This document shows positions 1 to 40,294 of a DNA stretch of 40,294 bases, in pieces. Source of the DNA: a virus. Made by a program: the position numbers and the translations under genes. Location of the stretch: IMG/VR virus record IMGVR_UViG_3300010339_000005, positions 1 to 40,294 of that record; one strand, 5' to 3'. Under the pieces are notes generated by a model. The model saw only the letters and a list, made by a program, of their open reading frames with translations, did not search any database and had not been told where the DNA came from. Numbering within the stretch: the first letter of the stretch is position 1; each line of letters begins with the position of its first letter.

Positions 1-21
1 ACCAAGGAAAGTTATCGCAGG

Positions 22-318
22 ATGGCATCCTTTGGTTATGTTCCTGGATGGGGAGTTCCTTCTTATGGGACTGCTATCACCGATAAACCTATCAGTGTGA
101 CTGATCAAAAAAGAGAGCGTGCTGGGGTTCCCAGCAGACAAATAGATCAGAGCAAGAACGAAGAGTACAGGCTGGCTTACATTATGAAGCGGCATGGATC
201 AGCCAGCGGCATCATCGTTCCTGTTAATAGAACTGGGACGAATAGTCCTACTGGAGTGCCTTCCAGAACAAGCATGTTCAAGGGTAATCCAAGATCTCGT
301 GGGAATCGTGGTAGATAA
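22..318 (+). CDS. Small basic hypothetical protein
   Basis: I do not recognise this 98-residue protein. It is rich in Gly, Ser, Arg and Pro, with an Arg/Gly-rich C-terminus (GNRGR) and no membrane segment, signal peptide or clear domain, so it may be largely disordered. The ATG follows a weak purine stretch (AAGGAAA, then GCAGG just before the start). Its stop is two bases before the next ATG, so it is probably co-transcribed with the fibre gene and may be a minor virion or fibre-associated protein. The role is inferred only from position. The true start could be further upstream, outside the window, but the ATG is plausible. Confidence 0.6.
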
Positions 319-320
319 TC

Positions 321-2423
321 ATGGCTAACGGAGATGTACAGAACAATCTGGCTGATCAGTATCTTCAGAAGTTCAACTTACCCATCGGGGTGAGTGGAAT
401 GCAGAAGTTACAGCAGTTCCCTGCTCTCCAGAAGTTAGCACACGCTGGTCAACTTAGTCATCTGAAGAAAGATTTCCACGGACTGAATGATTTTGATTAC
501 CAGATGAATCTGTATTCTTCATCTAACTACATTCTGAAGGCTGCCTGGTCTCTAATCAAGTCTATTGTTCCTAACAATCCAATGATTGCCCAGTTGCTGA
601 CTACGGTTCCTGGGCTTGGAAGTGTGGGTCAAGACTTCCTTTCCATTTCTGGTTTCGCTCAAGTCTTTTCATTGACGCCGGCGGATTTGACATCACCAGC
701 GGCGGTCGCGGCTAAAGTTTCGGTTTATCAAAACTCTTCCACGCAGACCAGCAACACCACCCAGAACCCCCCTACTCAACAGTCAGTCAGTGATGGCAGT
801 ACCTATGATAGTAATACTCAAATCAATGGTATAGAGGTTACTGGGACTCCAACCGATGTCAATAACACTCTGGTTTATAATCAATCGTTGAATACGTTTG
901 AATGGGGTGCTGGTGGAGGGGGAGGAAGTACTACTCTTGAGGGACTTTTGGATGTCCTGATCACAAGTGCTACTCCAGGTCAGGTATTGTCTTGGAATGG
1001 AACCAAGTGGGTAAATGTAGCGGCTACTGCCGGTCCACAAGGTATACAGGGTATTCAAGGAATACAAGGTCTGACTGGTCCAGCTGGAACCAATGGTACA
1101 AATGGTGCGACTGGACCGACTGGTTCTACAGGACCAACAGGACCTATAGGTCCTACTGGTTCGACTGGCTCAACAGGATCTACTGGTCCCACTGGTCCAG
1201 CAGGTCCAGCTCCATCTGGTGCCGCTAACTTAGTTCTTGCCACACCAGATGGAATGTCAGGAGTATCAGGTTTGAGAGCATTAGTTGCTGCTGATATTCC
1301 AGCATTATCTTATCTATCAAGCAGCACTGTATTAGCAGTAACTACCTCCAGAACTGCTCACAGTTTCTTCACCTCATACAGTGCTACGACAGGAGCATTT
1401 GGACAAACGCAGCCAGTTGTTGCTGATCTTTCTGACACACCAGCCATTGGTCAAGTGCTGGCAGGACCAACTTCTGGGCCCGCCTCGGTAGCGACCTTCC
1501 GTGCCTTGATTGCGGCTGATATTCCTGCTTTGGCTTATCTGTCAAGTGGCACGGTATTGCCTGTTACGGACGCCGGCTCAACACATCACTTCCTTACTTC
1601 ATATACCTCCACGACTGGGGCTTTTACTGACGCTCAGCCGGCGGCGGCTGATTTGAGTGACACTGCTACTTCTGCTGGCTATGTATTGCGTGCTAATGGA
1701 ACTTCATTCGTTAGTGCTCAACTACAATACAGTGATCTTGGGGGCTCTGCTCCTGGTTCTACACCTATCTTTGCTCAAAGTCAATATAAGACCATGTATG
1801 CCGCTCCAGGAAATAGTGGTGGAGCAACTGCTACCATTCAAGCGGCGGTAGGTGATTACCTTTCTTCCACTGGCACTTACGACACGATAGGACCAACTTC
1901 AGCACATGGGGCGGTAAGCGAATATTACGGTTCTTCAACTGCAACTTACGGCGGCATCTATGGAACGTCATATTACTGGACAGGAAAGAATATCAACCTG
2001 TCGTCAGGAGTGGCGATTTATCGGGATACCGACATCCGCTGCTGGATTGGCTTGTTCAACGTTACTGGCGGGTCGAACATAGCAGTCAGCGATACCGCAC
2101 CATCGACCATCTTCGCCGCGTTCAGGTTCTCCACGATTGCCAGTGATACACACTGGCAGTGCTTGACTTGCAACGGCAGCGGGACAACCATTGCAAGCTC
2201 TGGCATCACGCCCGACACGAGCCAGCATCAGTTTGGCATTCAATTTAACGATACTGCTGGCACAGTTTTGTTCTACATCGACGGAGTGCTTGTGGCAACG
2301 AATTCTGCCCATGTGCCTGCGGCTGGTACGGCTCTGGCGATTTGTATTGATAGTTGCTGGGTGTCAGCCACCCACAATCCGCTGATGGGAGTTTCTTGGG
2401 TTGCGGCTCAAGTAAATTGGTAA
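321..2423 (+). CDS. Collagen-repeat tail fibre with lectin-like C-terminal domain
   Basis: The 700-residue protein has the make-up of a phage fibre or receptor-binding protein. Residues 1-150 are a mixed N-terminal region that probably attaches to the virion. Residues 150-235 are Ser/Thr/Asn-rich linker. Residues about 238-297 are some 20 Gly-X-Y triplets ([20 protein letters not shown]), a collagen-like triple-helix stalk. Residues about 319-373 and 394-448 are two copies of a repeat starting RAL-x-AADIPAL-x-YLSS, a type common in trimeric fibres. From about 495 to 700 the sequence is beta-rich with a [11 protein letters not shown] segment typical of concanavalin A-like sandwich domains, which would bind a surface glycan. 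Trimerisation and receptor binding are inferred from the architecture. It lies upstream of the head genes, away from the baseplate genes. Confidence 0.8.
1032..1210 (+). repeat. Collagen-like Gly-X-Y coding repeat
   Basis: About 60 codons encode Gly-X-Y triplets, first GIQ units then GPT and GST units. At DNA level this is a degenerate 9-base repeat (GGTCCTACT-like), prone to expansion and contraction, so stalk length could vary between relatives. The repeat also keeps the opposite strand open as a Pro/Val-rich frame, which I treat as an artefact. Confidence 0.85.
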
Positions 2424-2467
2424 GTGATAGTGTGAATATTTCAGGGCAGGTAATATCTGTTCTAATG

Positions 2468-2476
2468 TGATACAAT
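2468..2476 (+). promoter_or_regulatory. Candidate extended -10 promoter
   Basis: In the 79-base gap after the fibre gene there is TGATACAAT, i.e. TG-n-TACAAT, the extended -10 form recognised by housekeeping sigma factors. It sits 27 bases before the ATG at 2503. No good -35 box is seen 17 bases upstream. The downstream ribosome site lies in the perfect palindrome GGAGATCTCC (2492-2501), which could partly mask it. Prediction by eye only. Confidence 0.35.
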
Positions 2477-2502
2477 AAACTTGTAGTAAAAGGAGATCTC
2501 CA

Positions 2503-2802
2503 ATGAGCGACGAACAAAAAGCAGTCCCAGAACTAACCGCAGAAGAGCAGAAGCAGGTTCTTCTAATCCAGCGCCAAATCCTCACCCTCCAGGTGAACAT
2601 CCACAATGCCCAAAAGCAACTGGAACAGATGGGCCCAGTATTGAACAATCTTTTGACCAATATCGCCACGGCTCACAAGATTGATCCGAACACTTTCACG
2701 TTCGATCTGGACAATCTTCGTCTGGTGCCAAAGGCAGAGGCTCCAACACCTGAAGTCCAAGCATCCGTGCCAGCCGGAGAACAAATCGGTCGAGCCAACT
2801 AG
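2503..2802 (+). CDS. Coiled-coil hypothetical protein
   Basis: This 99-residue protein is not recognised. Residues about 10-55 are Gln/Leu/Lys-rich with heptad-like spacing (EEQKQVLLIQRQILTLQ), indicating an alpha-helical coiled coil. The C-terminal third contains a short segment with FTFDLDNLRLV and then a Pro/Ala-rich tail. The start is supported by AGGAG seven bases upstream. It is followed after nine bases by the next gene. Small helical proteins in this position can be virion accessory proteins or assembly chaperones for the neighbouring gene, but nothing in the sequence decides this. Confidence 0.65.
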   Translation: MSDEQKAVPELTAEEQKQVLLIQRQILTLQVNIHNAQKQLEQMGPVLNNLLTNIATAHKIDPNTFTFDLDNLRLVPKAEAPTPEVQASVPAGEQIGRAN

Positions 2803-2811
2803 GTATAACTT

Positions 2812-4377
2812 GTGAGTTTCAAGCCTTTCGGTTTTACTTATACACCACCAGAGACGGTGCCAACACCACCACCGGCATCAACAGTCGTAGTGTCTTCAAC
2901 GCCTAATGTGGGTGTTGGCGGTCCTACTTCTGGGGTGAATAGTAGAGCCGGAGGTATCATTGCCCTATTGAGTGATCTGACAGCAATGTCACAGTATCTT
3001 CAAGACGCAATAGTGTCGCTCACTGGTAATACCGCAATCGAAATCAATCCTGCCGTAGATCCTGTCACTGCTCGAGCATTGGCTGGAATCTACGGCACGG
3101 ATAGCCCTCCCTCCTCTATAACCATAGCCATGTATGATCACATTCTGGACGCCCATTTTGGCGCGCTCCAGGAAGAAATGGCTGTGGGGAACAATTCTAC
3201 TATCCAGCCTAACCCAATGCAGGTGGCTGACCTGATGCAAGCCGTTAGCGCAGTCAATAATGGATTGGTCAACTCGCCGTCCTTCAATAACTACCTGCCA
3301 CTTCAATTGGCTAGCCTAAAGGGAGACTCGATTGTATTCCAATCGATGGCACAGGCAATCTCTACCTACCCAGCCTATTACTCAACCCAGCCGCTGGCGC
3401 CGACCACCCTACCAGCGGCTACAATCATACCAGCCTCTACTCTGGACGTAAATCCAGATCTGGCTGCTTATTGTACCGACGCCTTGAATAGATTTGCCCA
3501 AGTCTATACCACTGCTTATCAATCTATGGCGTCCCCTTCACCAGCCGCCCAGGCTGCCGGCGCCATAATGTCCCTGTTCTTCGCCCAACCACTATCCACT
3601 ATGGTTAGGATCTCTTCTTTACTATCCTCCTTGTCTGCTTTGGCTACTACCCCAGCCATGGCTACGGCGATCGGAGATCCTGTCAACTACACCTTCGCAA
3701 GACTGGCGTCGGATACTTCCAGCATGATGGTGGATGTAGATCAGTTAGTATCTTTGACCCAAAAACCATTGACTGGTTCTGCTACTGCCTCACTAACAAA
3801 CCTACTGACAAGCGCCGCGGCTCAACAGGAATCAGCAGGAACCGTCTCCTCGGGAGCACTGGCAGGAATGTCCAAAGCCAACTCTTCGGCTGTGTCCAAT
3901 CCAGCCAATAAGGCTGTAACCAGTGCTCCTCTCTCCACTCCTGATTTAGGCACTGTTTCAGAAGGCTTGAAGCAGACGGCGGAAACCATCAACTGGGCAC
4001 AGACCAGTATGACTGGTGGGCTGGCTTTATTGAGTACGAGTTTCAAGCAACTTACCGAGCGCCGCCTGAATAATGCCAATGATACCCAATCTCTGATGTC
4101 AAATACTCAGTCTTTGGATACCATTTCTGGCTTGGCATCGGGCGTTGTCAGTGAGTTACAGAAGGGAACCCTGACAGCAAACTCCTCTCCCCAGGCACAA
4201 CAGGAAGCCGCAAGTAGGATACTAACCAGCCTACAGACGGGCTCAAATACCACATTTACGACCACAGGGAACCAGATTATTGTCAATCCCCCATCTTTGC
4301 CACCAGTTACAGCCCCAGTTCAGCGGGTTTTGGCTGTGGGTGGGGTGAAATCGACCGCAGGTGCGATCCAGTCATAA
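2812..4377 (+). CDS. Alpha-helical virion-type protein upstream of portal
   Basis: The protein has 521 residues and starts with GTG; the alternative TTG two bases earlier is closed by an immediate stop. I recognise no family. The first 45 residues are Pro/Thr/Ser-rich (TPPETVPTPPP) and likely disordered. The body is Ala/Ser/Thr/Leu-rich and mostly helical (residues about 50-420), and the last 100 residues are Ser/Thr/Gln-rich. There is no signal peptide or strong membrane helix. The gene ends nine bases before the portal gene, so it is probably part of the head operon. A structural or internal head role is an inference from position and composition. Confidence 0.65.
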   Translation: MSFKPFGFTYTPPETVPTPPPASTVVVSSTPNVGVGGPTSGVNSRAGGIIALLSDLTAMSQYLQDAIVSLTGNTAIEINPAVDPVTARALAGIYGTDSPPSSITIAMYDHILDAHFGALQEEMAVGNNSTIQPNPMQVADLMQAVSAVNNGLVNSPSFNNYLPLQLASLKGDSIVFQSMAQAISTYPAYYSTQPLAPTTLPAATIIPASTLDVNPDLAAYCTDALNRFAQVYTTAYQSMASPSPAAQAAGAIMSLFFAQPLSTMVRISSLLSSLSALATTPAMATAIGDPVNYTFARLASDTSSMMVDVDQLVSLTQKPLTGSATASLTNLLTSAAAQQESAGTVSSGALAGMSKANSSAVSNPANKAVTSAPLSTPDLGTVSEGLKQTAETINWAQTSMTGGLALLSTSFKQLTERRLNNANDTQSLMSNTQSLDTISGLASGVVSELQKGTLTANSSPQAQQEAASRILTSLQTGSNTTFTTTGNQIIVNPPSLPPVTAPVQRVLAVGGVKSTAGAIQS

Positions 4378-4386
4378 GGACATCGA

Positions 4387-6537
4387 ATGTCGAAGAAAAC
4401 AAGTCCGACCAAGGAACTAACTCCGATAGAACTCCAGGCTCTTCGTCTTGAAGAGCGTGTTATGAGTTATGGAGACCCTCGCTCGAAAGTCAAACTATCA
4501 TCTTTGAAAGCCAAGTCGGATAGATTCGGCGTCCAACAGCCAGTTTTGGATGGTCTCCGCGATCGTTCTATACCACATGAAGTTCTTCCCCCATGGCAGC
4601 GCTTACTGCGAGGAAATGATGCCAAGGATGCTGCTAAGGTTCTGGATCCTAAAGCCGCCAAGTCCAAGGTAAAGTCGAACGCTGACTATGTTGGCACCTA
4701 TAACATGTATAACGGGATCCTGCGTCCCGAATACGACATGTTGGAGCCTTTCGTCATCTACGACACAGAGGTGTATTTAAAGCGCGCGACCGGACGCCGT
4801 TTGGACTTGATGTTCAGAAACGGCTACGAGATTGGAACTGACCTGGATCAGGACATGGATCAGGGTCAAAAGAACATCGACTATATCTACAAGCGCTTGA
4901 ATACCCTCGAGTACATCACCAATGAGTCAACCAACTCATTCTTCAAGAAGATCCTATTCAACCTGTTGCTGTGCTCGAACTGCTTCTTGCGCAAGGTGCG
5001 TGACGAGAAACTCTCCGCCGGTGTAAAGAGTGAGAAGAACAACAAAACCCCTGTCGCGTTCTATCAACTAATCCCTGCTCACACGATTCTGCCTTATTTT
5101 GAAAAGGGCGAAATCAAGCACTGGCGTAGGTTCTTCGACACTGGTGCTCCTTGGGCAGATTATACTCTGGAAGAAATCATCCATTTGAAGTGGGATGTAA
5201 AGCCAGGTCACGTCTACGGCACTCCTCGTACAGTAGGTGTACGTGATGACATCTGGGCTCTTCGTCGCATGGAAGAGAATATCGAGTTGTTGTTCGTCAA
5301 CCACTTGTTCCCATTCTTCCACGTGAAGATTGGTAATGAGAAGGCACCGTGCTGGTATGGTCCTAATGGCGAATCTGAAATCGATACCATTCGGTATCAG
5401 ATCGAAACGATGCCGAAAGAAGGTATCTTCGTATCTGATGCCCGTGTAGAAGTAGACGTCGTTGGTGCCGAAGGTCGTTCACTACAGACTAAAGATCACA
5501 TAGCGCATCTGAAGTCTCGTGTCTTTACTGGTCTGGGTGTGTCGGGTATTGATATGGGCGAAGGCGCCGATGCTACGCGCGCCACCGCGGACAACATTTC
5601 ACAGAACTTGAAGGATACCGTCAAGTCCGATATGGAATCGTTCGGCGATATCATGAGGATGTTCTTCTTCAAGGAATGGTTCATGGAAGCCAACTATTCA
5701 GTTGGTATCCAGAAAGCGGTAGCCACTACCAAACTGATATTCCACGAGATCGACCTTGATAATATGATCAAGGAACAGAATCACACTCTAAATCTTTACA
5801 ACGGTCATTGCTTGACTGAGCCCGAAATGCGTAAGAGATTGAAGAAGCCGCCGATGAATAAGAAGGACAAGAACCTGACTCATTACCATGAGCATGTTCG
5901 TGACCTGGTGATTGTGACGGCTGAAGCAAAGGCGAATGCCGAAGTCAAGGCACAGAAAGAACTTCTGCCAATGCAAGCCCAGCACCAGGAAAAGATGACT
6001 GGTCATAAGGTCACCGAGATCCAGGCTCAGCATGGGTTGGAACACAAGAAAATGCAAGCCCACGTAGCCAAGGCAGAAGCCAGCACTAAGTTGACCCATG
6101 CCAAGGCTAAGTTGGCGGCTGTCCAGGGTGCCAATCCGACGGGGGCTGCCAAGAAGGCTACTCCTTCTTATAAGGCCGCCCGTACAAGGTCGACTCCGTC
6201 CAATCAGCATAAGGTGAATGCGGGCCCTACCAGAGCCAAGTCTTCCCGTGAAGAGTTCCAGAACTTACTATCCGACGCCTTGATGGTAGAGTGGCAACAA
6301 GACAACTCTTCCGCGACGTGGCCGGACAGGTCAAGCCAGGTAGTAGACAGGGTGCTAGCCGGCTTCGAAACAACTCACCCTGAAGACCCAGATGACCCAA
6401 CAAATGACTATACTAACCAGGTGCGACAGGGACTATCCCTGCTTAAGGGTATGGTGGCGCAAGTTACCGACTCTGAAGTGCTTGCCGTATTGATAGGCGC
6501 TTGGGATGGAGAAGAACCAGATGAGCAACCCGAATAG
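4387..6537 (+). CDS. Portal protein
   Basis: The portal forms the dodecameric ring at the packaging vertex, through which the terminase pumps DNA and to which neck and tail attach. The 716 residues fit the larger myovirus portals. Evidence is the order of characteristic segments: an N-terminal basic region; a helical core around YEIGTDLDQD and NFFKKI-like helices; the HLKWDVKPGHVYGTP segment (residues about 257-272), typical of portal wing/stem regions and followed by a long helix (WALRRMEENIELL); and later a GLGVSGIDMGEG segment. Residues about 520-620 are a Gln/Lys/Ala-rich helical barrel-like region. Position ahead of the protease and capsid genes agrees. The terminase is not in the window. 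Codons near the end contain a copy of the CTATACTAACCAGG motif. Confidence 0.88.
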   Translation: MSKKTSPTKELTPIELQALRLEERVMSYGDPRSKVKLSSLKAKSDRFGVQQPVLDGLRDRSIPHEVLPPWQRLLRGNDAKDAAKVLDPKAAKSKVKSNADYVGTYNMYNGILRPEYDMLEPFVIYDTEVYLKRATGRRLDLMFRNGYEIGTDLDQDMDQGQKNIDYIYKRLNTLEYITNESTNSFFKKILFNLLLCSNCFLRKVRDEKLSAGVKSEKNNKTPVAFYQLIPAHTILPYFEKGEIKHWRRFFDTGAPWADYTLEEIIHLKWDVKPGHVYGTPRTVGVRDDIWALRRMEENIELLFVNHLFPFFHVKIGNEKAPCWYGPNGESEIDTIRYQIETMPKEGIFVSDARVEVDVVGAEGRSLQTKDHIAHLKSRVFTGLGVSGIDMGEGADATRATADNISQNLKDTVKSDMESFGDIMRMFFFKEWFMEANYSVGIQKAVATTKLIFHEIDLDNMIKEQNHTLNLYNGHCLTEPEMRKRLKKPPMNKKDKNLTHYHEHVRDLVIVTAEAKANAEVKAQKELLPMQAQHQEKMTGHKVTEIQAQHGLEHKKMQAHVAKAEASTKLTHAKAKLAAVQGANPTGAAKKATPSYKAARTRSTPSNQHKVNAGPTRAKSSREEFQNLLSDALMVEWQQDNSSATWPDRSSQVVDRVLAGFETTHPEDPDDPTNDYTNQVRQGLSLLKGMVAQVTDSEVLAVLIGAWDGEEPDEQPE
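6408..6421 (+). promoter_or_regulatory. CTATACTAACCAGG motif inside portal gene
   Basis: This 14-base string is identical to the one ahead of the neck gene at 19281 and differs by one base from the one ahead of the capsid gene at 11395. It contains a TATACT -10-like core. Six bases downstream is a hairpin with CAGGGA / TCCCTG arms (6427-6432 and 6436-6441) and a 3-base loop. It could be an internal promoter for the small gene at 6521 and for the genes at 6716 and beyond. Because it is coding sequence, chance identity is possible. Confidence 0.3.
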
Positions 6538-6703
6538 TAACGATTTGCCGATCACCCATTACGGTAAGAGGGGCGTTCAAGTCCCACTTGATCAGGCATT
6601 GAAAAATCCGAGCCTAGTGCTCAACACGACTAAAAAGACTTACCTTCCGGAACCGCCGAACCAGCTGAAGAACATTCAGGCACCGAAGAACTCAACAAAG
6701 TAA
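6521..6703 (+). CDS. Small hypothetical protein overlapping portal end
   Basis: A 60-residue polar protein with many Asn, Pro and Lys and no recognisable domain. An in-frame ATG at 6506 would add five residues, but the ATG at 6521 has GGAGAAG six bases upstream, so I prefer it. The start overlaps the last 17 bases of the portal gene, suggesting coupled translation. It is followed by a good ribosome site and the next gene after 12 bases. It could be a minor head protein or head-assembly factor; no function can be read from the sequence. Confidence 0.55.
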   Translation: MSNPNSNDLPITHYGKRGVQVPLDQALKNPSLVLNTTKKTYLPEPPNQLKNIQAPKNSTK

Positions 6704-6715
6704 CAGGAGAAAACC

Positions 6716-7519
6716 ATGGCCGTATCATTTCTAAAGAACACCAACGCACTCAATATGGACTCGAGCGTTAGCTCGGCAAAGATTGCGTTCTCTCTCAGCT
6801 CTTTCACTGGAGCCGTTGTTGCTCACATCGCCGTTCACTCTGAGGAAGTTGCTGTCCTGAGTGTGGTCGATAGCGCCAACAATGTTTACTCCCAGTTGGC
6901 TTCAGGTGAGGCATATTCCACGACGGTTTCTGCCGGTTTCCCTGGCGTGACTGCGGAAGAGACCTCTAACCACTCATATGTTGACGGAGAGGCGTGGGGA
7001 TATGTTTACACATCCGGCAGCCCGACTTCCGTAACGGTCACCCTAACCAACGGTGCTCGTTTCGCCGTGTTGCTTGAAGCCTACACCAATGGAACGTTCG
7101 CTGGTGCTAAGCAGGGTTCAACCACGCAACCAACGACTCTCGGTGGTGGCGTAAGCACTCCAATCTATGCATTCAGTACGACTGGTGCCTCAACCGTAGT
7201 ATCCTTCGGCTTCAGCACCGCCGAGTCATTCAACTGGTCGGTGGCTAATAGCAAAGGAACCCTACGCAACCAGGTTTCTGGAAGTAGCGGCGGCGATAAG
7301 GCTATCGGTATCTGCGCAGTAGAAGCGACAGCTTCAGGCAGCGTAGCAACCGCTTCCATCACTCCTCCGACCTCTGGTGGTGATTCAGAAGTAATTGATT
7401 CAACCAGCGTAGTTGGAACTACTGGCGACATCCAGGGAGCCATCGTCGCGGGTCAGAGCAACATTGCTTTCCCAGCTGCCTACGTGGTATGCGCCGTTGA
7501 AATGGCAGCAACTGCTTAA
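6716..7519 (+). CDS. Beta-rich head decoration-like protein
   Basis: The 267-residue protein is Ser/Thr/Ala/Gly/Val-rich with regular alternation typical of beta-sandwich folds (VVAHIAVHSEEVAVLSVVD; SVTVTLTNGARFAVLLEAYT). It has no signal peptide, Cys pair or membrane segment. A strong ribosome site (AGGAGA) precedes the ATG, and codon use resembles that of the capsid gene, suggesting high expression. Between portal and prohead protease, it may decorate the capsid or be an adhesin-like surface protein. I do not recognise the family; the decoration role is inferred. Confidence 0.6.
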   Translation: MAVSFLKNTNALNMDSSVSSAKIAFSLSSFTGAVVAHIAVHSEEVAVLSVVDSANNVYSQLASGEAYSTTVSAGFPGVTAEETSNHSYVDGEAWGYVYTSGSPTSVTVTLTNGARFAVLLEAYTNGTFAGAKQGSTTQPTTLGGGVSTPIYAFSTTGASTVVSFGFSTAESFNWSVANSKGTLRNQVSGSSGGDKAIGICAVEATASGSVATASITPPTSGGDSEVIDSTSVVGTTGDIQGAIVAGQSNIAFPAAYVVCAVEMAATA

Positions 7520-7530
7520 TCGGAGAACTA

Positions 7531-9849
7531 ATGCCCCACCTTAGGATGCGTGACTTCTGGACTTTCAAGCCCAAAGAAGTCATGGAGAACAAACGAAACT
7601 TGTTTGAGTGTAAAGATTCCACCTCACCGACAGGCAAGAGCCTGTTGGTGAAGGTGGCGGCTACTCACGCAGGTGTAGTGAATTCCAACCATCGATTCTA
7701 TCGCCCAGACCGTATGATGGATGCTGCCCACCAGTGGATTCCACAGGCGGGTAAGGGTTATCCAAAGCCGGTTCTGTTCGAGCATAATAAGACGGGGGAC
7801 GTTCTCGGACGTGTGCGTGCCGCACGGTACGTAGACGAATCCTATAAGTGGGCGGCTGATTTCCCGACAATAAAAGATTCCGTTTTCTATGACAAGAAAG
7901 TAGACCTATTCAAGTCGATCGATTGGATCGTAGAGAACCTCATGCCCATTTCAGATTACTCTGGATTGGGCTATCTTGAGTTAGGGCTGAATGTAACCAA
8001 CCCCTTCGCCATCGAGAAGGTGCTCCGTGATGAGTATCTGACGGTGTCGGTTGGCTTTCAGACCGATTCTTTTATTTGTAGCATCTGCCATCAAGATTGG
8101 GCTTCGGATGACAAGTGTGAACATAAATTAGGTTCCATTGATGAAGAGACAGGTAAGAGAGCATTTGGAATTACTGGTAACATGAAGTATGAAGAACTCT
8201 CGTTCGTGAACTTTCCCGCTGATCCATTCGCTGGCAAGATCGCAAAAGATGCTCTTAAGGACTCGCTCAATCGCAAGTTCTTCATGGGCCTTACTCATGA
8301 TAAGCAGCAGGCCTTTATTGCCGCTGCGGGAATGTCGATGTCCGATGCTGTAATGGATTACGATGTTCAAATAGTGGAGGACACAGTGGCGACAGTATAC
8401 GATCTAACCAAGACCGAATCGCAGACCGCGTTCGAAGTCGAACTGAAGGACGAGAAACTCGTCGCACAGCGAGCCCTTGAACTCAAGCAAAATCTTCAGG
8501 AGTGGAAGCCAACAGAAGACTCCGACAAGACCAAGAAGCGTTCTTTGATGTCCACCCTCAATGCCAAGATCAAGAAGAACAACTGGACTGGTGTGGATGC
8601 TGAAGTACCAACCGAAACCGACGCAGAAGTTGCCGCGGCTATCGCAGCCAAGCCGGCCGCTGACCCAGCATGTAATACTTGCGGGGAAGATACCGACTGG
8701 TCTACAGTTCAACTAACCGATGAAGAGAAATCCTACTTCGAAGATGAAGAGGGTCTATACACCGAGATGTGCCTTGAGATGGACGCCGCTGTAAAAGACG
8801 GCGAACTTACTGCCGACCTTATCAAGGACGCCAAACTAAGCACCGAGAAGCGTAAGGGCTTGGCAACTGGCACTTTCTGTGGTCCAGCCCGCTCATTCCC
8901 AGTTCCCGACTGCGCTCACGTAGTGGCTGCCCGTCGTCTAATCGGACGTTATAAGGGTGAAGGTAAGAAGGCTTCTATCCTGTCTTGCGTGTCCCGTAAG
9001 GCTGCCAGTCTTGGATGTGGTGGAAAGAAAGCAGATGCGGTGATTCAACCGTCCGAGAAACCAGATACTATTCAGGGACAGGACGCTGTTATCAAGAGTT
9101 TTGTTGACGCAGCAGCCATGGGCAACTGTGCCGCCGAAGTCCTGAATCATTACGCCGGAATCGATAAGCACTACAAAGGCTCCGATGATGATTTGAAAGG
9201 ACGTATTCGTCACCTACACTATCAGGTCGGCGAACATTGGTCGGCATCCTCTGGTCTCGAGTGGGCTAAGCAGCATTTGAAGGAAGCGAAGGATTCAGTC
9301 GTTATTTCTTCGAAGGACTTGGCCGACAAGGAAGAGGCAGTAAATACCCTCACCGATGCGGTGACGAAAGCAAATGAAGCCACAGTAACCGCAAAGGCAA
9401 CTTCGGCAGAAATGCTAAAGGGTATGAAGCACTCCCTGGCTACCCAGATTGTGATTTACAAGTCCTTGACTGGTCACGTAGACTACAAGGATTTAGATCA
9501 AACGAAGTTGAACGAAAAGATCGAAGAGTTGAGCAAGCGGCACGTGACGTCTTTGAAGGACGCAGTTGCCGACATTATGACAGAGCTGAAGTGGGTAGAA
9601 CCCGCAGCAGCCAAGCCGGCGGAGAAGGCCAACGAGCCAGGTAAGTCGGTTGCCGATAACGCGCAGGTGGATCCAGCAGTCGTAGCCGATGTAGTACCGG
9701 CTGAGACTCCAGAAGAGAAGCTCAAGAAGCAGCAGGCCGAAAGAAAGGCCCTCTCCGACAGACTGGCTCCAATGTCAGTAAAGGAAAGAGCAATCTACCT
9801 AGCTGACTCAGCGTATGAAAGCGCTAAGACTGCAAGTTCGAAGAAGTAA
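7531..9849 (+). CDS. Prohead maturation protease fused to scaffold-like C-terminal region
   Basis: This 772-residue protein would cleave scaffold and capsid proteins inside the prohead before DNA packaging. Residues 1-260 look like a herpesvirus/T4-type (S78/S80-like) protease: the early VVNSNHRFYRPDRMM motif, a candidate catalytic His85 in VLFEHNKTGDVLG, Ser173 in LTVSVGFQ, and Asp231 in NFPADPF. Within it CSIC-x7-DKCEH (residues about 180-195) resembles a small zinc site. Residues about 445-500 hold a second Cys-rich conserved block (FCGPARSFPVPDCAHV then CVSRKAASLGC) that I have seen in other phage protease-type proteins. Residues 520-772 are Lys/Glu/Ala-rich and helical, as expected of a scaffold that the protease domain would digest. 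The fusion reading is inference; protease assignment is firm. Confidence 0.82.
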   Translation: MPHLRMRDFWTFKPKEVMENKRNLFECKDSTSPTGKSLLVKVAATHAGVVNSNHRFYRPDRMMDAAHQWIPQAGKGYPKPVLFEHNKTGDVLGRVRAARYVDESYKWAADFPTIKDSVFYDKKVDLFKSIDWIVENLMPISDYSGLGYLELGLNVTNPFAIEKVLRDEYLTVSVGFQTDSFICSICHQDWASDDKCEHKLGSIDEETGKRAFGITGNMKYEELSFVNFPADPFAGKIAKDALKDSLNRKFFMGLTHDKQQAFIAAAGMSMSDAVMDYDVQIVEDTVATVYDLTKTESQTAFEVELKDEKLVAQRALELKQNLQEWKPTEDSDKTKKRSLMSTLNAKIKKNNWTGVDAEVPTETDAEVAAAIAAKPAADPACNTCGEDTDWSTVQLTDEEKSYFEDEEGLYTEMCLEMDAAVKDGELTADLIKDAKLSTEKRKGLATGTFCGPARSFPVPDCAHVVAARRLIGRYKGEGKKASILSCVSRKAASLGCGGKKADAVIQPSEKPDTIQGQDAVIKSFVDAAAMGNCAAEVLNHYAGIDKHYKGSDDDLKGRIRHLHYQVGEHWSASSGLEWAKQHLKEAKDSVVISSKDLADKEEAVNTLTDAVTKANEATVTAKATSAEMLKGMKHSLATQIVIYKSLTGHVDYKDLDQTKLNEKIEELSKRHVTSLKDAVADIMTELKWVEPAAAKPAEKANEPGKSVADNAQVDPAVVADVVPAETPEEKLKKQQAERKALSDRLAPMSVKERAIYLADSAYESAKTASSKK

Positions 9850-9862
9850 CAGGAGATAAATC

Positions 9863-11131
9863 ATGGCTTTCGATATCAACAACCAGTACACTGGCAATCT
9901 ATTCGGTCGCGACCGTATCGGCCACACCACGCCGGATGCTGAGGCAACCGAAGTATTGCGTCCGTGGCTACCGGTTCCATACCCAGCACCGTACCTGCCA
10001 ACCGCGCGTCAAGACCAGGGTCACCCAGTTCTGGCGAACGTTGTTTTGAGTTCCCAGCAACTTGTCGGTCAGGATACCTCTGGTGGCTTCGTGCCGGCAG
10101 GTCTATTCTGCGGTACTCAGTATACGATCGCTGGAATCGCATCCTACAATAGCACAAACAGCACCAAGATTTCAGGTTGGTGTGCTGTTCGCTACAGCGC
10201 TTCTGATGTGGGCTTTGCCTACAACGCCATCACCGGCAGCCTAGTTGCCGCGGCTGGTGAAGTAGCAGTTCTGGCTTGCCCATCTGATGCGACGGATGGA
10301 GTTGTTCTATACTTCTCCGACGGTACTTCTTACACCACCTCTGCTAGTGGTGCGGGTGGGGCTGGTGATTGTGCTTCCGCAAAGGCTTGCACGTTGTTTG
10401 GTTCGGCTGCTGGTTCTGCCACTGCGCCGATCGTAAACAAGGTTCACCCACTCGGACTCACGATCCGTAACGTCTTCCAGTACCTGGGCGGCGTAAACTT
10501 CACGTCTTCGACCCCAGCGGGTGGTTACCAGTTGAACGGTGTCATCCCGATCAAGTTCAAGGTTCACAACTACATGCACGAAATGGGTACCGCCATCCAG
10601 ACGGCAATGGTAATCCGTCTGCCGTGGATCGGTGCTCTGCCGAACACTCTAACGACTGACGCAACCACCGACGTGGTATCGGGTTATGTACAGAGCAACT
10701 ACGGTCGCTCATTCGTACACTTCACAGGAACTCCTCTATTCGGACAGTTAGTCCAGGGCTCATGTGTTGCTGACGGCGACTTTGCCACGCACGCTTCTTA
10801 TGCTTCAGGCGATGACGCTGGACACTATTCCCCTTGGGATGGTTTGAACGTCGCAGACATCTGCGGTCGTGTTGTAGGCATTCAGAACATGTATCCGATC
10901 CGCGACTACGCGAACCGTGTACGTACCTTGTGGGATCCGTCCCGCCTGGTAGGACCGATTAAGGATCCGAACCCATCCAGCATTATGATGGGCGGCAGCC
11001 AGACGGGTGGTATCGACTACGCCCTGAACCTGGGTACCGACGGTGTCTTCAAGAAAGCCTATGACCAGGGTAAGACGCTTCGCGCAGAGTACAGCACCTA
11101 CGTGCTCGTGAAGGTCGGTTCTCACCTCTAA
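9863..11131 (+). CDS. Abundant-looking head structural protein
   Basis: The 422-residue protein sits between the maturation protease and the capsid gene and ends at its own terminator. It has a strong ribosome site (AGGAGAT), and codon use is strongly biased towards the same codons as the major capsid gene, suggesting high expression. Residues about 60-170 are Gly/Ser/Thr/Ala-rich beta sequence; residues about 190-422 contain longer conserved-looking stretches (LRPWLPVPYPAPYLP at the N-terminus; DYANRVRTLWDPSRLVGP near 350). It could be a second capsid shell component, a vertex protein or a decoration protein. I do not recognise a named family. Confidence 0.6.
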   Translation: MAFDINNQYTGNLFGRDRIGHTTPDAEATEVLRPWLPVPYPAPYLPTARQDQGHPVLANVVLSSQQLVGQDTSGGFVPAGLFCGTQYTIAGIASYNSTNSTKISGWCAVRYSASDVGFAYNAITGSLVAAAGEVAVLACPSDATDGVVLYFSDGTSYTTSASGAGGAGDCASAKACTLFGSAAGSATAPIVNKVHPLGLTIRNVFQYLGGVNFTSSTPAGGYQLNGVIPIKFKVHNYMHEMGTAIQTAMVIRLPWIGALPNTLTTDATTDVVSGYVQSNYGRSFVHFTGTPLFGQLVQGSCVADGDFATHASYASGDDAGHYSPWDGLNVADICGRVVGIQNMYPIRDYANRVRTLWDPSRLVGPIKDPNPSSIMMGGSQTGGIDYALNLGTDGVFKKAYDQGKTLRAEYSTYVLVKVGSHL

Positions 11132-11137
11132 AAAGAT

Positions 11138-11173
11138 AGGGCTCTCGCTTCCATCGGGGAGCCCTGTAGTTTT
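11138..11173 (+). terminator. Rho-independent-type terminator after head protein gene
   Basis: Seven bases after the stop, AGGGCTC (11138-11144) pairs perfectly with GAGCCCT (11159-11165) across a 14-base loop. GTAGTTTT follows. The stem is short and the T tract is interrupted, so termination may be partial. It would let expression of the head protein differ from that of the downstream capsid gene. Confidence 0.6.
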
Positions 11174-11184
11174 GGTCAAAAGTC

Positions 11185-11388
11185 ATGAACTTTTTAACAC
11201 ATATCAAACGAGGCAAGGCCATCATAGTTCCGAACGGCCTACGTTGCCAGGGCCCACGGCTGAAACAGCCAGACCAACTGTGCAATAAGTTGCTTGTGAA
11301 AAAGAATTCCCTTGGACAGGTAGCAGGCGCCTTCAAATGCGAACGCTGCGGACAAGAGATTGAAGTAGAAATAGCGGTCAGAACCTAA
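11185..11388 (+). CDS. Com-like zinc-ribbon small protein
   Basis: The 67-residue protein has four cysteines arranged as two zinc knuckles: C21 and C33 (LRC-x11-CNKLL) and C52/C55 (FKCERCGQE). The sequence RC...CNKLL...KCxRC resembles the Com family of phage Mu, a small zinc protein that binds mRNA and activates translation of mom; here the first knuckle has an 11-residue insert. Between two highly expressed head genes and just before the structured capsid leader, it could bind RNA to tune head gene expression, but this is inference. There is no good ribosome site (nearest purines are GGTCAAAAG), so expression may be low or depend on the preceding gene. Confidence 0.6.
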   Translation: MNFLTHIKRGKAIIVPNGLRCQGPRLKQPDQLCNKLLVKKNSLGQVAGAFKCERCGQEIEVEIAVRT

Positions 11389-11413
11389 ACATCCCTATAC
11401 TAATCAGGGATGT
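11389..11413 (+). promoter_or_regulatory. Hairpin-framed TATACT motif ahead of capsid gene
   Basis: ACATCCC (11389-11395) and GGGATGT (11407-11413) form a perfect 7-bp inverted repeat around an 11-base loop, TATACTAATCA. TATACT resembles a -10 box, but no -35 box is seen. The inner part, CTATACTAATCAGG, matches the site at 19281 (13 of 14), also framed by a short inverted repeat. It may be a phage-specific promoter, an operator or an RNA hairpin. It lies 47 bases before the capsid start. Confidence 0.5.
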
Positions 11414-11435
11414 ATGAGTTCGTTTCGCTGGAACC

Positions 11436-11451
11436 AACCCTTAGGAGGGTT
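11436..11451 (+). promoter_or_regulatory. Small hairpin holding the capsid gene ribosome site
   Basis: AACCCT (11436-11441) pairs with AGGGTT (11446-11451) around a TAGG loop. The Shine-Dalgarno AGGAGG (11443-11448) for the capsid ATG at 11460 lies half in loop, half in stem. The stem is weak enough to breathe, so this could moderate initiation or, with the following TTT, act as a weak attenuator. Confidence 0.4.
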
Positions 11452-11459
11452 TTAATACC

Positions 11460-12779
11460 ATGGCTAACAAAGCACCCCTAACGATGACTGACGAGCAGGT
11501 AGCACAGTTCCGTCGCTTCGACAGCATCTTCCGCACCAATGGGTGGGATCCGGAATCAAAGCGTCAGATTACTGTCAAGGATGCCCTTGACATTCAGAAC
11601 GCTGCGTTCATGATTCCGCGTGTCATGACCCAGATTATTCAGGAAGGTATTGAGCCTCTCCTGATCGGTACCTCCCTTCTAACGAGGATCGACTACGTTC
11701 CAGGCATGATGACTGTATTCCCAGCCATCCCACCGCTCCGTGCTGAAGAGTCCGGAGACGGTATGGCATTGCCGATCTTCAACATCGACGTGGGCGGAGC
11801 GGCAACGTTCGGCACACACGTGACTCGTCACGGTTTGATGCTGAAGATTGCCAAGCGCTATGTCGAAGAGTCGAGCTATCCGTGGATCAATACGTGGCTA
11901 CGTCTCGCCGGCAACGCTCTTGCCCGTCACAAGGAAGAGTACATTTTCAATCACATCACGAGCCTTGGCGCCGTTGTTTTCAACAACGATCCATCATCTC
12001 GTCTCCCAACATCGACTACTCAGCCGATCAAGGGTGTGACCACTGGTCGTAACCTCAAGGGTCAGCTAAACGGATCCATGACGGTAGACGATGTGTTCGA
12101 CATGTACGCCCAGATCCTATTGGGTGGCTTCGTGCCAGACACCATGCTGGTTCACCCAATGGCCTGGTTGATGTGGGTAAAGGATCCTCTGCTTCGTGAA
12201 TTCGCTATCCAGGCAGGCGGCGGTTCGTTCTTCGCCAACTGGACTGGTAACGCCGCGGTTCTAAGCAACCTGTTCTACAACTTCGGTGGACTTGGCTACG
12301 GTCAAGGACAGACGGGGCAGTATAACCAGGGGCAACTAGCCGGTGGACAGATTAGCACGCCAGAGGGTATGCCACAGCGTCAGACTTCAGGGCCAGTTCT
12401 ACCGAACTACCTCGGTCTGCCGTTCAAGATCCTGGTATCTCCGTTCATGCAGTTCGACCCAGTTGCTCGTACCACGAACATCATCATGTTCAACAGCAAG
12501 AACCTGGGCGCACTGATCGTCGACGAAGATCCACATGTGAAGAGCTTTGAAGACAACCGCTACGGTATTCAGGAAATGTCGATCGAAGAGACCTATGGTC
12601 TTGGAATCGTCAATGAAGGCCAGGCGATTGGTACGGCTCTAAACGTGAAGATCCGTCCGAACGAGTTCACTCTGCCAGCACGTACTGTGTTCAACCTCAA
12701 CGAGGAAACCAGCACGTTCCAGAACCTGGAAGACGTGGCTGTATTCGGTACTTCACCAGTTGATCCAAACTCTGTATAA
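11460..12779 (+). CDS. Major capsid protein (HK97 fold)
   Basis: The 439-residue protein fits an HK97-fold shell protein. An N-terminal helical stretch (about 1-60) precedes the PRVMTQIIQEGIEPLLIGTSLL segment, typical of the start of the mature capsid domain in large myoviruses. An E-loop/P-domain region follows (ESSYPWINTWLRLAGNALARHKEEYIF, a long spine-like helix), then the A-domain with TVDDVFDMYAQILLGGFVPDTMLVHP, a segment in many capsid proteins, and a C-terminal beta region ending near 439. It has the strongest codon bias in the window, a good ribosome site, and its own terminator immediately after. The preceding protease may trim its N-terminus. Confidence 0.88.
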   Translation: MANKAPLTMTDEQVAQFRRFDSIFRTNGWDPESKRQITVKDALDIQNAAFMIPRVMTQIIQEGIEPLLIGTSLLTRIDYVPGMMTVFPAIPPLRAEESGDGMALPIFNIDVGGAATFGTHVTRHGLMLKIAKRYVEESSYPWINTWLRLAGNALARHKEEYIFNHITSLGAVVFNNDPSSRLPTSTTQPIKGVTTGRNLKGQLNGSMTVDDVFDMYAQILLGGFVPDTMLVHPMAWLMWVKDPLLREFAIQAGGGSFFANWTGNAAVLSNLFYNFGGLGYGQGQTGQYNQGQLAGGQISTPEGMPQRQTSGPVLPNYLGLPFKILVSPFMQFDPVARTTNIIMFNSKNLGALIVDEDPHVKSFEDNRYGIQEMSIEETYGLGIVNEGQAIGTALNVKIRPNEFTLPARTVFNLNEETSTFQNLEDVAVFGTSPVDPNSV

Positions 12780-12801
12780 GAGTTCTGGCAATAAGCCTAA
12801 A

Positions 12802-12838
12802 GGGGCGGTGCGGCAACAGCCGCCCGCCTCTTTTCTTT
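12802..12838 (+). terminator. Strong rho-independent terminator after capsid gene
   Basis: A GC-rich hairpin, GGGGCGG-T-GCGGC paired with GCCGC-CCGCCTC around an AACA-containing loop with one bulged T, is followed by TTTTCTTTTA. This is the clearest terminator in the window. It closes the capsid transcript 22 bases after the stop codon. Downstream genes therefore need their own promoter or read-through; a TATAAT at 12907-12912 is a candidate -10 for them. Confidence 0.85.
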
Positions 12839-12929
12839 TATGTACTCAAGATTACATCAACCCGTTCAGCCTCCTCCACAGCCCAAGAAGAGACCCAAGA
12901 AGGGTGTATAATGAAGGCTGGAGATAACT

Positions 12930-13466
12930 ATGTCAATGATGGATCGTCCAAAAGAATGGCGCTACTGGTATGGGCGTAAATTGTTCCTGGCAGAGAAACA
13001 GAACTATTTTCGTTGCGGCGGGTTTGCCGTAAACCGTGTCAATCCTGTATCTTTTGTTAGTGAAGATACCCAGGTCAATAAGGTTATCGAAGCCGTCCAG
13101 GCTGGAGTCTTGATTGATATCACTGACAATAAAGGTGGGTTGATGGTTCGTGGTATTGGTCACGGTGTAGCAAAGATGGAGAATACAGGAAAGAAAGTGT
13201 ACATCACTACCGATCGAAATGGCGGACTGGCTATCAAGGCGGCCGAGACCCCAGAAGCGATCGCTGCCTGCGACGCGCAGATCAAGAAGACTGGAATCAT
13301 AGTTCCCCAAGAATACAAGTTCGCTGACCCGTTGGACACTGCCGGCCGAGTTCAAGGAGCCGACGTAGCATTGGTTCTCCACAACCTTGAAGAGAAGGTA
13401 GAGAATGCCAACCATAAAGTTTTCGGTGACCTGCCGAAAGTAACTCCAGGCCCAAATAAGGTATAA
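12930..13466 (+). CDS. Hypothetical protein following capsid gene
   Basis: This 178-residue soluble protein is not recognised. It starts with an aromatic/basic segment (PKEWRYWYGRKLFLAEKQNYF), then has mixed alpha/beta sequence with a Gly-rich GGLMVRGIGHGVAKMENTGKKVYI region around residues 65-95 and a helical C-terminal part. Its ATG follows GGAGAT at good spacing. A TATAAT at 12907-12912 could be the -10 of a promoter restarting transcription after the capsid terminator, although no -35 is evident. Gene position suggests a head completion or capsid accessory protein; the sequence itself does not show this. Confidence 0.6.
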   Translation: MSMMDRPKEWRYWYGRKLFLAEKQNYFRCGGFAVNRVNPVSFVSEDTQVNKVIEAVQAGVLIDITDNKGGLMVRGIGHGVAKMENTGKKVYITTDRNGGLAIKAAETPEAIAACDAQIKKTGIIVPQEYKFADPLDTAGRVQGADVALVLHNLEEKVENANHKVFGDLPKVTPGPNKV

Positions 13467-13468
13467 CG

Positions 13469-14239
13469 ATGTCAGTTCCTACAATAGTAAGTGTAACTCC
13501 TACAGTCGCTGAAACAGACGTTGTTCTGGGAACTCAGATCATTGTGCTGTTCAGTTCTCTAATGGATCACACTACAGTTTCGGATGAGACATTCTCTCTA
13601 ACTGGACCAGGTCAGACGATGATTGCTACTCCTGACCAGATAATCGCGGAAGATCCAAGGGCAATAACTGGCAGGGAATACATTACTGGGACATTCACTT
13701 TTGATGATACTTTAGGCGGCGGGCTTCAGACACAGTTGACTTTCACTCCATCTCGACCTCTACGCCCGAACGTTAAGTATACCGTTCTGATCTTAGGTAG
13801 TGGTGGTGCTTTGACCAGTGCCGCGGTAAAAGATCTTTATGACGTAGCAATGGTAGGGAGTTATACCTGGACATTCACCACCGGTGAACTGAACCTGGTT
13901 ATTCCACCACCCTCAGCGCCAGTCCCTGGACGTACGCCACAGATTGACCCCAGCAAGATTATTGTCATTCCGAGATTAGGAAGCCCTAATCCTCCGAATG
14001 ATGACGCGCGCATAGGTGGAGATCCACAGCAGGAAATAGACTTGATTTTCCCTGACTCGGTTAGTCTGACTCCATACGATCCTACGCCTGATATCTTGGT
14101 GGTGTCCACCGTTGAGGCGATACTTGGGGATTTGGATGTAGTAATACCGTCGGGTCTATCTGTTACTGGAACCTGGGCTACTTATGGCGGTAAGCCAAAT
14201 CGCATGCTAAAACTGGTCATAACAGGTTGGCCTTCTTAG
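13469..14239 (+). CDS. Ig-like (Big_5) domain structural protein
   Basis: Residues about 3-135 of this 256-residue protein fit a bacterial Ig-like domain of the Big_5 type: TPTVAETDVVLGTQIIVLFSS at the start, an SLTG strand, LTFTPSRPLRPNVKYTVLI in the middle and the closing signature YTWTFTTG. Such domains decorate surface proteins and phage capsids or tails, often binding cell-surface sugar. Residues 136-180 are a Pro-rich linker; the last 75 residues look like a second beta domain ending LKLVITGW. There is no signal peptide. It is one of several Ig-like or beta-sandwich proteins here, consistent with virion decoration. Confidence 0.7.
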   Translation: MSVPTIVSVTPTVAETDVVLGTQIIVLFSSLMDHTTVSDETFSLTGPGQTMIATPDQIIAEDPRAITGREYITGTFTFDDTLGGGLQTQLTFTPSRPLRPNVKYTVLILGSGGALTSAAVKDLYDVAMVGSYTWTFTTGELNLVIPPPSAPVPGRTPQIDPSKIIVIPRLGSPNPPNDDARIGGDPQQEIDLIFPDSVSLTPYDPTPDILVVSTVEAILGDLDVVIPSGLSVTGTWATYGGKPNRMLKLVITGWPS

Positions 14240-14247
14240 GAGAATAG

Positions 14248-14700
14248 ATGCAACTATCACCTCACTTTACCGATACAGAGTTGGGAGTTGTGGGTGCCGA
14301 GCAGCGCATTCTGGACAACGCCATCTTCCTGTGTATCAATCTTTTGGAACCAATCCGCCAGCACTTTGGACGCCCTTTGAACATCCATGACGGATATCGC
14401 AACCCGGCGCATAATGCCGCGGTTGGTGGAAAGGTAGCGTCTTTCCATTTATTCGCTGGTGGACAGGCGGCTGCTGATTTCGACGTAGGTGGTGATACAT
14501 TACCAACCTATCGACAGGTATTTGACTGGTTGAGACTCGAGAGCAAGCTTCCTTTTGATAAGGTTATCCTGGAACATAACACTATCGGTGAAGATGCCAC
14601 GGTTCATATCCAGGTAGATAGAAACAATCCGCCTCGTAGAGAGGCATTCGTTGGAGGTACGGGAGACTCGCAGCAATACACATTGGTGCAGACCCTATAA
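14248..14700 (+). CDS. M15-type peptidoglycan peptidase (candidate endolysin)
   Basis: The 150-residue protein is a compact M15 (Peptidase_M15_3-like) D-alanyl-D-alanine peptidase that would cut peptide cross-links of peptidoglycan. It starts with the family opening HFTDTEL, continues LLEPIRQHFGRPLNIHDGYR and PAHNAAVGG, then holds the zinc ligands His67 (SFH), Asp77 (AADFD) and His120 (VHIQVD). It lacks a signal peptide or binding domain. A canonical AGGAG lies seven bases before the ATG. The next genes encode a small membrane protein and a membrane-anchored coiled-coil protein, so this may be the endolysin of a lysis cassette; a virion-associated lysin is the alternative. Confidence 0.82.
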   Translation: MQLSPHFTDTELGVVGAEQRILDNAIFLCINLLEPIRQHFGRPLNIHDGYRNPAHNAAVGGKVASFHLFAGGQAAADFDVGGDTLPTYRQVFDWLRLESKLPFDKVILEHNTIGEDATVHIQVDRNNPPRREAFVGGTGDSQQYTLVQTL

Positions 14701-14709
14701 GGTGATATT

Positions 14710-14958
14710 ATGAACTGGTACGATAATTTCTTTCAGGCGCCAGTAAGCGCATTGAATAACGTTCGCTCTAACGTATGGTCAGTAATCCTGATCATCACTG
14801 GTATCTCGCTACTGATTCACGGTCAGACTATGGCTGGGAACTCGCTAATCACAGGTGCTTTTGCTGTGTTCCGTTCTTCGAATACAGAGACAGCACCAGT
14901 ACCACCGAATGCGCAAGTCCCGACACAGGTACCTGGCCCAAACGTGGAGAGGGAGTAG
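14710..14958 (+). CDS. Small membrane protein, holin-like candidate
   Basis: The 82-residue protein has one strong hydrophobic segment (residues about 23-37, VWSVILIITGISLLI) and a weaker one (about 41-54, MAGNSLITGAFAVF), then a Pro-rich tail (APVPPNAQVPTQVPGPN). AAGGTGAT supports the ATG. It begins nine bases after the M15 peptidase and ends 12 bases before another membrane-anchored gene. Size, hydrophobic hairpin and neighbours fit a holin, but no family motif is visible, so a general membrane protein remains possible. Confidence 0.5.
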   Translation: MNWYDNFFQAPVSALNNVRSNVWSVILIITGISLLIHGQTMAGNSLITGAFAVFRSSNTETAPVPPNAQVPTQVPGPNVERE

Positions 14959-14970
14959 GAGGATCTATTA

Positions 14971-15633
14971 ATGTGGACCCAGAGTCTCGGTCAAGTTCTC
15001 AAACTGCTGGTAGCAGTGGCAGTAGTGTTTTGCGTGACATCGCTAGGTATCTTCTTTCTTCAGTTAAGATCGGATACGAAGAAGGTCTCGACCCAAGCGG
15101 TTACAACTTTACAGTTGGTACAGACACAAGTCCAGACAGAGATACCTCGTCTGAACAAGACGCTGGACAATGTGGATGCGACAGTAACAGACCTTCGTCG
15201 GACAATAGAGATAGCCGGCGGGACACTCAACATAGCGAGGGACACTCTCAAGAAGTCCCAGCAAACGAATCTGGCGACGTTACAGTCAGTCCAGCAGTTG
15301 GTAGCCCAGGGTCAGCCGGTATTACAGCAGACCCAGGACACGATGTTAGCAGCACAACACACAGTGGAGGAAACGCAGAAGACAATAGCGGATCTTCAGC
15401 CGGTGTTGAAACAAACACAATCAACCTTAGCAGATCTGGACTTAGTAACACAGAAACTACAGCCAGCAGCGGACAGCTTGAGTGGCACGATGGCACACAT
15501 CGATGGAGTATCAGCGGATGTACAGACGGAGATCCACAAGTTTGTGTATCCACCACCTCAACCCTGGTACGACAAGTACATAATCAACCCGGTCAAACTG
15601 GGAATGAGGATGCTAACCATCCCGTTACGGTAG
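14971..15633 (+). CDS. Membrane-anchored long coiled-coil protein
   Basis: The 220-residue protein has an N-terminal membrane helix (residues about 9-32, VLKLLVAVAVVFCVTSLGIFFL) and then about 150 residues of Gln/Thr/Leu-rich heptad sequence (TQTVQ, VEETQKTI, TLADLDLV), ending in a Pro/Trp segment (YPPPQPWYDKYI). An AGGAGG site precedes the ATG. This is the plan of an inner-membrane spanin or a periplasm-spanning tether. Next to the M15 peptidase and a holin-like gene it could act in lysis, but there is no lipoprotein partner. Its repetitive codons keep another frame open from 14775 to 15707, which I regard as spurious. Confidence 0.6.
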   Translation: MWTQSLGQVLKLLVAVAVVFCVTSLGIFFLQLRSDTKKVSTQAVTTLQLVQTQVQTEIPRLNKTLDNVDATVTDLRRTIEIAGGTLNIARDTLKKSQQTNLATLQSVQQLVAQGQPVLQQTQDTMLAAQHTVEETQKTIADLQPVLKQTQSTLADLDLVTQKLQPAADSLSGTMAHIDGVSADVQTEIHKFVYPPPQPWYDKYIINPVKLGMRMLTIPLR

Positions 15634-15696
15634 ACCATAACAAGGCTGTTTGGGAGTGGATACTCGTACAGCATCAAAAACAAAGAGGAGAACACC

Positions 15697-16074
15697 ATGG
15701 CGTTTAGTCTAACCTTCAAGAACCTTGGACACTATTTCGCATCAGGCTTCAAGTATGTTGCGATTGGTATCAAGGATGTTATCACGGTAGCAAACAAGTC
15801 CCAGGCAGTAGCCCCAGAAGTTGAGGCTCTGGTTGGAGCACTTGCTGGTCCAGTAGGCAGCAAAGTTGCTGACCTGGCCTTCAACGTCCTCGGCTCGACG
15901 GCCGCGGCCCTACAAGCAGTAGGTTCTGATGCGACGGCACTGTCGGGTACCACTGGTCTAAACGTCCAGCTGGATACGCAGACGGTGAATGACATCAAAG
16001 CAGCGGCCAGCACCATCGACGCTATCATCAAGTCGGTCGGTGGCACGCAGCCTGCTGCTCCAGCAACCAAGTAA
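15697..16074 (+). CDS. Small Ala-rich helical protein
   Basis: The 125-residue protein has an amphipathic N-terminus (SLTFKNLGHYFASGFKYVAIG) followed by Ala/Val-rich moderately hydrophobic helices (VEALVGALAGPVGSKVADLAF) and an Ala/Pro tail. GAGGAG before the ATG supports the start. Similar small proteins beginning with a FKNLGH-type motif are found near phage lysis genes, and some are called holin-like, but I cannot confirm this here. It ends the four-gene group beginning with the M15 peptidase and is followed by a hairpin that may be a terminator. Confidence 0.55.
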   Translation: MAFSLTFKNLGHYFASGFKYVAIGIKDVITVANKSQAVAPEVEALVGALAGPVGSKVADLAFNVLGSTAAALQAVGSDATALSGTTGLNVQLDTQTVNDIKAAASTIDAIIKSVGGTQPAAPATK

Positions 16075-16124
16075 CCATTCGAATGGAGACGGGCGGCTTC
16101 GGTAACCGCCCTATCTTCCCTTCC
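16075..16124 (+). terminator. Palindrome plus GC hairpin, likely terminator
   Basis: The stop codon is followed by the perfect 12-base palindrome CCATTCGAATGG (16075-16086), then by GGGCGG (16091-16096) pairing with CCGCCC (16106-16111) and TATCTTCCCTTCC. The GC stem with a pyrimidine tail fits a moderate terminator, although there is no uninterrupted T run. The palindrome may be a separate binding site. Confidence 0.5.
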
Positions 16125-16135
16125 GAGGCCCACCT

Positions 16136-17053
16136 ATGCTTTATCAAAATGATTCCTACTCCTTTACTTTGTCTCTTACTCGTGAGACGACAACGGTATT
16201 GGAAATCTTGTCGGTGTCGTATAATCCAAGCATTAATCCCTATGCGGTGTATACGTTCGACTTGGTCAGCGGGCCTTACCCAACCCTGGGCAATAAAGTA
16301 GTCATAATTGGTTCTACTCACACTGGCAATAACGGTTCATTTACTATCGCCGCGATGTCCAAAGCAGTGGATAGTGTTGGCATAGATGTAGGTGGTACGT
16401 TCAGTGTGACCAATACCAGTGCCGTTACTTCGGTCAGTTCAACTGGAATTGGCACGATCGGCACGGCGCCTAATGTAACCACCCCTCCTGTAATCCAAAT
16501 CGTTCGTCTTTCTGACTTCACCGCAATGCTGATCAGTCCAGCATCTATGACCGCGCTGGATGCTTCGAATCAACTGTGGGTTTATACCTGGGCTATTGGA
16601 CTGGCAACTTCAGGAGAATACGCAGCCATTGTTTCCTATGCCACGGATGGCAACATCTTCAGCGGTAAGTTCATTGAGAAAGTCAAAGTCGGCGATACCT
16701 ATGTCATAGGAACTGTTGCTCTTGATTCTACAGTAGCCAAGGATGCCACCTCCGCTAAAGATGCTACCGTTGCTCACCAGGTTGATCTGGCTGCTATCAA
16801 TCCAGATACCTCTGTCACGGTATTGGCTATCAAAGCCAAGACCGACAATCTACCAGCCGACCCAGCAGGTATGACTCTACTGGCTTCTTATCTGACCGAC
16901 GTTGTGGATATTCACGACGCTGTGTTGGGCAATCAATCCGTAGACAAGACCCAATCGCCACCGCTTTATACGATGAGTAGAGTTGGTGGAGGAATACTGG
17001 CACAGTATCAGCTAACTGATAGTGTTTCCACTACCTCGCGTACTAAACAATAG
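16136..17053 (+). CDS. Beta-rich virion protein with D-x-T-V-A repeats
   Basis: The 305-residue protein is Ser/Thr/Val-rich. Residues about 1-185 look like one or two beta domains; around residues 198-215 a short repeat occurs (STVAKDATSAKDATVAHQ), and AIKAKTDNLPADP (about 228-240) is a segment widely seen in phage tail and neck proteins and probably forms a helical linker. The C-terminal part is polar. No good ribosome site precedes the ATG, which lies 24 bases after the hairpin. I read it as a structural protein, perhaps a fibre-like or decoration protein, without a specific family. Confidence 0.6.
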   Translation: MLYQNDSYSFTLSLTRETTTVLEILSVSYNPSINPYAVYTFDLVSGPYPTLGNKVVIIGSTHTGNNGSFTIAAMSKAVDSVGIDVGGTFSVTNTSAVTSVSSTGIGTIGTAPNVTTPPVIQIVRLSDFTAMLISPASMTALDASNQLWVYTWAIGLATSGEYAAIVSYATDGNIFSGKFIEKVKVGDTYVIGTVALDSTVAKDATSAKDATVAHQVDLAAINPDTSVTVLAIKAKTDNLPADPAGMTLLASYLTDVVDIHDAVLGNQSVDKTQSPPLYTMSRVGGGILAQYQLTDSVSTTSRTKQ

Positions 17054-17064
17054 AAACCACAAGG

Positions 17065-17099
17065 TATACTAGGTAGAGGTAAGAGCCCCGAGTGGCTCT
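17065..17099 (+). promoter_or_regulatory. TATACT -10-like box followed by hairpin
   Basis: GGTATACTAGG (17063-17073) resembles the TATACT-containing motifs ahead of the capsid and neck genes. Twelve bases later AGAGCC (17082-17087) pairs with GGCTCT (17094-17099) across a 6-base loop, in the leader of the gene starting at 17121. No -35 box is visible. Confidence 0.35.
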
Positions 17100-17120
17100 A
17101 AACTACCACCCGAGGCAGAA

Positions 17121-17603
17121 ATGACTGGTCTGGAGATGTACGCAATACTAAAATTCTGGCTACCTATGTTAACTATGGGTGGCTTCATACTCAAAGCCTA
17201 TTTCTCAATGAAGAAGAGCGTTGGGAACTGGGCTAATACCTTGCTTGATAATCACATGTCTCACATCCAAGTCGCCTCTGAACAATCCTCTAAAGCCATC
17301 ACCGAACTTGCTGGATACCATAGGGAAATGCTAGGTACCCAAGAGAAGATGATTACTTCTATGGAGAGGATGAGCGAGGACTTTCGTGAGCACACGAGAG
17401 ACGACGAACGAACTCAAGGAAGCATTTTGTTAAGTCTGAGGGCTATTGAAGTCAGACAAGAACACATTTTGGATCAAACAAGAAGGAGATATGTTTCTGC
17501 TTCTGTTACCACTGATGCTCCAACTTTTGAATGTGATCAAGTCGCAGATTGTCCTGTGACGGAGTTAGATTCTGTAGTTCCTGATGAACCCAAGGTGGGA
17601 TAA
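17121..17603 (+). CDS. Membrane-anchored coiled-coil protein
   Basis: The 160-residue protein has an N-terminal hydrophobic segment (residues about 6-27, YAILKFWLPMLTMGGFILKAYF) followed by a charged, Glu/Gln/Met-rich helical region (about 40-130) with coiled-coil character and an acidic C-terminal tail containing two Cys (C147? region, CDQVADC). The arrangement resembles small holin-like or spanin-like phage membrane proteins, as well as cytoplasm-facing anchors. Its stop overlaps the next start (TAATG), so the two are translationally coupled. No precise role can be assigned. Confidence 0.55.
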   Translation: MTGLEMYAILKFWLPMLTMGGFILKAYFSMKKSVGNWANTLLDNHMSHIQVASEQSSKAITELAGYHREMLGTQEKMITSMERMSEDFREHTRDDERTQGSILLSLRAIEVRQEHILDQTRRRYVSASVTTDAPTFECDQVADCPVTELDSVVPDEPKVG

Positions 17604-17908
17604 TGGCACAGTTAGTAAATCTCACCCAGGATACTGGTGGTACAGGGGCATTAGTACCAACCCTGCCGATTCCTTTCTCTTCGGGACCGCCGGCTGTTGA
17701 TTTGAGCCAGTACCTACTGATGGTTTTCCAATCTTCGGATTGGGATGTAGGGCGTATAGATAATACCTACGCTCTTGGAATAACAGAGCTAGACGTGGCT
17801 GGGAACTGGATCACCTCTCCCATCTACGTAATCTCTGGAACGTATCATGTGATCATTCGCAATAACTACGGAACGACCAAGGTAATCAAAGCCTATCTCG
17901 GAGTTTAG
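17603..17908 (+). CDS. Small beta-rich hypothetical protein
   Basis: This 101-residue protein has a Thr/Gly/Pro-rich N-terminal third and then alternating hydrophobic strands (TYALGITELDVAGNWITSPIY; TYHVIIRNNYG), suggesting a small beta-sandwich. Similar short beta proteins occur in phage structural clusters as fibre-associated or neck whisker components. Its ATG overlaps the previous stop by one base, and the next gene starts directly after its own stop. Function not recognised. Confidence 0.55.
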   Translation: MAQLVNLTQDTGGTGALVPTLPIPFSSGPPAVDLSQYLLMVFQSSDWDVGRIDNTYALGITELDVAGNWITSPIYVISGTYHVIIRNNYGTTKVIKAYLGV

Positions 17909-18676
17909 ATGGCCATACAAAACATCGTTTTCCACATTGTCCTTCCATCAGGATTGACACTAGTAAGCGGTGCGTATCTAGCAAATCCAGCCACATATGA
18001 TGTAGTCAGCGCGCTGGTTCCTTACTACGCATCGGTGGATCAGGTGCGTCTACAGGGTGGTCTGTATCTACGTAAGCTCTCCGACTTGACGATCGCATCC
18101 ATGACCTACAATTGTAGTAAGGAAGCAGATCTGCTATATCCTCCAGGTGCGAACGTCTCATTCTCCAGCAGCCCTAACATCTTCAGATTCGTCGGCTCCA
18201 GGAACCAATATGTTCAAGCATTAGCAGCCAAGAAACTAATCGAGAACATCATGGGTCTCTATGGTCTGCCGTCTTCGCACGTTTTGGCGAACCTTTCTAT
18301 TACTCGTCAACGCGGTAATGAGAAGGAAGGTATCGCCGGCAAGATAACCTCGTTAGAGGAAACACTGGCGCTCTATAAGCCTACGATTGCGTCTGGTGGA
18401 AACGTCGTACCTGGCGGCTATGCTAAAGCACAGTTTGCCGCGAAGGGGGTGTTTGATTGGACGGAACGCACTCCTGCTCGTACCTGGATGTCAACAGGTA
18501 TGGGTGCCAACGCTTCTTCACAAGACTTCGGCTCACCCACTGGAGGACGTGGTAAGCCTGTAAAATTCTTCAGCTCTCCGTTTTACTCACCACCGATTAT
18601 CAACCTGCGTTCTGGTATCTACCAGGGCGCCTACCCGCTGGTTACGGTTTACCCGTACCCACAGAACAGCCCATAA
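17909..18676 (+). CDS. Structural protein, neck/connector candidate
   Basis: The 255-residue protein begins with beta sequence (NIVFHIVLPSGLTLVSG), has a central helical region (YVQALAAKKLIENIMGLYGLP, about 108-128) with basic residues after it, and a Ser/Gly/Pro-rich C-terminal part. It starts immediately after the previous stop and ends five bases before a zinc-ligand-bearing neck candidate. Position between head and sheath genes suggests an adaptor or neck protein, but I see no family signature. Confidence 0.55.
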   Translation: MAIQNIVFHIVLPSGLTLVSGAYLANPATYDVVSALVPYYASVDQVRLQGGLYLRKLSDLTIASMTYNCSKEADLLYPPGANVSFSSSPNIFRFVGSRNQYVQALAAKKLIENIMGLYGLPSSHVLANLSITRQRGNEKEGIAGKITSLEETLALYKPTIASGGNVVPGGYAKAQFAAKGVFDWTERTPARTWMSTGMGANASSQDFGSPTGGRGKPVKFFSSPFYSPPIINLRSGIYQGAYPLVTVYPYPQNSP

Positions 18677-18681
18677 ACTAG

Positions 18682-19269
18682 ATGACCGACTTCTACAAAG
18701 ACAGTGGAATCAGCGTTGGAGATCTCTTTGGAGACATCACCAACATAGACCTGCGGGAAGAAATTCATGCTATCCTGTTTGGTCGAGTTGATCTTCTGGC
18801 TCAGGGTCGTCCGTTTATCCTTCGCCAGATGACAGATACGAAGTGTGTCTGCTGGGATGAGACTTCAGGAGGCTCCAGGACTCCAAACTGCCGCTATTGC
18901 GGTGGAGAGGGTTACTACTGGACTGAAGCCCAATACACTATGTGGATGGCTCAGGGTGTGGCACCTGTCTATAAGCCCGGGTTCCTGGCTAATGGACAGT
19001 ACCCACAAGCCCAGATGGGCTATACCGACCCTAACAGGGCTACCATCTATTGCGAGTTCGATGTATTCCCGAACTACGAACGCTACACACTGCCAACCAA
19101 TCCGGCGCCCGATAAACTCTATGCTTTGAAGGTAAATGATGATGGAAGCGAACACTTTCCACCTGTCAGGGTTTATAAGTGGAAGATAATGAACGTCGTA
19201 CCTCTCTTTGGCGACTTCGGGAGGATTGAGTTCTTTGAGCTGACAGCCGAGAAAGAGATAATCGGTTAG
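18682..19269 (+). CDS. Neck/head-closure candidate with four-Cys zinc motif
   Basis: The 195-residue protein contains C55-x-C57 and C70-x2-C73-GGEGYYW, a zinc-knuckle arrangement similar to the CxC / CxxCxGxG pairs found in many phage head-tail joining proteins. The N-terminus is helical (DLREEIHAILFG); the C-terminal half is beta-rich with PVRVYKWKIMNVVPLFGD. Gene order (before the tail-completion gene and the sheath) supports a head-closure or neck function. Zinc binding is inferred from the cysteine spacing. Confidence 0.6.
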   Translation: MTDFYKDSGISVGDLFGDITNIDLREEIHAILFGRVDLLAQGRPFILRQMTDTKCVCWDETSGGSRTPNCRYCGGEGYYWTEAQYTMWMAQGVAPVYKPGFLANGQYPQAQMGYTDPNRATIYCEFDVFPNYERYTLPTNPAPDKLYALKVNDDGSEHFPPVRVYKWKIMNVVPLFGDFGRIEFFELTAEKEIIG

Positions 19270-19277
19270 CCTTAAGA

Positions 19278-19296
19278 TGCCTATACTAACCAGGCA
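19278..19296 (+). promoter_or_regulatory. Hairpin-framed CTATACTAACCAGG motif
   Basis: TGCCT (19278-19282) and AGGCA (19292-19296) form a 5-bp inverted repeat around ATACTAACC. The embedded CTATACTAACCAGG (19281-19294) matches 13 of 14 bases of the capsid-leader site at 11395 and all 14 bases of the string at 6408. TATACT is a -10-like core; no -35 is seen. It lies in the 41-base gap before the neck/tail-completion gene. Confidence 0.5.
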
Positions 19297-19310
19297 CAGC
19301 GGGAGGGTTT

Positions 19311-19979
19311 ATGAACCATGAAAAACTAATCCCGCGGGAGCCACCTCCGTTGCGTTCAACGCAGCCGGCGGTAGACATACCTGGCTTTTTTGATGCTGTC
19401 GAACAGGCACTCGCTCTTTACATAAAGACCGAGGGACCACCAGACAACACCAGTCCGACGATGGTCCATGAGTTCCCTAAGGAACGCTTGGCTAAGCCGG
19501 ATGACAAGTTTGACGTAATCACATTTAAGGTAGCGTCGTCAGAGATGGCACCTACCATGAATGACGGCTCGAAACCAAGGAGCCCAGTACAACGTGAAGT
19601 TAAGCCACACCCGAAGTTGGCTGGATATAACCTCCAGATCAATGGATGGTGGGAACTGGTCAACGCCGAGTTTTCGGTGTGGTCGAAGAGTAGCAGAAAC
19701 GCTGATCTGGTAGCCGCATGGTTTCACGGCTTCATGGTCAAGTACGCATTTTTGTACAAGTTCTTCATGTCGCGCGGCGTTCAGCATTTCCGCTTCGTAA
19801 AAAGAGCGGATGACGATGTCGTTCAATCATACGGACAGGAACTCTATCGGCGCCGACTGACATATGAGTTCAGACTTGAGATGCTCTTTGGTATCGAACA
19901 GAAACGTCTCACGGATGTTGACATAAATTACGGGATAGACAAGCAGACCGACTCGATCGAAATAAAGTCATCCCAATAA
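19311..19979 (+). CDS. Tail terminator / neck protein candidate
   Basis: The 222-residue protein directly precedes the sheath gene, the usual position of the myovirus tail-completion protein that caps the tube and sheath. Residues about 20-45 form a helix (GFFDAVEQALALYIKT); the middle is beta-rich (FDVITFKVASSEM; YNLQINGWWELVNAEFSVWS), followed by a helix (ADLVAAWFHGFMVKYAFLYKF) and a strand pair ending RLTYEFRLEMLF. The alternating layout fits tail-terminator folds. GGGAGGG precedes the ATG closely, and the hairpin-framed TATACT motif is upstream. No family name is certain. Confidence 0.55.
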   Translation: MNHEKLIPREPPPLRSTQPAVDIPGFFDAVEQALALYIKTEGPPDNTSPTMVHEFPKERLAKPDDKFDVITFKVASSEMAPTMNDGSKPRSPVQREVKPHPKLAGYNLQINGWWELVNAEFSVWSKSSRNADLVAAWFHGFMVKYAFLYKFFMSRGVQHFRFVKRADDDVVQSYGQELYRRRLTYEFRLEMLFGIEQKRLTDVDINYGIDKQTDSIEIKSSQ

Positions 19980-19997
19980 GCCTTAGGGAGAGTACAC

Positions 19998-21983
19998 ATG
20001 GCTGCTTTCGCTTACAATTATCTACCTGGAGTACAGGTAACCACAATCGACGGCGGTTTGGTCGCCCGTAGGGTGCCTACTTCCAAGGCCGTTTTGGTAC
20101 TAGGTACTGCTGCGCAAGGTCCAGCTAACGAACCATACCCTGTTACTGATCGTGCTACCGCTGCCCAGATCTTCGGGTTCACCGGCAGCTTGATTCGTGG
20201 TCTTGAGGAAGTAGCAATCGGTGGATCGGACAACATCATCCTGTTCCGTATCGGAACCGATGCTGCGGTTCTTTATAATGTTGGAACCACGACTGCTGGG
20301 AGCGTAACCTATCCTGGATTCACCATCACCTTCGGTACGGTCAACGGGGCTGTGGGTTCTACCTATAGCATCTGGTATGACCCAGCAACCGCACGCCTGT
20401 ATGTGTGGAATGCAACCCAGTTGGTATTCGAATATAACTCGGTTCTCGATGAGAACGTAGATACTGGTGACATCACTATCACGGGTCCGAACGGTCTCGA
20501 GCAGGCTGCTGCTGTTGCCAATACGATTGGCGGCGGTGTGGCTCTTGGAACCGGTTCTCCATCCCTGGCGACCGCAGTAACGATCACGCAGGCCGCAGTC
20601 ACGATTGATGCTGCCATCACTCCAACGACCCTTTACAGTTACTGGCACCGTGATGTACATGGTGCCTTCGCTGCCATCACCAGCAACTTCTATCAGGGCT
20701 TCACTGGCATCGGCATGACCCAGCGCCAGCTGTACATTGCGTTGGCTCAGGCTGCTGCTCTACTCGACATCTACCCGGTGGACGAGATAGTAGCTCCTGA
20801 TGCTGTGTTCGATAACCCGAACGTAGCCTACTACGTCAACGGCAATACCTCGACGTATATGAACAACCCAGCAACCAATCTGAACTCCTTGGATTGGCTG
20901 TCGGTAGTGACAGACGCTTTCGGCAACAGTGTTTATCACTGGGCCAGCGAGTCTTATGATTCTTCAGGAAATTCTGCGGCTCCTGCGACTTGGTCTACCA
21001 ATCTTGATCGTCTCGCTGCCGATTATGGCGAAGTAAACTTCGGTCATGAACTCGCAACGTTCGCTCAGAAACAGGAACTCGTTGGACAAGCCGGAACTTG
21101 CCTGGTGTTCATCGGAACTTCTCAGCCAGCAAGTTTCAAGCTGGTTGATCTTCGTACTTGGGTTGGATTCCTACCGAAATACGATCCGACGATCGTTGAT
21201 CAGGTTGGCGATGCCGACATCAAGGTCATCACCGATGGTGCTGGAGTCCTCGGCATCCCGTATCTATCTGGATGTAGCGCTGCTCGTCTGAACTCACTAT
21301 GCGCTGACTATGGAACTGGTCGTCAGGCTGGTATGTTCCAGACGGATAACGGATTCTATGATGGAGTACCTGTGGTCGACAAGAACGGTAACTTGGTCGA
21401 CGTGGGTGCTTATACACACCCATTCGCTGACGTAGGTATTGTAGCGAACGGATACAAGAATGGTTACGGTACCAACCTCGCCAACTACGCGGCTGGTTAC
21501 TGTGCAACCCTTGACGAAAAGGTGAACCTTACCAACAAGCCTGTCAAGGCAACGCAGCTCTGGAAGCCAAACAGCGTCCAGCTTGACGCTGCCACTGATA
21601 TCGGAGTCAACTTCCTCCGCTTCAAAGGCGACGGCAACCTGCCAGTGTTCACTCACGGGCAGACGGCTGCTACCAACGCAAGTGACTATAAGAACCTACT
21701 CCGTCAGCGTATCAAGGGTCTTGTCGTAGACACGATCCGTACGACGGCGGATCCGTTCATAGGTGCCAGCTCGATCGATGGTCTACAGGTACAGTCTATG
21801 CAGACTGCTCTGACCAACAAGCTGATGACGCTTCAGAAGCGTGGATACATCTCACGGTTCAGCTTTACCGTTACAACCACGCCGGCGCAACAGCGTATCG
21901 GTCACGCCAACATCGACGTAACTTTCAACCCTGCTGATGAGCTCATTCAGCTGGATGCCTCAGTGGCAATCAGCCGCAGCTAA
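19998..21983 (+). CDS. Contractile tail sheath protein
   Basis: The 661-residue protein forms the contractile outer tail. The N-terminal signature LPGVQVTTIDGG, then VLVLGTAAQGPANEPYPVTDR and IFGFTGSLIRGLEEV, is typical of sheath proteins. A variable protruding domain spans about 110-300, with Gly/Thr/Ile-rich beta sequence. The conserved C-terminal domain (about 470-661) carries GYCATLDEKVNLTNKPVK-like and LTNKLMTLQKRGYISRFSF segments and ends in a strand-rich tail that links neighbouring subunits. Length is within the usual 450-700 range. The ribosome site AGGGAG is well placed. Confidence 0.92.
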   Translation: MAAFAYNYLPGVQVTTIDGGLVARRVPTSKAVLVLGTAAQGPANEPYPVTDRATAAQIFGFTGSLIRGLEEVAIGGSDNIILFRIGTDAAVLYNVGTTTAGSVTYPGFTITFGTVNGAVGSTYSIWYDPATARLYVWNATQLVFEYNSVLDENVDTGDITITGPNGLEQAAAVANTIGGGVALGTGSPSLATAVTITQAAVTIDAAITPTTLYSYWHRDVHGAFAAITSNFYQGFTGIGMTQRQLYIALAQAAALLDIYPVDEIVAPDAVFDNPNVAYYVNGNTSTYMNNPATNLNSLDWLSVVTDAFGNSVYHWASESYDSSGNSAAPATWSTNLDRLAADYGEVNFGHELATFAQKQELVGQAGTCLVFIGTSQPASFKLVDLRTWVGFLPKYDPTIVDQVGDADIKVITDGAGVLGIPYLSGCSAARLNSLCADYGTGRQAGMFQTDNGFYDGVPVVDKNGNLVDVGAYTHPFADVGIVANGYKNGYGTNLANYAAGYCATLDEKVNLTNKPVKATQLWKPNSVQLDAATDIGVNFLRFKGDGNLPVFTHGQTAATNASDYKNLLRQRIKGLVVDTIRTTADPFIGASSIDGLQVQSMQTALTNKLMTLQKRGYISRFSFTVTTTPAQQRIGHANIDVTFNPADELIQLDASVAISRS

Positions 21984-22029
21984 GCTTACCAGCCGCACTT
22001 AGTCCGCCCGGTCTAAGGCAAATCGCGAA

Positions 22030-22053
22030 GCGGGTTTCTGCCAAGGAACCCGC
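22030..22053 (+). terminator. Hairpin after sheath gene
   Basis: GCGGGTT (22030-22036) and AACCCGC (22047-22053) form a perfect 7-bp stem with a 10-base loop in the 130-base gap between sheath and tube genes. Only a short ATCTTT follows 12 bases later, so it may be an RNA-stabilising or processing hairpin rather than a full terminator. Its likely effect is to separate sheath and tube mRNA levels. Confidence 0.45.
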
Positions 22054-22113
22054 CTAGCACCAAATCTTTAGAGACTCTATCAGAGCCCGGCACAATCAAT
22101 CAGGAGAAATACT

Positions 22114-22836
22114 ATGGGCGGTTTTACTACACAGTTGGGCGGCGTCCTCGAATCCGAGGTTACACAGTCCTATAACTCATTTTCTGGATCGGATATTCGT
22201 GCGGTCATTGGACAGTTTCAGTTCGCTGAACTCCAAGCCGTATCCTATTCCGTCACTCGTGAGAAGGCGCCTATTTATACCATGGGCTCCGCTGATGTCC
22301 GGGCATTCAGCCGTAACAAGCGTGGTTGTGCAGGCAGTTTGATTTGGATCAACTTCGATCGTCACGCCCTACTGAACGTGTTCCGTAAGGCTATGGCGCG
22401 CTTCGTTGCCAACGTCGACGACGTACTGCCAGACTTCCAGCCCGACACCAACTCCTTCCTCGATCAGACGGCGATCTTCAATAGCCAGTTGGTACGTACG
22501 ACTGGGCCAGACGTTTCGGCCACTATCGATCAACTGGACAACATTCCTGTCTCCGCGGTAAGTTCTCTGAAAATACTTGCTGCTCCTTGGTATTCTGACC
22601 AGATCCTACCATTCGACATTACCCTCGCGGGTACGAACGAAATGGGTGCGGCCACGGCCATGAAGATCTACGGTGTTGAAATCCTGAACGAAGGTTCAGG
22701 AGTCAGCATAGATGATGCTGTAACTGAAATGCAGGCTACCTTCGTTGCTCGCTTCGTTGAGCCGTGGGTTGCTGTTTCCTCACCGTTCACTGGTGTTGGT
22801 GGAGATAGCGTCAGCTCTGGTCAAAGCAACTCCTAA
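22114..22836 (+). CDS. Tail tube protein
   Basis: The 240-residue protein directly follows the sheath gene and has the tube pattern found in several large myoviruses: SGSDIRAVIG (about 23-32), a strand pair AELQAVSYSVTREKAPIY with a following TMGSADVRAFS loop, GCAGSLIWINF, and in the second half LPFDITLAGTNEMG and AMKIYGVEILNEG. It would stack as hexamer rings inside the sheath to form the DNA channel. A strong AGGAGA ribosome site precedes it. Two downstream genes share the same core, which supports the family assignment (see the paralogs at 22937 and 23900). Confidence 0.8.
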   Translation: MGGFTTQLGGVLESEVTQSYNSFSGSDIRAVIGQFQFAELQAVSYSVTREKAPIYTMGSADVRAFSRNKRGCAGSLIWINFDRHALLNVFRKAMARFVANVDDVLPDFQPDTNSFLDQTAIFNSQLVRTTGPDVSATIDQLDNIPVSAVSSLKILAAPWYSDQILPFDITLAGTNEMGAATAMKIYGVEILNEGSGVSIDDAVTEMQATFVARFVEPWVAVSSPFTGVGGDSVSSGQSNS

Positions 22837-22892
22837 CCTCGAGAGGGGCTAAAAGGCTCCGCAATGGAGTCTGGATACGTTCCTCGGAACTT

Positions 22893-22925
22893 GGCCCCTA
22901 TTAGCTTATAATGCTACTAGGGGCC
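22893..22925 (+). promoter_or_regulatory. Strong leader hairpin with TATAAT-containing loop
   Basis: GGCCCCTA (22893-22900) pairs with TAGGGGCC (22918-22925); after one mismatch, TAGC pairs with GCTA, leaving a 7-base loop TTATAAT. Two smaller hairpins precede it in the same 100-base gap (AGGCTCC / GGAGTCT with one G-T pair; GTTC / GAAC). The next start codon follows after 11 bases, mostly pyrimidine, and has no Shine-Dalgarno of its own, so this leader could control its translation or carry a promoter. Confidence 0.5.
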
Positions 22926-22936
22926 ATTCTATTTCT

Positions 22937-23896
22937 ATGTCAGATCTTACCCTCACTACAGGTGGACTATTCCCAGCCCAGTCGGACTTCGCTCCTATGG
23001 TAACTGGTGGGGCTCCTATTGCCCTAAATCAGACCGACACTCCCAACCCCAGCGAAGATCCAACTCTACCTGGCTTACCGAGCAGTCTAAATCTCACCCC
23101 ACAACAAGTATCGGATTTACAGAGCATTGGTTCTTTGAAAAACACCCAAGGCATTACAGTAGTTCCTACCCAGACTGGGTTTACCAGCATTGGCGATGGG
23201 TATTCGATGGATTTCGATCCTAACACTCTACGCGGTAGGATGGCTCCATCATTAGTTCCTGATTTGAGCAGTGGACAGCAGGATCTATTGGGTTCAGGAA
23301 CCGAGACCTATACAGGCTCGGACATCCTGATCATGATTGAGTCTTCCGAGCAAGCTTCTGATGGTAGGAGATATGCCAAGCAACTTCTGGAAGCCACTAC
23401 TATAACTGTCTCTATCCACAGAGACATAGCACCGGTTAGGGCGGGCGGATTCATAAACCCAAAAGGCTTCGCTCTTGGTACTCGTACCATCGCAGGTACC
23501 CTAATCTGTACGCAGTTCACTCTGGATGTATTCTACAGTTTCCTACAATCCCTGAATCTAACCGACGGCTCAAAAGACTCGGTATTCACCAAAGTTGATC
23601 AACTTCCTCCATTCAACATCACGATGGTATTTACCAATGAGTTGGGTTATGCCAGCCAGCGTAAGCTGTATGGTGTGAAGTTCGTGAACGACGGCGTGGT
23701 ATACTCAATACAGGACATGTTGGTGGAGCAGACTATTGCCTTTATGGCGTTGGACTTCACTCCTTTGACGCCGCTGACCTTGGACAATCTATTTCAGGCA
23801 CAGAATCAGTACGATCAAACGACACGTCGTGAGAGAGTGCCTACAGACGCTATGCAACAGCAATCACCAACCCAACAGAACGCGACCTTCTCATAA
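22937..23896 (+). CDS. Second tube-fold protein (tube initiator or hub candidate)
   Basis: The 319-residue protein has an approximately 125-residue Pro/Ser/Thr-rich N-terminal extension, then the core seen in the tail tube: TGSDILIMIE, LEATTITVSIHRDIAPV, TRTIAGTLICTQFT, LPPFNITMVFTNELGYASQ, KLYGVKFVNDG. The C-terminal 35 residues are Gln-rich. It is therefore a divergent tube paralog, perhaps the tube initiator, a baseplate-proximal ring or a hub component. The ATG at 22937 lacks a ribosome site and follows a strong hairpin, suggesting tuned or low expression, as expected for a protein needed in few copies. Confidence 0.68.
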   Translation: MSDLTLTTGGLFPAQSDFAPMVTGGAPIALNQTDTPNPSEDPTLPGLPSSLNLTPQQVSDLQSIGSLKNTQGITVVPTQTGFTSIGDGYSMDFDPNTLRGRMAPSLVPDLSSGQQDLLGSGTETYTGSDILIMIESSEQASDGRRYAKQLLEATTITVSIHRDIAPVRAGGFINPKGFALGTRTIAGTLICTQFTLDVFYSFLQSLNLTDGSKDSVFTKVDQLPPFNITMVFTNELGYASQRKLYGVKFVNDGVVYSIQDMLVEQTIAFMALDFTPLTPLTLDNLFQAQNQYDQTTRRERVPTDAMQQQSPTQQNATFS

Positions 23897-23899
23897 CCT

Positions 23900-25204
23900 A
23901 TGGCTTACGCTAACATACAGTTCACGGTTCTCAATGCTACAGGTTCCACGCCGGTAGCAGGAGCACAATTGTTTGTGAATGGCGTGAATAGCAACATGGT
24001 GTCTGATTCCAATGGTCGTATTCAGTTACCAAATTTCTTCGTTGTTGGGAATACATACTCTATTTCCGTAAAAGCAACTGGTATGTTGCCTTATTCCCAG
24101 AGTCTGACGGCTGCTGCTGCCAACTCGGTTACAATCAGTTTGGTGTCTGGTACCACCCCCGCAACAGTAACCTTCACATTCAACGTTAGCCCAGATTCCG
24201 AGAATGGACAACCGTTTGATGGGTACGATGTCACCTTTGATAACAATGGCAGTCCAGTCACAGTCCCTTATACGACTGGTGGCGTCCAAGTTCAACTAAC
24301 TCCAGGGACTCAAAATGTATCAGGCACCGCTCCTGGTTATGATGCTATTTCCACATCGTTCAATGTAGGTAGTGATCCAACTCAAGGTGAGGTACTAAAT
24401 GGCACGGTGAACTTGGTGAACTCTGCCGACGAAGGCACAGCAAATCAAGAAGCGACTTCAGATCAGACAGATCCAGACACCAGCACTATGCTGCCGACGA
24501 TAACTCAAGAAAAACCACCAGAGTTTATCGCCCCCAACACACTACAAGGAACTTACTTCACACTGACCCAAGCCAGAATGTATATCGGGACAATGTTCAT
24601 AGACGAGTTGAATGGTTGTCAGTTCGCCCTTCAGGATAACAAGATCCCGATCTATGGATACGCGTCGCGTTTCTACGATTCTATCGCTCAAGGCAAGTCG
24701 TTGGTACAAGGACAACTAACCATCAACTTCGTCAGTGAGGGTTATCTGTACACCGTACTTCAGGAATACATCAACACGGTAGCCACAGACGTAGACTCCA
24801 CAAACCAACAAGCCCAACAGAATGCCAATAGATTACTGACTCTAACTAACGCTCTTCAAAATCCAGATCCTTCATGGACACCGACGATGATTGCCAACGC
24901 CAAGAAGGAAATCCAAAATCTGGCTGCGTCGCTGGGTTCGTCGGCAGTGGACGCTGCCTCTGCTGGTATAAATGCGCAACTTCGTAATCAACTGGACAAC
25001 GTTTTGGGACTAGCTGGAGGGGACTATCCTAATGCTGTATATCAGGGGATTCCATTCGACATTGTATTACAGTTCACTGGGGCGGGCAGGACTATAATCC
25101 GCCGCCTGGAAGATGTTCACTTGATTTCAAATGAAAGCATCTTGGATCCATCTGGCACTCCGATTTTGGATAGTTATGGATTCATTTGTAGGAGGCTCAG
25201 ATAA
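23900..25204 (+). CDS. Third tube-fold protein with N-terminal Ig/CarboxypepD-like domains
   Basis: The 434-residue protein begins with a carboxypeptidase-regulatory-like beta domain (residues about 5-75: PVAGAQLFVNG, SDSNGRIQLPNF, TYSISVKATGMLPY), then a second small beta domain (about 85-165, PFDGYDVTFDNNG, VQLTPGTQNVSG). From about 215 it carries a tube-like core (QARMYIG, DELNGCQFALQDNKIPIYG, LVQGQLTINF) split by a Gln/Asn/Ala-rich helical insert (about 290-370), and resumes with IPFDIVLQFTGAG and RRLEDVHLIS. I infer a baseplate or tube-proximal protein with surface-exposed Ig-like modules. It follows its neighbour after three bases and lacks a good ribosome site. Confidence 0.65.
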   Translation: MAYANIQFTVLNATGSTPVAGAQLFVNGVNSNMVSDSNGRIQLPNFFVVGNTYSISVKATGMLPYSQSLTAAAANSVTISLVSGTTPATVTFTFNVSPDSENGQPFDGYDVTFDNNGSPVTVPYTTGGVQVQLTPGTQNVSGTAPGYDAISTSFNVGSDPTQGEVLNGTVNLVNSADEGTANQEATSDQTDPDTSTMLPTITQEKPPEFIAPNTLQGTYFTLTQARMYIGTMFIDELNGCQFALQDNKIPIYGYASRFYDSIAQGKSLVQGQLTINFVSEGYLYTVLQEYINTVATDVDSTNQQAQQNANRLLTLTNALQNPDPSWTPTMIANAKKEIQNLAASLGSSAVDAASAGINAQLRNQLDNVLGLAGGDYPNAVYQGIPFDIVLQFTGAGRTIIRRLEDVHLISNESILDPSGTPILDSYGFICRRLR

Positions 25205-25371
25205 TGGAAGACCGTAAAGTAATGAAGCCAGGCAAGCCTGACAAGACTGTGACTTCTGCTTTGAGGAAGTCAGAGGCTGTATCAGGCGGCAACAACGACC
25301 CTGGCAGACCATCAGCAAGTAGACCGAGAAAGGGCACGAATAGAGGATCTGGCGGAGCCCAAGGAAAATAA
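25204..25371 (+). CDS. Very small basic protein, coupled start
   Basis: A 55-residue reading frame starts at an ATG overlapping the previous stop by one base (TAATG) and ends two bases before the next ATG. The product is Lys/Arg/Gly/Ser/Pro-rich ([16 protein letters not shown] at the start, [12 protein letters not shown] near the end) and probably disordered and nucleic-acid- or protein-binding. The perfectly nested spacing makes it likely to be a real gene. No family is recognised; a small packaging-associated or assembly protein is possible. Confidence 0.6.
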
Positions 25372-25373
25372 CC

Positions 25374-25565
25374 ATGCCATTCGTAAAGGGTAAGAGTAAG
25401 AAAGCCATCAGCAAGAACATCAGCACGGAAGTCCATGCTGGCAAGCCACAGAACCAAGCCATCGCTATCGCAATGCGATTGGCTGGTAAAAGAAAGAAGA
25501 AAGCCAAGGACTCACAGATCGATAGTGGTCCTATGGTAGATCGCTTCACCAGAGAATACTTTTAG
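25374..25565 (+). CDS. Small conserved Lys-rich phage protein (DUF6496-like)
   Basis: The 63-residue protein has the pattern [16 protein letters not shown] followed by [15 protein letters not shown] and a Lys-rich stretch. This SKNI...GKPQ.QAIAIA arrangement is common in small proteins from many phages; from memory it corresponds to the DUF6496 type, function unknown. AAGGA supports the start. A further eight bases separate it from the HNH gene. The basic N-terminal helix and Ala/Ile helix would fit DNA or RNA contact, but no role is established from the sequence. Confidence 0.7.
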
Positions 25566-25573
25566 GAGAAGAC

Positions 25574-26119
25574 ATGTCGAGAGGTCGATTCGTAGACCTA
25601 ACGGGTCAGAGGTTCAATAAACTCCGTGTATTGGGGCGGGCTCCAGACTTACGACCTGGGGTGGCAAGATGGAACTGTCTTTGTGATTGTGGGAACTCTA
25701 CTATAACTGGAACTTCCAATCTCAAAGGTGGGACGACTTTCGGTTGCGGATGTGTCCAAATGGACTCCGCTAAAAGAAGGATTCTGCCTTTTGGTCGAGC
25801 GGCTGCTAATAGACTTTTTGCCAGATACAAGCAAGGAGCAAAGAAGAGGGGATTAGCATTCGAGTTGTCGCTCCGTCATTTTCTTGCGTTCACTTCTGCT
25901 GTTTGCCACTATTGTGGTTCGGCACCTGAAAAAGAAGAGAGGCATGAACCTTCTGTATACAAATACAATGGAATAGATAGGAAAGATAATACCAAAGGTT
26001 ATCTGTTGGATAACTGCTTACCTTGCTGTTGGAAATGTAATAATGCCAAAGGGAGCCTCTCTTATCAAGATTTCCTCGAAATGATTACCAAGATTTCCAG
26101 AAATCTGCGTGGTGTGTAA
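25574..26119 (+). CDS. Free-standing HNH homing endonuclease
   Basis: The 181-residue protein combines an N-terminal DNA-binding-type module (DLTGQRFNKLRVLGR, then W33-x-C35-x-C37-x-C39-G and C58-G-C60) with a C-terminal HNH nuclease domain. The latter has zinc knuckles C111-x2-C114 and C152-x2-C155 flanking NGIDRKDNTKGY and ending KCNNAKG. Such intron-less homing enzymes insert between phage genes and promote their own spread. Base composition is visibly more A/T-rich than in neighbouring structural genes, and it lies inside a tail gene block, as expected for a recent insertion. Its stop overlaps the next start (TAATG), so it is well integrated in the operon. Confidence 0.85.
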   Translation: MSRGRFVDLTGQRFNKLRVLGRAPDLRPGVARWNCLCDCGNSTITGTSNLKGGTTFGCGCVQMDSAKRRILPFGRAAANRLFARYKQGAKKRGLAFELSLRHFLAFTSAVCHYCGSAPEKEERHEPSVYKYNGIDRKDNTKGYLLDNCLPCCWKCNNAKGSLSYQDFLEMITKISRNLRGV

Positions 26120-26673
26120 TGTCTACCTATCAAGCAATCTGGAGGGATGGGTATCAGGTCGTTTGGCGTAATCTAACGTGGGCTGAATACAAGAAGTTTC
26201 AAACTCGGTATGAAGAATCCACGTTTCAGGAGCCGATGGATATTGCCCTAGATATCTATCGTCTTGTTTACATCAAAGGGCCAGACCCTGATCTCGTCCC
26301 CGCAGGCATACCATCTTACATCTGTAAACAGCAGATGCTGAATAACCCCTTCAGTGGGCGTTATGAGGATCTCATTCCTGCTGTTGGTATGGCTCGTAAG
26401 ATAGTTACCAGCAACTACCTTGTGGCGGCAAAAGGAATCATAGCCAGTACTCTGAACTACACGATAGAGGAGGTAGAGTCCTGGGATCCTAATACCTTCT
26501 TTCTACGGCTGGCGCAGACTGAACTAGCCACCGGTAGAACCTTTGATTTGGTTGATCCAAAGGTTCAGAAAGATGCCAAAGGCAACCCACTCCCAAAGAA
26601 AATACACAGACCCTTGACCACGGCTCAACAGGCTGCTATGGATCGGACTCGAGAAGCGCGCGTCAAGGAGTAA
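26119..26673 (+). CDS. Possible tail assembly chaperone
   Basis: The 184-residue protein lies immediately before the long inner-tail gene, where myoviruses usually encode a tail assembly chaperone. It is largely helical (LTWAEYKKFQTRYEEST; EDLIPAVGMARKIVTSNYLVAAKGIIAS) with a Lys/Arg/Ala-rich C-terminus. I see neither a slippery heptamer with an overlapping second frame nor a family motif, so the chaperone label rests mainly on position. An alternative is a virion or baseplate adaptor. Its start overlaps the HNH stop; before the HNH gene inserted, it presumably followed the small basic genes directly. Confidence 0.5.
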   Translation: MSTYQAIWRDGYQVVWRNLTWAEYKKFQTRYEESTFQEPMDIALDIYRLVYIKGPDPDLVPAGIPSYICKQQMLNNPFSGRYEDLIPAVGMARKIVTSNYLVAAKGIIASTLNYTIEEVESWDPNTFFLRLAQTELATGRTFDLVDPKVQKDAKGNPLPKKIHRPLTTAQQAAMDRTREARVKE

Positions 26674-26684
26674 GGATCTAACCC

Positions 26685-29600
26685 TTGTTTCGCAATAAGC
26701 CCCTCATCTCGTTCGATCAGCAGGATACTCCACATCCATTGCTGCGCACCGCTGAACTAACAGCAGCTGGGGCTGGTTTCGTCGCTGGACATCGCTATGC
26801 GATGCGTAACTTTCCAAACTTTGCGAAGAGAGCCTACAGTCTCTTCACAAGGATGGAAGAACTCTCTCCGAACTTCATCTTCAGAACGTTCGGTCTGAGT
26901 GAGCTTTACTCCTCCTATCTCCCAGAAAAACTAGAACTTACAGCCGCGGATCTGATCTCAGGTGCCGGTCTCTCTCCTATGGGAGAGCATCTCCAGCGCA
27001 TGCTGGGGACGAATCTTGACCTACGCACTAGAGTTACCGAGGCAGCTCCTCTTCGTTTCCGTAGAACCGGTGCTGGTTCTGCCTTCATGGAGTTGGAAGG
27101 CGCCGAGCACATTCAGGCGAGGTTCTTCAAGCAGCATGCTACGATCGGTGAGCCAATCACCGGTAAGATCGCCGGCTCTTCACAGCGCCTCGGAGCCAAA
27201 CTAGAATCCGTTCCATTCGATTGGACTAGACCTAGTTCTATAGTTCGTAAGTTCAAGCCATGGCAGAGTCCAACCAAGCATCCGGTCAAATGGGCTCGTC
27301 AGTTATTCCGCAACCTAGGCAAAGCACAACACCCAGAAGCAATCTATGAAGACGTAATCAAAGCCGCTGGGCTTACCGAAGGGTTCCAGCCTGGTGCTAT
27401 TCGCATTGCTGGTAAGCCACTTCAGAATGCTTATAGGACTACGGAACGCCTAAGTTTCTTGATGGCGGAACGTGCTCAAAGCCTGTTGGCAGATATCCGA
27501 CTCGGTCTTTGGAAAGGCACATACAACAAACTCTTCCACGTACCATTCATGGGAGGGGAGAATCGTGGCATCATCAACGAGCTGCTGACCAAGAGAGCAC
27601 TCCCTCTCTACGCCGGCGCCATCGGTCTTGGCTTTGCTGATTATCTAACCCACCACGTTGTCAGCGATACTTTCATTGATCTGTATCAGCAGACCAGGAT
27701 CGCCCACGCCAAACTGAGCGAACTGACGGGTCTTCATGCCATCGCTGAGAAGCAGGAACAGTTAGTTCCAGGCGCTCAATATGCTCCTATTGCTCTGCCT
27801 CTGTTAGGTTTGACTGGTGGAGCAGCATTCCACTATGCCAAGGTACTGACTGGACAGTTTGCAGATTATGCCGCCAGAACCAAGTCTGCCACAGTCTTTT
27901 CTCACGGACTGCCGCCGACAGAAACCTTCCTAAGATATTTCAATAAGAAGAGCCCAATGGCTATTGGGTTGGTGGCTGGCTTCGCGGCGATGCTGCCATT
28001 CATCCCGGGAATGTTGGGAACCAGGAAATCCTCTGGTGAGTTACAAGACATCTTCTCCGGTGTCGAGCCAGTTCCTATTAGATCTGGGCGTTGGTGGGAT
28101 CTTGGAACAACTCCGTGGGAAGGCAACCGTATCAAGGAGTACCGTCCACACTGGACAGTTCTCCACAAGTCCCGCGCCGAAAAGATATCTCTCTACGGAT
28201 CCGAGAAAGAGTATTGGGCACATCACCCACTACTTCACCCATTCCGCTATTTGCGCGATCCTTACTACTTGGAGAGACAGCACTACGAAGACAGACCATA
28301 TCCAATAACCTCCCCTGCTTTCAGCAACATACCTCTGGTAGGACCTCTCCTGGCTGGCACGATCGGTAAGATCGTGAAGCCAGAGGTGCTCATGCATCCA
28401 GAGTGGGAATCTACAGATTACAACATAGGTTCCAGCCGGCTTCAGCCAAAGGGACCTGAAGCACTACCCGCCTCTACGCCAAAACCAGAGTTCGGTCTCA
28501 AAGACATAGGCAAACGAGAAGCCCTACAATTCAGCGAACTGATCGGTCTTCCTGGATTTATCGCCCGTACTCTGTTCGGCAATGCGTATCCTAATCCCAA
28601 CGCTGGAAAGGAAGTTTTCTTCCAGGGATCCAGGATGATGGAGAATATCTCTCGTAGGTATTACGAGAAGGAACTTGGTGCTGGTCTGGCTCCAAACCCT
28701 GAACTGTCCAACACATTGGGCTATTCAGAACCTCTACGTCGTTTCATTCAGCCTGAACCGAAGCGTACAGAAGTCAATGACATCCCTAACACTATGCCAG
28801 CATGGCTACCTGGTGAGGACTACTTCCTCAACTTCAGGACAGGTGATCCATTCGCCAAGATCCCTGAGGGCTTCGCTCGTCTGCCTGGGGCTGGTTATGA
28901 GGCTCTCCACCCAGAAGTTGCTGGTCTGGCTCCTGAGGAATATCCCGCACTAACCAAGATGGAGATCCTTGCCGATGTGGCGCCATACTCCGTTGAGTAT
29001 CGCCGCATGGAGGCACATGTACGCGCGCAATCCCGAGACGATACGGAGATGCGCATTGAGTACGAGAAGATTATAGAGCGCGTCAAGAAGATGAAAGAGT
29101 CCGTAGTTCGTACGGACGATCGCCGCTTCTCGAAAGCAATAACTAAGGCAACAGGAACCATTAGCAATGTCAGTGGTGCTGGTATCGAACTATCTGAGTT
29201 CCCTGGACGTGTGTTCAGGCTGAGTTCGGTTGGATATACAGCCGCAGATCAATCGGCATTGGTTCTCGGTGAGCACAACGACTGGTCTTCGGCGCAGGTG
29301 GCCAGTGAAGTCGAGAATCGTCAACGAAGACTTGTCGACTTCTTCCACAATACCTTGACGTCAGGAACTGAGGTGGGCATTACCATTCCCGCGGGCTCTC
29401 TTGCTAACCAGGAGCGCATCGCAGCAGTATTTGATGTAGGTGGAACCAACATAAACAAGGCTCTAATGACCGAAGGACTTGCTCAATATCGCAAGGACTT
29501 GGGAGGGGCAGAGCAGCAGGCTATGTTTGGACCGCTCGCCAGATTTGCTGGCGCCGCGGCTGAGAACCTAGCATTTACAGGTGATGAGGCTAGATGGAAC

Positions 29601-30638
29601 CCTCTTCGCTATATCCCGTCTCCTTACCACACCAAGTTGTGGCATGAAAGAACTCCTCTGGCTCAGTATCAGCAGCAGGAAGTTGAAGGCGCTAGGCTAC
29701 GTCGTTGGCAGCATCCGCTTGAGGACTTCCTCATGCCGTATGCCCGTGGAGCCTTCCGCCGTGTGGTTGGAGACCTTGGTATTCCCGAGATTACACAGAA
29801 GAAATGGGACTTGAATACCATGGCGGATATGCTAGAATACATTAGAGATATGAAGTTAGCAACCGCGGAGCCAACTTTACATGGAAGGTATACTAGTCAG
29901 GCTAGTAGGACAGCAGTAGGTTCGAACCTTTTTGGAGAGCCTACCTTTATAGCCTCTACTTTCTCTGGTCGGGACGCGGCTTACTTCCAGCGTTTCCTGC
30001 GGGAATCGGATCCGAAAGAGCGCAGCAAGATACTCTCTTCGGTGCCGAAAGAGATGGGTAAAGCCCTGAGCGCCCAGTGGGTGGCTCAGCAGGCTACAAT
30101 CGCCCGCGCGTCTGGAGCCGAAGTCCCTGAGATTGGTGAGGGTGGTCGGCTATACACTGAGGAGTCCATGGCAGAGTATGCCGGGGCTAAAACTCGGCTG
30201 AACTATGGTGATTACCAAAGATCCAAGGAAATAGCAGAGTTCTTCGCAAGTCGTGGGCTGAACTTACCTGAGGCTGCTGAGTCGCCTTTGTATAATCCAG
30301 CCATAGACTATGAAGATGTAAAACTAAAGATTGTCCAGCAAGAAGGCTACGATTCACACGACTTCGGTCTCTTTGATGATCGAGCCGCTCTATTGTGGCG
30401 CAAGCCTTATATTGATGGGGCTGTTAGAGAACTGACTGGGCAAGATCGCAGATCAGTAGAGGACATTCGCAAGTCCGTCGAAGACATGATTGTTGCGGCA
30501 CATGATAAGAACCCGCAGGTCATGTTAACCTCTAACCAGGCTAGTAGAAGCCGAGGAAACGTTCGGGTAGATGTAGATTTAGACCAGAAAGATGCTCTCA
30601 TGAAAGACATGAGACGGAACCCTGAACGCTATCAGTAG
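26685..30638 (+). CDS. Giant inner-tail / tape-measure-type protein with SNase-like domain
   Basis: The 1317-residue protein begins at a TTG, with AAGGA eight bases upstream and no better start nearby. Its size and position fit a tape measure or ejected inner-tail protein. Hydrophobic helices at about 305-320, 365-385, 424-445 and 545-560 could cross the host membrane. A motif-rich segment follows (GRWWDLGTTPWEG near 466, then DPYYLERQHYEDRPYPIT), recurring in large phage proteins in my recollection. Residues about 815-940 resemble a staphylococcal nuclease fold: KATGTISNVSGAGIEL, GRVFRLSSVGYTAAD, and QERIAAVFDVGGTNINKALM followed by TEGLAQY. The usual catalytic Glu after the L-x-x-V-D-T-P motif is not apparent, so nuclease activity is doubtful. 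The C-terminal 300 residues are helical and charged. Confidence 0.72.
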   Translation: MFRNKPLISFDQQDTPHPLLRTAELTAAGAGFVAGHRYAMRNFPNFAKRAYSLFTRMEELSPNFIFRTFGLSELYSSYLPEKLELTAADLISGAGLSPMGEHLQRMLGTNLDLRTRVTEAAPLRFRRTGAGSAFMELEGAEHIQARFFKQHATIGEPITGKIAGSSQRLGAKLESVPFDWTRPSSIVRKFKPWQSPTKHPVKWARQLFRNLGKAQHPEAIYEDVIKAAGLTEGFQPGAIRIAGKPLQNAYRTTERLSFLMAERAQSLLADIRLGLWKGTYNKLFHVPFMGGENRGIINELLTKRALPLYAGAIGLGFADYLTHHVVSDTFIDLYQQTRIAHAKLSELTGLHAIAEKQEQLVPGAQYAPIALPLLGLTGGAAFHYAKVLTGQFADYAARTKSATVFSHGLPPTETFLRYFNKKSPMAIGLVAGFAAMLPFIPGMLGTRKSSGELQDIFSGVEPVPIRSGRWWDLGTTPWEGNRIKEYRPHWTVLHKSRAEKISLYGSEKEYWAHHPLLHPFRYLRDPYYLERQHYEDRPYPITSPAFSNIPLVGPLLAGTIGKIVKPEVLMHPEWESTDYNIGSSRLQPKGPEALPASTPKPEFGLKDIGKREALQFSELIGLPGFIARTLFGNAYPNPNAGKEVFFQGSRMMENISRRYYEKELGAGLAPNPELSNTLGYSEPLRRFIQPEPKRTEVNDIPNTMPAWLPGEDYFLNFRTGDPFAKIPEGFARLPGAGYEALHPEVAGLAPEEYPALTKMEILADVAPYSVEYRRMEAHVRAQSRDDTEMRIEYEKIIERVKKMKESVVRTDDRRFSKAITKATGTISNVSGAGIELSEFPGRVFRLSSVGYTAADQSALVLGEHNDWSSAQVASEVENRQRRLVDFFHNTLTSGTEVGITIPAGSLANQERIAAVFDVGGTNINKALMTEGLAQYRKDLGGAEQQAMFGPLARFAGAAAENLAFTGDEARWNPLRYIPSPYHTKLWHERTPLAQYQQQEVEGARLRRWQHPLEDFLMPYARGAFRRVVGDLGIPEITQKKWDLNTMADMLEYIRDMKLATAEPTLHGRYTSQASRTAVGSNLFGEPTFIASTFSGRDAAYFQRFLRESDPKERSKILSSVPKEMGKALSAQWVAQQATIARASGAEVPEIGEGGRLYTEESMAEYAGAKTRLNYGDYQRSKEIAEFFASRGLNLPEAAESPLYNPAIDYEDVKLKIVQQEGYDSHDFGLFDDRAALLWRKPYIDGAVRELTGQDRRSVEDIRKSVEDMIVAAHDKNPQVMLTSNQASRSRGNVRVDVDLDQKDALMKDMRRNPERYQ
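29889..29902 (+). promoter_or_regulatory. Weak internal copy of the TATACT motif
   Basis: TATACTAGTCAGG in the coding strand matches the core of the capsid-leader motif (TATACTAATCAGG) with one change, and CTAG repeats flank its right half. It lies about 740 bases before the Clp-type gene and could be an internal promoter, but coding-sequence chance is not excluded. Confidence 0.2.
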
Positions 30639-31727
30639 GTGGAAATGTCCCACGCCCCAGAGAAAGTCCAACTTGATACGTCGATTAGGTGTAGTGATTC
30701 TGTTGAGTTCGAGAATCAACTACGGCACCGCGTGGTAGGACAAGAAGAGGCGGTAGTCAAAACCACTGAAACAATCCAGAACTTTATGGCTGGATTGAAT
30801 GATGTGGAGAGACCTGTCGGCAACATTCTACTTCTAGGTCCAACTGGAACTGGGAAGACTCACCTATGCGAAGCCGTCGCTGACATTATGTTCGGAGACC
30901 CGAAGTCATTCATTCGTGTTGATTGCGCAGAGTTCCAGCAATCTCACGAGACCGCTAAGATTCTTGGTGCCCCTCCTGGTTATATTGGTCATAAAGAAGG
31001 TGGAGGTCAGATAACCCAGGAGAAACTAGATAAGACTCACAACGACAAAGTCCAGTTATCAATCCTTCTCTTCGATGAAATAGAGAAAGCCCACGAGAAC
31101 TTCTGGGAACTGCTCCTTGGTATTCTAGATAAAGGTCGGATGACCGATACGACTGGTAAGGTGATCGATTTTACTCATACCATTATCTTTATGACGTCCA
31201 ACCTGGGAGCCAGAGAAGTGATGTTTGCTCTTGAGGGTGGTATTGGATTTTCCCCAGATATCAACGTTTCTGGTGGCAGGCTACAGAAGATCTCTGAATC
31301 AGCCGCAGCCAGAAGATTCAGCCCTGAGTTCATGAACCGACTAGATCAGGTAATAACCTTTCAGTATCTTACCGAAGAAGCAATGCGAGAGATTCTGAGG
31401 ATTGAAGAAGGTCACATTCAGAAACGAATCTTGTCGGCTCCGACTATGGCTAAGTTCGCATTTACTTGTTCTGATGAAGTAAATAACTTCCTCCTAAAGG
31501 AAGGCACCAGTCAGAAGTATGGTGCGAGGTATTTGAAGCGCACACTCGAGAAACTAATCGTTACTCCTATCTCAAACTTTTTGCTAACCGCGCAGGTAGA
31601 GTTGGGTGATTTGATAGAGGTTGGGATATTAGATAAACACCTTTGTTTCTATAAAGTACCTGCGGCACTGATTGCGGAGGCTGGCCATGATGGTTGGAAA
31701 GACTTTAGAAAAGCCCTCGACGAGTAG
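30639..31727 (+). CDS. Stand-alone Clp/Hsp100-type AAA+ ATPase
   Basis: The 362-residue protein is a single AAA+ module matching the second (D2) ATPase domain of ClpA/ClpB. It has the opening RVVGQEEAV, Walker A G67-P-T-G-T-G-K-T, pore loop with Tyr115 in GAPPGYIGHKEGGG, Walker B LLFDEIEKAH (Asp146, Glu147), sensor 1 near FMTSN, the arginine-finger segment FSPEFMNRLD and sensor 2 YGARYLKR. There is no N-domain, first ATPase ring or obvious ClpP-binding loop. It would form a hexameric unfoldase that threads proteins. Placed between two giant virion genes, it may unfold or chaperone them. The start is GTG directly after the preceding stop; ATG at 30645 is the alternative. Confidence 0.85.
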   Translation: MEMSHAPEKVQLDTSIRCSDSVEFENQLRHRVVGQEEAVVKTTETIQNFMAGLNDVERPVGNILLLGPTGTGKTHLCEAVADIMFGDPKSFIRVDCAEFQQSHETAKILGAPPGYIGHKEGGGQITQEKLDKTHNDKVQLSILLFDEIEKAHENFWELLLGILDKGRMTDTTGKVIDFTHTIIFMTSNLGAREVMFALEGGIGFSPDINVSGGRLQKISESAAARRFSPEFMNRLDQVITFQYLTEEAMREILRIEEGHIQKRILSAPTMAKFAFTCSDEVNNFLLKEGTSQKYGARYLKRTLEKLIVTPISNFLLTAQVELGDLIEVGILDKHLCFYKVPAALIAEAGHDGWKDFRKALDE

Positions 31728-32112
31728 TTGTATTCGTACTATAAACATCGTCGAGAAGTTCAAGAAGATTCCCGACGGATGGGGTGGTCAGGAAACTAAA
31801 AAGCCCGCACCCAGAGCCATCCGAAAACTGAAGAAGATTCTGGAAACTCTAGAATTCGGCCACATGCCATGGCCCACTGTTAGTGTGGTAAGCAACGGTG
31901 GGTTTATGCTCACCTGGATTTCCCTGACTCGGGACATGATGATGACCGTAGATCCTGAAGGGGATGTTCAGTTCGCTACCGCGTTGAAGAAGATCGACAT
32001 TGATACTTGCGAGATAGTGGAGCGTTTGGATTCGGAAGGGATAGTAACCGATCTGACCACCATCGATCAAATGATGGCTTGGTATTGTACCGATAAGGCA
32101 TGTAACGCATAA
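31687..32112 (+). CDS. DGWGG-type small protein of unknown function
   Basis: This 141-residue protein overlaps the last 41 bases of the Clp-type gene. I place the start at ATG 31687 because GGAGG lies six bases upstream; an upstream in-frame TTG is less likely. It carries KIPDGWGGQETKKPAPRAI, a central PWPTVSVVSNGGFMLTW strand pair, and a helical C-terminus. The pattern PDGW-x-G ... P-x-P.A ... PTVS-x-x-x-x-GG-x-x-L-x-W recurs in a family of small bacterial and phage proteins, function unknown to me. Overlap suggests coupling to the ATPase. Confidence 0.65.
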   Translation: MMVGKTLEKPSTSSCIRTINIVEKFKKIPDGWGGQETKKPAPRAIRKLKKILETLEFGHMPWPTVSVVSNGGFMLTWISLTRDMMMTVDPEGDVQFATALKKIDIDTCEIVERLDSEGIVTDLTTIDQMMAWYCTDKACNA

Positions 32113-32146
32113 CACCGAACAGAGGGCCCCGCGAGGGACGGTGACT

Positions 32147-32175
32147 GGGTCGTAGTGCTCTGGACTGGGCGACCC
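32147..32175 (+). other. Leader hairpin before protease gene
   Basis: GGGTCG (32147-32152) pairs with CGACCC (32170-32175) across a 17-base loop in the GC-rich 74-base gap before the protease start at 32187. There is no T tract, so it is not a standard terminator; it ends next to the GAGGATA ribosome site and could affect initiation. Confidence 0.35.
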
Positions 32176-32186
32176 GTGAGGATACG

Positions 32187-32903
32187 ATGAAGCCACTTGT
32201 CCGATCGCTGCTATTGATTCTTCTTGGAGTCTCATTGCTGCTTTTCACCTTGAGACCACCACAACATCAACCCACCACTCAGCAACAACTCTATGAACAT
32301 AGGATTGTATTCATTGAGCCTGATGGAAGGGAAGGGAACGAGTGTACTGCGAGTGCTATAGGCCCGCATGCTATCCTAACAGCCGAGCACTGTGATGATA
32401 GGTATACTGGCATTTCTCACGAACTCCGTATAGATCTACTGTTCACCCACTATCACATTTTGGCGGGTGTAGTAGACAACCGAGACCACGTGATTTTATT
32501 TCTCGATGGTCCTGCTTTCAAGCATTACATACCAGAAGAAGACCTAGTTGATGTCAAACCTCCTAAACCAAACGAGAAGGTCTTCCTTTATGGTTATGGT
32601 GGAGACTCGTATCCAGGACGACGATTAGTTGGGAAGTTGGATTTAAACGCTCAAGAAAATGATACATCTGATGTGAATCAATCCAGTCAGTTGTTTTGGT
32701 ATACCTTCCATGTTATCCCAGGTGACAGTGGTTCCGCCATTTTTGGATCTGATGGTAGAGTGGTGGGAATTATTTCCTACGAGATAGTGAATGATGAAAA
32801 ACAGCAACAGGGTTCCGCTGGATTCGGTCTCGGCTTCCGAAAAGAAATGATAGAAAAAGTTCAATCCTTCACAGGGATAGACCCTTTGGTAACCTCTCCC
32901 TAA
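32187..32903 (+). CDS. Membrane-anchored trypsin-like serine protease
   Basis: The 238-residue protein starts with a basic, very hydrophobic segment (KPLVRSLLLILLGVSLLLFTL), a signal peptide or membrane anchor with no clear cleavage site, followed by a Gln/Pro-rich linker. The chymotrypsin-fold triad is visible: His68 in ILTAEHC, Asp100 in RDHVILFL and Ser181 in PGDSGSA, with later GRVVGIISY and GFGLGFR typical of the S1-pocket region. Length matches single-domain V8/trypsin-type proteases. Outside-facing location is predicted. In a tail-gene cluster it may process a virion protein or act on host envelope proteins. GTGAGGATA provides the ribosome site. Confidence 0.85.
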   Translation: MKPLVRSLLLILLGVSLLLFTLRPPQHQPTTQQQLYEHRIVFIEPDGREGNECTASAIGPHAILTAEHCDDRYTGISHELRIDLLFTHYHILAGVVDNRDHVILFLDGPAFKHYIPEEDLVDVKPPKPNEKVFLYGYGGDSYPGRRLVGKLDLNAQENDTSDVNQSSQLFWYTFHVIPGDSGSAIFGSDGRVVGIISYEIVNDEKQQQGSAGFGLGFRKEMIEKVQSFTGIDPLVTSP

Positions 32904-32926
32904 GGTAGTATTCTAGAGTTACGTCA

Positions 32927-32997
32927 GGAGGTGGGATTCCTTCAAGCGTGATCGACCGTTGCCGCGGTCATCCTCCTATCACTCTTTTCCCACCTCC
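32927..32997 (+). promoter_or_regulatory. Structured leader with sequestered Shine-Dalgarno
   Basis: GGAGGTGGGA (32927-32936) is the exact reverse complement of TCCCACCTCC (32988-32997), giving a perfect 10-bp stem. Inside, GAT-C-GACCG (32950-32958) pairs with CGGTC-ATC (32965-32972), with one bulged C. The AGGAGG ribosome-site sequence is thus buried in the outer stem and can alternatively pair with CCTCCT (32972-32977). A candidate GTG start lies inside and an ATG 11 bases after the stem. This could be a translational switch or a terminator-like element (the 3' arm is followed by CTTTTCTCC). Confidence 0.6.
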
Positions 32998-35900
32998 CTT
33001 TTCTCCTATGCCTAAAATCCCCTTCTCATCTATGGCGCAGTTCGTAGTACGGAATCCGTTCACTACAGCTGCCTCCATTTTTACCCCACTCTTTGCCAAG
33101 AATGAGGACAGGGGATACTTTCGTACAGCCCTAATCACCACCCCAATCATCTTTGCTACTGGAGCGGCTGTTCCTAAACTATTTGGTGGGGTGAGGGACT
33201 TTGCCATTCAGAGCGCCAGAACAGCCACAGAGGCAGCGGATATCCTAAAGATGGAGAAGTGGCAGCGCCATGAGCAACCAGTCATGGCTAATCTAAAGAG
33301 CCTATTCCAGAACCCTGGAAAAGGACCCAGTGCTGTCGACCAAATGACCTCGGCTTATCTGGTGGCTGAACGTCGTGGGCACAGGGACTTCCTCAAAGAG
33401 CAGCGAGTGCTGACCAAACTGTTCAATCGCCGTTTTGTAAAGACTACCGATCTATTGGCTAAAAGTGCGGCAGGAGAACTCGGAGCCCAGCTCCGTGTTG
33501 CGGAGATCGAGCGACTACAAAAGGGAGAGTTATTGACTAATGCTCTTCACGTGGCACGTCGCTCGTCTCTGACACCTACTGAATGGGCACAAGGAGCATT
33601 GGGAGAAGAAGCCAAGATCCTAAACCAGGATCAGATGGTAGCAATGTTCAATGAATACTCCAGCCGCCCTGAGTTCGTGAAGACCCTACGCAACCGACTA
33701 CGTGAACTGAACAGGCTTGATTATGAAGGCACTCTGAAGAGTTGGGGAGGTGTTCCAAGAACTGGAGCCACCACAAGAGTTCCTCTTGATTGGGATCTCG
33801 GATGGAACGATCCTTCTAGAGCGGCGTTTGAGGAGCAGGCGCCTGAAGCCTACAAGATGTTTGAGGCAGCCAAGAGGGCTGGAAGAATCCGTGGGATCGA
33901 ATTAGAACTATCCAAGGATGTAGTGTCAGGCAAGACTGGTAGGATCCTAAGCATCTCGGTTGAGCGTAGAGAAGGAGAGCATCTAAAGAACCTGGTTATC
34001 CCAATGGTTGATGCTGCCACTGGCACAGTTGTAATGCCTGGTGGAACGGCTGTTGGAGTGGGTGACTTTGTAATCGGCGCCGATCAAAATGTGTTCGATC
34101 TACCAACCTGGATTGGTAAGATGATGCTGGAGAATCCGAACATTCCTATTGAGTCGGCGTATCCAGGGGCTCCAAGTCTGTCTGGTGAAGTAGCAGCACA
34201 TGCCTATTGGCAGGCTGGCGATCCTCTGGATGCTCGTCGTGTCGCTGAACTAAGATCCTTCGGTGATGAAGGAACTGGGTTCTATACCGCCCAGGCTCGG
34301 CAGACCAGAGGTATGGTGGCAAAGGGAACTACTTTGCCACTATTCGAGAACGAGAAGCACAAGATGGTTACTTACGACGAACTCACTCCTAAACAAAGAG
34401 TGGCTTTGATTCGTTCAGATATCAACAGTGCCAGATTCATGCCAATGGCAAGTGAGGCTGGTGTCTATGAGCGCCGCTATGCTCTTCGTAGAGCGGCTAA
34501 CCTCTCTCCTTGGGGAGCCCCGAGTGCTGAGAAGCAGGATCCAATCTGGCGCTCGATCACTAAGGAATGGCAGATCGCTCCGAAGCCTGGAGTTCAGATT
34601 CCTGATTCTGCCAGACAGAAATGGAGCAGCACAGCCTGGGAATCTCTGACTGGTGCTGATACTCTTCCTGGAATCAGGGAGACTTTCGCCATGATTTCTC
34701 CACAGGATCGCGCAGCCCTAAGCGAGATGTCTCCCGCGGCAGCAGAGGCTATGTTCCCAGATCTATACAAGACTTATGGATCTGAACTACACGAGGCTCT
34801 ACGCAACTTCGGAGCCATGGGTGAGACAGTAACTTTCCGTGATCCAGAGCATGCTGGCATGTTCCAGGTAGAAGGCTCACGCACCTACCACATGCAAGAT
34901 GTAGGTGTAAGAGAAGGGCAGTCAGTTACCGAAGACATGGTTCTTGGGTTCAATGAGAAGAACCGTGTTCTGCCTATTGGGTCTGGTGTGGTCTCTGAGA
35001 TCGCCGAGACTGATACAGGGTTTGCTGTTAGCATCCGTCATGCTCTTGGTCTACAAGGAGCCAAGACAGATACCGCCGGCGTCAAAGGAATGGGTAGGGT
35101 TACCGAACACTTCGCAGCGATGCGTGACATCTTGAATCAACACTATCGCCGCATTGGTAGTAAGGATTATATCTCTTCGGATGTCAATGTTCTGGCTCCT
35201 GCCGAGTATGCTATGGACAAGATGGATCCTGCTCATACCTACATGGGATTGGCAGAAGACATCCTCAATCGCTTCGGTGAGAATGAAATCTCCAAAGGAT
35301 ACCTGGCTCGGATGGGTGAGCAGGGTATCACCTTCAACTATGGACAGTTGGTAATCGATGCTGCCAAGAATCAAATCGAGAGTGATAAGTTGGCGGCTGA
35401 GAGAATACTAACCCTGGCTCAGATCAACGAGGACTTCTTTGCTCAGGCGGGCGCCGCGCTCCGTACGGCTGGGCAGTCAAAGGATCCTATCTTCAATGCC
35501 TTCATCCAATCAGGTAGCACAAACTTGGGCGACTGGATGATGAAGAACCACCTGAGTCTGACCACCTATGCTTGGGATCACTCTCTGGTGAATACCCCAC
35601 GCTTCGCAACGATAACTCACGATGTCGGAACCTATCTGCGTATAGGAGGACAGAACGCCAGCCTGAAGGCTATACAGTCTCGCTTACAGACAGTATCTGG
35701 TGGAGATCCGAGACAGGCTTTGGAGTTTGGCAAGTCTCTATTCGCTGGGAAGTATTCAGGAAATGTCATTCCTGCCAGTGAAGCGTTCCTACAAAAAGCC
35801 AGCATACAATCCGCCGCGGGTAGGGCTGGATCTATCTTTGACCCAAGCATAGCCCAGTATAGAGAAAACTTCCAGATGACTCTGGCTAATGGTCAAGTTG

Positions 35901-37729
35901 TGCCTGTGCCAGGCACTGCTGCTTATGGAGCCGAGAGTCCTCAGTTTGCCCCAGGTGAGTATCAGACCCACCAGTGGCAACATACTTTACATGAGATGGC
36001 GGCAGAGAAAGATCCTGCTAAACTAGAAGCGATGAAAGGGAAGTTGCTGGATCAGTATTCGGAAGCATTCCTTACTGGTAAGCAGAGTGCTTTGCGTCCT
36101 CATGCCTTTGATCCTATGGGCGTTTCTGGAGTATTAGGAGTTGCGGCTGAGCAGGGAGATCCTTTCTTAGCCCGTCTGAGCCCTGAGGTTGTGGCAAGTA
36201 TCCGCAGCCAGAGAGTTCGCGAAGCCCTACAAAGGGGCGAAGATGTTGTTGGTTTGCTACACCGCCAGCCTACCAACTTCCTACCATTCTTGAAGTACAG
36301 AATGGATAAGTCATTGGCTGGAACTCGTGAGATTGCTACTTCCGAACGCGTCTCTCGTTTGATGTTCGGAGACGTCGATAAAGATAACGTCAATGCTCTG
36401 TTCTTCGATGTCAGCACACGGATGGAGAATAACAAACTGGTAATCCATGGCTGGGCAAATGATGAAGAGCGCGCGGCGGCTCAGGAAGCACTTGATGCTA
36501 TCCAGGGAGGAAAGCAAGCACAGATTATATCCTCGATGGAAGAAGTTCTCGGAACTTCTGAGGTGGCTAATCTCAATCAGGGATATACTCCGAAGTCTCT
36601 ATACGGTAGAACTGAGAAGTTCGCCAAGGGGGTTGCCGATCGTGCTCGGGTTGCTATAAACAGAACCGCTGGCGCCTCTATTGGAGGCTACTCCAACGAA
36701 CTGACTGAGGTTACTGAACACCTCGCCAGAAGTAAGTTCTTCGCTAATGATTATCAAGCCTCGGCTCGTTTGAATGCTTTGACTTTCAGCATGATCAGAC
36801 AGGCGCCTATCAGTGCTCGTAAGGCGCATGCTACTTTCAGTTTGGAGACGGCTTTACAGAAACTGAACCAGTTGAAGTCTTCTATTGCTAACGAAAACTC
36901 GACCGCTTCCGCCAATCAACTCATGGATACATTCATGGGGTTGGGCAAGACACTCCATGGAGAAGACTGGGTCACCAAGAAAGAGTATCAATACCTGACT
37001 GGTGAAAAGGCGATCTCCGACATGACTCAATGGGCTGCCACACGCACAGAGAAAGGGCGTTTGGCTAAGCAGGCTCTTACTGCTACTATAGATCAGGGAA
37101 GACCATTTGGTGAACAGTTCGCTGCTAAGAATCTGCCTCGCATAATGTCAGATGTTGAGGGAGTTCTTGGAGCACACCATGGTGGTAGAATGGCAGACGA
37201 ATCTGCTTCCCGACTGGGCTCTATTTCAGAGTTCCTGGCTGAAAAGGGAAGAGCAGTTGCTGGCACAGCCACTGGTAGGGCTGGTAAGTTTTTTGCCGAG
37301 CACGGTGCCAGTATGGCTGTCGGTCTTGGAGCATTGGCTGCTTTGGGCGTGGCTCTTACTCCAAACAAAAGACGTCCTATTGCTACTTTCAGCAGAACCA
37401 GTAGCAACAGATACCGCCCTGAGGAAATGATAGGTGTGCCTGGAGCTATACCAGGAGAACCAACACCAGGAGAAATGTCCAGCAATCCTCCGAGAAGGGT
37501 AATGGAAGGTAGTCCTGGAGTTCGTAAAGCAATGGTGGCTCCGATGAGGAATACATCTGACCTGACCGTTCAGATGCACGCCTTTGATCACTCCAGAGCC
37601 GCCGACACCGCTCGACAGGTGGCAATGATCCCTGGCAGCGGCGATACAAATGTAACCATCAACTACCGAGATCGCACCAAACTTCGCAGTCTAAGGACGA
37701 GAGAGCAGATCAGAGAAATACATGGCTAA
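32948..37729 (+). CDS. Candidate virion RNA polymerase (beta/beta-prime DPBB fusion), giant tail-cluster protein
   Basis: The frame encodes 1593 residues from GTG 32948; ATG 33008 (1573 residues) is an alternative, as the first 20 residues look unlike protein. Residues below count from the GTG. Residues about 655-770 follow RNA polymerase beta: GVREGQSVTEDMVLGF, then IGSGVVSEI, a strand ending SIRHALGL, G704-A-K706, K713-G, and later SSDVNVLAPAEYAMDKM in the place of the beta VD-x-x-LNPL-x-VPSRM element. Residues about 1099-1180 follow beta-prime: LLHR1106-QPT, then D1142-V-D1144-K-D1146 and an ANDEERAAAQEALD helix. Spacing R to first D is 36, versus 35 in E. coli. These are the metal-binding catalytic barrels. 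Hydrophobic segments near 57-75 and 1452-1472 suggest membrane passage or insertion. A bridge helix and trigger loop are not obvious. Likely injected polymerase; a plain structural role is the alternative. Confidence 0.7.
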   Translation: MIDRCRGHPPITLFPPPFSPMPKIPFSSMAQFVVRNPFTTAASIFTPLFAKNEDRGYFRTALITTPIIFATGAAVPKLFGGVRDFAIQSARTATEAADILKMEKWQRHEQPVMANLKSLFQNPGKGPSAVDQMTSAYLVAERRGHRDFLKEQRVLTKLFNRRFVKTTDLLAKSAAGELGAQLRVAEIERLQKGELLTNALHVARRSSLTPTEWAQGALGEEAKILNQDQMVAMFNEYSSRPEFVKTLRNRLRELNRLDYEGTLKSWGGVPRTGATTRVPLDWDLGWNDPSRAAFEEQAPEAYKMFEAAKRAGRIRGIELELSKDVVSGKTGRILSISVERREGEHLKNLVIPMVDAATGTVVMPGGTAVGVGDFVIGADQNVFDLPTWIGKMMLENPNIPIESAYPGAPSLSGEVAAHAYWQAGDPLDARRVAELRSFGDEGTGFYTAQARQTRGMVAKGTTLPLFENEKHKMVTYDELTPKQRVALIRSDINSARFMPMASEAGVYERRYALRRAANLSPWGAPSAEKQDPIWRSITKEWQIAPKPGVQIPDSARQKWSSTAWESLTGADTLPGIRETFAMISPQDRAALSEMSPAAAEAMFPDLYKTYGSELHEALRNFGAMGETVTFRDPEHAGMFQVEGSRTYHMQDVGVREGQSVTEDMVLGFNEKNRVLPIGSGVVSEIAETDTGFAVSIRHALGLQGAKTDTAGVKGMGRVTEHFAAMRDILNQHYRRIGSKDYISSDVNVLAPAEYAMDKMDPAHTYMGLAEDILNRFGENEISKGYLARMGEQGITFNYGQLVIDAAKNQIESDKLAAERILTLAQINEDFFAQAGAALRTAGQSKDPIFNAFIQSGSTNLGDWMMKNHLSLTTYAWDHSLVNTPRFATITHDVGTYLRIGGQNASLKAIQSRLQTVSGGDPRQALEFGKSLFAGKYSGNVIPASEAFLQKASIQSAAGRAGSIFDPSIAQYRENFQMTLANGQVVPVPGTAAYGAESPQFAPGEYQTHQWQHTLHEMAAEKDPAKLEAMKGKLLDQYSEAFLTGKQSALRPHAFDPMGVSGVLGVAAEQGDPFLARLSPEVVASIRSQRVREALQRGEDVVGLLHRQPTNFLPFLKYRMDKSLAGTREIATSERVSRLMFGDVDKDNVNALFFDVSTRMENNKLVIHGWANDEERAAAQEALDAIQGGKQAQIISSMEEVLGTSEVANLNQGYTPKSLYGRTEKFAKGVADRARVAINRTAGASIGGYSNELTEVTEHLARSKFFANDYQASARLNALTFSMIRQAPISARKAHATFSLETALQKLNQLKSSIANENSTASANQLMDTFMGLGKTLHGEDWVTKKEYQYLTGEKAISDMTQWAATRTEKGRLAKQALTATIDQGRPFGEQFAAKNLPRIMSDVEGVLGAHHGGRMADESASRLGSISEFLAEKGRAVAGTATGRAGKFFAEHGASMAVGLGALAALGVALTPNKRRPIATFSRTSSNRYRPEEMIGVPGAIPGEPTPGEMSSNPPRRVMEGSPGVRKAMVAPMRNTSDLTVQMHAFDHSRAADTARQVAMIPGSGDTNVTINYRDRTKLRSLRTREQIREIHG

Positions 37730-40294
37730 GCCTCTAACACCACTATACTCAACAACCGATACGACGCAGCCTGGCTATTTCCGCATTGGCTATGTTGTCC
37801 TTCAGATTCCACCGACGGACATCTCCACCAATAGGATCGTGAATGATGACCAGTTGGCTACTATCCGTGGCATTTCGCCTATGTTCATCAAGAGCGGACA
37901 GGCACGTTGGGATGTTACTGTTCACTGGAAAGCCGTTCGATTCGAGCAGTCTGACGGAACCTATGACTACAGCCAGTGGGTAGATCTACGCAACATCTGG
38001 GCTATTTTCAAAGCCGCACCGTTTGTCGAAGTTGAGAACGACTTCCTACGCCAACACTTCACCAATACTCAACTAACTACACAGACGCAAAGAATGGCTT
38101 TCGCTCTTCGTCAGTTGAGAATAGACACAAACCCAGACTCAAACAATGTTCTCGATGTCGTCTTGACGATGTCGTTGTTCAACTACGCTCCGTTCTCAAA
38201 GGACTTTGGATACCAAGACGCCAATGGAGACTCTTCTAACTCCACCGACTCAACCAAGTTCCAGTTCTACATTGCTAAATACATCAGTAGGAACATGGAT
38301 AACCATCCAGGTTCTCACAGTTCTCCCCCAATGCCAGCATGGAATACTCAAGAAGAAGGAGTGACCGTATTCAAGTGGAGAGAGTACACTTGGTCTCCGT
38401 TCAACCAAGCCTCTTCCTCATTACCAGCAACCTCGCCTGCCACAGCAGCCTACACACCAACTGTCCCACCGCCGAGCGTCCCAAAGAAGGTGTCATCCAA
38501 GACGACGAAGGTGTCCAATGACATCCAGAGTATTCTCAACGCTGCGGCAACGAAGAATGGTCTTGATCCTAAGATTGTCACTGCGCAGTGTATTTATGAA
38601 AGCAATGGTAACCCTAATGCTATTAGTCGTACGGGCGCGGTGGGCTTGCTCCAACTACTCCCCTCCACAGCCCAACTCACCAGACAACAACTTTTGGATC
38701 CGCAAACGAACGCGGAAAAGGGATGCCAATACTTAGCCCAGCAGTTGAAGAATTTCGGTAACTATCCGCATGCCCTTGGTGCTTATAACGCTGGGCCAGC
38801 CTATATCTACGCCTATCGTGATGGTACGACCCAAAGCCATGGCAGAATCAATCCACGAAAGATCAAAACTCCAGATGGCTTACCTCCAGCAGGCATTCCG
38901 AATGGTGAGAATACCCCACTGTATGTTCAGACAATCATGTCCAATGCTGGATACTCTAATCAACTGCCAGCAACTCCAACGAAATCAACTGATGGGCTTC
39001 CACCAGCATCACCTCTAACCACCAGTATTCTAAGCATTCCAGATGCTACTTATCAGAAACTGGTATTACAGGCTGCTCAATCTCTACCAAAGAGCGGAGA
39101 TGGTTGGGATTTGGATTACTACACTGAGCAGGGGGTGTTTTTTTTCTTCGACCACACTATCACTCTTGCCAGCGCCGACTCAAGAGTGGAGGGGGACTTC
39201 GACCTGTTCCCAAACCAGGTCTCCGTTGTAATGGTAAATAACTTACCGATGATCCCATTGGCTGCTATGCAATACCCAACCTACCAGCACGTAGGACCTG
39301 CTGACACGATGATTTCGATCAGCATGAACTCGGTTGGAGACGAACCAGGAACCCAGAGCAATCCTTTGAACGAACCGTTTCACGGAGGCATTCAGGCACT
39401 GGCAGCCATGTCCAGTCAGTTGGAGGATCAGTTCCATAACCTCCGTACGATGACTCGTGCAGTGTCCAGCATTCACAGAATGCAAGCCATCTTCGTTCAA
39501 AACCAGATTCTCAACATGCTGGGGATCCACGGCACTATGCTGCGTGGATTGAACACCGAGACAGTTCCAGAGGCTTCGGATTTGGTTCAGGTGGCTATCA
39601 CTTCCTCGCAATATGAGAACATCTTTGAAGAGTCTTCTCCTTATCGTATCAATGGATTGCCATCAGCATACAATGCCCCACTGAAGAACATCCTGACTAC
39701 AGGGCAGATCAATACAATGGATTCTGCTTCACAGCAAGCAGTTCCTGTAGCACAGCAGTTTGGTAACGCCTGGCAGGCTCTGGATGAAGCCTATCTACTA
39801 AATGAGATCATAAGCATCACACAGTCTGGTAAGGCGATCGTAAATACAGCGACCCCTGGCTTGGATATCCTGACGGACATGTCTGATATTGCCACAGCAG
39901 GACTCCGCCCTGATGAACAGACTTATCTGTTAGGCACAATGGATTTGGAAGAACAGGGGAATAGTTCGAATGCTGTTGAGAATGTCCAAGCAGCCTTTAA
40001 TGAAGTCGCAGGAGGACTAACCCTATACCAAAAGGATACCTATCCAGGACTACAGAAGCGTAGGCTGATACTCAATGCTCCTGGCAAGACCATGACTTTT
40101 GCTGACTACTTTGTATACAGCCAGTTGCCAGAACAGTCCGACGCCAAGGTCACAGCCACTATCAAGGCTGAAGTAGATGCTCGTTTCAATAGCCTTCGGG
40201 CAGATACAATCAGTGCGATGTATTCTCATCTGTTTGACTGGGAGTTAGCTACCAACCCACTCTTCTCAAGACAGCTACAAGTTATTGCGAACAG
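37722..40294 (+). CDS. Baseplate/hub protein with lytic transglycosylase domain (3' end outside window)
   Basis: A reading frame opens at ATG 37722, overlapping the previous stop by eight bases, and stays open for at least 857 codons to the end of the window. Residues about 1-200 form an N-terminal structural domain (ARWDVTVHWKAVRFE, DLRNIWAIFKAAPFVEVEND, LDVVLTMSLFNYAPFSKDFG). A Pro/Thr/Ser linker follows (about 215-260). Residues about 265-405 are a Slt-type lysozyme-like domain: catalytic Glu293 in CIYESNGNPNAIS, then GAVGLLQLLPSTA and LGAYNAGP. The rest (about 430-857) includes a beta-rich FDHTITLAS segment and long helices. It would anchor in the baseplate and cut glycan strands during DNA entry. 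Confidence 0.85.
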   Translation, partial: MAKPLTPLYSTTDTTQPGYFRIGYVVLQIPPTDISTNRIVNDDQLATIRGISPMFIKSGQARWDVTVHWKAVRFEQSDGTYDYSQWVDLRNIWAIFKAAPFVEVENDFLRQHFTNTQLTTQTQRMAFALRQLRIDTNPDSNNVLDVVLTMSLFNYAPFSKDFGYQDANGDSSNSTDSTKFQFYIAKYISRNMDNHPGSHSSPPMPAWNTQEEGVTVFKWREYTWSPFNQASSSLPATSPATAAYTPTVPPPSVPKKVSSKTTKVSNDIQSILNAAATKNGLDPKIVTAQCIYESNGNPNAISRTGAVGLLQLLPSTAQLTRQQLLDPQTNAEKGCQYLAQQLKNFGNYPHALGAYNAGPAYIYAYRDGTTQSHGRINPRKIKTPDGLPPAGIPNGENTPLYVQTIMSNAGYSNQLPATPTKSTDGLPPASPLTTSILSIPDATYQKLVLQAAQSLPKSGDGWDLDYYTEQGVFFFFDHTITLASADSRVEGDFDLFPNQVSVVMVNNLPMIPLAAMQYPTYQHVGPADTMISISMNSVGDEPGTQSNPLNEPFHGGIQALAAMSSQLEDQFHNLRTMTRAVSSIHRMQAIFVQNQILNMLGIHGTMLRGLNTETVPEASDLVQVAITSSQYENIFEESSPYRINGLPSAYNAPLKNILTTGQINTMDSASQQAVPVAQQFGNAWQALDEAYLLNEIISITQSGKAIVNTATPGLDILTDMSDIATAGLRPDEQTYLLGTMDLEEQGNSSNAVENVQAAFNEVAGGLTLYQKDTYPGLQKRRLILNAPGKTMTFADYFVYSQLPEQSDAKVTATIKAEVDARFNSLRADTISAMYSHLFDWELATNPLFSRQLQVIAN

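Follow-up and report, generated by a model that had tools for sequence, protein, structure and literature searches.

Single-chain RNA polymerases (RNAPs) residing in virions are already known, the described cases being crAss gp66 and P23-45 gp96. CrAss-like phages are not known to have a sheath. The gp66 protein of the crAss-like phage phi14:2, compared here by description only, is described as a virion RNAP with both barrels in one chain, joined to large regions to which no function is assigned (PMC10770324). The closest precedent for the protein described below, called P0001, is gp96 of Thermus phage P23-45, a two-barrel RNAP hosted in a cysteine-free chain and encoded at the tail-tape locus (PMC10770324). 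In P23-45 the tape measure has 5,002 residues and the RNAP makes up its N-terminal part, whereas the P0001 chain is separate from the cysteine-free protein encoded upstream. The P23-45 tape-measure chain carrying the virion RNAP (vRNAP) has been proposed to transcribe pre-early genes during DNA entry (PMC10770324). In the accessible part of that paper fusions of this type are reported for close relatives of P23-45 only, and its supplementary survey may include some phages of the P0001 lineage. P23-45 has a long tail devoid of sheath, unlike the P0001 phage.

YonO of SPbeta and the QDE-1/RDR family are single chains like P0001, but YonO is not a virion protein and has no significant sequence match to P0001. 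The virion and non-virion RNAPs of phiKZ and AR9 are made of several polypeptides, whereas P0001 is one chain. According to the available part of a 2026 review on jumbo phages, the phiKZ-type vRNAP is packaged in the head, whereas P0001 is encoded in a tail block; the same part of the review describes virion RNAPs for the phiKZ-type family only (PMC13282480). In a 2021 survey, the phiKZ-type group and two more were the only jumbo phages found to have an RNA polymerase of their own (PMC7824862), and phage ME3, a relative discussed below, has been published without one (PMC5000817). An RNAP in a sheathed phage had been judged unusual in an earlier note on this DNA. The judgement holds for the P0001 family and its contractile setting, which are new, but the principle was known from the sheathless P23-45 (PMC10770324). 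Enzymes of the P0001 type appear to be present across the whole of a deep lineage of giant phages with contractile tails.

The window, that is the whole stretch of DNA analysed, is a virus record of 40.3 kb. P0001 is encoded on the plus strand by a single open frame of 1593 codons, which in its longest form spans 32948-37729 and starts with GTG. The likelier start is the ATG at 33008, which codes for residue 21 and coincides with the beginning of the closest homologue, and residues 21-1593 (33008..37729, +) make up the homologue of single-chain two-barrel RNA polymerases. The contractile-tail setting noted earlier has been confirmed. A tail sheath gene (19998..21983, +; PHROG tail sheath, E 6e-40) and a portal gene are found in the same block, and the downstream gene, cut by the end of the contig, encodes a hub/baseplate protein with a lytic transglycosylase domain (37722..40294, +; Pfam SLT, E 1e-21). 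A gene for a trypsin-like protease is located 5' of P0001 (32187-32903). Upstream of P0001 is also found a large tail protein conserved in the lineage (26685..30638, +; no cysteines in 1317 aa), likely either the real tape measure or another protein of the tail lumen. P0001 alone gives no significant match to Pfam, PHROGs, PDB sequences, phages and plasmids (tblastn) or viral contigs. We favour the reading, with a probability of about 0.8, that P0001 is a virion RNA polymerase, a distant relative of the cellular enzyme, carried by the tail, ejected, and transcribing the first phage genes.

The only members of the phage collection matched by the portal, the sheath and the large upstream protein are Acinetobacter phage ME3, Bacillus phage KLEB27-3 and Moorella phage MTATph1, and annotation notes of ME3 connect the group to Bacillus phage 0305phi8-36. 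Since the genes neighbouring P0001 match those of its members, the P0001 phage is assigned on sequence grounds to the deep 0305phi8-36/ME3/KLEB27-3 lineage. Gene order is shared between the window and the related phages. The P0001 position is occupied by gp036 in ME3 (1603 aa, hypothetical) and by gp034 in KLEB27-3 (2434 aa, deposited as 'structural protein'). In 0305phi8-36 this position belongs to orf146, whose neighbour is the hub gene orf147, a correspondence based on the ME3 annotation notes. Alignment of the upstream cysteine-free protein recovered 80 viral loci, and five more in bacterial genome records. In loci with long enough flanks, the upstream protein is followed by one or more large genes and then by the hub; the genes found in relatives 3' of the P0001-like one form a single cluster of 49. 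Proteins in the P0001 position belong to many families, mutually undetected by phmmer. P0001-type chains vary in length from 1,388 to 2,833 aa, and several relatives feature an N-terminal 3'-5' exonuclease-like domain.

A D-x-D-x-D motif is present in 28/28 diverse positional orthologues, against 4/43 of the remaining large ORFs at these loci, and R/K-x-P precedes the triad in 25/28 vs 2/43; MTATph1 and a second clade (L039-L085) are set aside from the 28, while the Fisher p values (1e-14 and 5e-13, respectively) were both computed with the motif-less MTATph1 counted in. Some orthologue stretches resemble beta' closely, as RYPTINQSTIQAM...ADYDGD and RHPTIGAYSMQPV...AADKDAD, the E. coli counterpart being RAPTLHRLGIQAF...NADFDGD. 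The MTATph1 protein in the P0001 position lacks D-x-D-x-D, which is replaced in the second clade by GGFDLDDKG. Given these cases, some relatives may do without polymerase activity.

All the strings originally singled out, VREGQSVTEDMVLGF, GVVSEI, GAK706-x6-K713-G, DVNVLAPAEYAMDKM, LLHR1106-QPT and GD1142-VD1144-KD1146-N, are found in P0001, and R1106 and D1142 are 36 residues apart as had been stated. The putative metal-binding triad D1142-V-D1144-K-D1146 (36371..36385, +) has all three Asp invariant in the P0001 family. R1106-x-P-T (36263..36274, +), the equivalent of the beta' RAPT, has invariant R and P, and its counterpart in relatives fits R-[YH]-P-[TF]-I-x3-[SG]-[IM]-Q. The triad is followed by two motifs in the order and style of YonO, which shares with P0001 both I-G-x-Y-S-N and I-D/S-x-x-K. 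I1245-G-G-Y-S-N1250 (36680..36697, +; G1246 and S1249 invariant) is similar to the I-G-E-Y-S-N that follows DNDGD in YonO, and I1288-S-A-R-K1292 (36809..36823, +; I1288, A1290 and K1292 invariant) to IDFAK in YonO and IDFPK in P23-45. In two-barrel RNAPs the triad is followed by the bridge helix and trigger loop, which in P0001 may correspond to the stretch holding these mostly conserved motifs. P23-45 gp96 likewise features DFDGD, the ID-x-x-K motif and a membrane segment.

The alignment of the P0001 family (family A) includes nine sequences, the others being 23-28% identical to P0001. Six of the eight motif residues chosen a priori (K706, R1106, P1108, D1142, D1144, D1146) are invariant in the nine, while K713 and T1109 fall in variable columns; six of eight invariant positions were obtained by chance in 4 of 200,000 draws (~2e-5), matched for residue type and ignoring relatedness. 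Conservation of the triad and of two lysines, on which the earlier note had made its reading depend, therefore extends to the three Asp and K706, and not to K713.

Homology to two-barrel RNAPs emerges from profiles as well. The Pfam Rpb1_2 domain is matched in the KLEB27-3 type where a polymerase would have it (E 0.015 and 1.3e-3), and is the sole match in two whole phage genomes (E 3.3e-5 and 4.2e-4), all these matches scoring below the Pfam cut-off. A held-out profile of the R-x-P/D-x-D-x-D region, built on 24 orthologues with the P0001 family excluded, was run on 866 proteins. Setting apart a near-copy of one training member, the best outsider is E. coli rpoC (E 4.6e-7, residues 396-468) and the next is P0001 (E 3.3e-4, residues 1091-1157; listed as the identical copy L001). 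P23-45 gp96 comes next over its DFDGD region, with an E of 0.11; this and an HHalign score below the reporting threshold denote no significant sequence similarity between gp96 and the P0001 orthologue families. HHalign comparisons between families gave 95.8 % for B-C, 100 % for C-G-H, 78 % for A-B and 52 % for A-C, and the links of family A to B and C are best regarded as moderate. Profiles of families A and C found no RNAP match among PDB sequences. When single rpoB, rpoC, YonO and P23-45 sequences were compared with the families by HHalign, scores stayed below threshold; the held-out profile supersedes this comparison.

Structure models were obtained for P0001 and for the relative L032. Residues 1055-1157 of P0001 (36110..36418, +) are modelled by AF2 as a beta'-type double-psi beta barrel, most of which has a pLDDT of about 50-72. 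VIA aligned this model to the largest subunit of yeast Pol I (Z 8.3, rmsd 2.0, 89 aa); other RNAP matches include Pol III and the phiKZ nvRNAP. The match denotes the fold and not the family, because the barrels of p97 N-domains score equally high; the model is thus taken to give the fold, and the sequence to indicate the family. The AF2 model of residues 470-1330, based on the nine sequences, has a mean pLDDT of 40. Foldseek found nothing significant for the P0001 model (kinases, E 0.24), and the barrel was recognised by VIA alone. The L032 model is mediocre (pLDDT 50), and its core has the AR9 nvRNAP beta' as best Foldseek match (E 4.8e-7). By VIA it fits RNAP beta' 27-507 (Z 10.9), from the beta' N-terminal part through the catalytic barrel. 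QDE-1 and phi14:2 gp66 are absent among the matches listed for L032, an absence that speaks against neither kinship. Residue conservation, Rpb1_2 in relatives, the held-out profile and the beta' fold matches are independent lines pointing to an RNAP.

The beta-type half is less sharply defined. The putative active-site lysines K706-x6-K713 map at 35063..35086 (+), and K706 is invariant in the nine sequences. The K713 column hosts K or Q, and two sub-groups have K one residue earlier; the counterpart of the second lysine varies in family B too. Relatives feature K-x6/7-[KRH]-x-x-T at the equivalent place. The region is modelled with low confidence in both P0001 and L032, and only the beta' barrel is recognisable in P0001. 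The beta half is at present a candidate barrel, suggested by K706 and by K-x6/7-[KRH] in relatives, and unconfirmed. Of the single-chain two-barrel RNAP initially proposed, the homology and the beta' barrel with its triad have stood; the beta barrel has been recognised by no model. The beta-type PF00562 found no match in P0001.

Read from the start at 33008, P0001 has no cysteines, the single one of the longest frame preceding this start. The orthologues total 2 cysteines in 52,262 aa, and 26/28 are cysteine-free; in the same phages cysteines are 4.3 per 1000 aa in hub proteins and 6.8 in other ORFs. Cysteines are 0 in P23-45 gp96 and 14 in YonO. N4-like virion polymerases are cysteine-free as well, a trait linked to membrane passage (PMC5795418); a chain of this sort is a feature common to the N4-like vRNAP and gp96, and not a strict definition of vRNAPs. 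A Gly/Ala-rich hydrophobic helix is located at residues 1453-1471 (37304..37360, +), and a similar segment is found near the C-terminus in 17/17 proteins looked at. It is strongly suggested by these sequence features that P0001 is carried in the virion. Ejection through the tail is likely, and the best inference, because the tail locus, the absence of cysteines and the C-terminal hydrophobic helix concur.

P0001 would accordingly be one chain in which a beta-type region, with lysines near 706-713, precedes the beta'-type double-psi barrel, and D1142, D1144 and D1146 would hold the catalytic metal ions. Produced together with the tail, the protein would be lodged in the tail tube, cysteine-free and loosely folded, beside the tape-measure-like product of 26685-30638. 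It would exit through the contracted tail, with the DNA or ahead of it. The C-terminal helix may serve as membrane anchor, or assist passage through the cell membrane. Once at the membrane, the presumably active enzyme would transcribe the phage genes entering first, plausibly from early promoters, before the host RNA polymerase or in its place. Exit and entry-time transcription are modelled on P23-45, by analogy (PMC10770324).

Other readings have been weighed. P0001 itself has no database match and its AF2 model is poor, as might be expected of an unrelated tail protein resembling polymerases by chance; invariant residues, Rpb1_2 matches, the triads of all 28 orthologues, the held-out profile and the beta' fold largely refute this, and the probability left to it is negligible. 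Equally little credit is given to a two-barrel enzyme with a different activity, such as a primase or a PolD-type DNA polymerase. PolD has the same two-barrel active site (PMC10770324), and the exonuclease-like domain of several relatives would suit it, but both fold and profile comparisons bring up RNAP beta' as nearest, and no exonuclease domain was matched in P0001 itself. The YonO-like motif order and downstream motifs might denote a non-virion RNAP, intracellular like YonO and merely encoded in a tail block. We regard this as very improbable, given the constant place among tail genes in relatives, the lack of cysteines, of which YonO has 14, and the deposition of KLEB27-3 gp034 as a structural protein. 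The chance and the non-virion readings have both been rejected on conservation, fold, locus and cysteine evidence.

A tape measure built on an RNAP fold deserves more attention, though we consider it improbable. The barrel would be a structural relic, or the protein would be tape measure and polymerase at once, as P23-45 gp96 is (PMC10770324). The 0305phi8-36 orf146, located in the same position, was assigned as tape measure by tail-length correlation, and mainly on its length (PMC2147016); lack of cysteines and the hydrophobic helix fit a tape measure equally well. By position, however, the upstream cysteine-free protein (26685-30638), nearer to the chaperone genes, is a better candidate, and the retention of three Asp in 28/28 proteins is hardly expected of a relic.

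If P0001 is a virion polymerase, an entire lineage of phages with contractile tails has a starter enzyme of its own, hidden by extreme divergence, and the start of transcription independently of the host enzyme would be explained in these phages. A new set of single-chain RNAPs would become available for studying the origins of two-barrel enzymes, and the coupling of transcription to DNA entry could be tested. A wider view is held tentatively, at somewhat less than even odds. Contractile-tailed phages of an ancient lineage, often giant, would throughout encode at the tail-tape locus a dedicated, cysteine-free polymerase chain threaded through the tube, coupling transcription to DNA entry; tape measure and vRNAP would go back to a single ancestral system, common to these phages and the sheathless P23-45, and many of their 'tape measures' and 'hypothetical tail proteins' would be polymerases.

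A second RNAP has been sought in relatives. Searches with PF05183 and YonO, run without a positive control, were empty. A motif scan found no second candidate in the 215-kb relative G006, and no candidate at all in the 215-kb G005, whose own DDDLD triad the scan pattern is unable to match. In 0305phi8-36, orf99, an RdRP/YonO-like RNAP, is located elsewhere in the genome than orf146. For large proteins encoded at the tail locus, absence of cysteines may be an easy sign of an enzyme that is ejected. In the two 215-kb relatives, the sole cysteine-free ORFs of at least 600 aa are the P0001-type protein and its upstream neighbour, the latter counted in G005 as two tile fragments.

In a second clade of relatives (loci L039-L085), the protein encoded at the polymerase locus, between the tape-measure-like upstream protein and the lytic-transglycosylase hub, is likewise free of cysteine. 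In these proteins D-x-D-x-D is replaced by a conserved GGFDLDDKG...RQPxG, followed further on by VNRxxxVxSxLxQ...A[IV]D. The ORF in question follows the upstream protein, here of 2,200 aa; an example is L063:12367-17082. Two genes, encoding ~660-780 and ~800-940 aa, take the place of the single ORF in L064, L065, L067 and L077. The second-clade proteins are perhaps diverged or rearranged polymerases.

Orthologues of the type found in the Bacillus phage KLEB27-3 (L097/L098) feature an exonuclease-like region at the N-terminus. The exonuclease is retained in CDS0027 of the Moorella phage MTATph1 (L002:30512-34441), although the polymerase motif is missing; a gene annotated as a transposase lies immediately downstream.

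In a different phage, a cysteine-free ORF of 3336 aa (L116:2473-12483) carries NADFDGD at residue 1188, as well as AISSKK, and hydrophobic segments farther along. It looks like another virion RNA polymerase fusion, of tape-measure size. One relative, the L029 phage (G008), also hosts separate beta-like (PF00562, E 6e-15) and weakly beta'-like (PF00623, E 0.04) genes on the minus strand (104709-105134 and 106918-107058), away from the tail gene. These possibly encode a non-virion polymerase additional to the tail one.

In the window, three ORFs (30639-32903) separate the tape-measure-like and polymerase genes, and encode a ClpB-like AAA+ ATPase (Pfam AAA_2, E 3e-40), a small product, and a trypsin-like protease with a hydrophobic stretch at its N-terminus. 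The Acinetobacter phage ME3 has no genes at the corresponding place. An Endonuclease VII/HNH-like gene (window 25574-26119; PHROG E 5e-17), possibly a homing endonuclease, lies close to where tail chaperone genes would be expected.
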